From contig CM048854.1 of assembly GCA_026545225.1 (NCBI GenBank), forward strand, positions 31,882,230 to 31,946,229: a DNA stretch of 64,000 bases, written 5' to 3'. The position numbers and the translations under genes were made by a program. Numbering within the stretch: the stretch's first letter is position 1; every line of letters begins with the position of its first letter. Source of the stretch: Cornus controversa. Taxonomy: Eukaryota; Streptophyta; Magnoliopsida; Cornales; Cornaceae. Under the pieces are notes generated by a model that was given only the letters and a program-made list of their open reading frames with translations, searched no databases and was not told the DNA's origin. Shown here in pieces: positions 1-64,000 of the stretch.

Positions 1-190
1 ATTTGAAAATCAGAAAATGAGATCGTTGAAATTAGTGACTTTGACACAGATGCTACGGCTCGTGAAAGCAATCTGGTGATGTTAGCAACGGTGGCTGCAA
101 ACACAAAGAAAGAAACTACCAAAATGCGAACTCGTTGAAGCGACGGTAAGACTGAAAGTTGCTCGTTGGAGTGAAAACGGATTTAACACT
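1..190. repeat. Fragment of the repeat also found at 5.97-6.35 kb
   Basis: This stretch matches, with many substitutions, the units that lie inside the small LTR element near 6.1-6.35 kb: the same run of phrases around 'gatcgttgaaat', 'gactttgacaca' and 'gcgaactcgttg'. No LTR is visible beside it, so it is read as a loose piece of the internal region of the same element family. It has no coding potential. Positions 190-740 are AT-rich and show nothing recognisable. Confidence 0.5.
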
Positions 191-744
191 TACCATGCCT
201 ACATATAATTCGTATACTTGCGAGTTTTAATTTATATTTAGATTGATTTATTAATTAGGTTGATTTAAATTGACATCATGTCCTTATCTCCAATTATTAT
301 TTTATATTTTCATTTTCGTTTAGATATATTGAAATGCATAGTTTTTATTAACTATTTGATTATAGATATCAAGAAATATTGTAATTTTTGGTCTTAACTC
401 GAATGCCAGTCTAACAAAGTTTTTAAATTAAAGAACAAATTAATAAGATAATCAATGTCATGATTATTGGTTTTTTATTTTTATTTTTTGTAATTTTGAT
501 ATATTCGAGAGAGGGAATAATATTGGCAAATAACCATTAGAGATGCGATATTCGCACTCCTCTTTTCTACGTTTACACTCACATTTTAAAAGAAATGACA
601 TTTCCAACCTTAACTTGACAAGTGAATGATTTTTTTTTATAAAATTACACAATTATCCTTTCTGATATCCCCTCATTGTCTCCAATCTTTAATATTTTGT
701 CTTTTTTTAAAAGTATAAAAAAAAAATTACCCAAAAAGAAAAAA

Positions 745-1375
745 GACTCAAAAAATAGTTATTTCTTTCTCTTTTGATAGGACAAAAAAAACGTTATCTA
801 TGTTGAATAAATTATCCTTTTTGATAGGACCCAAAAAAAAGGTACCAAAAAAAAAATATCTTTATTAAATAAATTCTCTCTTTTGATAGGAACAAAAAAA
901 ATGACCCAATTATTTTTCTTTGTATAACCTAAAAAAAAGTAAACTGCATAAATAAAAAACCCAAAAAAATGTTGTCTTTGTTGAATAAATTCTCCTGGCA
1001 AGAAAAAAAACCTCCAAAAAAATGTTATTTCTATTGAATAAATTATCTCCTTTGACAATACAATAAAAAAAAGTATGGTATGCAAAAAAAAAAAAAAAAG
1101 ACCCAAAAAAGTTATCTCTGTTAAATAAATTATCTCATTTGATAGCATTGGGAAAAAAGTATGACATGCAAAAAAAAAAAAAGTTCTCTTTGCTAAATAA
1201 ATTCTCTTAATTTTGACAGAAGGCAAAAAAAAAAAAAATTAGAGTACCGATTATCTCTTTTGACAGGACCAAAAAAAAGGTTATCTCTATTGAATAAATT
1301 ATTTCTTTGGTTAGGATAAAAAAAAAAAACACTGAAGAAAAAAGTTCTCCTTTGGCCTGAACCCCCAAAAAAGTA
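745..1375. repeat. A-rich minisatellite, about ten degenerate units
   Basis: A unit of roughly 50-70 bp built on 'ttatctctgttgaataaatt' followed by 'ctcttttgataggac' and a run of A is repeated head to tail with variable A-run length. The long minus-strand frame across it encodes only a Phe/Ile-rich low-complexity string and is not a gene. Confidence 0.7.
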
Positions 1376-1956
1376 TTAACCGAAGTAAAAAGAGTTATAT
1401 AATATAAAGGGTAATTATGGTATTATAAAATAAGGGATGATGCATTAATTAGTTTAGGGACTATTTTGTCATTTTATTTTTTAAAAAGAAGGCAAACAGA
1501 GTATAACTGTAGAAAAATGGAGTGTGAATATGACCTCCCTAACCATTATACTATGGGATAACATCGTTGACCACCCCTAAGGTTTGCCGAAATAACACAT
1601 ATCTCCCATCTATGTTTCATAATCCCACTTACCTCCCCTGAAGTTGTGATGCATGTAACAGACTTCCCCTTATCGTAACAGTGGTTGGCGTAGGCAAACA
1701 GAATATGATGATGTCAGCTATAGTAATTGGATTAATGGTCATTTTTGCCCTTTTATGAATGAAATGACCTTTTAAACCTTATTGACCAAGAAATATTACT
1801 AATATACCATTGACCTATTATTAACTTAAATTTACCTCAATGCCCTCTTCCTTTTACTTACACACGTGTGTGTATGTGTGTATATATATATATATAGATG
1901 TATCAAAATCATCTTCTTCATTCTCTCTCTAATTTTGACAGACTTATCTTTAACCC

Positions 1957-2175
1957 TTGTAGCGAACACCGCATGTATTGCAGGGCGTCTTTGGTCCCAA
2001 TGGTCTGGTTCGCTATTGCAGAGTCTTCTCTAATTCGCAGTGCATGCACCTACGCGCCACCGACTGCAACGTGGATGACGATGAAGATCTGTCTCCGAAA
2101 AGCATCGACAAACTATTCCTGACGGCCGGAGTTTCGAATTCCAAAGAGGAAGTCCAGCTTTTTGTAGTCGAACTA
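1957..2175 (-). pseudogene. GATA-type zinc finger transcription factor fragment
   Basis: Read on the minus strand, this GC-richer island gives a Ser-rich stretch, then R-R-C-M-H-C, and about 17 residues later L-G-P-K-T-P-C-N-T-C-G-V-R-Y-K. That is the plant GATA finger (C-x2-C-x17/18-C-N-x-C) with its LGPKT loop and the usual CGVRY ending. The finger core lies at about 1957-2052. Established knowledge: such factors bind GATA motifs through this finger plus a basic tail. Here the conserved Trp codon of the finger is TAG, several core residues differ, the homology stops just after the finger, and no start or tail is present. It is a dead fragment, perhaps carried here by a transposon. The 140 or so bases upstream of the finger keep an open frame but are not conserved enough to name a close relative. 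Confidence 0.65.
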
Positions 2176-2177
2176 TA

Positions 2178-2637
2178 ATAACATCAATATATACTATTAT
2201 ATTGAATTGAAGAATTTAAGAATTGAGGTGACTAACATGCGCCTTTATTCCATAAGAACCAAGTGATTTATTTTAGTGTTGGGAACTATTTTAATTAAGG
2301 ATGTACTTTGTTAGGTTAGGCTTTTCTAGCCATCTACTTGGAGCTGAAATTGATTAATCATAAAGTTGATTGATTGATTCCCAAGAAAGTAGCTTTATAA
2401 TGCCAATGAAGTTAAGTTAAGCCAAACAGTAGGCAAAATTAAGCCTCCTTTGATAAATAAACTTCATTAATTCAAAACAATGTCAGTCATGCATTTCTGT
2501 GAATTCAGAGACATTTTGGCCTATTAGGGTCAGCATTATCAGTTAGGCCAGCTAAGTCCAACCTTACCACACAATCAATATCTTAAACCCAAATCACCCA
2601 ACTTGTTGTAATTAATTCATTCACTTTGGATTCCAAC

Positions 2638-2669
<32 letters not shown>

Positions 2670-3470
2670 CACACACACATATGTATGTATCATCCTTCTT
2701 TTTACATATCTGGTATAGAGACTGCAATAATAGTAAATTAATGAAGATGTGCATGCACTTAACTACAAAAGCCACTTCATTTTTATATGTAACCATCTGC
2801 CATGAAGCATATATATATATATCACTGGCATGTCTAATGGTTTGCTGCTAGAGAAAATTTTACATATATCCAGCCTTGCTTGTCAGACAATGTCTACCTT
2901 TCACAACAATGGCATAACAGCAACTTAATGACAGTATGTTTTTAAACTTTTGTTAGATTTTCTAAATTAATTAGATAATATTTTTTTATTAATAGATGTC
3001 AATTTTTTTCATTATGTTTTGTCCTGCTATATGGTTTATTTGTGGTCTCTAAAACTGCATCAAAATTTTGTCCTAGAATAATTGCAGATGGATATGGAGT
3101 TAGGAAGAGCAGAGTGGGAGTGGACTGACTAGTTTGGATTTTACTGATCTTGGTTTCATGTTGTCAGGATACTCATAACAGTTTATGTTTGTAGGAGGTT
3201 TGGCATTTGACATTTTGGGTTGATAACGAACTTTTGATTGGTTGAGTAATATAATTTTTGTCAAGTTGTTGGTAATGATTCCGGGAATGGAACTTAACAA
3301 TCAACAAGTTGTTTGAGGATGACTTTAAAGGGCTTATGAATGTAAAGGTAGCTGTTGTGTCTTATAGGCCTTATCCTTATTCATAGTTTCAGCAGTCTTA
3401 AATATGGTTATTAAAGATCTTTGGAATTTGTTTACTTGGTAAGCGTAATTTTTTTCTTATTTCAGTTTTT
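2178..3470. other. No recognisable gene; microsatellites
   Basis: This is AT-rich intergenic sequence. It contains an (AC)n(AT)n tract near 2637-2685 and a short (AT)n at 2808-2822. No supported exon, RNA gene or element end was seen. Confidence 0.6.
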
Positions 3471-3480
3471 AGGTTGAGGA

Positions 3481-3800
3481 GCGGCAGTCGCTAGTGTCCT
3501 TGCATAGTCACATTAGTAGAAATTAATCTCAAAAATTAAATATTTTTATGCAATAAATGTCTTACTTTTTCATCAATCAATATATCCTTTCAGTTCTAAA
3601 CTATTTACACTGGTGCCATCAACAAACAAAGTTTATAATTTTATTTGTTTGTTGATGGCACGAGTGTAAATACTTTAGAATTGAAAGGGTATATTGATCG
3701 ATGAAAAAGTAAGACATTTATTGTAGGAAAATATTTAATTTTTAAAATTGATTTCTACCAATCAGTGGAGTGACTATGAAAGGACACTTGCTTGAGCCAC
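3481..3800. mobile_element. Mutator-type MITE family 1, copy 1
   Basis: Two inverted arms match each other. 'gtgtccttgcatagtcac' near 3494 pairs with its complement near 3770-3790, and the arms continue through 'aaaaattaaatat', 'caataaatgtcttac' and 'gtgccatcaacaaacaaa'. The same arms occur at 12786-13352 and 29733-30615, which defines a family. This copy is the shortest (about 320 bp) and has diverged ends, so no target duplication could be fixed. It is non-coding. Confidence 0.7.
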
Positions 3801-4603
3801 TTCTAAAGTGGGCTCGGTCACCAGCTTCTGTCTGTGTTGCTAGTCCTAGCAACCATCTCCATCTAATGGGTTCTAATTCAATACACCGTGCTCTAACACT
3901 ACAGGCAAGGAGTTACATGCAACTACAAAAGTAAAGAAGAGACATCTAATACACATTCTTATCTAGTCTAGCCTAGCTTGTTCTATTCTAACCTTCAGCC
4001 AAAGACCTTGCTGCTAGCACTCTTCTTTGAAGTTTTCCTTCTGTCACTTATTTCTCATTACAATAAAGGATTGATTCTATAGACTCCTTGATTCTGTCAT
4101 ACACTAATATCCCTTAGTTAATGCAGCAAAACCTTGTTAATTTCATGTATTTTAATTGTTTTACTATTTTTTTAATTCAGGAAAAATGTTACTATTTTGC
4201 TTCTGCACTGGTGTACTTGACTGTCCCTAAAGCTGCTACGCATTTTATGACTCAGTTTTTATTTTGTTTAGTTATTGTATTTAAAATCATTGAAGTATTG
4301 AAGAATAAATGATTATTAACTACCATATGCTATCAGTTGATAATATTTATTCAGATGTTAATTACTTTTCTGCTTACCAAACGATTACTTTTCTCTTTCA
4401 GATGGACTATATTAATTCTTCAAATCCTATTTTTCACATGTCATTTGTTTTTTTAAAAAAAACCTATCTAGATTTATATTTTCCTAGACCTTAGATAATA
4501 TGTCAAGTTTTCCCTCTTCTAGGAATTTCTGTAATAGTGTATCAATTTTTAACATAGAGGTAAGTTTTCCATTGAAAAGGCAAGTTTGGCGGTTAAGTTG
4601 GTG
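3801..4603. other. No recognisable gene
   Basis: AT-rich sequence with several short open frames of no similarity that I can recognise. Nothing supports an exon here. Confidence 0.5.
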
Positions 4604-5158
4604 TAGGGGTTGCGATTCTTGTTGGGGTGTTATGCTTGTGTCATGTTAGGGCATGTGTATGCCGTTACATGGGTTGACACAAATACAACACAGTTATGCT
4701 TGTGTCATGTTAGGACATGTGTATGTTGTTACATGGATTGACACAAATACAACACAATTATTGTTTGTGTTGAGAAACCTTTACACAACACAACATGATT
4801 ATTACACCAGTAACACACAATGTAATCCGTTTAATAAATGGGTCAAGACATGACATTACATGACACGATAAGACATGGTTAATTAAAATTTGTAAGGGTA
4901 ATTTCTATCTCGAATATGACATGTTTATTCGATAGGTTTAGTTAAACATATTATTTTTAACTAAACGGGTTATTTCCAATACTAACACAACCCAGTTTAT
5001 CTGACACATTTAATTAAACGGATTTGTAGATCAAACGCACACATTTAATTACTGTATCAATTCGGTACGACACAATTACGACCCAAACATGATTAAACCA
5101 AATTTAAACTCATCTATCCCGTGTCGTGTTCGAGTCATTTCAAATTTTGCCACCCTAG
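4604..5158. mobile_element. Non-autonomous hAT-like element
   Basis: The left end TAGGGGTTGC and the right end ...GCCACCCTA are inverted, TAGGG-type termini. They are flanked by imperfect 8-bp direct repeats, AGTTGGTG (4596-4603) and GTTTGGTG (5159-5166), matching at 6 of 8 bases. An 8-bp duplication with TAGGG-like ends is the hAT pattern. A roughly 64-bp unit containing 'cttgtgtcatgttagg' is tandemly doubled near 4628-4757. No transposase is present. Confidence 0.55.
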
Positions 5159-5633
5159 TTTGGTGAAAGGAATGGATCCGTAAGAGGAAGGGCTTGGATA
5201 GAGGTTATGGTAGATACTGTTGGCCGCTGGACAGTCAGAAGGGCTTTTAATACTCAGAATAATCTAGAGAAACTAAGGAGGTCAAAATAGAATATAAATA
5301 CCCTAAAAGTTATGCTCATTTTGAAATCTTTAGATCGTTGTATCACACTGGATATAACAGGCTCCAGTGTATACCAATTATGAATGATCGGATAGTTTTA
5401 AAATAAGAGTTGCTCTATGGAAACCTTTAAAATGTATTGATTGTAGTTCTTTTGGCCAAACCATTTGATCATGTATAATTGTATCTTTATCTTCTTTGTG
5501 GTGCCTATTGATGTCGAGGTTCAAGAGGGATGTTTTCAATACTTGGAAGAGCTCCAAAAGTTTATAATATATAGTTGGGCTTGTTGGGATCTCATTAGAA
5601 ATAAAATTCAAAAGCCAACGAGTGGTTCATTTG
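5159..5633. other. No recognisable gene
   Basis: Two overlapping open frames of about 75 codons on opposite strands are present, but neither has a recognisable motif or splice context. Nothing is called. Confidence 0.5.
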
Positions 5634-6416
5634 TGTTAGAAATAAAGAAAGAAAATTGTATTGAATTAACTAGTTATTATAAATAATATATAAAAGTCTA
5701 TTTATAGGCACATAATCTTGGAGGTTAAGTAAACTTAAGAGATAAGAAATACTAATCCTTGATTTAGGAAAATGTATAAGAAACCTATGCGCTTGAGGAA
5801 AAGATATATAATCTTACAATATATATAATAGAAAATATATAATCTAACAGTCCCACAAACTCAAATCTTGAATATATAAGAAACCTATGCGCTTGAGGAA
5901 AAGATATATAATCTTACAATATATATAATAGAAAATATATAATCTAACAGTCCCACAAACTCAAATCTTGAATGCAGTTCGCAAAAGTAATCTAGTGATA
6001 TTACCAACTGTAGCTGCAAACACATACAACAAAGCTGTAAAAGAGCAGCTCGGTAGACAAATGCAACTTATTAGATCGATGAAAAGACTGAAAACAACTC
6101 GTTGGAGCAAAAACTAATTTGAAAATCAGAAAAGAAGATCGTTGAAATCAATAATTTTGACACACAGATGCTATGGCTCGTGAAAACAATCTGGTAATGT
6201 TACCAACAGTGGCTATGAACACATATAAAGAAACTGCAAAAGAGCGAACTCGTTGGAACAACAATAAGACCGAAAGCTGCTGGTTAAAGTGAAATTTGAT
6301 TCGAAAATCAGAAAAGTGACTCGTTGAAATCAGCGACTTTGACACACAAATATTAATGGGAGCTGATGAATTGAACTAAAGCTGGACTGTCATATTTTTG
6401 TTTTTTTATTGTCTGC

Positions 6417-6464
<48 letters not shown>

Positions 6465-6765
6465 AGACGGAAGCTATTTTGACAATTACTCGCCGAGAAT
6501 GAAGCCGATTGTGCCCATCTTCAGTGGTGATGCAACCGAATATGAAGAATGGCAAGAATTGGTAAGGTCTGATTCTATGTTAGAATTGATATATGAATGA
6601 TACATAAATGTCTATTTATATGTACATAATTTTGGAGGCTAAGTAAATTTAAGAAACAAAAAATTCTAATCTAAATGATTTAAGAAAAATTGTAAGAAAT
6701 CAATATGATTTAGAAAATGATATATAATCTAAAAGTATATATAATAAAAAATATATAATCTAACC
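5634..6765 (+). mobile_element. Miniature LTR retroelement (TRIM/SMART-like)
   Basis: Two direct repeats with TG...CA-type ends, 5634-5849 and 6578-6765, both start TGTTAGAA and share 'gtctatttata', 'cacataat-ttggagg-taagtaaa' and 'aatatataatctaac'. They flank about 730 bp that contains no gag or pol, only degenerate repeats and an (AT)n tract at 6419-6461. The flanking 5-mers ATTTG and GTTTG match at 4 of 5. A 100-bp segment crossing the end of the first LTR (5774-5873) is repeated at once at 5874-5973. It is a small non-autonomous fossil; LTR divergence by eye suggests it is old. Confidence 0.6.
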
Positions 6766-7716
6766 GTTTGGATTAGTAAATCTTTATATCAAATGAGTTG
6801 GTTCTTTTTTTACCAGATTCTCTAAGTTAACTACTCTCTAGATCATCGCAAGTTAATTAATGAATATCTTACCTAAGGCGCCGAGATCGTATTCTGAAAC
6901 ATCAATTTTTTTTTTTATAATAAAATTTTATTTACCAAAAAAAGTATCATGCGAATTGCAAAACTACGAAACTGAAACGGGATGAAAATTAAAACCTAAC
7001 GAGGCACTGGATTTACCTTGGTGGGTAGGCCTGGTCCAGATACCTGGGCTAGTGTAACCCACTGATCAGTAAGTGGGCTTGATAAAATAGAAAATGAGAA
7101 TTTAAACAAAAGCCCATTCAATCCATAGGTAGATCTTCAAAACAAATATATTTAGAAGGCAAACAATATAAATACTATGTGGTAGATACTGAAACAGAGC
7201 TTCAAAAGAGAGAGAAGAAGATGGAGTTGGCTTCGTAACGGCTAGTTTATAACTGATTTTCAGACGATTTTGGACTTGGACTATATATATTGGTCTGTAA
7301 CAGTGGGCCTCTCTATTGCCCACTTGTTTGACAGGCTTTTAAAGCCTAGACTCTCTTTGTTTGGGTCTCTCACCTGTCTTGGGTAAAGCCCAACTCTATA
7401 AATACTTGCACAACATATATTATACATTTGTTTAAAATTTTCAAATAAATAAAAATAAAAATAAAAACAACATAAAAATTAAGATAAATTACTCTACATC
7501 CCTTGAAGTTTGGCTTGATTATTCTCAAGTTAAAGTTTCTACAAAATTGCTTTGACACCACTTATCATGCTAACGATCTATTAAACAAAACCACATCTAA
7601 TATACAATTACAAAAATACAATCAAGTTATAATGTTTTTGTGTAAAAATAATCTCAAATTCTAATAATTTGATTGATATATATATATATATATATATATT
7701 CTTTATTAATGTCACC
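6766..7716. other. No recognisable gene
   Basis: A 'taaaattttatttacc' plus A-run near 6920-6945 resembles the 3' end of a plant LINE, but only tens of bases are present. The rest shows no exon. An (AT)n tract at 7677-7700 abuts the CACTA element. Confidence 0.45.
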
Positions 7717-7734
7717 CACTACAACATATTTATT

Positions 7735-7940
7735 TTTTTCCGGCTGTTTTTGACTGGCGGTTCCGGAAGTGCCAGAAATTTGAAGTTATTACCGACGGTT
7801 TTTAAAAACCGCCGATAATGATCAATAATTCTGGCGGTTTATATAGAAGTGCCAGAAATAGCGTTATATACCGGCACTTTTTAAGGAACCGCCAGAAATA
7901 TTGACTTATTACCGGCCGTTTTTAGAAACCGCCGGAAATG
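7735..7940. repeat. Left subterminal repeat array of the CACTA element
   Basis: At least eight occurrences of a core close to 'ctggcggttt' or 'accgccggaa', in alternating orientation, lie directly inside the left terminus. The matching array lies at 11705-11960. The motif clustering is seen directly; the role as transposase-binding sites is inferred from the family. Confidence 0.75.
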
Positions 7941-9658
7941 AATAATACCAAACTTATACTCTTAGCCCAAACTTATAATCTTAGCCCAGTCCAATGAAAC
8001 CAATAAAATGCATTACCAATCATTTTTAAAATAAAATGGACCAAGTCCAAGAGAATTAACATAGCTCAAACCTAAGCCCATGTTCTGAAAGCCCATCTAT
8101 ATATATTCTTTAACCACTCAATTACTCTCAACCCTAGCCACACAGCCCGCACTCCTCTCTCTGCATCGTAAGTCCCTACTCACGACTGGCGATCTGTATT
8201 TTGTGTTTGCTCTCTCTCTCTCGTGGCATGGGAGGACGGTGACGATGGCTTTGGCGAGATCGGAGCAGTAGCTTTTACGAGATCAGTGATTTTCTAGGTA
8301 TTTTTACTTTTTATAATTTTGTATGAAATTTCTTTTGATGAAAATTTAGTTTTAGACTGATATGTGCATTTTGCATATGCGTGTGTGTAATATGTGTATG
8401 ATAGATTTGTGCATGTGTGTTTTGTGTGTGTAATATCTATATCTCTTTACGAGTTTCGAGCCGAGCTCGAATACTTGAGGTTGGAGCTCGATTCGACTTC
8501 TGGATTAGGTGATTGATTAAGAAGACATCGATCGCTATATTGTAAGATTTAATATATACTCCGTAATTGCTACATTGTATTTTAACAGTCAAAATGGAAT
8601 ATGCTTCATCTTGTCTTGCTTATCTTACCTTTGTATTTGTACAACTGTTTCTAATATTCAACATGTACAGTACTATATCATCTTAAGCACTCATATTCAA
8701 AGTTTAATTCCTGAATTCTTAATTTTGTATAGTATATGATATCATTTTCAATTATTATTTTTTGTTTATATTCATTGTTCAATTGTGTATGTATGATAGA
8801 TAATCTACATATATAGAGGGAAAGAGGTCAGTTTGCTAGCAGTTTTGTACTCATTGCTGTTCAGTCCATGCAAGTATCATCTGTGCTCAGAAGCCTCACA
8901 GGAACCTGTCTTTGTCGGCTTAGGCTGATTTCTAGGTTTGTTGTTATACATTTCATGAACATAACCATCGCTGATTTGGCCAAAACTGAAATTTTCCTAG
9001 AAAGTTGTTAATATAATAACCCCATTTCGATCACAATGTATGTAAACAGAGAAATCCTTGTATAAAAAAATTGGTACAATTCTTCTGAGAGAGAGAGAGA
9101 GCTGGTAGGACTTTAGGAGCACTAGTGTAGTATGAATGCAAAGGAATTTGCAATCTCCTAAAATGTATTTGTATATATATATATAATGTATTTTTAGCCC
9201 TGATAATGTTATTTTCTTGTATTATTTTTGTTTTTCTTTTAGTTTTAATGCTTTTGATGATTGATGGGCGTGTCTCTGATGACCTTTTTTTAAGAGGTAG
9301 ATAGAAACAAGAAAGGTGTTGTACTATTGTTGTAAAGAATGGTTCATAGCAGATGTGTGATAGCTTAAAAATGTATACACTATTAACTTTAGGTTGTGAG
9401 ATGTAACCTTGGGTAGGTATAAATATATACATAATTTCATATAAGGAATGCGTTTGAATACAGAGGTAAGAAATTGTAATCTTTTCACTTCAGTGGAAAT
9501 ACTAGATTCTATCTATTCTCAGGTCTTCATTTTACTCTCATTCACAATTCCATTGAATTGTTGCTTCATCATAATTTATTAGACGCAGGTATTAAGATGC
9601 TACTAGAAGAACAACAAATTATATTATATAATTATCCCAAAACTTTATGATTTGAAAT

Positions 9659-9862
9659 TGTTGGACCTTGGTATCAATTTCTGGGCCAATTCTCCAACAG
9701 TTTTATCTTTTGGAGTAATTGGTAGTTTAACATGGTATCAGAGCCTTGGTTCTGGGAGGTCTTGGGTTCAAATCTTCATCTTAGCATTTCTAGGAATTTA
9801 ATATGCATTGTTGGGCTCATTCTCTAACCGTTTAAGCTTTAGAAGTAATTGATAGTTTAACA
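9659..9862 (+). mobile_element. TRIM (about 204 bp) with 5-bp target duplication
   Basis: Two short LTRs, 9659-9732 and 9809-9862, each start TGTTGG and end TAGTTTAACA. They agree closely over their last 50 bases. The first is followed at once by TGGTATCAGAGCC (9733-9745), the tRNA-Met primer site used by many plant LTR elements. The whole unit is bounded by GAAAT on both sides (9654-9658 and 9863-9867). Only about 76 bp separates the LTRs, so this is a very small terminal-repeat retrotransposon in miniature. It is non-coding and sits inside the CACTA element. Confidence 0.75.
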
Positions 9863-10213
9863 GAAATATTTTTCCAAGTAAAGAATAAGATTTAGATCAT
9901 TTATCCCATTCATTGGGGAACTGCTAATAATTAACACTGATGAAACCATTGGGGAAGCATGTGAAAAACAGTGAGGAGTGCATCAGCAACTTTATGAAGA
10001 TGCAGGAATCCAAATTTGAATTAATAAATGTATTTTAAACAACTCAACTACTTATATTTCTGGCTACGTTATCAAATGCAGTACTTATATTTCTGTGGAT
10101 GTTGCTTTGTTGAGGAATTTCATTAATTTGAAGAGTTAGCTTTTTGGGAATAAATGAAATGTTCAGAACAGCAATCTCTCAAGCCCAGTAATATGTGATG
10201 GCAATCTTTGCAG

Positions 10214-10503
10214 TTCTACTAGCAAGAAGCCTCTAAACTGCTTGTACAAATTGGGAATCTGCAGAATTCAAACAGGTAATTTCAAGTGGTACAAGTACCA
10301 TCATATCCAATTGTGCTCCCTTAAACCTTTTCTTCTACTTCTTTTATTTTTTAGCAATACCTAACTTTGAAAACCTTTGATTTAACAATGTTTTTTTTTA
10401 CAGGAATATGATGGGTGAAGCTCTGAGCACTTTGACTCTCAGAGAGCTCAAGAACCTGGAGGGTGGTTTAGAGCGAGGCATTAGCAGAATCCGATCAAAA
10501 AAA
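10214..10503 (+). pseudogene. AGAMOUS/SEEDSTICK-like MADS-box K-domain, two captured exons
   Basis: Exon a is 10214-10275, preceded by TTTGCAG and followed by GTAATT. It reads through Q-E-A-S-K-L...L-Q-N-S-N-R, with a TAG where the clade normally has Gln. Exon b is 10404-10503, preceded by TTTACAG. It encodes [17 protein letters not shown] and ends G-I-S-R-I-R-S-K-K. The lengths, 62 and 100 nt, are exactly those of the two K-box exons of AGAMOUS-clade genes, and the residues fit the SEEDSTICK/AGL11 subgroup best. In the parent gene this coiled-coil K-domain mediates MADS dimer and tetramer formation. No MADS DNA-binding domain or C-terminus is present. One extra G separates the canonical end of exon b from the GT of 10505. 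The Hip exon begins only about 11 bp later, so it is a captured, broken fragment. Confidence 0.85.
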
Positions 10504-10514
10504 GGTATTGAGTA

Positions 10515-10769
10515 GCAATTGAGCATCTCACGCAGGCAATTTTGCTCAACCCAACTTCAGCAATTATGTATGGAACCAGAGGTAGAGCTTGGTTTGAGGC
10601 TTATACTGTGCTTGTCAATCTTTTTTCTTCCTTTCTTTGCAATTTAAGATTTGTAGCTTATTTTGTTTATATCTAATGTTTATTTATACTTGATGTTTTT
10701 ACAGCTAGTGTGTATATCAAAATTAAGAAACTAAATGCTGCTATCCGAGATGCCAATGCAGCTTTAGAG
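10515..10769 (+). pseudogene. Hip (Hsc70-interacting protein) TPR region, two captured exons
   Basis: The first piece, 10515-10581, reads A-I-E-H-L-T-Q-A-I-L-L-N-P-T-S-A-I-M-Y-G and ends at a GTAGAG donor. The second, 10705-10769, follows TTTACAG and reads S-V-Y-I-K-I-K-K-L-N-A-A-I-R-D-A-N-A-A-L-E up to GTTATT. The codon split by the intron (G|CT, Ala) joins the two in frame as in the TPR region of plant Hip/FAM10 proteins. In intact genes these tetratricopeptide helices bind the Hsp70 ATPase domain. The Hip N-terminus, later TPRs and STI1-like tail are missing. The piece lies about 11 bp behind the MADS K-box exon and on the same strand, so the two could share a transcript. It is a captured fragment rather than a local gene. 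Confidence 0.8.
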
Positions 10770-11153
10770 GTTATTATCACTTTCCTTAATCTGCATAGAA
10801 GAGAAGTTGAAAGTTTATTTTCATTATTTATAGTTTAAATATGCTTATTGTGCATGCCAACAGAAGCATTTGCCAATATAATGTGTGCATTTGAAGGGAA
10901 GGGATTCCTAACAGAAGAATTGAGTTAGGAACCCCTTCCCTTCCCTCCCCTCTCTTATCCCTAAAAGTTTGAAAGAAAGAAAGGGATTAAAGATGTGAAG
11001 GTCTGAACTAAAGGGCTTTTAATTTTCCTTTTTGAGGCTTCAAATTTTTATTCTTGGGTTATGTTTATGTGTTTGTGAAGGGCTAGTCCGCATGCTCTCA
11101 TATGAGAGAACATTTTAGCTAAGCAATTGATCTGTGTGTGTGTTTTTTTGTAG

Positions 11154-11430
11154 ATATACCCAACATCAGTAAGAACAAGTAAGAACAACTGGTGTTGGAG
11201 TTGCAAGCTCGGTGGGAAGAATTAGATGAATGCTATGTCCTCTGGTGGCAGTAGGTCTGGTTCACGGGTGTCATCAAGCTGCAGCCATTGTTCTATTTGA
11301 GGTTGTTATCTTTGTTTCTGGAGTCTGTATACTGCTCTTCCCCTTAGAAACAAAGGGCCGTGAGTTGAGTGATACTGTATCTAGTAATACAAAAGAAGTC
11401 AATAATACATTTGTACCAATTGATCACTGA
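11154..11430 (+). pseudogene. NiaP-like MFS transporter, captured last exon
   Basis: After a T-rich acceptor (TTTTTTTGTAG, ending 11153) the sequence reads I-Y-P-T-S-V-R-T, has a small duplication of 'agtaagaaca', then V-G-V-A-S-S-V-G-R-I. After an in-frame TGA it continues M-L-C-P-L-V-A-V-G-L-V-H-G-C-H-Q and runs to a natural TGA at 11428-11430. This matches the last transmembrane helices and cytosolic tail of plant NiaP/SVOP-like major facilitator proteins (nicotinate or organic cation carriers): T-G-V-G-V-A-S-S-V-G-R-I is family-typical, as is the L-F-P-L-E-T-K-G-R-E-L ending. Only about 85 codons remain, so it cannot transport anything. Like the MADS and Hip pieces it is on the plus strand inside the CACTA element with its acceptor kept. 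Confidence 0.8.
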
Positions 11431-11704
11431 TTTTCCTTCAATCAATTGTTCATATTACTTGAACCCCACACTACTGAGCCAACTTACAGGGGCTGTTTAT
11501 TATCACATGTAGTATTTGTTGTTTGATATTTTTCATTTGAAGGATGCATTAAAAAGGATTAAATGTGCACACCCAGTTCTCACCCTCAAAACGACATAAA
11601 TATTGGTTGAGAATGAATTCATTTCTTTATTGTGGTCCAATTGCACTGATGTTGTGGGAAAGCAGTGAGGTGGGGGGAGGAAAGAGGCGAAAGAAAAAAA
11701 GAAA

Positions 11705-11960
11705 AAAAAAAAATTCTGGCGGTTTTTGTAAAACCTCCGGTAAATGGTTTGTAAAAATTAATCATTATCGGCGATTTATAATAAACTGTCGGATATTATC
11801 TGGTGGATAAAATCGCCGGAAATTACCGGCAGTTTAACAAAACTGCTGGTAATTCTCTACGCGCAGCACATTTTTTGGCAGATTTTTTAATCGCCGGTGA
11901 TATTTTTCCGGTGATTTTGAAGGTGTTTTCCGACAGTTTAAACCGTCGGTGATATAAAAA
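11705..11960. repeat. Right subterminal repeat array of the CACTA element
   Basis: Repeated, mutually inverted copies of cores such as 'tctggcggttt', 'atcgccggaaa' and 'accggcagttt' lead up to the terminal TTGTAGTG. The composition matches the left array at 7735-7940. Confidence 0.75.
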
Positions 11961-11972
11961 AATCTTGTAGTG

Positions 11973-12785
11973 ACACTAACACTTTTGTTATAAAAGGTAG
12001 TTATGACATTTTGATTTTTTTTATGTTGATTGATTTTAACGGAGTTGATTGTAAATTAATAGCATGGAGTACCCGAAGTAAAGTTTACCAAATCTTGGGA
12101 GAGATTGATTATCATATTTTAAAAACTTTAATTCAAGAATAATTAGACAAAACTTCATAAGAGATTAAAGTAGTTTATCCTTTAAATTAAGAACTCCACG
12201 ACACACTACACCGAAGGATAGAAAAGCACTGATCCAAACACTCATGCAACACGTACTGTTACTTTAAGAATACAATATATTAGATTGAGATGCAATGGAT
12301 TCTTTTAGGTAAATTGGAACAAGTTCTTTAAAAAACATGAACAACACAAGTGATTTGTTTGATCACTAAGACTGACCTCAACACGATGACCCTTATTTTT
12401 TAAAATGTGATGTGCCTGACCTTTATTTTACCAAAAAAAAAGTGTAGTAACAAACATTTCCTCAAACCACTTTCTGTGACGGCGTGACATGTTACATAAA
12501 TATTATTCAGTTTTTTCCCTTTTAACATTTCGAAAATACCCCTTGTTGGTTTCTTATATATATTTGCAATATTTAACATACTTTTTTTTATGGTAAGTGT
12601 GGGGGGAAAAATGAGATGTTACATGCACGTTTTCATTGAGATGAATAGGCCAGGAAGAGCCGAATTAGTTTATATATTATCAGATAAGCCCATCTACTTA
12701 AAAAAAAAAAATCATGCCAAAGGGGTTGTTTGGGAAAAAAAAATTTGATTGCTGATTTTGCACGAGAATAATGACAATATCATCA
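11973..12785. other. No recognisable gene
   Basis: AT-rich spacer between the CACTA element and the next MITE. No exon or element end was found. Confidence 0.5.
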
Positions 12786-13352
12786 GGAGGAGTGCTAGCG
12801 AAGCGATTGTCCATGCACAGTCGCTCCACCGTTGGTGGAAATTATTTTCAAAAATTAAATGCTTTCCTGCGATAAATATCCTACTTTTTCATCAATTAAT
12901 ATACCCCTCCCAGTTCTAAAGTATTTACACTTGTGCCATCAACTAACAAATAAAATTATAAAAATAAAATATTAAAATATTTTTATTCATTACTTTTTTT
13001 ATATTGTCCTACTTTTAAATATTTTTAATAATCTATATACTTATTCAATTAATCTATATACTTTATGTTTATAATTTTATTCTTATTAATATTTTTAATA
13101 ATCTATATGGATTGATGTTTTATTGTTAAAATATTTTTTAAAATATTAATATTTTATTTTTATGTTTATAATTTTATTTGTTTGTTGATGGCACAAGTGT
13201 AAATACTTTAAAATTGGGAAGGGTATATTAATTGATAAAAAAATAAGACATTTATTACAAAAAAATATTTAATTTTTAAAAATAATTTTCACCAATCAGT
13301 TAAGCAATCAGTTAAGCATTGTGCAAGAACAGTCGCTCCGCTAGCATTCCTC
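12786..13352. mobile_element. Mutator-type MITE family 1, copy 2
   Basis: Ends GGAGGAGTGCTAGCG and ...CGCTAGCATTCCTC are inverted. The arms run inward through 'cagtcgctcc', 'cctactttttcatcaatta' and 'gtgccatcaac'. The middle is AT-rich filler. Flanks share 'tatcat' but no clean duplication. Same family as 3481-3800 and 29733-30615. Confidence 0.75.
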
Positions 13353-13776
13353 TGTTATCATAACAAAGCAAGTTTTTCTCGTTATTTGGGTCGTACATTC
13401 AAAAAAGGTGTGCTTGGAACATTAATATCCCTGAGATACTCTTTATTAATTGACTTAACGGTCCAATTGGAGGGTACTGTCAAATCCAATATTTGAAACT
13501 ATGGTAGCATTTGAAATGAAAGACAATGGTTCTTTCTACTGGCTAGTCATTTCATATGTGGAACAACAAAATACAGCTAGACCATTGCATACAAAGGTGT
13601 CTCTATTCGTAATTAAGAACGTCAGTACTGAATGTACACAAAAAAAAAATGTTGTACGTGTGTATATATATAATATCTCACAAAGCTACGGCCAATAGTA
13701 ATTGCACGTGCATATATATGGTCAACAAGTACTGTAATTATATATATATATATATATATATGGTCAGCAAGTACTG

Positions 13777-13819
<43 letters not shown>

Positions 13820-13850
13820 ACAGAACTTCCAATTGCCTGCTCCCCACTCT
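13353..13850. other. Spacer with long (AT)n tracts
   Basis: No gene. Two (AT)n microsatellites at about 13739-13760 and 13780-13815 are linked by a repeated 'atggtca-caagtactgtaat' phrase, a local duplication upstream of the laccase. Confidence 0.6.
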
Positions 13851-13852
13851 CC

Positions 13853-13970
13853 ACCTAACTTGACAACAGGAAGTCCATCTAACCATGTATATTTATCTGA
13901 CCACGTGCCTGCCAAGGGAATAACACTTGAGCCTCCTTTTCAACCAACAAAAAAAGAAATTGTATATATA
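13853..13970 (+). promoter_or_regulatory. Candidate laccase promoter: AC element and TATA box
   Basis: ACCTAAC at 13853-13859 equals the AC-III element bound by R2R3-MYB factors of the lignin pathway. A near-match ACCAACA lies at 13943-13949. A TATATATA motif starts at 13963, about 115 bp before the ATG. Spacing and motif content fit a core promoter, but AT-rich sequence makes chance TATA boxes common. Confidence 0.4.
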
Positions 13971-14078
13971 CTTATATGCACAAGTGCCACACAAAAAAGC
14001 TCAAGAGATATCACAGACTAGACTCTTACATATGGAGTATTGAGAACAACTAGCTATAGTAAAGGACTGGTTTTCAAG

Positions 14079-14246
14079 ATGGCTCGAGTGTTGGGAGTTT
14101 TGTGGTCTGTGGTTCTGAGTGGGATGCTTTTTTCCTTTGCCCAAGCTGATGTCCATTACTATGACTTCATTGTAAGTATTAGTTTACTTGTTATACTGCA
14201 AAAATTGTTTCTGCAGCCTCTTACATTTCATGTCGTTTAACTAGAG

Positions 14247-14299
<53 letters not shown>

Positions 14300-14737
14300 G
14301 ACATAAACTCAGTCGGAATTATTTTCCTGAAAGTGCTTGCATTCGCAAGAGAATTGCACATTGCGAAAAAGTTGTATTACAGGCAAAGGTCAAGACTAGT
14401 ATTAGGATTGAAAGTTAGGTATCTACAAGTCTATATAGTAAATGCACCTGCTTTTTTAGTTGGATTTAGTCAGTTCTGTAGTGTTACAGGAATCAAAAGG
14501 TGTATTGACTAAGGAGTTGAATGTGAAGATTAAAATAATTAATATTTTAATTAGCATTTTGCACTTCTTGTTGCAGATAGTGAATAGCAACTATACAAGG
14601 CTATGTAGCACGAAAACCATGTTGACTGTAAATGGCAGTTTTCCAGGACCCACCATTTACGCTCACAAAGGGGATACGGTGTATGTAAACGTTTACAATC
14701 GAGGAGAATATGGTCTCACTGTTCACTGGTATATTTT

Positions 14738-14799
<62 letters not shown>

Positions 14800-17700
14800 C
14801 TGAATGTCCATTTCAGATAATAAGAGACTCAACAGCACCAAATACAACAATGTGTTTTATTTTTTCTTCGTTGGGTTAATCACACATGCGCCTCTCAATG
14901 TTACAATGAAAACAGGAGCGAGCCAGAAATTTACTTCAGAGGAAACATCCATTAATTAATAATAATATAATAAAAAATTTGGACAAAAAATAATAAAAAT
15001 ACAGAGTAGCAATAAAAGGTCTTTTACGAATTTTTCTGAATTTTAAAAATCATATTGGGCCAGTGAATTAGAAAAGAAGAGATCTTTTCGAATTTTGAAT
15101 TTTTTTTTAAAGGTATTTTCTGAATTTTTTAGGAGTTCAATAGGGACACTTTTATAATTATCAATTTTTTTTTTTTGTACAAAAAATAAAAAAAAAACAA
15201 ACTTTTGCACTGAGCTTCTCGTTCTGGGCTTTGGGCCTGCCTGCAGGCTTGTATTTTGGGCCTGTTCTTCGAGTAACCTATGGGTTTGAGACTCTGTTTT
15301 CATGTTGTAGAAATATCATTTTATCAATATACTTATTTACCTTTATTGAAAAAATAAATAAAATAAAAAAAACCCTACCCATTTCCTTCATTTGATTGTA
15401 AACTATAGGGAAAAAAAATGGAAACAATAAGTAATTAAAATTAACAGAACATAGTGAAATGTGAAAAATAATAATATTTATTTATTTCTTTTTGATGTTT
15501 TTGTCAGGCATGGAGTGAAGCAACCAAGGAATCCATGGTTTGATGGGCCCGAGTACATCACACAATGTCCTATTCCTGTGGGCACTAACTTCACTTATCA
15601 GATTATACTTTCTTCCGAAGAAGGAACAGTATGGTGGCATGCCCATAGTGACTGGACACGAGCCACCATCCATGGTGCCATTGTTGTATACCCTGCTGAG
15701 GGAACCACTTATCCATTTCCAGAGCCTGATGAACAACAAGAACTTGTATTTGGTATGCAATTTTTTCCATCACACATAATATTGTGCATATATATATATA
15801 TAGTAGCTTAGTCTTTGCCTGATGAAATATAAGGATTGAATTTTGATGTAGTTGTATCAAATTTAGTGGATTTGCAAAAGAAGCTTTCCTAATCTTTGAA
15901 AGATAAAATGCTGAGATGAGATTAATTAGAATGCTATTAAAATTATATGTGTATATATATATATGTGTGTGTGTGTTGGGTAGCTTAGCCCTTACCTGGT
16001 GAAATATAAGGATTGAATTTTGATATAATTGTATGAAATTTAGTGGATGCAAACCCTAATCTTTGAAAGATAAAATGCTGAGATGAGAGTAATTAGAATA
16101 CTATTGAAATTACATTGATTAAACATTCAATTAATCCACTGATTATTTTTATTGAATGTTTGGTATTAATATGAAAAAAAATCAAATACAATTGGGAAAG
16201 GATTGGATGAGGAAGGAAAAGAGTGACCCAATAAAGTCTGCAGTAATCATATATCAAAAAATATATTAGAATACTTTATATATGAAGACTCACTTTCATT
16301 TGTATATATATATATATATATATAGATATAGATATATATCTATGTGTTACTTATATTTTTTTGGGACTAATCACTCTCCCAATTGTCCCTGCAGAATCAT
16401 GGTACAAAGAAGATGTAATGACTCTGATGGACTATGCCCTTAAAAATGGTGGACTAACAAAATTATCTGACGCTTTTGCCATCAATGGTCAACCAGGAGA
16501 TTTTTATCCATGCTCTAATGGTATATATATATATATATATGTTTTTGTACAGTTCTCTAAATTTCTGAAAAAAAATAAAACTATTCTAAATTTGTTTACC
16601 ATTTTTGCATTGCAGAAACAACATTTCATATGCATGTTGATTATGGCAAAACTTATCTTCTTCGCCTAGTAAATGCTGCAATGAACCAAGACTTCTTCTT
16701 CGCCATCGCTAACCATAACCTGACAGTCGTTGGATGGGATGGATCTTACGTCAAACCTTTCATCATGGCCTGGCTTCTGATAACCCCAGGCCAAACCATG
16801 GATGTCCTTGTCACAGCAGACCAACCACTAGGAAAATATTACATGATTGCCAAACCCTATTTCGATGGACAAGCCGATGATTTCGACAAAACCATCACTT
16901 CAGCTGTTTTTGAGTACAGAGGCAATCTCAATGAATCAATTCCTTTTTACCCACTTGGTATTCCAGATTTCTATGATGTAAGTGCGTCGGCGCAGTTTTG
17001 GAATAAAACCAGGAGCTTAGCAAGTCCAGAGCACCCTGCAGATGTGCCTTTGACTATCAGTAATAGAATGTACATTACACTCTCCATTAACATGATGAAA
17101 TGCCCGAATGACTCGTGTAGTGGACCGGATGGGAATCGTCTTGCAGCAGGCTTGAACAACATTAGTTTCGCAAATCCATCCATAGATATACTACAAGCCT
17201 ACTATTGGTAATCAATCTTATTTCTATTACATTCCTTTTTTCATTCACAAATTTGTACTAATTTGTTATAGTTATTAATTGAAAACTATATATATAACTA
17301 GGATATGCATACTATGTTTGTGATTAATCCATCCATGATATACTACAAGCCTACTATTGGTAATTTTCATTCACAAACTTGTATTAATGTGTTGTAGTTA
17401 TTGAAAAATATATATATATAACTAGGATATGCATACTCTGTCTATGATCAATCCATCCATGGATATACTACAAGCATGCTATTTGTAATTAATCTTATTT
17501 CTATTACATTCATATGCTCATTCACAAACTTGTATTAATGTGTTGTACTTATTGAAAAGTATATCTATATATATAAGTAGGATATGCATACTATGTTAAT
17601 GATTAATCCATCCATGGATATGCTACAAGCATACTATTGGTAGTTAATCTTGTTTCTATTACATTCATTGTTTTCATTCACAGGCTTGTATTAATGTGTT

Positions 17701-19243
17701 GTAGTTATTCAAAAGTATATCTATATATGTAACTAGGATATGCATACTGTGTTTATGATTAATCCATCCATGGATATACTACAAGCATACTACTGGTACA
17801 TTCATATATTTCTATTAAATTCATTTTTTTTCATTCACAAACTTGAATTAATGTGTTGTAGTTACTGAAAACTATATATATATATTTATATATATATAAC
17901 TTGGATATGCATACAATGTTTATGATTAATGAATGTAATGATTTTTGGTTACATTAACAGGAACATGTCAGGGTACTTTGATACTAATTTCCCCAACAAG
18001 CCACCAAACCTTTTTAACTTCACATCCGACGATTTGTTGACGGACAATGTTACGTTTTCGGACCAAGGGACAAGGGTGAAGATGCTGAATTATAATGAAA
18101 CAGTGGAGATAACATTCCAAAGTACTAATGTGATGAACTCAGGAGAGAATCATCCAATACATATACATGGCTTTAGATTCTATGTCGTTGGGTTGGGAAG
18201 TGGAATTTTCAATAATTTCACTGATCCACTCACTTATAACCTCATTGATCCACCTGAAGCTAACACAGTTGCAATTCCGAAGGATGGTTGGGCAACAATT
18301 AGATTTTACGCCGATAATCCTGGTATGTACCTTTAACTTCAAAATTAAATTTGACCCTACACAAATTTGTCTATACTTTACCATAATATAGTATATTGCA
18401 TAGAATTGAGTCATGTTGAACCAAATAGACCTCAATTAGTACCAAATTAGAACAATTCATGACTTCTAAGACTTGTACATAGTTCTTAATCTGTCCATTG
18501 TTGATCACATTCATTATTTGTCTATACTTCGGCATAAAATATGGTATATTGCATAGAATTGAGTCGTGTTGAACCAAATAGACGTCAATTAGTACCAAAA
18601 AGACATGTCAATAGTTCTTAATTTGTCCATTGTTGATCACATTCATTATTTGTCTATACTTTAGCAAAATACAGTATTGCATACAATTGAGTCCATGGTG
18701 AACTAGATAGACCTCCATTAGTACCAAATTAGAACAATTCATGACTTCTAAGACTTGTACATAGTTCTCTGAGTCATGCGAAACCAGATAGGCCTCAATT
18801 AGTACCAAATTAGAACAATTCATGACTTCTAAGACTTGTACATAGTTCTTAATTTCTCCATTGTTGATCACATTCATTATTTGTCTATACTTTTGCATAA
18901 TATAGTATTGGAATTGAGTCCATGTTGAACCAGATAGACCTCAATTAGTACCAAATTAGAATAATTCATGACTTCTAAGACTTGTACATAGTTCTTTGTC
19001 CATTGTTGATCACATTTATTATCATTTATACTAAGTTCAATGATTTTTTTTTCTGCAGGTGTATGGTTTATGCACTGTCATTTCGACCGGCATATGAGTT
19101 GGGGTATGGATGCTGCATTTATAGTGAAAAGTGGTGGCACACCGGAGACGAGTGTCCTCAGCCCTCCTACATATTTGCCTTCTTGTAGTTCTGATTATTC
19201 TCTACTTGGCCACATGAAGTCTTTGGTGCTTAAAGAAAGTTAA
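14079..19243 (+). CDS. Laccase (secreted plant multicopper oxidase), seven exons
   Basis: Exons are 14079-14171, 14577-14728, 15508-15752, 16395-16520, 16616-17207, 17961-18322 and 19059-19243 (1755 nt, 584 aa). Every intron is GT-AG and the phases join cleanly. Laccases are p-diphenol:O2 oxidoreductases of the apoplast that couple phenol or monolignol oxidation to reduction of O2 to water. Residues 1-23 look like a signal peptide, with mature D-V-H-Y-Y-D-F. Three cupredoxin domains follow. Copper ligands are all present: H81-W-H83, H126-A-H128, H467-P-I-H470-I-H472, and H529-C530-H531...H535...M540. Several N-x-S/T sites are visible. The T1 axial position is Met (W-G-M), not the Leu of many lignin laccases, which fits the LAC14/15-like part of the family. 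The chain runs 18 residues past the usual terminal Cys (C566). The start is the first ATG in frame with the signal peptide. Introns 3, 5 and 6 contain tandem repeats. No defect was seen, so it is probably functional. Confidence 0.92.
14251..14299. repeat. (AT)n(AC)n microsatellite in laccase intron 1
   Basis: An uninterrupted AT tract passes into an AC tract within intron 1. A second compound (TC)n(TA)n tract lies at 14741-14798 in intron 2, twelve bases after the donor. Confidence 0.9.
15803..16115 (+). repeat. Two-unit tandem repeat in laccase intron 3
   Basis: A unit of about 174 bp beginning 'gtagcttagtctttgcctg' and including 'aatataaggattgaatttt' and 'aagataaaatgctgagatga' is present twice, at about 15803-15976 and 15977-16115, separated by an (AT)n(GT)n tract. 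A relative of the start of this unit survives at 39190-39230, next to the exon 3 remnant of the laccase pseudogene, so the motif predates the gene duplication. Confidence 0.75.
17165..17935 (+). repeat. Five-unit repeat duplicating the exon 5 donor inside intron 5
   Basis: The last bases of exon 5 and the first part of intron 5 ('aatccatccat-gatatacta', 'caagc-tactattggtaat', then 'aactaggatatgcatac') are repeated. GT positions equivalent to the real donor (17208) occur at 17360, 17485, 17640 and 17796, spaced 152, 125, 155 and 156 bp. The exonic part is copied too, so each unit offers a look-alike 5' splice site. In the real gene a TAA follows the donor codon directly (17209-17211), so use of any downstream copy would end translation at that TAA. 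Confidence 0.85.
18345..19040 (+). repeat. Tandem repeat array in laccase intron 6
   Basis: A unit of roughly 165 bp is repeated about five times, some units shortened. It contains 'tttgtctatactt', 'agaattgagtcatgttgaac', 'cctcaattagtaccaaatta', 'gacttctaagacttgtacat' and 'tccattgttgatcacattc'. It ends just before the acceptor at 19057-19058. Apparent minus-strand open frames are an effect of the repeat. Confidence 0.85.
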
Positions 19244-19319
19244 TGAATTCTTAGGGACTGAACAAGGTGTTGGTAAACATACAAGACAAGCCATATGAGG
19301 AAAGCCCTTGCTTTCAGCC

Positions 19320-20010
19320 AGTAGTTACTTTCAGGATTCCATTTTGTTTTTCTTGTTTAGGTCTTTCAATTGTCACTTAGGTTAACATTAAGGCATTGTA
19401 TCTCTGTTGTCTCTCCATTATTTGTCAAAAATTTATTTATTTTTAGATTAAATATAAGAAAAGGAAATAGAAGAGAAGAAAACTAATGCCCTATTAAAAT
19501 GTTTTGGTTATGTGGATGCAAAATGCATCTATTTATTCCTTTCATTTTTGTGTTACTTAAGAGTCCGAAAATTAATGCTTGTTTTATGTTGCTCAAAGTG
19601 TTTTTCATATAGTCGAAGTTCATCAGTTGTGGCATAATTTTGTTCTTTTTCCTGGCCTCGGCAAATAACACAATTGCTCCGGTGGGAACTTGAGGGAGCG
19701 GAAGTTATATATAAACACATTCACAAATGAACAAGAGCAGCTTTGAATTCACAACGTTAAGATAAATTGCGGATAAATCTGATATATTATTGATAAACAA
19801 ATTGTAAACCTATCGACAATAGAAAACCTAAACACAAAGGAAACTAGGAGCACAAAAAAACTGTCTAAAATTAAAGTTTCTCTACAAATTCGTAGTTACT
19901 AAAAACTACTAATTACCAAAAATCAGCATAATTCGAATTTGTTTGAACCTCTAATAAAATTTGTGAAATCTGTCTAAAACGAAAATGTAATTTCATTTGG
20001 CCAAAAAACA
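19320..20010. other. Laccase 3' flank; no other gene
   Basis: The first 320 bp correspond to sequence kept behind the laccase pseudogene: 'atgcttgttttat' and 'gtcgaagttcatc' at 19575-19625 recur at 47721-47770. This shows the duplicated block included the 3' flank. No polyadenylation signal can be chosen with confidence. Confidence 0.55.
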
Positions 20011-20670
20011 GGGTAAACAACATACTTGTGTGAGTTGAGCCATTTCGGCTTCGTCAAGACTGTTCTAAAATAACATGTTAGGATATCTGTTTGAGGTTCT
20101 AGTAATTCAAACTGGACACTTTGACAATCAATTCTACATCAGAACTTGATCCCTCAACTTTAATTTGAGAATTTGGAGGAGAAACCACTGTCACTGCGTA
20201 TAGTCGTTGGTGTTGTGGCATGATATTTAAATAGTATTACATTAGTGTTATCTTAAAATATTTAAAGGAGAAATTATATAAAAGTAGAGTTGTAGTTGTT
20301 TGGTTAAGGGAGGTGCTCACCTTTCCCTCCGTTTTGATATGTGCTGAGGTCCCCCCTTGATTTCGCAAATGGGATGTATGAAATGCCAGCCATCTGCAAA
20401 GAGATTGAAAAGCAAGGAGACATAATTGCAGAGCCCTAGATGGAATGAATTTGGCCAAAAAAAAGCATAAACAATAGACTTGTGTGAGTTGAGCCGTTTC
20501 CAATCAAACAAGTATTTTTTCGGGTGTAAACGGCTTCGTCAGAATTGCTCTAAAAAAACGTGTCAGCATATCTGTTTGAGGTTCTAGCAGTCCAAACGGG
20601 CCACTTTGAAAATCAGTTCTACATCAGAACTTGAACCCTAAACTCTAGTTTGAGAATTTGGAGGAGATAC
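20011..20670. repeat. Local tandem duplication, second copy split by an LTR element
   Basis: Sequence 20011-20294 ('cttgtgtgagttgagcc', 'atctgtttgaggttctag', 'ttctacatcagaacttga', 'gaatttggaggaga', 'tatagtcgttggtgttgtgg') recurs as 20464-20670. That copy continues on the far side of the copia element at 25784-25893. The copies lie about 450 bp apart and are moderately diverged, so the duplication came before the insertion. Confidence 0.75.
20300..20420. repeat. Dispersed repeat shared with 31542-31660
   Basis: About 120 bp starting 'tggttaagggaggtgctcac' and ending near 'gcaaagagattgaaaa' occurs here and again at 31542-31660 in the same orientation, with about 85-90% identity by eye. No terminal structure was seen, so the element class is unknown. 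Confidence 0.65.
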
Positions 20671-21483
20671 TGTGAGTTGCGTGGTAGAAAAGTAGTTGTC
20701 AAAATAATTTTAAACTTAGAGGGGGTGAACAGGTTCACTTACTCATTTGCTTAATTTTTCAAATTAATTCGATTTGAAGTCCAATTAACAATTAATCAAA
20801 CGTATAAAGCAAATAATTAAAATAAAGTGCGAGTAATGTAAAAAAGGCACCAGATATACGTGGAAAACCCAGATCGAAAAAAATCACATGGGAGGAATAA
20901 TGTCTCAGGAAATTAATCCACTATAATGAAGTAAAGTACAACATACTGTCTCAAACTCACACCCCTCTTTACTCTGACAAGACTCTAATGTAGACACATC
21001 AGGCTTACAATTGCTATTTCTAGTCCAACTACTGCAGACTTCCAACTAATGTCACGATCCTCACAGAAAGGTTGTTGAAAGAACAACAATACTCACTAAG
21101 TATTTCTTTCCATTCATAATGTAATATGATTCACTTTTCTTCTTCAGCAAGTAATAGAAGAAACACAAATCTAATGCTCTGATTAGCGAATAAGTTGATG
21201 CAGTCTCTGAATAGTATATCTGTAGTAGAATACTATCCTAAATGTCACTCATGGATTATAGAAGTGTGCTCTCAAAATATTGAAAAATATTTTGCCCATC
21301 GAATATGAGAACCGGTCCAACTTATTTCAGTATGTCTGGACCTGCAAAAGTGTGACCAATCCTGGTATTTGGGGACCAGTCCCACTTTGTGAATTATGAA
21401 AAAAATTTACTTTGAACCTTGATTCACCGAAAACCTTATTTCATCCTAGTTTAGCAATAAGCATGATGATGTTAAAAATAAAC

Positions 21484-21516
<33 letters not shown>

Positions 21517-24500
21517 ATTTTTTTTCTGAAAACACAAAAAATATATATATATATCATGAGGACAACTAGAACAGATTTTTCAGACAATAAAATGAGTCCT
21601 AAAATTTCTTGAAAAATTTCAAAATATTTATAAATGCAAAATCTTAAAACCCATAATTTATCAATAAAATTCATTCTCAAGTTCATGATAATGACACAAC
21701 TTCCAATAAACAAATCTTTAGAAATTCATCTAATAAATTCATGTGCGTGTGTGCAATCTAATATCATTAAAAATTAATCAAATTCATTTGATTCATCTTC
21801 TAAAACATATTAGATGATAAACAAATAAAACTACACATGATCAACTTAATTTTTTTTATTAACTTTCACACATTTTTTTATTTCTAGGAAGGTGCTTTCA
21901 CGCTTACATGCAACCAACTATTTCCTCAAAATAACTTCTTTTAAAGATATCTCATTGAAAATTTATATCATAGTGGTAGCTTTGAACAAATCCCAAAAGT
22001 AACATTTTCCTTTTGTCTTAGATTTTCAGCAATTTTTTTATGCTGAATAAAAATTGAATCTTTTATTTTTTATTTCATTGATCATTTAAACTTTCAATGC
22101 TACTCATACAATATATCCTAATCAACTTTACATTAGTTTTTAATTAATTTTCTCAAAGTTGGACTAGTGCACAAATTGTATGGACTCAAAAGATTCACCA
22201 TTAAAAAGATATAAATACAACACATTAGTCATCACTGCTTATATCATAAAATTAAGTATTTCATCTATTGATAAACTAAGTATCTCAATCATGTATTCAC
22301 AAATCAAAGTAAAATTAAAAAGAAATACAAAGAACCCATATTATTTCTCAGAAAAATATGATTCTAATAATTTCATATGATTATAACAAATACACAAAAC
22401 ATATCCTAAACTAAAAGACATGGTCCAATAGAAAACAAGTAATGAACATAAGATCAGTCCATGACCATAAAAGTCCTAATGACCTAATTAGGGGGTTTTA
22501 CACCCAAAGACCTATTATGAATAAATCTCATAGTATTAACAGGCATAAACCTCTCCAAATCTTTCTTTTGTCATCCAAATTGATTTGACATGCAATTATC
22601 AAAGAAGTATTGTGGAGAAACAGAAACATTTTTTTTTCTTATTTGAATTCTTTTTATCTTGAGAATTTTTAGGTTTATTCCAATAATGTGACTTTTTAGC
22701 ATGAACCCTATTTTTAGCAAAAGAATTATGCACATAAAAATCAGAATTAGAATGTTTTCTCTTCTTATAACAATAGTGATGACTATGCTCATTCTTACCA
22801 TAAAAAGTACAATGAAGCACACTGGACATAGCATTAGCATGCAAAGACTCACCTTGAGGCTTAGGTTTGTGTGCAGACACATTCAAGTTCTTGGATTTAA
22901 CAAAAATAATTTTTTCCTTAGATGGTGACCCAACAAAATCTAATACAGTCTTACAGGCTTACCAACACTAATCATGCTATCAAGCTTAATTTGCCCAGAA
23001 GTAAATGCAATCAATTTCTCTTGTGAGTTTTCAATTCAGGCTCAAGAATATTAATTCTAGAAATAAGAGCATCTTTAACAGAGATAGCTTGACTTACATC
23101 ACTTTCGAAAAACTTGACTTTGCTTTGAAGATTTAGAATTTCTATTTTATTCTCTTCAATCTTCTTCTAGATCTTCTCAAATTATTTTATTCCATCAAAG
23201 ATTCTTTTTCACTTTCTATCATCTCCAATTGCTTGGTTTTCTTTTTGTAGGCTCTCTTGACTTTGATAGTTTTTGTAAACTGCTCCTCAAAAGCTTTGGA
23301 TTGTTCTTCCTTGGTTCTTCTTTTAGTTCATCTTTAGAATCATCATACCCACTTGGCTTAGAGTTATAAACTTCTCTGTTTCACCTACATCAGAAGAAGA
23401 ATTATTAGTAGTATCTTCATTCAATAAAGTAACAAAAGAAAAAGCATCATTCTCAATGGAAGAATCACAATCAAAGTTATAAGATTCAGACTCAGAAATA
23501 ATAGATTTCATACTTTCTTTCAACCTTTGAAGTTTTCTTTGCACTAAAGCTATTTTTCTTAGGACTTGAACATTGATTAGATGTGTGACCTTTACCACCA
23601 CATGTCTAACGAGTGATCTCAGTATCCTTAAAAACATCAACTTTTTTTTATTTCCTCTCGATACCTTTGGATGTTGAGCTTTGATTCCAGAATTTAGAAG
23701 AATTATTTTTTTCTAAAATTTCTATCTTTTTCATATTTAAAGATCTTTCTAAATTTTCTAGCAAGGAGTGCAACATCATTATCTGAATTATATTCAAAAC
23801 TTTCAACTTCAGATATTGAATAATTTAAAGAATTTGACAAACTTGAAGACTTGGAAGTCTTTGAGGTTTTTAAAGCCAATCTTTTTGTTTTCTAAAGTTT
23901 TAGATATTTTATTTTAAAAGTTTGAATTGATCCAACTAATTATGCCACCGCCATTGACTCAATATCTCTACTCTCATCTAAGACTTTCAACTTAGCTTTG
24001 AACCTATCAAGTAATGATCCTATGATTTTTCTAACAACCTGAAAAAATAAAATTCTCTCACCAAGGTTAGCACTACTTTGAACAATATCATTAAGATTAG
24101 AATAAAAATTAGAAAATAACTTATCTTTATCCATTCTAATTATTTCAAATTTAGTTACTAGTATTTGTAGTTTTGATTTCCTTACCTTGGTGGTACCCTC
24201 ATGATTTACCTATAAAATATTATATGCTTCTTTCAAAGTGGAACATGCAGAGACTAGCAAATTCAGAAGAAACAACAGAATTAAATATAACATATAAACC
24301 CTTTTTGTTATGGTTAGCATCATCATGCTTACCATGAGACCATGTTACTTTATCCTTAGCTACGGTCACAATTGCATCATCAGTACCAATGGTAGTGGTA
24401 GGAATTATATACTCATTCTCAATAATCATCCATACTCTCTTTCCTTGAGATTTTAGAAAAATTTTAATGTGAGACTTTCAAAAAGTATAATTTGAACTAT

Positions 24501-25778
24501 CAAACAAAAGAGTTCGCTGAACATATTAACCTTTTTTCATACTAGATTCTATAATGATTTTTAAAAACAAAAATAAATTTTGATTTTGAAAATACTTCAC
24601 AAGAAACTACTCACAAATTAGAGAATACTGCTCTGATACTAATTGTTAGTTGCGCGATGCAAAAGTGGTTGCAAAAGTAATTTAAAACCTAAGGTGAATA
24701 GATTCACTTGCTCATTTGCTTAATTTTTCAAACAAATTCAATTTTGAGTCCAATTAACAATTAATCAAACGTATGAAGCAAGTAATTAAAATAAAGTGCG
24801 AATAATGTAAAGAATGCACCGGATATACATGAAAAACCTAGATTGAAAAAAAAAACTCCACTACAATGAAGCAAAATATAATAGACTCTGTCTCAAACTC
24901 ACACCCCTCTTCACTCTAACAAGAATCTAATGCGGAACACCTCAGACTTATAATTGTGACTTCAGGTTCGACTGTTGCAGACTTCTGACTAACATCACGA
25001 TCCTCACAGAAAGGTTACTGGAAGAACAAAAATAATTAACAAGTATTTCATTCCCTTCATAGTGCGATATGGTTCACCTTTCTTCTTCAGTAAGTAATAG
25101 AAGAACCACAAATTCGATACTGAATAATTTGATGAAGTTTTTGAATAGCTAATCAATAGTAGAATATCATCCTAAATGTCACTCATGAATTATAGATGTG
25201 TGCTATCAAAATATAGAAAAATATTTTGTCCTAATTATACTGTATAAGCTCTATCTCTTTAAAAATATTAATTTTGAAGGTATATTTGTAAAGAAAACAA
25301 AAATACGTATATATAGGCAAAGGAGTCATAACCCTGCTTAGAAAATAAGTTGAAAATCAATATAGAACTCCCCTAGAAGTTTCAAATCCAATAGGAATCA
25401 GAATTTTCGTCAAAATTAATTTTCTATTTGGAATAGGCTAAATAGGACCGTTGAGACTTTTTGAAATTTCCTGCAGACACAAAACTACCAAACAAAGTTG
25501 TACCGGTTCTGAAAAATGGTGACCGATCCTATTTTGAAAACTCCTAATTTTTTCAAAAATCCTAGTTTTTCAAAATAGGCTCCGAAATATAAAGTGCAAC
25601 ATGTCATCACCAAACTTACATGTACTATATGATGTTCATCTTGAAATGACTGTTTTCAGGCACTTGTGTATCAACTCAAAAATGTTGATGATCGATACAG
25701 AAAATAAATAAAAAATTACAACTCGATCAATCCAGTTTTGAACACTGAAATTCACCAATTACAAAATTATATCCCACA
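20671..25778 (-). mobile_element. Ty1/copia LTR retrotransposon fossil with gag region only
   Basis: The element is bounded by the 5-bp direct repeat GATAC (20666-20670 and 25779-25783). The right LTR runs 24644-25778, starting TGTTAGTTGCGCG. Its counterpart starts TGTGAGTTGCG at 20671 and is recognisable for about 600-700 bp. Just inside the right LTR lies a tRNA-Met-type primer site on the minus strand (about 24627-24642), so the element reads right to left. Minus-strand frames between about 22570 and 24430 carry copia gag features: a UBN2-like region and CCHC-type zinc-knuckle motifs. No integrase, reverse transcriptase or RNase H was recognised, so it is a gag-only or heavily deleted copy. 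It is broken at many points, and LTR divergence suggests an old insertion. It sits in the second copy of a local duplication. Confidence 0.75.
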
Positions 25779-26093
25779 GATACCACTATGATCGGGTATA
25801 GTCGTTAATGTTGTGGCATGATATTTAAATAGTATTATATTAGTGTTTCTTAAAATATTTAAAGGGAAAATTATGTAAAAGTAGAGTTGTAGAGCCTAAT
25901 TTACTCAGTCACAAAGTTTTAGCAAAAAAAAATACATTATAAGAAATATTCATAGACATGGTTTTTCACTCTTTGCCATATTTTGATTCCCAAATTGTTC
26001 TTCTTACTTTTTATGCCAAAGTATATCAGTGTCTCTTTACATTTTCTGCCCATCTTCCAAAACAGTTGGTGATTCACCAAACAATTTTTTTGG

Positions 26094-27102
26094 GATAAAA
26101 TGCACTGGCCTCCCCTGAGGTTTGGCCTAATTACACCCAACATCAAACTAATAGATTTTGTTACAATGACCTCCCTGAGGTTTGCTCCGTTAGACAAAGA
26201 CCCCCCTCCGTCCAAAATTCTATTAGTTTTGTCAAAAAAATTATAGTAAATTATACTGACCTCCCCTGAGGTTTGGGATCAATTACATTGATCTTTCCTG
26301 AGATTTGACCTAATTACACTTGGCATTAAACTAATTGATTTTACTACAATGACCTCCCCTGTAAGATAAATGAACTAATCGACGTTAACTTTTGGATGAA
26401 ATGTCTATTCTACCCTTAATATTATATGGATATAAAAATTAAAATATTAATATATATAAAATGACACTTTTGTCCATTTAATATAATAATATTTATATGG
26501 TGGGAGCATGGTGATGGCCATGGTAGCTGGGGTTGTGCACGATGGTTGTGGTGGCTCGGCTAGTGGTGGTTCACAGCATGGCAGCTGTGAGTGGTGAGTC
26601 TAGTATGTGGCACGGCGGTGATCTTGGTGTGGTGTCGATGAGGGTGATGATGGCCGCTGGGGTTGTGCGCACACACACACATATATATAATAATATTTAC
26701 TATATATATAATATAGTAAATATTATTATATTGGATGGGCAAAAATGTTATTTTATATATATAAATATTTTAATTTTTATATTAATATAATATTAAGGGT
26801 AGAATAGACATTTTATCCAAAAGTTAACGTCGGTTAGTTCATTTCTGTTACATGGGAGGTCATTGAAAGAAAATCAATTAGTTTGATGTCGGGTGTAATT
26901 ATGTCAAACTAATTTATCCCAAACTTCAGGGAAGGTCAGTATAATTTACTATAATTTTTTGGACAAAATTAACAGAATTTTGGACGGAGGGGGGTTTTTG
27001 TCTAACGAAGCAAACTTCAGGGAAGGTCAGTGTAACAAAATTCATTAATTTGATATCGGATGTAATTAAATCAAATCTTAGAGGAGGTATATGTATTTTA
27101 TC
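26094..27102. mobile_element. Mutator-like non-autonomous element with about 380-bp inverted arms
   Basis: The left arm (about 26094-26480) and right arm (about 26740-27102) are near mirror images: 'gataaaatgcactgg', 'ctcccctgaggtttg', 'cgttagacaaagacccccct' and 'gaaatgtctattctaccctt' reappear inverted. The ends are GATAAAATG and ...TTTTATC. The flanks are T-rich and roughly alike over 9 bp, which cannot be told from chance. The core (26500-26670) is unusually GTGG/GCTGG-rich for this window, followed by (AC)n(AT)n. No transposase is present. The same architecture recurs at 42935-44227. Confidence 0.7.
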
Positions 27103-27104
27103 TT

Positions 27105-27560
27105 TTTTTTCCGATACTTTAATAATGATGTTACACTTGCTGCCCATCTTCCAAAACGGTTGGTGATTCACCATTTTTTTTTTTTTCCGGATACTTTAAG
27201 AATGTTATTTCAGGTACTCATCTCACATGATATGTTTCACTTGTCATCGGCGTGTCTTGATTTTAACTTAAAAAAGTCAAAATTTTTAAAAAAAGTCACG
27301 TGGCTCACATTATTTTTACGATATATATATTTTTTTTAACAGGAAAACACAAGTTACATTATTTTTACTGGCGCACCCACTTTTATTGTACTAGTACCAG
27401 GAATTACTTGTCATGCAAGGAGATATCATTTTTGTTGAAAGTTAGTTCCTTAAATATTTGTTTGGTAAATCACCAACCGGTTGCAACATGGACAGAGAGT
27501 GTAAAAAGGACACTTCGGTAATTTTGTATAAAAAGTAAAAAGGGTGTTAAACTTTGTAAT
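27105..27560. repeat. Partial outer inverted repeat around the Mutator-like element
   Basis: 'gcccatcttccaaaac-gttg' plus 'gtgattcacca' occurs at 26048-26080 and 27141-27172. An inverted relative lies at about 27462-27495. The 26,000 and 27,500 flanks are therefore weakly complementary, as if the Mutator-like element sits inside an older, decayed inverted-repeat element. Confidence 0.4.
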
Positions 27561-27980
27561 GGTGGGCTCATGCCCAACTCTCATTTGGTCCACAAAACTT
27601 TGTTCTTAATAAATATGAAAAACTTATATAAAAGTGGAGTTATTGGGCACAACAATGATATTCTCAACAAAAACAGACACCGGAATGGGAGCCCCATTCA
27701 CCTGATGGTTGAAGTGGGACCCATCGGGTGAATGGGGGGAGCTGTTAGTATTCGGTCAACTATTCATTTATCATCATATAATAGGTCTATCAATTTGTAA
27801 TCTTATGTCACCTGTTTTTTTCCTTTCAGAATGAAAGTTAAAGAGTTAAATCTCTTTAAGGCTTGTGATTCTATGATTCGAGACTAATTCTCAGTGCTTT
27901 TATAAATCACTGGCGATTTGTCGGCGAGTATTTGAATTCACACCATCACCCGAGTCATCGTTGCCTTAATTCAGGATAAA
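27560..27980. other. No recognisable gene
   Basis: Contains a short imperfect hairpin around 27690-27740 ('cattcacctgatgg' against 'catcgggtgaatg'). No exon or element terminus is supported. Confidence 0.45.
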
Positions 27981-28077
27981 ACTTTGATGCATTTAAAGAC
28001 TTCATGAATAGGATGTTCCAGCCATTCTTAGATCAGTTTGCAGTGGTGTTTGCAGATAACATCCTAATCTACTCTAA

Positions 28078-28555
28078 GGCTTCGTTTGGATTGAGGGATT
28101 TGGAAGGATAAGGAGAGAAAAGAAAGGAGAGGATAGGAGATATTGTGTTTGGGTGAGTATTTTTAAAAGAAAAGAAAGGATAAGGAGGGATAAGGAGGGA
28201 TAGCAATCCTTTCTTATCCCTCAATTGCAATCCTCCCAAAAATGAGAAGATTGGGAGGGAAAGGATTGAAACTTAAGTATAAATTTTATAATACCAAAAT
28301 TGACCTCAATATTTTAACACATAAAATTCTTATACTCTTCCATAAACTTAAGTAAAAGGGTATGTTAGTAATTTGATTGTTATCCTTTCTTTTCTTTTCT
28401 CTATCCAAACAAAATTACTATCTTTTCCTTTCTTTTCTCTCCTGTTTATCCAAACATAAATAGAGGTTATTGCTATCCTCACCTCTCCTCTCCTTTCTCT
28501 CATAACTAATGTTATCCTCTCCTTTTTTTTCTCCCCACTTTATCCAAACGGACCC
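28078..28555. mobile_element. Tourist-like (PIF/Harbinger) MITE, first of three
   Basis: Ends GGCTTCGTTTGGAT and ...ATCCAAACGGACCC are inverted, and the element is flanked by TAA at 28075-28077 and 28556-28558. The terminal GTTTGGAT and a 3-bp TAA duplication are diagnostic of Tourist-type MITEs. The body is a purine-rich arm (gga/aag) complementary to a pyrimidine-rich arm. It is non-coding. Confidence 0.8.
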
Positions 28556-28558
28556 TAA

Positions 28559-29026
28559 GGGTTAGTTTGATAGGAAAGAAAGAAGAAAAAAAAAGAAAGG
28601 ATTTGGAAGGTTGTGGTTTTGTGTTTGGTATAAAATTTTTAAAGGAAAGAAAATGAAATGGAAGGATTTGGAGGAATAAATTAAGGATGAATAGTAACTT
28701 TTGTTAACTTTCAAAAATAGGACAAAATGAAAGGAAAGACAACATTTTTTAATGAAACTTTGTTAATACCAACTTTGCCCTTATTTTGATAAAAACTAAA
28801 ATTTGTTCTTTTAAATATAAAAAGGGTATAATGATAAATTTTTTAAATTATTTCCTTTCCTTTCCTTTCTTTCCCCAAACATGTTAACTATCATTTCCTT
28901 TCTTTCCTTTTACTAATCAACCAAACACGATAAAAGTTTAACACTATCATTTCTTTTCCTTTCTTTTCTTTTCTCTCATTACTAATGTTATCCTTTCTTT
29001 TCTTTTCCATTCTACCAAACATAGCC
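28559..29026. mobile_element. Tourist-like MITE, second of three
   Basis: Starts GGGTTAGTTTGATAGG and ends ...CTACCAAACATAGCC, with TAA on each side (28556-28558 and 29027-29029). It shares its left TAA with the first element and its right TAA with the third. The arms are diverged from both neighbours, so it is not a simple tandem duplicate of either. Confidence 0.8.
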
Positions 29027-29029
29027 TAA

Positions 29030-29515
29030 GACTCCGTTTGGATAGAAAGGAGAGAAAAGAAAGAAGTGGATAACATTAGTTATGAAAGAAAAAAAAAATG
29101 AGAGGATAACAATCACATATATTTATCGTTGGATAAAAAAGAGAGAAAAGAAAATAAAAGATAGTATTCTTATTTGTATAAGACAGAGGGAGGAAGAAAA
29201 TAAAAGATAACAACCAAATTACTGTCATACCCTTTTATATTTAATGTGACATGAGTGAAAAAATAATTTTATTTTTTTAATTGTTGATGACAGTTTCGCG
29301 ATTATGAAAGTATGACTTAATCCACTATTCTTTTCCTTTTAATCTTTTCATTTTTTGAAGGATAGCATATGAGAAATTAGGAAAGATAATTATATTTCCA
29401 AATCTCTCTTAATACTTTCTTTTCTTTTCATTTAAAATACTCAAACACAAAATACATTATTCTCTCTTTCCTTTTTTCTCTTTATCCTTTCAAAATCTTC
29501 CATCCAAACGATGCC
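29030..29515. mobile_element. Tourist-like MITE, third of three
   Basis: Starts GACTCCGTTTGGATAG and ends ...CATCCAAACGATGCC, with TAA at 29027-29029 and 29516-29518. The arms resemble those of the first element, though inverted termini differ at several bases. It is non-coding. Confidence 0.8.
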
Positions 29516-29732
29516 TAAAACTCGAGAGAAGACCATGAGCAGTACTCGAGAATAACATCATAGATATTTGGAGGAACACTAGTTTTAATGTGAGTTTTGG
29601 CAAGAAAATATTCAATTTTTGGGGCACGTGATCGTAAGACAATCATATTGAGTTGGGAATGTCCTAAGATGGTCACTCAGGTCTGGAGTTATTGGAGTTC
29701 GCAAAAATACGGTTCAGTCATTATTAACTTAA

Positions 29733-30615
29733 GGAGGAGTGTTAGCGGCAATCGTTCAAACAAATGTCTTTGCACAGTCGCTCCATTGATTGGTGAAAAT
29801 CAATCCTAAAAATTAAATGTTTTTCTGCAATAAATATCCTACTTTTTCATCAATTAATATACCCTTCCAATTCTAAAGTATTTACAATGGTGCCATCAAC
29901 AAACAAATAAAATTATAAACATAAAGTATTGAAATATTTTTATTAATATTCTTTTTATATTTTCTTGCTTTTAAATATTTTTAATAATCTGTATAATTAT
30001 TCAATTAACCATAATAATCTATATACTTTATGTTTATGTTTATAATTTTATTTTTATTAATATTTTTAATAATCTATATACTTATTCAATTAATCTATAT
30101 ACTTTATGTTTATAATTTTATTTTTATTAATATTTTTAATAATCTATATACTTATTCAATTAACCATAATTACAAAATTTTAATAAAAGAACATATTTTT
30201 AAAGTATTAAAATATTTTTATGAATATTTTTTTTATATTTTCCTGCTTTTAAATATTTTTAATAATCTATATACTTTATGTTTATAATTTTATTTTTATT
30301 AATATTTTTAATAATCTATATACTTATTCAATTGACCATAATTACAAAATTTTAAAAATTATATTGGAAATGATTATAATAAGTATATAGATTATTAAAA
30401 ATATTTAAAAGCAGGACAATATAAAAAAAATATTAATAGAAATATTTTTAATGCTTTATGTTTATAATTTTATTTGTTTATTGATGTCACTACTATAAAT
30501 ACTTTTGAAGAGTATATTGATTGATGAAAAAGTAGGACATTTATTGGAGGAAAGTATTTAATTTTTGGAATTAATTTCTACCAATCGATGGAGCGACTGT
30601 GCAAGAACACTCTTC
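29733..30615. mobile_element. Mutator-type MITE family 1, copy 3, with 9-bp duplication
   Basis: Ends GGAGGAGTGTTAGCG and ...CAAGAACACTCTTC are flanked by a perfect 9-bp repeat, TTAACTTAA (29724-29732 and 30616-30624). This settles the family as Mutator-type. The arms match copies 1 and 2. The middle has expanded by about four tandem units of roughly 85 bp containing 'taatctatatacttattcaa', making this the longest copy (883 bp). Confidence 0.85.
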
Positions 30616-30624
30616 TTAACTTAA

Positions 30625-31541
30625 TTGATGGTCAAACTTTAACCTAGTACCTCCTGCAACTCTGCAAGTATGTGTTGCCGCCAATAATCCACACATCATC
30701 TTAATTACATAAACATCTGATTAGCATACGTACATATGAACTTGTTGAAGCTATTTCTATTTTTATTTTGATTTTTTTGGAATATCTTAATCTAAAATAG
30801 TAAAATATAACAAAAAAAACTTGTGATTTAATCTAAAAGACCAAAACGTCAAAAAAAAATTAGTGCAAAACGGTAACATTGTCACAATTCGGATAAAACT
30901 CGAATTGAACTCATGATTGAAAGACTTTTTTGGAGTGACGAAAACATGATTTTCATAATGTTATAAAGTAAAAAAATGTTATGAAAATTTGATTAAAATA
31001 ATATGCTTTTGAAAACCCACAATTTTGACAATGTATTCAAAAAAATTGAAGGCTTTGAAATAATTTGTAGGGTTCTTATGAGTCTTAAAATTGAAATTCT
31101 AGAATGTATGTATATTTTTTTTTATAAAAGCACCATGAAAACCTTTGGGAAAATATTATTTTTAAAATTATACTAAACTGTTAATTTTTGAATTATGTCA
31201 GAATTTTGACAGAATAACCGCAGTGTCTTAAGACTAAGGCAAACACATGGGTATTAAAGTAGATTATCCTAATGACTAATTAATCCTAAAATGATGGAGA
31301 TGGAGATTCTACCAAATTTATTAAAATAATGATTTTATTTAACCATGATTAAATATACACCAATTTTATCAAAATTTTGCTAGAGTTTTTTAATTTATTT
31401 TATGAATTTTTTAACATGCTAAATTAATCAATTATGATGCTTTCTCACACAAAATATATTATTAATGAATGAATGGACACAGAAAAAATAGTTTTGAGAG
31501 TAAAAAGCTTGGGGGGTTGTAGGCTGGAGTTTAAAAATTAT
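30625..31541. other. No recognisable gene
   Basis: AT-rich, without long open frames or repeat termini. The dispersed repeat described at 20300-20420 follows at 31542-31660. Confidence 0.5.
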
Positions 31542-31660
31542 TTGGTTAAGGGAGGTGCTCACCCTTCCCTCTATTTCGACATGCGTTGAGGTCCCCCATG
31601 ATTTTGCAAATGGGATGTATGAAATTCCAGTCTACCGCAAAGAGATTGAAAAACAAGGAT

Positions 31661-34600
31661 ACTTAATTGCATGCTAATATGGATAAAAAAGATGCAATAA
31701 AAAAATAGAAATTAGAGAAAATGCATCCGAAAGAAAAAAAAATGTAAAAAGTTTAGAGATAATCTATAGAAGGGAGAGATTGAAAAGCAAGGATACTTTT
31801 CATATATTGAACTATATTTGTGATAGAATTCTAATAACACAAAGAGGCCTTTTCATGTTTATATTCGATTTTCTTTCTTAATAACTAGAGTTATAAATCT
31901 ACCAACTTATTTGATTTGAAAATGTGAATTCTTGAATTTAATTTTGTTTTGTGGCACGGGAAAAAAAATCTATTACAATCACAAAAAAATAAGTTGTTGT
32001 ATTCAAAAAAAAATAATTAGTTATCATTCTTGTAAACCTTACTTTGTCCCTACTTGTTATTGAAATAATTTCAAACACTTTCCATTATCTTTACGAATGT
32101 CAAAGAAAAAAAATAATAGTGTAATATGATACAATATCCTAGATGGTTTTGAATGGGTGTGGTGTATAATTTGTGTTAGTTTAATTATTTATATATCGGT
32201 ATAGTTATTATGCATTAGTGTTTAAAATTATCTTTTAGCGTATGTGATGTGTGTTTTGGACGAGAATGTCAACGATTTTGTTAAGTGTGTGTAGTTATGC
32301 TGAAGGATTGGAAAAAAAAAATGCACTAGTGTAATAAAAATATCTACGATGTGTCTACGACGAGTGTGTATGAAATTGGAATCGGAAGTCTTTGGAGTTG
32401 AAGAAACTCAATCGTGTGGCGATAATGATGAAATTATTGAAAGAAAGAAAAAAAAAAACAAAAGACAATATAAAACAAATAAAGAATGTTTTGGTGTTGG
32501 AGGCCTCATTTAAAATCTTCGTCCTAGGCTTCCAATTGTATCAGACCGGCCACTACCTCTTGGTCAGTAAATTGTTGGGTGTATTGTTCTTTCATTCAGA
32601 CCAAGTGATAGACATGGGTTGACTTAGTGTCATCACATCTTTGAAAGTTTGGTATTGAATTTGACCCTTGTGACACTACGCCAGTATATTATTGTCATTT
32701 TTTTTGAAAATTTGGTATTAGAATTTGACCCATGGGACACTGTTCAGACTTGTGATAAACAAATAGGAAAACAGTGTTAGTAATTTCTATTATTAGGATT
32801 CTTTCTCCTTTCACATAGTGGCCTCATTATTTTTTTATTTTTTCTTTTTTTTTCTTTTCATGAATGCACTCTCTAACACCAACAATTTTGAAAGAGTATT
32901 GATACGAATATTAAGTTATCATCAAATAAAAAAATTCAATCACTCTTCATATAAAGTATGTAAAATCTAAATATTTATTCTATTTTTATTATCTAATAAA
33001 TAAAGAGATATTCAACTATTTATTCGGTGATAAATTACATTATACTAATTATTTTTTCATTCCAAATATAAATATGTCTTAAATTATACTGTTTAGGTAC
33101 AATAGATTGAAAAATTAGAAACGAAATCAATATATTTGATTATTTGACATTTATTTTTTTATCAAGTTTAAATAAAAAAAACTTTAATTACTTTATGTCT
33201 AAAAAATTTGTGCTATTATAAAATTTATCCGTGCATAAAATCTTATATATAAGAGGTCTTGCATTTGAAAGTTCGCCTACAATCCTTCAAAATTTTGTGA
33301 ATCTTAGGACTGGTTTTGAGTCTACCAACAACTGATTTATAGAATTTGTAGATGGTTAAGGATCATTCCATGGATTACCCTAATTTTTTTGACATGTAAT
33401 GTGTAGATCTCTACAAAAATCGAGTGGATTATTAATATGGAGCACAAGTCTATATCTTTCAACTCATTTACCATGAATAAATATTGCATATTTGTAATGG
33501 TTTTGTGATAATTATCTTAGGGGTTCTCACGTGCTATTTTACTAAGTATATATAAAAGCAGCAAAACACGTTTTGTAATCAAATGTGTTTTTATTTATTT
33601 ATTTGTTTGTTTATTTTTTATTTTTTTTCTGTTATAATCTGTTCATGCAGGCGCTCTCCAACACCAAGAATTCCCAAGATAAAAATATGTCTGAATTTAT
33701 TTAAATATTTCTTCACGTACGCTCAACGGACCACCTACCTGGTATGTAGCCACTAGTCAACTTAAAATCATATCATGCTATCGTAGAACAAGAAAGTGCA
33801 CCTAACACTTTCCATATTTTCTATATAGCATAGTTATATAACATATATTATATTAAATGATGAATGATGTTGATACGTGTCTGTGGTTTCCCACACATGG
33901 AAGAATGTGTGACATTCACTGATTTTGATGTGATGGCTGAGTTTGCATAAAGTCGTTGAACATGCACAGTATAATTTAGAGGTCATGTGTTCAATTTTTG
34001 AAACGTCATAAAATTTATTTTCTAATTATTCTATATCCATGATTTAGAGGTGATTGCGAATATTTAAAAGATTAAAAAATCACCTCAAAAAGTTGAAAAC
34101 ACCTTACCAAAGGTGTAATGACTTGGTGCTATATTTTTTTTTTTAAATTAAAAGAGAAATTAAAAGAGAGATAATTTGAATTTTTTTATAAAAGTTAATT
34201 AAACTCATACGTGTGTTATCGGATTTGTTCAACGCATGTAATTTGTAAGATGTTACGTATGTTCAGAAAAATTAGTCTCTTCCAAAATGTGTGAATACCT
34301 CAAATCGATAAAAGAAAAATAAAAAATTTGATAACACCTTTCGTCACAATATATATATATATATATATACACGCGCGCGCGCATTCATCTTACCCATAAA
34401 AATATTCTTGCCAGGAAAAAAAAAATCCATAAAAATATGGATGGGTCATATTCAAATTATAAATTAATGCAAACCTTGAAGCCGCAAAGGATGGCATTGT
34501 TCAAGTAACTTATTTCTGTGCCTCAAAGCTATAACTTCTTTTTGTCTTCTTCCTGAATGCAGCACTAACCTAGTTAGATTGTATAAAATTAGGTATAAAC

Positions 34601-35796
34601 CCATTGTTCAATGTAATAGATTTCAAATTTCAAAATAACGTGTGATTATGAATGTATAAAAAAACGTTTATAATAATTGCTTTCTTATATATCTAAAGAA
34701 GACCATAAGGCACTTTTGGTCCCGAATAGTCCCCTTTCTATTTTGGAATTCATTCGTTTTAAATGCTAGCCTCTCATTTGTTGTTTGTCTTTGTTTAATT
34801 TATTTTCCTTCCGGATAGGTAGTGATCATGTTTCGTCTCCATGCCCAAAAATAAAAAATAACAATTTATCAGGCAAGATAGAGTATTGCAAAATACCTGA
34901 TACTTTCTCGTCTCTTCATCATTGTCCCTTTTTTTTTTCCTTACTTCTCAACTCTTGCAAAGTTTGAGTATCTGAGTGAAACTACTGGGTTCTAATTTAA
35001 GTATCAATTATTGCAAAAATTAACAGAGAAATAGATCAAACACATAATCAAAAGACACACATTTACAGAGTTCTGAACTTCTACTATATAACAAGTGCAA
35101 AAAATACCAAAATACCTTTCAAAAAATTCAAACAAAAGTGGTATATCATGCTCTATACTTTCCAGACTCCTGATTCTGGCTAGCTAGGGTTTTGCTTACA
35201 GCCCTAGTTTTGGGATTTCTTTGTAAGGATGGGAATAGGATGTGAGAATGGACTTTTTAACAACTTTTGAAGGAGAAGAAAAGTAAGGGAGAGAGAAGAT
35301 GGATTGCCTAACCATGGAGTCATTCAACTACAACGTGAGCGGTTAATTCCTTCATCTAGGGGAGTGATATAGTCCTAATCACACATCAAGGGTTTGATTG
35401 TTTATTATTAGAGTTTTAATTCATGTTTGAAGATCATGTAAGTTAGAGAATTGATTTTCAAAGTTTATAATTCGATTTCAATGGAACTTCATCTTGTCTT
35501 AGAATTGTTTTGTTTTAATTGAAATTCAAATCATTGTTATTTTCTGTAATTATAATGATGATGATTACATGATGGGAAGAATTGCACATGAATTCAATTG
35601 ATTTGATAGGCTATGCCTAGGGAAGTTAAATTATCTACAATTTTAATTACTTAAGTTAGGTGGATGATTTATCTTTATCGAAGATGAGTCATGCTTATTG
35701 ATTGAATCCATGTATCCTCTAAAAGATAATGTATGAACTTGTAACCATGCATATCATTGTTCAAACATGAAGAGAAATTCTAGAAATTGCAATTGA
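31661..35796. other. Gene-poor AT-rich interval
   Basis: No exon, RNA gene or complete element could be supported. A tRNA-like box-B phrase ('aggtcatgtgttcaatttt') near 33983 may be a SINE relic. An (AT)n tract at 34350-34368 passes into alternating CG (34371-34381). The segment 35330-35790 looks like decayed retroelement sequence but has no diagnostic part. Confidence 0.45.
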
Positions 35797-36066
35797 CCCT
35801 GACGTGAGTGGGATGCTATGTTGGGTTGCTCAAGCTAACGTCCATTACTTTGAATTTATGGTAAGAATTAGTTTATTATTAATACCAATTTTTTTTTTTT
35901 GTGTAAATAACACATTCACACAATTTTATTTTGATAAACTTAAACCCTCAATCTTCTACTTTAAAAAGAATATAGATATTAACGGATTACCACCCTTAGT
36001 CTACTACTACTGCTTAATATGTTTCAACTTTTACATTTCATATTGTTTATTAAACTCTCTCAATAT

Positions 36067-37035
36067 CAGGGCCGGTCCTGGGCCTAGGCGGCCCAGGCAA
36101 TCGCCTAGGGCCTCCAAATTTTTTAATTTTTTGAGGGCCCCTAATTTTTACTAAACCCACTAGATGTTATTTAAAATAAAATAGTAAATAATAGTCCAGG
36201 ACGTCTGGGCCAAAATTTAGAAACAAATTGTCAACTGAGCCTCATTTAAAAAATAAGGATAATACTCCAATACACTAGTTTGGGCCTTATTTAAAAAATA
36301 ATGATAATAATCCAATACACTGATTTGAGCCTCTTTTAAAAAATAATGATAATAGTCCAATACACTGGTTTGGGCCTCATTTTAAAAATAATGATAATAG
36401 TCCAATATACTGGTTTGAGCCTCATTTTAAAATAAAAATAAGAATTACTACTAACTATTTGTCCTAGGTAACTAGGTTTAGGCGTTTTCTTCTTTGTTCC
36501 TTCTCAGAACTCCTTTTGTTTTATTCTTCTATCTTTACAACGAGCAGCAGCAACAGGAGGCAAGCTGGCATTGGCAAGGCAATGACTTTCATTTGGAGAT
36601 TGTGATCCAAGATTCCAACCTTCACCAAAGTCTAATTTGTTTAGATAAGTTTCTCTCTCATTTTTAATTTTCTAGTTCTATATTTTAGAGTTTGATCATA
36701 ACTTGATTTGGGATTTAGGGTTTGAAATTATTTTTTTCATAAATTAAGTGTTTGAAGTTTGATTGTTAGTATAAACTGTTAGTTGATTTGTCGCTGTGGT
36801 AGTAGTTAGACTAACAACATGATATAAACTTTAGTATATTTTTTAAATTTTGGTCTCTTTCAAAAGTTTTCCTCTATGTTATATATATATCAAAAGCTTC
36901 AAGCCCAAATCTAAACCAGCAGCACCAGCCTTATATATATATATATATATTAAGAGATGCATATTGATTGGAATCTTGGATTGGAATCTGTTATAGTTAG
37001 GTAGTGCATCCAAGATTCCAATCAATATGCATCTC

Positions 37036-37071
<36 letters not shown>

Positions 37072-37312
37072 CTCATGTAGCCTGTGTTGTTTTAATTTTT
37101 TTTATGTGAACTGGATCGTGCTATTTATAAAGCACCAAAACCAGGATTTTTTTTCAACATTAATATATTTTATTTGCTTATCGTCTTATTTTAATAAAAA
37201 ATTTGCACTTCTATATAATTTATTCACTCTTAAAACTTTAGGTTAAAAGGGCTCCCATTTGAAAGTCCGCCTAGAATCTCTCAATATTTTTGGAATATCA
37301 AGGTCAGCCCTG
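36067..37312. mobile_element. Non-autonomous hAT element in pseudogene intron 1
   Basis: Ends CAGGGCCGGTCCTG and ...CAAGGTCAGCCCTG are inverted, with a perfect 8-bp target repeat CTCAATAT (36059-36066 and 37313-37320). Inside are about five tandem units of roughly 58 bp containing 'aaaaaataatgataatagtc' (36237-36440) and a perfect hairpin (36951-37038). No transposase was recognised in 1.25 kb. Confidence 0.85.
36951..37038. repeat. Perfect 30-bp inverted repeat (hairpin) inside the hAT element
   Basis: The 30 bases at 36951-36980 are the exact reverse complement of 37009-37038, with a 28-base loop. (AT)n tracts on both sides can extend the stem further. The arms contain no mismatch, unlike everything around them, so the structure is recent or maintained. 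Confidence 0.85.
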
Positions 37313-37320
37313 CTCAATAT

Positions 37321-38526
37321 GTATGTAAATTTTTATATATGTATGTATATATGTGCATTACCATTCTCCCAATACACATTTGGAGAATTAATTTCGAAAA
37401 TATGTATATAGAAGACTTGATTCTCTGCAATGATGTCAAACTTAAGAACCAACTAAAGAAAGAAAGAAAAATGGAAAAAACAGAATTAGGACAATTCTGG
37501 TACCAGAGAACTACTTAGTATGTTTCAACTTTTACATTTCAAATTGTTTCTTAAACACTCTCTCTCTCTGTATGTATATATCTATATATGTGTGTAATAC
37601 TAGCACACATATGTATAGTATGCACTTGTGAAACGGACAGAAGATTATGTTATGATATTCACGAACTAATGCTTGTTTTATTATTTGAATTGCTTGCAAA
37701 AGATGGATGTTAACAAATTATTTATTTATTTTTTTATAATTAAAGTCAACATAAAACATTACAATTCTTTACAGCTTCTAAAGCTAACAGAAGAAAGAAT
37801 GCCCTCAACAGATCAACCAACAGAGGCCAAGAGGCCCAAGACTAGAATAGAAAATTCGGTGAAAAAGGTTTGACCTGTTTGTTAGTTTGACTTTTAGTGT
37901 TTAGGGTAAACAATTAAGAATGTCAGCTGGACAATTTCAGAATCCATTTGAAATTTAAAAATTGTGAAATTGAAATTCAGTGAAATACAATTCCATATAA
38001 CTAGAGTTTTGCTATCTCATCAGGTTTGGGTTCATTTAAAATTGAATTCAAAACTTCTTTATTTATTTGGGTGAACTGTTCATTTAGATACAACTTCACA
38101 AATAGTGCTATGCCCCAACTAGTTCTATACTTAGTTTCTAACTAAGACTTGCAGTCCTTATTAAATTTTATTCCATATTTATATCATTATATAATTAGGA
38201 GATAAAAGGCTCATAATTGCAAATATGTACACTAATAGAATTACAAAGAACAGTATATTTACAAGTGAGTCTTTTTCTAGCATTTCTTTGCTAATAAGAC
38301 CTTCCACTTTTCTTTATTCCAATATAAGGCGCATGGATAGTAAATCTATTTTATTATCACCTTAATTTATAGACTTATATTTAATTCTAAATGGTTATTG
38401 GACTCGTATACGTATCTACCATTTAGATTCATATATGTATCATCGGTTGGCATCGTCAAAGTTAAACAAGTATCATGAAGGTTATACAATCTTCTCAAGT
38501 CTAGCTAAGGACCAATTTACAAATAT
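37321..38526. other. Remains of laccase pseudogene intron; no gene
   Basis: A phrase of intron 1 ('tgtttcaacttttacatttc') occurs on both sides of the hAT (36020 and 37520). No exon 2 similarity was found between here and 39000. Confidence 0.5.
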
Positions 38527-39000
38527 CTTTTTTTTTTTTTTTTTGGGTAAATCAAAATTTTATTAAAAACACCGACAAAACAACGCCTAACCTAAACACG
38601 GCAAATGCCCAAATTAGCCGAAAGGCAAGAAAGCAAAATACAAAAGGCCCAAGATGCCCTAAAGACCGTTGAACCAATAACCTTTAAACAAGTTGATGGG
38701 AGCAAAACTCTACAGGACATCAAGGAGATACAAAGTAGGAAAAAATAGAGCTTGGGAGATTGAAAGCTGCAACAATTGATCTTGCGCTCCTACAATCACG
38801 AAGCTTGCACGACAGGAGCCGATTACGCATACTTGTGAAAACCTTCCTCTGCACAACTAAATGTGAAGAAGATTTATCCGAGCATGTGCGTCTGTTACTT
38901 TCTCTTCACAAAAAATAGATACAAAGAACCCAGAATCCACAGCTACAACTCAATCCCAATCGGAGCAACCACCACCAAAGTTGTTTGATCATATCTGTTT
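38527..39000 (-). mobile_element. LINE 3' fragment ending in poly(A), antisense
   Basis: Read on the minus strand this gives a gene-free, moderately GC-rich tail ending 'aataaaattttgatttaccc' followed by a run of about 18 A. That is the usual 3' end of plant L1-type LINEs. It is 5'-truncated to about 470 bp. 'caattta' at 38513 and 39001 may be the target repeat. The insertion stands exactly where the laccase exon 3 remnant begins. Confidence 0.6.
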
Positions 39001-39419
39001 CAATTTATGAGGTTATATTTTCTTCGGAAGAAGGAACGATATGGTGGCACGCCCATAGTGAATGGACCCGGGCCACGGTTCATGGTGCCATCATTGTATA
39101 CCCCGCTATCCGAACCATTTATACATTTCCAGAGCCTGATGAAGAACAAGTTATCGTATTTGGTATGCAAACGTTACCATCACATATTGAATGGTAGCTT
39201 AGTCATTGCCTAACAATATATATATGATTATTGATTTTTGACCATCAATTTTAGTCGATGAGAAAAAGTTTAGCAAACCTTTCAAAATTAAAATGTTGGC
39301 AATAGATGATTTAAACTCTTGAATTTATATTGATTAAACATTCAGTCTACCTGTTAGCATTAGTGACCTACAAGGCTACAAGTCTACAACTTTTTAAAAA
39401 TGAATCTAGTTCCAATGCT

Positions 39420-40323
39420 TGATAGTTTGTTTGGTATGAGGGAAGAAAAATTGGATGGAATGGATGGGAGGGCTAAAGTGGGTTGAAAGAGTCATCCATA
39501 TTGAAGTGAAAGTGTCATTTCCTCCCGTTGTAGTGAAAGGGAAGAAAAAGGGTGATGCCATCCATTGTTTGATGTGAGGGAAGGAAAGAGGATGTTTTGA
39601 ATATTATTTTGCATGTGTACCCTTCATTGTTTAAAATGGTGTTAATAAATAATGTCAATAACAAGTGCTACTTCCTCACTCTTTCAAGTAAAAGGTCGAG
39701 GGTTCAAGTTCCTGTAGGGACAAGTGAATGTGTGAGTTTCAACTAGAAAAATAATTAAATAAAATAAAGTTAGTAACATTCTTTCAATTTTATCCATAGA
39801 TATCCACCCCTTCCTCTTTCTCCTTAATGTGTTCTGTTTGGTAGGAGGAATGAAAAATTGGATGGAAGAGAGAGGGGGAGGGATGGTGTTCATCTCTCCT
39901 TTTGTTTGGTTGGATGGAAGGAAATTAATAGATGCTATTATTATTTTACTAATATACCCATAAATATATAATTATATACTTCAAAACATTAAAATGAGTA
40001 TAAGGGCATCCTCTTAAATTTATATAACTTTTTATTTCTCTCTCTCCTCTTTCTCTCACTTTTGGATGAAAGCAAAATAGTAAGTCAGGAGAGATGGCTC
40101 TCCCTCTTAACAAATGATAATGCTCCTCTCATCCTTCCCTCTTACCAAATGAAACATAAAATTTGGATGAAAGCAAATTGGTGGAATCAAAGTGATACTT
40201 CATCCATCCTCCCAAATCTACTCCATCTCCCACTCCCTTCTACCAAACATTAGTAATATATTCTATCCTTTCTCGTTTCCCACATCCTCCCTTCCCGCTG
40301 GCCTACCAAATATAGCATAAATT
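39420..40323. mobile_element. Cluster of nested Tourist-like MITEs
   Basis: Two pairs of complementary ends built on 'gtttggta-gagg' and 'cctaccaaa' can be seen: an outer pair near 39425 and 40320, and an inner pair near 39830 and 40250. Arms of gga/atgg on one side pair with tcc/ccat on the other. The boundaries are uncertain. A SINE-like sequence at 39660-39775 lies between the left ends. Confidence 0.45.
39660..39775 (+). mobile_element. tRNA-derived SINE-like sequence
   Basis: Contains a box-B-like GGTCGAGGGTTCAAGTTCC at 39693-39711 and ends in an A-rich tail near 39775. It is related to the SINEs at 40614-40725 (antisense) and 47565-47690. It has no cloverleaf with an anticodon arm, so it is not a tRNA gene. 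Confidence 0.5.
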
Positions 40324-40613
40324 ATGATGGTTCATACCTTTTACATTGCACCTATAATTTACTCGTGTATATGAGTTGCCTTACAATTCATTTTCATTTT
40401 CCTCTCCATGTTGACATCGCACTAGACCCAAGTGGGGTGTTATAGCTTGCATTGTACAATGCACGTTATTCTCTTTAGCATTTACATTTTCCTGAAGTTT
40501 CCTCTTAATAGTTATTTATCAAGCATTGACAATTAAAAAGTTAAAAACTAATTCTATATGATACGATGAATTACACCTAGATTTATCAAAACAACACATG
40601 GTAATTTTTTTTT

Positions 40614-40725
40614 TTTGGGTAGCTGAGTTAAGCATACATCCATTACTGTCTCCAAGATCGACTTAACCCTCGACCTTTCATTTGGACACGAGTGATATCG
40701 CTTGAGCAAAAGGCTTAGTAAAACT
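40614..40725 (-). mobile_element. SINE, antisense, with target duplication
   Basis: A T-run at 40614-40626 is the poly(A) tail on the minus strand. The body has box-A-like 'gctcaagcgatatcact' and box-B-like 'ggtcgagggttaagtcg'. ACACATG occurs on both sides (40604-40610 and 40726-40732). It is about 112 bp long and non-coding. Confidence 0.65.
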
Positions 40726-40744
40726 ACACATGATTAGCAACTAT

Positions 40745-40943
40745 GAGCCTGCTTGGTTCAGTTCTTAAAAAGTAAAAATAGTACTCAAGAACTCAAAAAG
40801 AAGAAACTATTTTTAAAGAACTATAAAAGTCAATTTTCTAAAAACAGGTATTTTTTTAGCTGAGTTTTCAGAAACTCTCAACAAAATAGATTCTTCTATA
40901 GTTTTTGATTTCTAGTTCTCAAAAAACTGAACCAAGCAAACCC
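40745..40943. mobile_element. Tourist-like MITE, 199 bp
   Basis: Ends GAGCCTGCTTGGTTCAG and ...CTGAACCAAGCAAACCC are inverted. The flanking triplet TAT is present on both sides (40742-40744 and 40944-40946), matching the TWA duplication of PIF/Harbinger MITEs. Confidence 0.75.
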
Positions 40944-41398
40944 TATATTACCTGGACTTTCTTGTTCCCCTCAGCATACCCGTGTTGATATGACATGACA
41001 TGTACATGGGTGAGGAATATGGTTTGACACATGTACCTAAGTCGAACACCTACATCATTTAATTATAATGGCGGAAGAAGAAGATCTAGCCAAATTTGAT
41101 AGCCAAGAAGGGTTACCTACTCTTAGGTGGAATCTCTTTTATTAATCATATGCCATTTAGTTTCAGTTGATTTAAATTATTATTGAGTAATTCAAAAAAC
41201 AATGGTATAATAATTTACATTTTTATACAGCGCATTGTGTTTTTAAGTATGCAAAACGTGTCAATGTACCCGTATCCAAGATTTGAACACATTTCAAGCC
41301 GACTTTCCACATTCTAAAATTCGCGATTAGGGATGTTTGACACTTAAAACACATATCCACACCTGATACAAGTACCCGAGTCCAGATATCATTAGCAA

Positions 41399-41530
41399 TT
41401 TTGTGTTATATTATACTGACTTCCTTATTAGAGTTTGTCTAAAATGGTTGGCGATGTGTGAGCAGTTTTGTGTTATATTATACTGACTTCCTCTATTAGA
41501 GTTTGTCTAAAATGATTGGCGATGTGTGAT
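41399..41530. repeat. Tandem duplication of about 65 bp
   Basis: 'ttttgtgttatattatactg' through 'attggcgatgtgtga' occurs twice in a row with few changes. A related 'gatgtgg-attaagcactct' phrase recurs near 41820. Confidence 0.7.
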
Positions 41531-41664
41531 TGAGCACTCTGTAGTCTGCCAATGTGGTAACTCGCCCAATGTTCTCGCACTTGCCCACATCACACCCACC
41601 CATAAGGGTCACCACAATCCACCCCCCTAGGAGGCGGTACACTTTTGGCCGAGTCTGGCTTTAT

Positions 41665-41900
41665 TACCATTTGTAACAACCCACTCCACCACATGTATGA
41701 TATTGTCCGCTTTGGGCTAAGCCCGCACGATTTTATTTTTAGGTTTTATCCCAAAAGGTCTCATACTATTTGGAGAGAACAAACTATATATAAACACATC
41801 TCCTTCTCCACATCCAGGCGATGTGGAATTAAGCACTCTATAACCTACCAATGTGGTAGCTCGCCAAATGTCTCTTGCACCCGCTCACATTCTTCGCCAC
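41665..41900 (+). mobile_element. TRIM or solo-LTR-like repeat
   Basis: 'ttgtaacaacccactccacc' followed by 'atattgtccgctttgggct', 'ggttttatcccaaaaggtct' and 'gatgtgg' closely resembles a widespread plant short-LTR sequence type that starts TGTAACA and ends in a gatgtggga motif. Only one copy and no target duplication were seen, so the class is a best guess. Confidence 0.4.
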
Positions 41901-41949
41901 TTTCTCCTTTATTCAATCCGTCTCTTATGTATCCCCCACCACCACCACT

Positions 41950-42925
41950 TTTTTTATTCTCTCTCTCCTCTCCATCCCTCTAACACCACCATTTTGTCTA
42001 TCGCGTCTCCATGCCTTCACCATCGCCCATATATATATACATTTACACAAAGTATGGATGTATACCATATATATTAATACTTGTTAGTCCATATAATACA
42101 TACATACCATATTAATACTTGTTAGTCCATATCATGGATGCTTTTTTTTTGTACTATCCCATCTCCACTTACAAAAAATGGGTTATATACATGATGTTTA
42201 TATCATGTTTAATACTGAGCTCCATTATTGTACTAAGGAACACACATTATTTATATACATACATACATATATATATTGTAATGAGATTATATATACATGC
42301 TTTAATACATCTCCACAAATCTCATCTTAAAACCATCCCCAACTTAACTACGAGATCCTTGAGATCAGAGGAATTTGTGACCAGTGTCACAATCAGTCCA
42401 ACTGCTTATCCAGCTCTAACCAATTGGCTATTTAGATTGACGTTGACAAATGATTATGATGGTTGGAGCTTCAGTGATATTGCTCTATAGTGGTCCAGTG
42501 ATGGCTGTTGAGATAGTCTCAAATTTGATTGTAGTGGACAGCTTGGGAGCTTAAGGTGATGGGTTTTGGTTGATGGTGATTCAGTAGGGTTCAGTTGGTG
42601 TATAAATGGTGCCTAGGTAGTGGGTACTGGTTTGGCGATGAGCTAGGATAGTGAAGTGCAAATAACATTATGTGTCTTCCTTTTGTGTCTTTAAAAAAAC
42701 CTGATTTTAGACAAAGATGTCGTATCCATGTTGCAATTAGACACTTTTGCGAAAATGTTGTGTCCCCGTCGGAAACGACATTTCACGGACACTCCTAAAT
42801 AGGTGTTTGACACTTCACAATTTAAAAATAAATTTCATTATTTTGAATACTTGGCTAACACATCTCTAACGCTTGGCTATATATACCGAACACTTGGCAA
42901 ACATATTCTTAGACACTTTTCAACA
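41950..42925. other. No recognisable gene
   Basis: Pyrimidine-rich near 41940-42030, then AT-rich. Overlapping open frames reflect composition and no motif was seen. Confidence 0.45.
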
Positions 42926-42934
42926 TAAGTCTTA

Positions 42935-44227
42935 GGGTAAATATCACTGGCACCCCCTAAGGTTTAATGTATTGTCACGTGACTACCACTTTATGAAATT
43001 TCATCACAAACACCCCTTGTCAGCTTTTCCATTAAAAAAGGTGTGAAATGTCTAGATTGCCCCACATTATTTAATTAATTAATTTTTAATATGAAAATAT
43101 AAGAATTGCAAAAAGACTAAAACTATAATTATTACCCAACCCATTTTAACCCATATATGATTGACCTCCATGTGTGTGTGTGTATATATCTGTGATATTG
43201 TGTGTATGTAACTATATATATATGTATTGTACAATCAACACCACCACCACAATCCCAACCCACATTAGCGGTGCCACCATAGCCACAGTCGAGACCACCA
43301 CCACAATCAACACCACGACCACAATCTCAACCCACACCGGCGGCACCACAATCCCCAGCCCCAAACTAGCAGTGCCACCACAACCACAATTAACACTCCC
43401 ACCACCATCCCAACCAACACCGGTGGCACCACAATCCCCAATTACCACCATCCCAACCCAGCTATTAACAAAGCAATACACCACTGTCGGCCACCAACTA
43501 CAACCACTCACCATCTATCATAAACCCAAATCCTCATTGTCACAACCTACAATTATCAACAATCAATCCACAAAACCCTAAACCCTAATCAGGAAAGTTT
43601 CGTTAGTATAAACAAACTAAGCACACAACTCCAAAAAAATCACCCAAAACCCTCTATGAAGCACCGAAATTGAAAAATCAAAAATCAAATCAAATTATTC
43701 TCCGGCAAGACTCCGTCGTGGATTGGTGGGATTTGCGATGGAGATCCAAACGATGAATGAAGATACTAGAATGGAGCTTTGGCAGTAATGTCGTGATGGG
43801 TCTAAATGGTAGAGTTTCATTAATGTTCACCAATGGGAACAGATGACCATGGGGCTTGGCAGTGGTGCTCAATGATGGGTCTTGACAGTGGTGGTTGCCC
43901 CCTTCTCTCTTTCTCTATGTGTGTGTGTGTGTGTATGTAATAACAGTGAAGTGGTATATAATAATAGGGCATAGTTAGGGACATTTTGGTCCATTAGGCA
44001 AGGTTAAATGGATAATTTTAGTATTCAAAAATGTTAGGTCAGAAGTTAAAAGGCATTAACGTCATTTCACCATGAAAAAGTGCTCTGACACAGTGTACTC
44101 TTGGCAGGAAGAGGTGTATGTGATATACGGCAAAAATCACAAGCATGTTGTTGACAAAATTTCACAAAATTATAACCGCGTGACAATTAATACATCAAAC
44201 CTCAGGGGATGTCAGTGATATTTACCC
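42935..44227. mobile_element. Mutator-like non-autonomous element, 1.29 kb, with 9-bp duplication
   Basis: Ends GGGTAAATATCACTGGCA and ...GTGATATTTACCC are inverted. The arms share 'cccctaaggttt-atgta', 'gtcacgtg' and 'gaaattt'. The flanks TAAGTCTTA (42926-42934) and TAAGTCATA (44228-44236) agree at 8 of 9, as expected for Mutator-type insertion. The core holds a CACC/AACCC-rich block (43231-43470) and a GTGG/TTGG-rich block (43720-43900). The plus-strand open frame at 43174-43581 encodes only Thr/Pro-rich repeats. No transposase was seen. The layout parallels 26094-27102. Confidence 0.75.
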
Positions 44228-44240
44228 TAAGTCATATATT

Positions 44241-45488
44241 TGATAAGTGCACAAAACTTGCTATTTTATATCCTAAAATAAGTTTTTAATTCATCTTTTA
44301 TTTTATTTAAAGGTTTTTATCTTTGCATTTTATGTTTTATAGGGGTTGATTTTCAAAGAAGAAGAAAAGCAGCAAAAGAGGGCTAAAAAGGATATATATA
44401 GCCAAAGATGAACATAAGAAGAATTGTAGGAGAGATGGTATTCTGTGCAATCTACTTCACAAGAGGTCTCAAGTTCAAAACTTTGCCAAATATTTTGTAC
44501 ACGGCCACGTCTGCAGTCCAGAATTGAAATTAAAGATATGGAAATCAAATTTTAGATATTCAAATTCAAAATTTTGTATTTTGAATTTTTGTTTTTGAAT
44601 TTTGAATTTGGTATTTCAAATTTGTATTTTGAATTTTGTATTTAAAATTTTTCCCACCTAAACCATTCCCCTCTAACTCTATAAATAGGGGGTCTTACGG
44701 GATGGTGAAGGGGGTTAGAAATTGTAGAAAAATTATAGAAAAAAATAGTGTAATTGTTTTATTGATTCAATGATGAGTAGTAGTTTCATTTCTATTTGTT
44801 TGTTTTCTTTTAATATGCAAGCGTAAACATCCTTCTCAAGGGAGTGATGAAGCCAGCATGGCTGAAGTATAGGTAAGTTGTTTTATTTTCTTGTCTACTT
44901 TTTCCTCCCAAGAGCATTCTTCTACTCTTCTATTCTGGATTTTATTTTATAAAATTAGAGGAAGGATTTTTCGTGTTTGCCAAATAATGGTAATTCGAAG
45001 AATGTCTACCTCTGTTTACCTAGCCAATGTGCATCAGATTAAGTAAAGAATGTCTCTCTCATATATAATCAAGTCATTTTTTTTATTCCATAATTTCCTT
45101 CATCTTTCCAAGTTCTAATTGGATTGGTGAAGTGTATTGGTTATTGGAGGAAAAACTAGATAAGAATATAAAAAAAAAAAACTTTATTTATATGGATCCA
45201 TGGTGGTGAATTCTCTTTCCTTGAGATTTGTCCTATCATTTGATCTAAGACATTTAATATTAGTTTTTATTATTAAATAAAAAATCAGAATTTTATTTTT
45301 TTAAATATTCATTTTTCATCTCAAGAGATTTAGGTTTTGAAGTTTAGACTTGTTACTGATTCTCACTTGAGAGTGGTTCGACCCTGCTTACTACTATACA
45401 ATTTTTAGTAAAGTTTTTGCAAGTTTTATTATTTTTTGTACGAAGTGTAGAAAAGTAACGACAAACACCCACTATTCTACACTCGTCA
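44241..45488 (+). mobile_element. Solo LTR, probably Ty3/gypsy
   Basis: Starts TGATAAGTGCACAAAACTTG and ends ...CACTCGTCA. The flanking 5-mers are ATATT and ATATA (4 of 5 match). It contains a 'ctataaataggggg' promoter-like box at about 44678 and a phrase near 45375 ('ggttcgaccctgcttactac') that I associate with plant gypsy LTR 3' regions. No internal region follows, so it is a solo LTR of about 1.25 kb. It lies just beyond the target repeat of the Mutator-like element. Confidence 0.55.
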
Positions 45489-45639
45489 ATATAACACAAA
45501 TATAAAAGTAAATAGTACTGGTGTCCGACAACTTTGAAAACAATATGAACATACCTCAAAGTGTAATTATTTCTTCTTAAGAAAAAAAGAAAAATTGACA
45601 TATACGTATCGTTACAAGAACAAGCAATGTCAGTTTTAC

Positions 45640-45686
<47 letters not shown>

Positions 45687-46735
45687 ACAATAATATGATT
45701 GGAATTACAAAATAATAAATTAGTAACATGTATAATATAATAATATTTACAATATTCAAAAAGTATCATCTTCTAAATGTAAATCTTATTATAAAAATTA
45801 AACATAAATTAAAATTTTATAAATGTCTTCTTTAATATAGTGAAAAAATCAACTGAGCATGAACTACAATCAGTCAATCAGTATGACTTAATGAAAAGAG
45901 ACAAAGCGCCGATTGACAATCTTTTTTAAATTATTTATTTTTCCTCTAGGTTGAAGAAGATGGACAGTTTTTTTGGGAAGTTCGCGCAATGAAGATGGAC
46001 AAAATTTAGAATGAGGTTTCTTTACTTTCTTTTGTAATATATAAAAATATTATATTTAATGAAGAATGTAATACTACAGTATCTGATATTGCGCTCTTCC
46101 AAAGTACAGAGTTCAAAAGTACTTTTTGGTTGAATTGTAGAGTACTTTTTAAGGACAATTATCTTTTTCCTAATTCCATTTATCTGGCTCTGACTCATCC
46201 TCATTCCATTTTTTGGCTGTTTCCTCCACCAATTTAATTCTGGACTCTGGTAGTAATAAATAGCCAATACATTCTTTTCAGTGAAATGATAGAGGTCACC
46301 TTGTGAACTCAAAAACTTTTATTAACTAAGCCTTATTTTTTTGAAAAACCACCAACAAATTAGAAACGATTATTCATCATTTAATTTCTTTTCTTTTCGG
46401 CTCCTCTAGTAGCCAAAACTAATCAATAGTATGGTTTCACTACAATCGAACCCAAAAATGACAAAGAAAATATTATTTATTTATTGTATATTATACTTAA
46501 AATAAAATAGAATAGATGGGATAAGGAAGGAATTGGGTGAACTTGGTAAAGTCTGGAGCTTAGATGGGGACTAAAATAAAATAGAATAGATGGAATATTC
46601 CACTAAAGCACCAAGGTTCTTTTTCTTTTCTAGGCAAGTTTAAAGTTTTATTATAGACCGTAATATATAAAGGCTCATTATACATACATATATGTCAATA
46701 TGACTATATATATTCCTGTTGAGCTAACAACTCTT
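45489..46735. other. No recognisable gene
   Basis: Contains an (AT)n tract at 45650-45684. A 96-codon minus-strand frame (46022-46312) has no motif, no splice context and AT-driven composition. Confidence 0.5.
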
Positions 46736-46929
46736 TTAACTGTTTCTGCAGCATCATGGTATAAGGATATGATGTAATGACACTGATGAATTATGCCCTC
46801 GAATATGGTGGACCGATCCAGTCATTAGACTCCTATGTCATTAACGGTCAACCAGGAGATTTTTAGATGTAGAAAATTATTTTAAGGCCATATTATGGTT
46901 GACTGAAAATAATATGTTATTTCGCAATA

Positions 46930-47142
46930 GAGCAATGTTACACGTCATGAAAATATTTCATGAATTTTTATCATGAATGATGTGGTAGGTAACGTGGAGA
47001 GTTAGTATTGGTGGGATTCCCCCCATACACATAGTCTCATGATATTATCACTAATTTTCACCAATACTAATCCTCCACGTTACCTGCCACATCATTCATG
47101 ATACAAATTCATGAAATAATTTCATGACGTTTAGCATTTCTC
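46930..47142. mobile_element. Mutator-type MITE family 2, copy 1 (213 bp)
   Basis: Terminal inverted repeats of about 88 bp begin GAGCAATGTTACACGTCATG and end ...ATGACGTTTAGCATTTCTC. A perfect 9-bp target repeat, TTCGCAATA, lies at 46921-46929 and 47143-47151. It inserted in the shortened intron just before the exon 6 remnant of the laccase pseudogene. A second copy lies at 52953-53133. Confidence 0.88.
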
Positions 47143-47564
47143 TTCGCAATATAGGAACTTGACTGGGTACTATGATACTGATTTCCCGAACAAGCCACTA
47201 CACTTGTATAACTTCACATCAGACGGTTTGACAACGGACAATGTTACGACGTCGCTCCAGGGGACCAAGGTGAAGGTGCTGAATTATAATGAAACAGTGG
47301 AGATAGTGTTCCAAGGGACGAATGTAATCACCGTAGGAGAGAATCATCCAGTACATACTTGGTTATATGCAGTCAATGTTGTTTAAAGAAAGTAAATAAA
47401 TTCTTATCAAACATACAAGAATTGCCATGTGAACAAAAACCTTGATTCCAGTTATTAGTTATTGTTCAGTACTCCGCTTTTATATCATTTCTAGGATTTC
47501 CTACTGTTCATTCATTAGGTAAATGAACACCATAATCCAAAACAAAGTCATTGCATCTATGTAG

Positions 47565-47690
47565 CCTAGTAGTTCTTCCTCACCTTTCAAAGTACAGGTC
47601 AAGAATTCAAATCCCTATGGGGTAAAAGTGGGTTGTGACTTGTGAGTGAAACCGACGAGTTGTATCTGTTTATTTGTATGTTTATTGTTT
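47565..47690 (+). mobile_element. SINE-like insertion in the pseudogene 3' flank
   Basis: 'agtagttcttcctcaccttt' and box-B-like 'ggtcaagaattcaaatccc' are followed by a T/A-rich end. The sequence interrupts the 3' flank shared with the intact laccase. A further tRNA-like phrase, 'ggtggtagcttagtggta', occurs at 48123-48140. Confidence 0.5.
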
Positions 47691-47789
47691 TATTTATCTG
47701 AATGTATGAGAGAGAATATGCTTGTTTTATATTTTTGCTCAAGTTTCTCATAGAAAGTCGAAGTTCATCTGTGATGGCATGAGCTCCAG

Positions 47790-49354
47790 ATATTACATCA
47801 TTGCTATTTTAGTTCCAAACACTTGTGGATGAATGACAATTATAGCATTCAGTTAATACCTCATAAATCACATATATTTTATAGTTATTTGTACCAAATA
47901 TTATGATCATTACTTAAAATTATCATACAGTGACTTTGCAGTATCTAATCTTTTGCTTTAGGGAAAGCAGTGTTACAATAATACCTTTTCAATGTTCTCA
48001 ACTACTATAATTCACGTGTACTTGTTCGATCTTTTGTCTTCCATTTTGTGAACTAGCATCAATATTATCAAATCAGAAAGCAAATGTCATATAACTGAAT
48101 AGCTGACTGCCTTACCAACAAGGGTGGTAGCTTAGTGGTATATTTTCACCTTTTAAAATAGAAGGTTGATAATATTTTTTTTACTATTTCTCGGACACAC
48201 GAGAAATTTACTATTTGCACGGGTAGAACTTTGAGAGGGTTTCTGATAGGAAAATCATGAGTGTTTTTCTTTCTTTGAGAGCACCAGTGATGTTTTCAAT
48301 TTGATTGGCAATACAACTTTTTTCTACGGATCATCTTTTTTTCTGTCAGAACAGCGGGATTTTGGTTTCCTTTCATCTTTGTGATTGCAAGGAAGGCGAT
48401 ACTATTACTACGAAGGGGACAAAATGTTCGCAGAGAATAGATATTCTTCCGGCAACTGGACGAGGAGTTACTAGAGTCAAAAATAGAGTGGGTGTGAGAT
48501 TGAGACAGGACTTTATAATACTGTTTCAAGATAGTGGATTGATTTTGCCAGAGACGACTAGTCTCCGTGTTTTTTCTCTTGTGGTTTCCATGTAAAAAAA
48601 TGCTTACTTTATTTACTTTACTGCACTTTATTTATTGTTTTGTATTTTTGTTTTAATTTTAATCGGATAAAAGTAAAATAATCTAAAAATGAATCAAAAT
48701 AGCAAAAAAATATTCACCCTCTTCTAGCTCTCTTGTATGAGATTAAACTTCCGCACCACATAACTCACAACATACTCCTTCGAAAGAGGGATGGTCTTAT
48801 GCTTTAGATGACTTAAATTGGAATTGAAGTCCGGGGCAGTTTGGAGGCTTAGGACCCTTTCAAATTGCAGAAAGGAGGTCAATATGTGTCTTCTTTGGAT
48901 GGAGGAGGGATATTTATAGAGGTCAAGGACCAATTATAAAAATAAAAATCAGTCCTTATAAAAAATAAAAAAAATCCTAAAAACCGTACTCCCCTTGAAC
49001 TCCTTGATACTTATTGCGATCGAACGGCCCGAAGACCCCTTTTATGATTCGACAGGGAAACTAACTCGATCAAAGTGGAATTATGAGGGCTTTTGCATAA
49101 AATAACCTGAATTTTATCATGGAATTGTCAATTTGGTGATTTAATGATGGAAAAATGAATATTTGAAAGTTCTGAAACTTGTACCCACTATCAAACGACT
49201 CTGGTGGCCCAAATTTGATATAACGATAAAAGTAGCCCAATCAAGAGGGGAACTGAACGCTTCTAAGTAAAATGAATTGAATTTCACCATGGAAGGATCA
49301 TTTGATGTTTGATGATGGGAAGATAGAGATTTGAAAATTCAAGAATGCAAAACG
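47790..49354. other. No recognisable gene
   Basis: A GC-richer patch at 48330-48600 has open frames on both strands (96 and 77 codons) without motifs I recognise. The part from 48700 resembles retroelement sequence, with two diverged copies of a 'gaattt-accatggaa' unit near 49110 and 49280. Confidence 0.4.
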
Positions 49355-50339
49355 TGGGCTCAAAAACCTTAATTTTGTAATTCTAAAAATTGGCTCAATT
49401 AGGTGAGATAATTTGAAATCAAATGATGCGATTAGATGAGTTGTGATCCATTTTGATGTTTTGAACCACTTTATTGGCTTTGATGAAAGATTATGGCCCT
49501 CCAATAATGTTGGCACTAATCAAAATTAGGATACCGATCCCAAGTGGTTGGCTCAAGTGGATAAAGAATTTGGTCCTAATGGCTAGCAAGCATTATGTCT
49601 AAGAATCAAGTCATCTTTGGTACAAACAATTATTCGGGAGTGGGTGTGTGTACCAACTAAGAAAAAAAAATTAGGGTACCGAAAATCCTAATTTAGGCCC
49701 CATTTGGACTCAAATCTGCAATTCAACGATGAAAAATATTTGAAATGTTGGGAAGTGATAAAACTCCACTTTTGGGATGGATTTTGAGTCTTTGGAACTT
49801 CTTGATGTCAATCAGGATTAAAATTAAGGTACAAAAAAGGCTAATCGAACCTCAATTTGGGGGCAATTCGACAATGCAATAACGAAATAGACTTAAAACC
49901 ACTTGTATCGATGAAGTTTCACCTTTGGGGTGAATGTGAAGTCTTTGGGGATCTGTGATCGAATCAATTGATCGACTTTGTGAAGCCCAAATGATTAAAA
50001 AGAGGGAGCCCAAATGATAAAAACTAGGGGGTGAGCCAAAATGTCGTGTCTACACCACTTAATTGAATGAACTCAAAAGAACATTGATTACACTTGAAGA
50101 ACAGCGATAGGGGTTGGCCATTGGATACAAAGATCTTTACACACTACAATGAAGAATAGGCAAAGGGATGTTTAGAATAAATGCTACCAAATAAAAACTA
50201 AGCAAGCTAAGATAAGTTAACAACTAAAGCTACTAGGTTAAATAAGATACAGGTAATTAATGTCAGATGGTGTTGAGACGTTTCTTCTTTAGTGGATATT
50301 TGTATTTATAAAGGTTTTTCATAGAGAAAGGGGGTCGTT

Positions 50340-50605
50340 GGGCTCAGGGGCAGAGCCATGGGGGTGTTTATAGGTATTTTTTTAATAAGTATTTTTTAAT
50401 CATACCTATTAAAAATTACATTGGGCCCCCATTTTTTTTTTGAATTTTTTGTTTATAGGCATTTTTTTAATCATTATTAATGGTGGATTTGAGAAAAAAT
50501 TACATTGGCCCCCCATTTTTTTTTTAATTTTTTGTTTATAGGTATTTTTTTAATCATTATTAATGGTGGATTTGAGAAAAAATTACATTGGCCTCCCATA
50601 TATAT
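50340..50605 (+). repeat. 84-bp tandem repeat, specific to copy A
   Basis: Units with 'attacattggcccccc', 'gtttataggtatttttttaa' and 'tcattattaatggtggattt' recur at intervals of 84 and 83 bp. Copy B has a single unit (56340-56395), so the array grew after the large duplication. Confidence 0.8.
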
Positions 50606-50771
50606 ATATTTTTAACTCTATAGGTCCTCTAATTAATGTTCAGTTTAAAAAACTTACATGTGACTCCTCAATAATTCATTAACACTTTTTATTCTTATTT
50701 TAGAAAATTCAAATCTAGTGAAAGAAAAAATAATTCCATTACAGTGGAAATCCTTGCTACAACATATTAAT

Positions 50772-50775
<4 letters not shown>

Positions 50776-50815
<40 letters not shown>
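50776..50815. repeat. (AT)n microsatellites across the large repeat
   Basis: Long AT tracts occur at 50776-50815, 51660-51684, 52108-52156, 52428-52463 and 57840-57881. They differ in length between copies A and B; for example copy B has no counterpart to the 50776 tract. Confidence 0.85.
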
Positions 50816-50820
<5 letters not shown>

Positions 50821-52101
50821 GAGAGGAAAAAGGAATGTTCAACACTTGACAGTTTCATTTATCCGTTGGAAGAATGCAGCTCTCTTCCTCTCTCGTCTTT
50901 TCGTATTAATTTCTTCATCTAATTTATTTAAGTTGTTTTATCGTAAATTTTTAGATTATAATTTCTCATTATTCAATTTATATTAAGAATAGGAAAAAAA
51001 TTATTATTCAAGTCCTCTAACTCAGCCTACGCACTTTGTTTGGTTGGTTAACACTTCGATTTCTTGTAAAAACTTCATTCTTCTGGACTTGGGCTTCAAC
51101 GTCCATTACCCCTTTTTTCTGACTATTTGGGTTTCTCCTTTCAGGTGACAACCTTCAGTTCTACTATTTATGTCCTTGTTGTCATGTGTCAACCCATTAA
51201 ACTCTCCTGTTTCAGACCCTTTTTTTTCACTTTTCTCAACAAATTTCTACCACGAAATAAAGTTCACATGTACAGTGACGTGGCCTGCCCATCTGCCTCA
51301 TGGGTCTGTCAGACCCATCTGACAGACCCAAACCTTTTCAAAATGGCCCATTGAATTTCTAACTAATCATCTTTCGCCAAGTGGCTGTATGCGTTATGGC
51401 TTAACAACGGAAAAAAGACCCAAATAAATTATTAGATGCTTCTGAAACTATTGATCCGACTATCACAAGTAGATAAGTATAAATTTGATTGATAAAAGTT
51501 TACACAAGACGGATACAAATATGCATACATGACTACTGGTGATTGACCCTTGCTTCCGGGACTATTTAATAATTTTTTAATTGAATAACTTCTTATATTC
51601 TTAAAGAAGATGAGAGAAATTCTAGCCCAGGTCTCTCTGTGTGAGTACTAGTTGTTCAATATATATATATATATATATATATATGGGTAAAGTGCAAAAA
51701 ATACTCACTATATACCAAATATGCAAAAACTCTATGCAGTGCAAAAAAATCCCTCACTATTTACAAAATGTGCAAATAAGGATATTTTGTCAATTTAACA
51801 ACTAAAATGTCTAAAATATCCTTACACTCTAGTGTCATGTTTGAATGTCTAAAAAAGACTCATACGAATATTAATTTCTTATTTATTTAAAAATTGTGCA
51901 AATATTTCCTTAGATTCACTTGTCGAGCCCATCTAAAATAATAAAATAATTAAAATATATTTTTAGTAAATATAAAAATAAAAAATATTGCATCCAAATA
52001 TGGCACAACGGTTTTAAAGACTACAGAGAGTATTTTGGTCATTTAAAAGAAATTGACACCTCACTTATATGTACGTAATAAACTGTAACAGAGTTTTCTC
52101 A

Positions 52102-52160
<59 letters not shown>

Positions 52161-52422
52161 CTTGTGTGCTGCTTTATATGGCCGGTAGCATGGCTTGACA
52201 GTGGACAAAAAACTTAAGAAACAAAAGATCTGTCTATGTCCTGGTTACATGGTGACGCAATCGGACAATTGAACTTTTTCTTCCAACGGTGTAGATTTAT
52301 TGCAAAAAGCAAAACATTAACAACCTATATATAATATAATAATAGTATTTTGCATGTAATTTCATATTGAAAGAACGTAGCAGTGGCACATTGACAATCT
52401 ATAACACCATATAATTTCCAAT

Positions 52423-52466
<44 letters not shown>

Positions 52467-52952
52467 CTAATAGAATCCCCACGTGATCACCTAATTGAAC
52501 CTGTATCTGTTAGTCAGCCCAAACCATCATGAACAGCGAAATCCACCTAACTATATTGATTATATATGATATATACACGTACATAGAGGATCTTGTTTGT
52601 ATGTTTGTGTATATGTGTGTATAATAAATATTGTGCAACTCTGAAGGACGAGCCAAAGATGAAAGATCCTAGTTACAACGTTGGCTGAATTTCCTCGAAG
52701 GACAAGAAGCATATTGTGAAAAACATAGCGGTGTTGAAAGAGACTCCGGTGGGGCTACGTAGTGTCACGTGAACGACTTTGAGACACATTTAAAAATGGT
52801 TTGCCATTCCTCTTATTCCACGTCCAGCAATATATTTTTCGTAGCATACCAACACACACACACACACACACACACGTACTTTGGTTCTTTTTCTCTTTTT
52901 CGTTCATAGTTTTCAAACTAAGCATGCGGCGGACCACTACATATTATTTAAA

Positions 52953-53133
52953 GAGCAATGCTACACGTCATGAAAATATTTTATGAATTTTTATCTTGAA
53001 TGATGTGGCAATTAAATAGTGAGTTAGTATTGGTGGGATTCCCCCCATACACGGAATATCAATAATATTATCACTTGCCACATCATTCATGAAGACAATT
53101 CATGATAAAATTTCATGACGTTTAGCATTTCTC
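52953..53133. mobile_element. Mutator-type MITE family 2, copy 2 (181 bp)
   Basis: Ends GAGCAATGCTACACGTCATG and ...ATGACGTTTAGCATTTCTC with perfect 9-bp repeats TTATTTAAA at 52944-52952 and 53134-53142. Copy B of the large repeat carries the unfilled site (TTATTTAAA once, near 58275). The 'ggtgggattccccccataca' centre is shared with copy 1 at 46930. Confidence 0.92.
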
Positions 53134-54149
53134 TTATTTAAAATCCCTCTCGTGAGAAATGAAGTCTCTGGTTTAACATGAATAATATTGAAAATTACAA
53201 AAATAAATAAATAAATTGTGGGAAGATATATCCGTGTGTAATGTGCTGATATTGAAAGAGAGATCCAGTAATCTGGGTAATCAAATAAGCTTTTTTTTTT
53301 TTATTCTTTTTTGATATGTAATTTTTTTTTTTTTTAACTTTCTTGGTAAATAACTTACACATCTAATTTGTTCTCAAACTCAAGCTTTCAATTTTTCTAG
53401 GTAGAAATTATGTACCATCAACATTTGGTATTGTGGACTCCATAAAGTGACACTGAAAAGGGACAAGGTTGCCACGTTGTATGAAACAAGCCCAAGCCCA
53501 AGCCCAAAGCCCAAATGTCTCGCAAAGCCTAGCTCAACACAACTGATCGAAATGACGTGAGTCGCCAGCGTTCGAGATAATGCCAACCCCAACAGGCACA
53601 TGCTTACCTGATACTGGGCCATCATTATTACGGCTCACCTCCTGCTCCACAGGATAAGATCATCCACAAACGGATAAAGTTCGACAAAAGCCCAAAAGGC
53701 ATAATGATGATAAGAGATGAGGCCTTGAAAATATCCATGAAACAGAGAGGGGACAAACCCACCTGAAGGTTGAGGACAAGAGGAGGAAAATGCCTGTAAT
53801 AGGTAGAGGAGAGGATGAAGAAGGGGGATTTTTAATTTTTGGAGAAGACAAACAAGAAAAAAGATCATCTTTATACCAAAATTCAATTTTCATAACCATC
53901 TTTGTACCAAAATTCTATCTTTGTACCAAAGTTATATATGAGAAGTCAGGTTTTCATCGATATGAGATTTGAGTGTAGTGCCTAAAGGTATTTCTTTTTA
54001 CATGTATTAGTAATTTCGAGCATCTACAAGTATCAAACAAACCAAGTCAGAAGGATACAATTTAGTTGATCATATATGTAAATGACACCATTGGAGATGG
54101 TAATGGTATTACTTCGTGTCGTACACACACACAGATATATATAGATATT

Positions 54150-54769
54150 TAAATGTTCAGTCAAAATTGTCAAATTTTATTCTGATGTGATTGTCACGTC
54201 ATCCTAAAATCTCTCAAAAATCTTTGCACACTGAGATGAAAAAAAAAATCAAAAGTTTAATGGTATTGAAAGATTTAAATATTAAAATTACACTCTCTCT
54301 AACAACTTAAACTTTTAGAGTAGATGGTTATTAACATAGTATCAGAGCCACCGATCTTAGTGGCATCTCAAACATATAATGTCTAATGTGGACTTGGTAT
54401 TGTATTTTAATTTTTTTTATTCAAAAGAGTCAAAATGGCAACAACACTTTCAAGTTTTGCAACATCCACTTCAATCCTAGTAGCTTCCATCGGCCACTCT
54501 CCAAACCACTCATATTCATTATCTCATATCAATGAAACTGGACACTAAAAACTATTTGTTATGGCTTACACAGTTTAAGCCCTTATTGAAAGGCTCTAAC
54601 CTTGAAGGGTACATTGATAGGACCTTGCTATGTCCCCCTCGAACTCTCTCCTCCACTAATTCTACCATTAATCCAGAATATTTACAATGGCATAAGCAAA
54701 ATCAGGTCATACTCGAATGGTTATTTTCATCTCGCTCTCTTAAATTGTTCTTGCTCAAATGGAAAAATA
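54150..54769 (+). mobile_element. Ty1/copia fragment: LTR end, primer site and start of gag
   Basis: GTATCAGAGCC at about 54337 is a tRNA-Met-type primer site that follows an LTR-like end. From about 54430 the frame resembles the N-terminal gag region of plant copia elements (a K-L-D-x-x-N-Y-L-L-W-type motif). Similarity stops where copy B of the large repeat begins at 54770, so the element is truncated there. It is broken and has no pol. Confidence 0.65.
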
Positions 54770-55457
54770 TGGGCTCAAAAACCTTAATTTTGTAATTCTA
54801 AAAATTGGCTCAAATAGGTGAGCTAATTTGAAATAAATGATGCGATTAGATGGGTTATGATCCATTTTGATGTTTCGAACCACTTTATTGGCTTTGATGA
54901 AAGATTACGACTCTCTAAAAATGTTAGCAAGAATCAAAATTAGGTATCCCAAGTGGTTGGCTTAAGTGGATAAAGAATTTGGTCCTAGTGCCTAGCAAAT
55001 ATTATGTCTAAGGATCAAGTCATCTTGGGTGCAAATAATTCTTTGAGAGTGAGTGTGTGTACCAATTAAGAAGAAAAAAAATTAGGGTACCAAAAATCCT
55101 AATTTTGGCCCGATTTGGACTCAAATCTACAATACAACGATGAAAAATATTTGAAATGTTAGGAAGTGATAAAAATCCACCTTTGGGATGGATTTTGAGT
55201 CTTTGGAACTTCTTGATGTCAATTAGGACTAAAATTAAGGTACAAAAAAGGCTAAGCAGAGCTCAATTTGGGGCCAATTCTACAATGCAATAAATAAATA
55301 GACTTAAAACCACTTGTATTGATGCCTTTGGGGTGAATGTGAAGTTTTTGGGACTTTGTGATTGAATCAATTGATGGACTTTATGAAACCTAAATGATTA
55401 AAAATAGGGACCAAATGATAAAAACTAAAGGGTGAGCCAAAATATGGTGTCTACACC

Positions 55458-55966
55458 TAGGAGTGCACACAATATAGTTTCTTACGATTCTTGGTGAAAT
55501 TGGAATCGGAACCGTTCCCAATGGTTCCTTAATTTTGGAACCGGAACCAGAACCGTTGAGTTTGGTTCGGTTCAGTTCTGGTTCTTTGCGGTTATGGTTC
55601 CGGTTCCTCAACGGTTCTTTGTCAATTTTTTTTTAAACATTAGCAAGATACACACTCATACTTGTGCACCCCAGTTATAACAATAGATTAGAAGTTATTA
55701 GTATTTATTTAAATATCTTATATTATATAAAACATTAGAACTTAAAAGCTAAATATATTTATCTATATATTATCTATTTTATACTTTATATATAAATAGA
55801 ACACTAGATTTAGAAGGTTTTAGTATATATATATAACATTTTCAGTTCCAGTTCCTTGACTTGGAACCAAAATCGGAACCATAGTGAACGGTTCGATTCA
55901 ATTCATTTACGGTTTCTTATGACTCCGATTCTAGTTTCGATTCTACCGGTTCTTTGTGCATCCCTA
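55458..55966. mobile_element. Non-autonomous hAT element with 8-bp duplication
   Basis: Ends TAGGAGTGCACAC and ...TTTGTGCATCCCTA are inverted. TCTACACC is present on both sides (55450-55457 and 55967-55974). The interior is rich in GGAACC/GGTTCC motifs. Copy A has the intact, single TCTACACC near 50049, confirming the boundaries. Confidence 0.9.
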
Positions 55967-56210
55967 TCTACACCACTTAATTGAATGAACTCAAAAGAAC
56001 ATTGATTACACTTGAAGAATAGCGATACTTGGGGTTGGCCATTGGATACAAAGATCTTTACACACTACAATGAAGAATAGGCAAAGGGATGTTTAGAATA
56101 AATGCTACCAAATAAAAACTAAGCAAGCTATGCTAAGTTAACAACTAAAGCTACACTAGGTTAAATAAGGCATAGGTAATTAATCTCAGATGGGGTTATT
56201 CTACTTAGGC

Positions 56211-56329
56211 AAAATTGTTAGGTAAAATTGTTAGACAGAAACTTTTACATTTATTGGATGCATGTGGTTGGTCCCACCACATGCATTCTATGGATGAGAA
56301 AATTTATGTTTAACAATTCTGCCTAAGTA
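56211..56329. mobile_element. Small inverted-repeat MITE in copy B
   Basis: CTTAGGCAAAATTGTTA on the left pairs with TAACAATTCTGCCTAAG on the right, flanked by TA on each side. Copy A lacks it. The TA flanks suggest Tc1/mariner-type insertion, but TA is too short to be firm. Confidence 0.55.
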
Positions 56330-57835
56330 TAATTTTTTTTTTTAATCATTATTAATGGTGGATTTGGGAAAAAATCACATTGGCCTCCCAATTTTTTGTT
56401 TTTTGAAAAATCTATAAATCCTCTAATTAATGTTCAGTTTAAAAAAACTTACATGTGACTCCTCAATAATTCATTTAACACTTTTTTTTTCTTATTTTAG
56501 AAAATTCAAATCTAGTGAAAGAAAAATAATTCCATTACAGTGCAAGTCCTTGCTACAACATATCAATGACATTCAAATACATATATCTATAGTACCTATT
56601 ATCTATATGAATTCAAGAGAGGAAAAATGAATGTTCAACACTTGACAGTCTCATTCATTGGCTCGAAACGTGAAGTTCTCTTTCTTGTCTTTTCGTATTA
56701 ATTTTTTCATCTAATTTATTTAAGTTGTTTTATCGTAATTTTTTAGATTATAATTCCTCATTATTCAGGTTATATTAAGAATAGGAAAAAAAAATTATTA
56801 TTCTAGTCCTCTCACTCAGCCTACCCACTTTGTTTGGTTGGTTAACACTTCGATTTCTTGTAGAATCTTCATTCTTCTGGACCTGGGCTTCAACGTCCAT
56901 TACCCTTTTTTGGTGACTATTTGCGTTTCTCCTTTCAGGTGACAGCCTTCAATTCTACTATTTATGTCATTAAACTCTCCTGTTTCAAAACTTTTTTTTA
57001 AACTTTTTCTCAACAAATTTCTACCAAGAAATAAAGTTTACATATACAGTGACGTGGCCAGCCCATCTGCTTCAATCTGACAGACCCAAACCTTTTTCAA
57101 AATGGCCCATTGAATTTCTTACTAATCATCTTTCGCTAGGTGGCTGTATGTGTTATTGCTTAACAACATGACACAAGACCGACATATATATATATATATG
57201 TGTGTGGGTAAAGTGTTAAAAATACTCTCCCTATATATCTACTGTTCAAAAACTTCTTGCAATGCAAAAAATTTACTCACTATTTACAAAATGTGCAAAT
57301 AAAGGTATTTTGTCAATTTAATAACTAAAATGTCTAAAACACTCTTATACTCTAATGTCATATTTGGATGCCCAACAAGGACTCATCTAAATATTAATTT
57401 CTTATTTATTTAAAAAAATGTGCAAATACTCTCTTAGTTTTACTTGTCGAACACATCTAAAATAATAAAATAATTAAAATATATTTTTAATTAAAATAAA
57501 AATAAAAAATATTACATCCAAACATACATAGTACAACGATTTTAAAGACTATGACAAGCATTTTAGTCATTTAAAAAAAAAAATTAGACACCCCTCTTAT
57601 ATGTACATAATAAACTAGTTTTCTGCATATACATCCGGCGAATTATTTTTGCACTGGTTACATGCTGACGTAATTGGACAATTGAACTTTTTCCTCCAAC
57701 GGTGTAGATTTATTGCAAAAGGCAAACCATTAACAACCTATATATAATATAATAATAGTATTTTGCATGTGATTTCATATTGAAAGAACGTAGCAGTGGC
57801 ACGTTGACAATCTCCAACACCATAAAATTTCCAAT

Positions 57836-57884
<49 letters not shown>

Positions 57885-59066
57885 GCTAATAGAATCCCCA
57901 CCTAATTGAACCTGTATCTGATAGTCAGACCAAACCATCGTGAAGAGCGAAATCCACCTAACTATATGGTATATATTCTGTGATTATATATGATATATAC
58001 ACGTACATAGAGGATCTTGTATGTATGTTTGTGTATATGTATATATAATAAATATTGTGCAACTTTAAGGACAAGCCAGAGATGAATTTCCTCAAACGAC
58101 TAGTTACTGGCTGAACTTCCTCAAACGACGATAAGCAGATTGTGAAAAGTCATAGCACTGTTGAAAGAGACTCCGGTGGGGCTACGTAATATATATATAT
58201 ATAATACGTACTTTGGTTCTTTTTCTCTTTTTCGTTCATCGTTTCCAAACAAAGCATGTGGTGGATCACTATATATTATTTAAAATGCCTCTCGTGAGAA
58301 ATGAAGTCTCTGGTTTAACTTGAATGATACTGAAAATTAGAAATAAAAAAAAAGATTGTGGGAAGATATATCCGTGTGTAATTTGCTGATAAATAACTTA
58401 CGCATCCAATTTGTTCTTGTGAAAACAAAAGCTCTCAATTTTTTCTAGGTAGAAGTTGTGTACCATCAACATTTGGTACTGTGGACTCAATAAAGTGACA
58501 TTAAAAAAGGACTAGGCTGCCACGTTGTATGAAACAAGTCCAACCCGAAAGCTCAAATGTCTCACAAAACCCAGCTCAAAACAATTGATTGAATTGACAT
58601 GAGTGTATTCGAGATAAGGCCAACCCCAACAGGCACATGCCTACCACATACTGGGCCATCATTATTACGTCCCACCTCCTACTCCACATGATAAGATCAT
58701 CCACGCACGGAAAAGGTCCGACAAAGGCACATAAGACATAGTGATGATAGGGGATGAGACTCAAAAAATATCCACGAAACAGAGAGGGGACAAGCCCACC
58801 TGAAGGATGAGGACAAGAGGAGGAAAAAACCTATAAATGGGAGAGAAGAGGATGAAGAAGGGGGGTTTTCAATTTTTGGAGAGGACAAACAAGAAAACAA
58901 ATCATCTTTGCACCAAAATTCTATCTTCATAACCATCTTTGTACCAAAATTCTATCTTTGTACCAAAGTTATATATGAGAAATCAGGTTTTTATCGATAT
59001 AAGATTTGAGTGTAGTGCCTAAAAAGTATTTCCTTTTACCTGTATTAGTAATTTCGAGCATCTACA

Positions 59067-61735
59067 CTTTGGCCCTGTATGTGGGAAACATACATAAAGT
59101 GACTGTATTTCTGTCGTTCTTACTCCGATCATGAAGTTGTCATTGGTGGTGGGGTCCACCAAAGCAGCAACCTATGCTGAGGTTCCAGTTGGTCCAGGCG
59201 AGAACGAAGAGCGGCAGCCCGATTTCAAGGTATTGATGTGCCAAATAGACGCACTTTAACGAGAGAACACCGAACTCAAGGCCAAGGCTCGAGCAGCCCA
59301 AAGTCCTTCCCAGACTTGCCCGAGCAGTCCAACAACTGCACCACTAAGAGCTCCCGCCAAAGGCGAGTGGAGGTAAACACTGAACGCCTTTTCAGGATCG
59401 CCCCCACCAAGTGTCCCTCAAGGCTTCCAAGGGACCTCTTAAGAAACAACCCACCGAGGTTGGTCAGGACCTGCATGACTAAGCACTAACGTACCTGACA
59501 GGTCGAAAAGCGATCCAGGAGCATATACAAAAGGAGATTAAAGCAATGTGGAGGGACCTGAGATAGAGACCCCCTCTAATCTGGCGGCCAGGGCAATGAA
59601 ATAGGTCATGCAGTCACCTTTCAACAGTCGCCTCCTAAGTGTGGACGTGCCTCGAAAGTTTAAGATACTTGTGTTCGTCAACTTTAATGGTTGAACCGAT
59701 GCCGTAAAACACATTTATCATATTTAGCAGAGGATAACCCTGAATGTCGGGGATGATGAGTTCATGTGCCACATATTTTCCACCACCCTGAGTGGCCCAG
59801 CACTGCTCTGGTTCAAGCAACAAATCGTCGAGTCAATCTCCAATTTTCAAGCATTGTGCGAACAATTCATATCACAGTATGTGGGGAACAAGAGACAAGA
59901 AAATTGTGTCCTCACTGTTTACCATAAAGCAAGTCAAGGGCAAGTCTCTGAAAGTCTTCCTTGGTAGTTTCAATCTCGAGATGTGTCTGGTTAATGGGTG
60001 CGACCAGGGCACAACCGTGGAAGCCTTTGGGGTGGCTATGAGAAGTGGCATCGAGTTCTATCGGGATTTATTGAGGAAACCTCTAAAGGATATGGGCGCT
60101 CTTAACAGTAAGACCAAGGGATATATCGTGGTTGAGGATGATGAGGCCTTGCGAGGCCAAATGTCGATTTTTATCATGATCATCTCGCCTACAGTAAAAG
60201 CCGCACTAATACCGCCAGAAGTGCCACGTCCACCTACCTTATCGAACGGTCATCCTCTGGAGAAGAGGTTGAAATCCGAGAGGAAAGAAATGCCTTTGAA
60301 GGTAACCCTGGCCCAGCTCTTCTATGAGACTCGGAATAGGGGAATTTTCCTCAATCCACCTCCCTTGACTGCCCCAATTGAAAAAAGAGGCCAAGCGAAG
60401 CATTGCACCTTCTATAAAGACGTCTGTCATCTTACCAACAATTGCTGAAACTTACGCAATCAAGTAGAGCTCAATCTATCTTGAAGAGAGCTAACTGATT
60501 ACGTATAGGGCGAGTCATCGACCCGCCCTGATCCACTCCGAGTAGGCCTGAATAACGATGTGTCATCCGCTCCACCCCCGAAAGTAATTGACACTATTCA
60601 TGGGCATGCGCAACCATCGAATAATGTCACCCAACACTCTATATACCATCAAGCGAAGAAGTCCCACAGAACAAGGGAAGTGGATACCTTGAGAGATGGG
60701 CAGATGTCCACAGATATCACCTTCCACAGTGGGTATTTGCTAAAAGTCCAGGTACCACACGAAAACCCATTGGTGCTAAGTTTAATGATAGTAGGGTGCA
60801 TCGTTAGGCGGATACTGGTTGATGTTGGGTCCAACGCGAACGTAATGACCCAGTCAATGTTTGAACAGCTCGGTATCCTGGATGAAAAAGTTCGCCAGAC
60901 CCACAATCCTCTTGTTAGGGTCGACAGAACGAGGGTGACACCCTCCAGAACAATTCTTCTCTTGATCGTCGGGGCCTAGAGGACGTTGGAGGAAGTGTTC
61001 GTACTAAGTAAAGTTGACTCACCTTAATGTCATCCTCAGTCAGGGATGGATACATAAGGTGCATGGGATCCTGTCAACCCTCCATCAACTAATGAAGTTG
61101 TAAGAATCGTGATCATTTTTGTCCGATTTTTTTGTCATTTTCATTTATTGTCATATTAATACTTTAAATTATTATATATGAGTTTTAAATACAAAATATA
61201 TGTTTAAAAATTTTATTTAAGATTTAGAGAAGTTTTTGAAGCGTCTAAGACCCATTAGTGCTAAGTTTAATGATAGCAGGGGTGCATCGTCAGGCGGATA
61301 CTGGTTGATGTTGGATCCAGCACAAATGTGATGACCCAGTCAATGTTTGAATAGCTCGGTGTCCTGGATGAACAAGTTTGCCAGACCCACAATCCTTTTA
61401 TTAGGGTTGACAGAACGAGGGTAACACCCTCTAGAACAATTTTTCTCCTAATCGTCGGCGCCTAGAAGACCTTGGAGGAAGTGTTCGTACTGAGCAAGGT
61501 TGACTCACCTTAAAATGTCATCCTCAGTCAGGGATGGATACATAAGATGCATGGGATCCTGTCAACCCTCCATCAAGTAATGAAGTTATAAGAATTGTGA
61601 CCACTTTTGTCTGATTTTTCTGTTATTTTCATTTATTATAATATTAACACTTTAAATAATTGTATATGAATTTTAAATGTAAAATACATATTTAGGGAAC
61701 TTATTTAAGGTTTAGAGAAGTTTTCAGAGCGTCTG
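59067..61735 (+). mobile_element. Ty3/gypsy (Tat-lineage-like) fossil: primer site, gag and protease regions
   Basis: After the LTR end at 59066 comes a primer-binding-like site (59067-59085). A GC-richer internal region follows, unlike the surrounding DNA. About 59760-60450 resembles a Ty3/gypsy gag protein. About 60700-60980 resembles a retropepsin-type aspartic protease with its D-x-G-S motif region. No reverse transcriptase, RNase H or integrase follows. The protease end and the sequence after it are tandemly duplicated (485 bp). The element is broken at many points and incomplete. Confidence 0.7.
60766..61735 (+). repeat. 485-bp tandem duplication crossing the protease region
   Basis: Unit 1 (60766-61250) and unit 2 (61251-61735) begin 'cccatt-gtgctaagttta' and end near 'tttagagaagtttt'. 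They are about 90% identical by eye. Each contains protease-like sequence followed by an AT-rich stretch with 'taagaat-gtga-cactttt'. Confidence 0.85.
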
Positions 61736-62008
61736 AAAAAAGTTGACTTTTGCAAGTCCAGTTGACCTAGGACGTGAGCTCTGTGGGCCTAGAAAATCTG
61801 AAAGTGTCCGAATGATACCAAATTCAGGGAGTATCTTAAATAAAATATTTGACATGCTACATAATTGATTTCGTGTCAATAGGAGTTACGAGAATTGAAA
61901 ATGAAGTCCGAAAAAGTTTAGTGAAAAGGTAGTGGCATTTTTGTAAATAAGTGTAAGTTAAATTATATAAATAGGAGGAGAATACCCAGCCCTCATTTCT
62001 CATTCTCA

Positions 62009-62051
<43 letters not shown>

Positions 62052-63999
62052 TTATTCTTATTCACTTCTCCATTGAATTAGAAGACTTTGGGGTGAGAAT
62101 TGGGTGACGCCAAAGAAGAGAGAAACGATCTACGCACTAAGGGCTCAAAATTGATCCTTTCGGAATCAATTTCAGAGAAAGTTAATTTTTGGATGAAAGT
62201 AAGGAATAGCTTGAAACTATAGCTATTGAAGTAGGAGGTGTGTGTTGTATCTTTTATTTTAAATTAAATTTAATGTTTTAAGCATAAAATTAATATTTTC
62301 ATGTTATACATGATTATATGAGATTTTTGGGTAAAATTATTGAATTAAATTGATGTATGTATGTTTCTTGAATTAGAAATGATTGGTATATGACTTGGAA
62401 TACATGAATTGTTAACGTATGCTCTTTGTGAAAATTATTGCATATGTAAAACTTTTAAAAAATTGTTGATAACCTAGTTTTGGAAATTTAATGTCAACAT
62501 GTGTCATTATGAATTCTTGTATTACATGCTAGAATGAATGTAGGACATGAATTGGGTGCAATGCATCGAGACGTGCAAATGTATGTGTAAAACGTGATAT
62601 ATTTTGTGTGAGTATGGGGTGGTTTCTCAAGAATGGCTCATGGGAAAGTAGAATGGGAACATATCCTCTGAGGTTGAAAGACCTCAGACTTGCACAAAGT
62701 GGATGGTAACCGGATGTGTTGGTAGTTCGAAACAATCAAGAACTTGAGATATGGGACTTCGGTACATATCTTATTTGTGTGTGTGTGTGTGAGTACAATT
62801 TCGAGAGCAATGTAATTTTGTGTTGAGTCTTATGTGTAATAATGTGACTTATGTGAATTGAGTGGAATTGTATACGAATTTGGTTATATCATATGTTATA
62901 GATGTGATTAATTGTGCAATGAAGCATGTTATGTTATTGTGGTTGTCAAATGTACTTGGTGAGTATGCCATGAGAATGAACGTTATAAATTTCACTATAA
63001 CGCTTGGGAGCATGACACGTAGCAAGACTATGTATGTTGAATTATCTTTATGCGATGATATGAAATGTGAACTTAAATGTATCGTACAACATATTACTTT
63101 GAGGCATTCAACTTGCTCATCCCCCTACATTAACATTTTCAGGACGTGACAAGGAAGTGGTTGATGGTGAGCAACATGAGTGGGATTTGGAGTCATGTAA
63201 TTCCTTTCTTAATTATTTATTGTTATACATGTCTGGATTGTGGACCATATACACGTGTTAGGCATGTATAAGACCCATTTTTATTTCAAGAATATGTTAT
63301 AATTATGTTTGACAATTTCATACTCTTTAGGTATGTTTTGAATATGGTAAATGTTTGATGTTGCAAATGATAAGTGAAATCTTCATTAATGTCCAAATCA
63401 TACATGTTTGTAAATGAGGAATGGTTGAGTAAAGAATGCATGAAATGTGCTAAGTGTTGTTTATGTGAAGACTTCCTTTTCTTCGTTATTATGTATGTGT
63501 AATAGGAAAGGAAATTGTAGAATTGCAGAAAATAATGCATTGTGTAGTTTCTTTGAGTTGTGAACCATGTGGAGGGTGAATTGAGGTCGAAAATAGTGAG
63601 AAACATGGTCTAGACACTTTCGGTCGGCTGAAACATCTTTTAGCCGACCAAAATGGTGAGATACCGAACATTTGCATCTGCAGGTTCTACAGGTACCTAT
63701 TTTGATCGGCCAAAACAATCATTTAGCCGATCGAAAGACCCCTTCAGCCGACCGAAGCTGAGGAGTAGCCAGCTGATGAAATGCTCAGTTTTCAGCCAAC
63801 TAGTGGGATACCCATCAGCCGATCAAAACCTGAATATGGATTTATTTATGCCCTGTTAAAGATTTTAGAATTGTGCATATGTGGTAATGTATATATGATG
63901 AGTTTTTTGCGACGTTGAGGTGAGATGATTATGTGACGAGTAATGGTATCAAAGTATGATATAAAAAGGATTATTGTGATTAGGAGTATGGGTTATTAC
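61736..63999 (+). other. LTR-like or retroelement sequence without genes
   Basis: A promoter-like 'ttatataaataggagg' at about 61963, an (AT)n tract at 62015-62050, and a long AT-rich stretch with short frames only. At 63618-63825 several direct and inverted copies of 'agccgaccgaa' or 'agccgatcgaaa' cluster. The region continues the sequence that starts at the end of the protease fossil, so an LTR running off the window edge is likely but not shown. Confidence 0.4.
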
Positions 64000-64000
64000 T

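Follow-up and report, generated by a model that had tools for sequence, protein, structure and literature searches.

The window (the whole 64,000-nucleotide stretch of Cornus controversa DNA analyzed here) contains, at 7717 to 11972, an element with CACTA-type terminal inverted repeats (CACTACAACA at 7717 and TCTTGTAGTG ending at 11972) and subterminal repeat arrays on both sides, as an earlier note on this DNA had recognized. Its components are as follows (fractions are sites differing from the donor locus).

7717..11972, + strand: whole Pack-CACTA element (4256 bp), delimited by its ends, its flanks, and a 3-bp duplication
7717..7968, + strand: terminal and subterminal repeats of the left end, of the subfamily A type by similarity to A copies
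7969..8589, + strand: the family's own 5' region ("leader"), common to copy F7, in which Transposase_21 lies downstream
8590..9333, + strand: remaining subfamily A part, common to copy F2 up to 9333
9330..9464, + strand: patch from a third CACTA subfamily, with copies elsewhere
9461..10015, + strand: protein-kinase gene, last exon bases and most of an intron (C2:93202039; 6/549)
10016..10078, - strand: flank of an ankyrin-repeat gene, antisense (C5:42646726; 1/62)
10079..10089, + strand: filler, falling in a 14-base repeat (10049-10062 and 10082-10095) of ankyrin-derived sequence
10090..10171, + strand: CCB2/CCB4-gene piece, probable intron (C6:31318129; 4/82)
10172..10189, + strand: filler of 18 bases, not assigned to a donor
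10190..10511, + strand: MADS gene piece (C5:58860481; 11/320)
10514..10894, + strand: Hip gene piece (gene at C1:81.326 Mb; 0.8 to 2.1% from three sister copies)
10893..10912, - strand: inverted templated filler, a copy of 10924-10943
10917..11660, + strand: NiaP-like transporter gene, last intron, last exon, and 3' region (C1:93984510; 42/718)
11661..11972, + strand: right subterminal repeats and terminal repeat

The region is one complete CACTA insertion. The joined flanks (a 464-base query with the join at 236, searched against one genome assembly) form a repeat, and 35 of the 59 matches listed covered at least bases 51 to 312, crossing the join. Six copies of this flank repeat were aligned; L042 was out of register and was left out, and all five usable copies had three bases fewer at the join than the window. 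The aligner set the gap 2 bases to the left of the join, which is equivalent to the left ACC being an extra copy of ACA, and the target site duplication is 3 bp and imperfect (ACC/ACA). Across seven copies scored at both ends (L033 was left out), five had exact duplications and two (the present element and L036) were one base off. That two neighboring elements, or an assembly error, have been taken for one is barely credible: the halves do derive from two subfamilies, and the exact A/B hybrid is single copy among the matches listed in this genome, but the flanks form an uninterrupted repeat elsewhere, with the three-base difference at the join. Two adjacent elements read as one were rejected on this flank-repeat evidence, and both termini bound a single insertion rather than belonging to different elements, a possibility that the earlier note had held open. 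The element sits within a repeat. Its left end occurs at ≥88% in at least 33 other places of this genome.

No transposase was detected between the ends, as had been read from the letters; two family transposase pieces gave no tblastn match to the element at E ≤ 10, and a Pfam search of six of its long open reading frames (ORFs) gave none. The family copy at C6:29.25 Mb (F7) has a Transposase_21 match (E, 1.5e-97), and F8 has only a weak Transposase_24 match, below the cutoff; for both, the sequence fetched stops before the right end. Over 873 bases at the left of the element (7717 to 8589), the match to F7 is 91%. As a transposase-bearing copy has this region too, the beginning of the "leader" belongs to the family itself, and a captured gene leader up to ~8590 was rejected. 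The leader-like part proposed earlier (8100 to 8950) is thereby reassigned to the family up to ~8590, while 8590 to 8950 is placed only by its match to A copies. With CACTA terminal inverted repeats, a 3-bp target site duplication, subterminal arrays, and a tnp2-type transposase in the family, the element belongs to the CACTA superfamily. It has no transposase of its own, carries host-gene DNA whose donors remain elsewhere, and is part of a dispersed mobile family, i.e., it is a Pack-CACTA element; relatives such as the C6:29.25-Mb copy presumably supply the transposase that moves it.

The left and right parts trace to different CACTA subfamilies, the left to A and the right, with the Hip and NiaP-like pieces, to B, which is found elsewhere with its own ends. 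Positions 7717 to 7968 matched A copies at 88 to 92% over the full length in four of five cases (F2, 79%) and four B copies at 80 to 83% over shorter stretches; the right end did not separate A from B in the copy comparison. The A half is 4.6 to 6.6% diverged from the relatives fetched. Target site duplications flank copies of subfamily A (F5, GTG/GTG; F3, TCT/TCT; F2, ATA/ATA) and copies of subfamily B with CACTA ends (L034, TAA/TAA; L035, TAT/TAT; L036, CAT/CGT). The 9330 to 9464 patch was found in at least 17 other places over all or nearly all of its length at 91 to 98%, plus one partial match, and a CACTA left region was present at six of the eight loci looked at. The five closely examined copies or subfamilies of the family carry differing host pieces, which across the family include Hip, NiaP-like, MADS, CCB, kinase, RIO kinase, and copper ATPase pieces; the kinase pieces are two different parts in two copies.

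By sequence comparison, the host-gene DNA is assigned to six recognized donor genes, mutually unrelated, plus a probable seventh. The genome search for parent genes proposed earlier yielded related donor loci (L037, L038, L057, L058, L059, and L060), supporting the view that a CACTA element has collected DNA from several unrelated host genes. The three donors originally named were confirmed (K-box, PF01486, E of 4.1e-9; for Hip, a top PDB match to Hsc70-interacting protein, E of 1.3e-9; and Sugar_tr in the transporter), but the count of three was too low, given the kinase intron, the ankyrin flank, the CCB2/CCB4 intron, and the probable seventh. The last of these is the stretch 9159 to 9333, which also matches C6:40031245, only a probable gene because the one ORF tested there had no Pfam match. 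The kinase donor, which we take to be CDC7-like, contributed a piece with a TRIM-like element inside it, and the CCB donor segment lies between two CCB2/CCB4-matching ORFs. The MADS piece holds one K-box exon up to 10275, another at 10404 to 10504, the intron between them, and the start of the next intron. The Hip piece holds a truncated TPR exon up to 10581, an intron, a TPR exon (10705 to 10769), and the next intron. For the transporter (the name NiaP being our assumption), the last exon is 11154 to 11430, with its frame broken by a 10-bp duplication also present in L033 and L035. The donor's last exon matched Sugar_tr at 7.4e-5, just short of the curated cutoff, and another exon of the donor locus matched at 9.2e-11; an NCBIfam search of one further ORF of this locus (L037) gave no match. 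Since introns were kept, the source of capture was DNA, and retrocopied exons were rejected.

Divergence from the donors suggests three ages: Hip is the oldest (37/126 noncoding sites differ; 29.4%), the NiaP-like piece is younger (27/451 noncoding sites; 6.0%), and the kinase, ankyrin, CCB, and MADS pieces are the youngest (for MADS, 7/162 coding and 4/158 noncoding sites). The Hip piece differs from its sister copies at 3 to 8 of 381 sites and the NiaP part by 2.3 to 3.7%; these two pieces are already together in an amplified subfamily. The captured DNA is not one contiguous stretch, as the patches match four separate places in this genome. Among the matches listed, no other place holds the patches together or has the three originally named fragments in the same order.

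Seam positions and overlaps were judged by eye on alignments. Three of the five seams tested had microhomology of 4, 4, and 6 bp (chance, 0.024, 0.024, and 0.003), and the other two had overlaps of 0 and 1 bp (chance, 1.0 and 0.47). An 8-base overlap at 10016 to 10023 reported by BLAST was rejected as a mismatched extension; the kinase/ankyrin seam is blunt. Two fillers are templated, one of them inverted (10893 to 10912; 19 of 20 bases match, against 14 for the best of 60 shuffles). The inverted filler, located at the Hip/NiaP deletion, may be a separate later event.

Taken with the donors and their divergences, these seams indicate that this nonautonomous Pack-CACTA element was probably built in at least three rounds, by gap repair with serial template switching and not by fusion of neighbors. 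First, a subfamily B element would have acquired Hip exons with introns; second, the last exon of the NiaP-like gene would have been added and the copies would have spread. In the latest round, repair synthesis at a break or excision gap may have started from a subfamily A left half, passed through the third CACTA subfamily, the kinase intron, the ankyrin flank, the CCB intron, and the MADS gene, and ended on the right half, with Hip and NiaP, of a B copy. The resulting hybrid would then have been inserted here whole or have been rebuilt within an element already present. Weighing against this account are the two seams with overlaps of 0 and 1 bp, the 18-base filler, which it does not explain, and the imperfect duplication.

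In the published Pack-CACTA model, adjacent A and B elements lose their inner ends and move jointly with the DNA between them, and an A/B hybrid is what the model predicts (PMC8903248 and PMC13317346). However, the DNA between the halves consists of short patches from C2, C5, C6, and C5 again rather than one stretch, and two templated fillers are present, making such a fusion unlikely. Gain of the patches in separate repair events over many transposition rounds, without a single burst, is possible but doubtful: Hip and NiaP-like clearly belong to earlier rounds, and F2 has this element's piece up to 9333, but divergence is ~1 to 2.5% for each of the kinase, ankyrin, and MADS pieces and for the Hip sister copies, and no copy with part of the kinase-ankyrin-CCB-MADS string was found among the matches listed. 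One burst for the latest round of template switching is unproved, given the divergences of the CCB piece (4.9%, over only 82 bp), the A half (4.6 to 6.6% from the relatives fetched), and the NiaP part (2.3 to 3.7% from sister copies).

The expectation that splice sites were kept held for the three junction pairs listed earlier (GT/AG at 10275/10404, 10581/10705, and 10769/11154) but not for the first Hip exon, which was cut at 10514 and lost its own acceptor. The donor of the K-box exon is retained after 10504, and predicted splicing from 10504 to 10705 and on to 11154 leaves one 77-codon frame, so that native splice sites could, in any transcript, give a K-box/TPR fusion. A working chimeric gene, whose K-box, TPR, and transporter exons would be joined by splicing and yield a useful product on translation, would be consistent with these sites and this frame and with the splicing of exons of soybean Tgm-Express1 (PMC1947982). 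We nevertheless consider it very improbable: the transporter frame is shifted by the shared 10-bp duplication, the frame fits only via one extra A relative to the donor gene, the MADS piece has diverged at least as much at coding as at noncoding sites, and the copy is inserted in a repeat. Equally far-fetched is the idea that one repair event, with templates on C2, C5, and C6 and in three CACTA subfamilies, might have made both a mobile element and an in-frame K-box/TPR join encoding a 77-residue fusion, produced by splicing, with the capacity to bind chaperones or MADS partners.

The element is of a known kind, a Pack-CACTA like Tgm-Express1. The latter is a CACTA element with fragments from five host genes unrelated to one another, their introns and usable splice sites included (PMC1947982); it lies in a gene intron with chimeric transcripts shown, whereas the present element lies in a repeat, with its donors, sister copies, and seams resolved. 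Pack-CACTA and Pack-TYPE elements of Arabidopsis, rice, and maize likewise have CACTACAA ends, genic DNA often from multiple loci, and two-element hybrids, but the mechanism proposed for them involves one stretch between neighbors, not an unlinked patch chain with microhomology and templated filler (PMC8903248). Since multidonor CACTA elements are published (PMC1947982 and PMC8903248), the donor combination, suggested earlier to be new, is so only to the extent that every element of this sort has a set of its own. Breakpoint microhomology and capture by template switching recall animal Pack-TIRs and the gap-filling/FoSTeST models (PMC8277862); those concern animal hosts, whereas here a plant CACTA element holds at least four recent host patches in a chain. 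Maize Ds2 and Ds-l4 are similarly nonautonomous and contain filler DNA as well as gene fragments with introns, but are of the hAT superfamily (PMC3260210).

How plant cut-and-paste transposons capture genes is still debated between fusion of neighboring copies and template switching during repair. Here the seams are resolved to the base and the donors, sister copies, and relative ages are identified, which makes these capture models distinguishable, and the value of this element lies in its seams, which bear on the rival models.

The element at 7717-11972 starts with CACTACAACA and ends with TCTTGTAGTG, and subterminal repeats are present at both sides, as the earlier note had described. We searched its joined flanks (464 bases; join at base 236) against one genome assembly (772 Mb; C1 to C10 are its contigs, with the window on C10). 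Of the 59 listed matches, 35 spanned at least query bases 51 to 312; they cross the join because the two flanks together form one repeat with inverted ends. This insertion host is MITE-like and approximately 450 bases long (window about 7485-7716 and 11973-12180). Six copies of it were aligned, one of which (L042) was out of register; all five usable copies, which lack the insert, had three bases fewer than the window at the join in the alignment. The aligner set the gap 2 bases to the left of the join, a placement that can equally be read as the left ACC being an additional copy of the right ACA with one mutation (i.e., an imperfect target duplication). Given the copies that cross the join and the three missing bases, the two termini are the ends of one element rather than two, and 7717-11972 is a single insertion. 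Elsewhere, the window contains tandem repeats at 5771-5973 (100-base unit twice at 99%), 17238-17885 (long units of 124 and 156 bases), and 30033-30163 (70-base unit 1.9 times at 100%).

The left end was found at at least 33 other places (from query base 1 to 3 to at least base 666; 88 to 95% identity) when 40 of 913 candidates were scored. Target duplication was scored in seven copies with both ends, omitting L033, whose left end is altered. A 3-bp duplication was exact in L034 (TAA), L035 (TAT), F5 (GTG), F3 (TCT), and F2 (ATA) and differed by one base in L036 (CAT/CGT) and in the window element. Another copy, F7 (C6:29.25 Mb; right end not reached), matched window 7717-8589 at 91% and then encoded a Transposase_21 protein (E 1.5e-97). 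No protein of this type was found in the window element, consistent with the earlier claim that no transposase lies between the termini.

We coined the names A and B for the subfamilies behind the left part and the right part (Hip plus NiaP) of the element, respectively. Window 7717-7968 matched four of five A copies over its full length at 88 to 92% (F2, 79%) and matched the four B copies (L034 to L036 among them) at 80 to 83% over shorter stretches. The Hip part was 97.6 to 99.2% identical to the four B copies (one across 82 bases only), and the NiaP part differed from three of them at 2.3 to 3.7% of sites. At the right end, A was not distinguishable from B. Each patch between the two halves had its own best source.

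Patches between the A and B halves (window coordinates), with substitutions relative to the donor
9330-9464: third-subfamily patch, 135 bases; found at many places, 6 of 8 inspected carrying the CACTA left region
9461-10015: intron of a protein-kinase gene with the adjoining exon edge (Pfam: Pkinase and similar kinase families); donor on C2; 6/549 (1.1%)
10016-10078, antisense: flank of an ankyrin-repeat gene; donor on C5; 1/62
10090-10171: piece between two ORFs matching CCB2/CCB4; donor on C6; 4/82 (4.9%)
10190-10511: K-box exons of a MADS gene; donor on C5, at a different place from the ankyrin donor; noncoding 4/158 (2.5%), coding 7/162

We take the kinase donor to be CDC7-like. The Hip relative (L038, on C1) differed at 37 of 126 noncoding sites (29.4%) and, with this difference, is either the Hip donor gene or a paralogue of the donor. 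The NiaP-like donor (L059, also on C1) contains several transporter exons and differed at 27 of 451 noncoding sites (6.0%). The earlier note had proposed exons of three donor genes; the Hip, MADS, and NiaP-like loci were all found, but the kinase, ankyrin, and CCB donors must be added. Window 9159-9333, which F2 shares, has a match in a probable gene on C6. The captured kinase intron and its donor locus (L060) both contain a mini retroelement (window 9658-9862), which we regard as TRIM-like, with two short LTR-like repeats ending TTTAACA and TGGTATCAGAGC directly after the first.

Overlaps at five seams were compared with 200,000 random joins per seam. They amounted to 4 bases at both the A to third-subfamily and third-subfamily to kinase seams (chance, 0.024 each), 0 at kinase to ankyrin (1.0), 6 bases at ankyrin to CCB, beyond a repeat of 14 bases from the ankyrin piece (0.003), and at most 1 base at MADS to Hip (0.47). 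The CCB to MADS seam, outside this test, has an 18-base filler of no assigned source. At the Hip/NiaP junction, the window lacks 577 to 578 bases present in L034 and L035, and the filler is an inverted copy of the following sequence (19 of 20 bases; at most 14 in 60 shuffles). Templated insertions are a trace left by a polymerase changing template. The neighbor-fusion model, as outlined in two reports, leads one to expect a single contiguous captured stretch (PMC8903248; PMC13317346). Template switching has been proposed for animal Pack-TIRs (PMC8277862); for maize Ds, a cited suggestion is replication error during excision-break repair (PMC3260210). None of the listed literature titles or beginnings of abstracts described a CACTA element with such seams, although we do not claim that none exists.

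On the simplest reading of these divergences, Hip would have been captured first and the NiaP-like exon second, with the other patches and the joining of A and B coming last. The Hip part differs from three sister copies by only 3, 5, and 8 of 381 sites. Evidence against a strict single burst comes from the CCB divergence (4.9%), from the distance of the A half from its fetched relatives (4.6 to 6.6%), and from that of the NiaP part from its sister copies (2.3 to 3.7%). The earlier observation is confirmed, and the view of a CACTA element gathering DNA of unrelated host genes is supported, with a layered history and extra donors. The transporter exon has a 10-base duplication in the window element, L033, and L035 but not in L034, L026, L027, or the donor gene; another locus, L024, has a deletion at this site. 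In L027 (C7:24.7 Mb), the last transporter exon is open through to the stop codon.

Read directly across the MADS/Hip seam, the sequence meets a stop at 10513-10515. Splicing via the K-box exon's own donor after 10504, then 10705 and 11154, would give a single open frame of 77 residues (the K-box from its first ATG contributes 32, the Hip TPR 22, and frame-shifted transporter sequence 23), a frame match that has a one-in-three chance and depends on one extra A relative to the donor gene. Exons of this kind can undergo splicing, as soybean Tgm-Express1 shows (PMC1947982). We give little weight to a function of the putative chimeric product.

Captures also occur in other family copies with both ends. 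F3 (C3:40.67 Mb; L003, L062) contains copper-ATPase exons and F2 (C7:56.60 Mb; L002, L065) a RIO-kinase exon, all in sense orientation. Across nine captures with a recognized gene (Hip, NiaP-like, kinase, CCB, MADS, and ankyrin in the window; kinase, copper ATPase, and RIO in the others), eight were sense to the element and the ankyrin patch was antisense, a post hoc observation rather than a test. In F5 (C1:45.94 Mb; L005, L061; 2858 bp), a 308-base piece matches the kinase gene also sampled by the window element (97.4% identity) but comes from another part of it. The presence of different parts of one kinase gene in two CACTA copies suggests repeated capture from a single gene.
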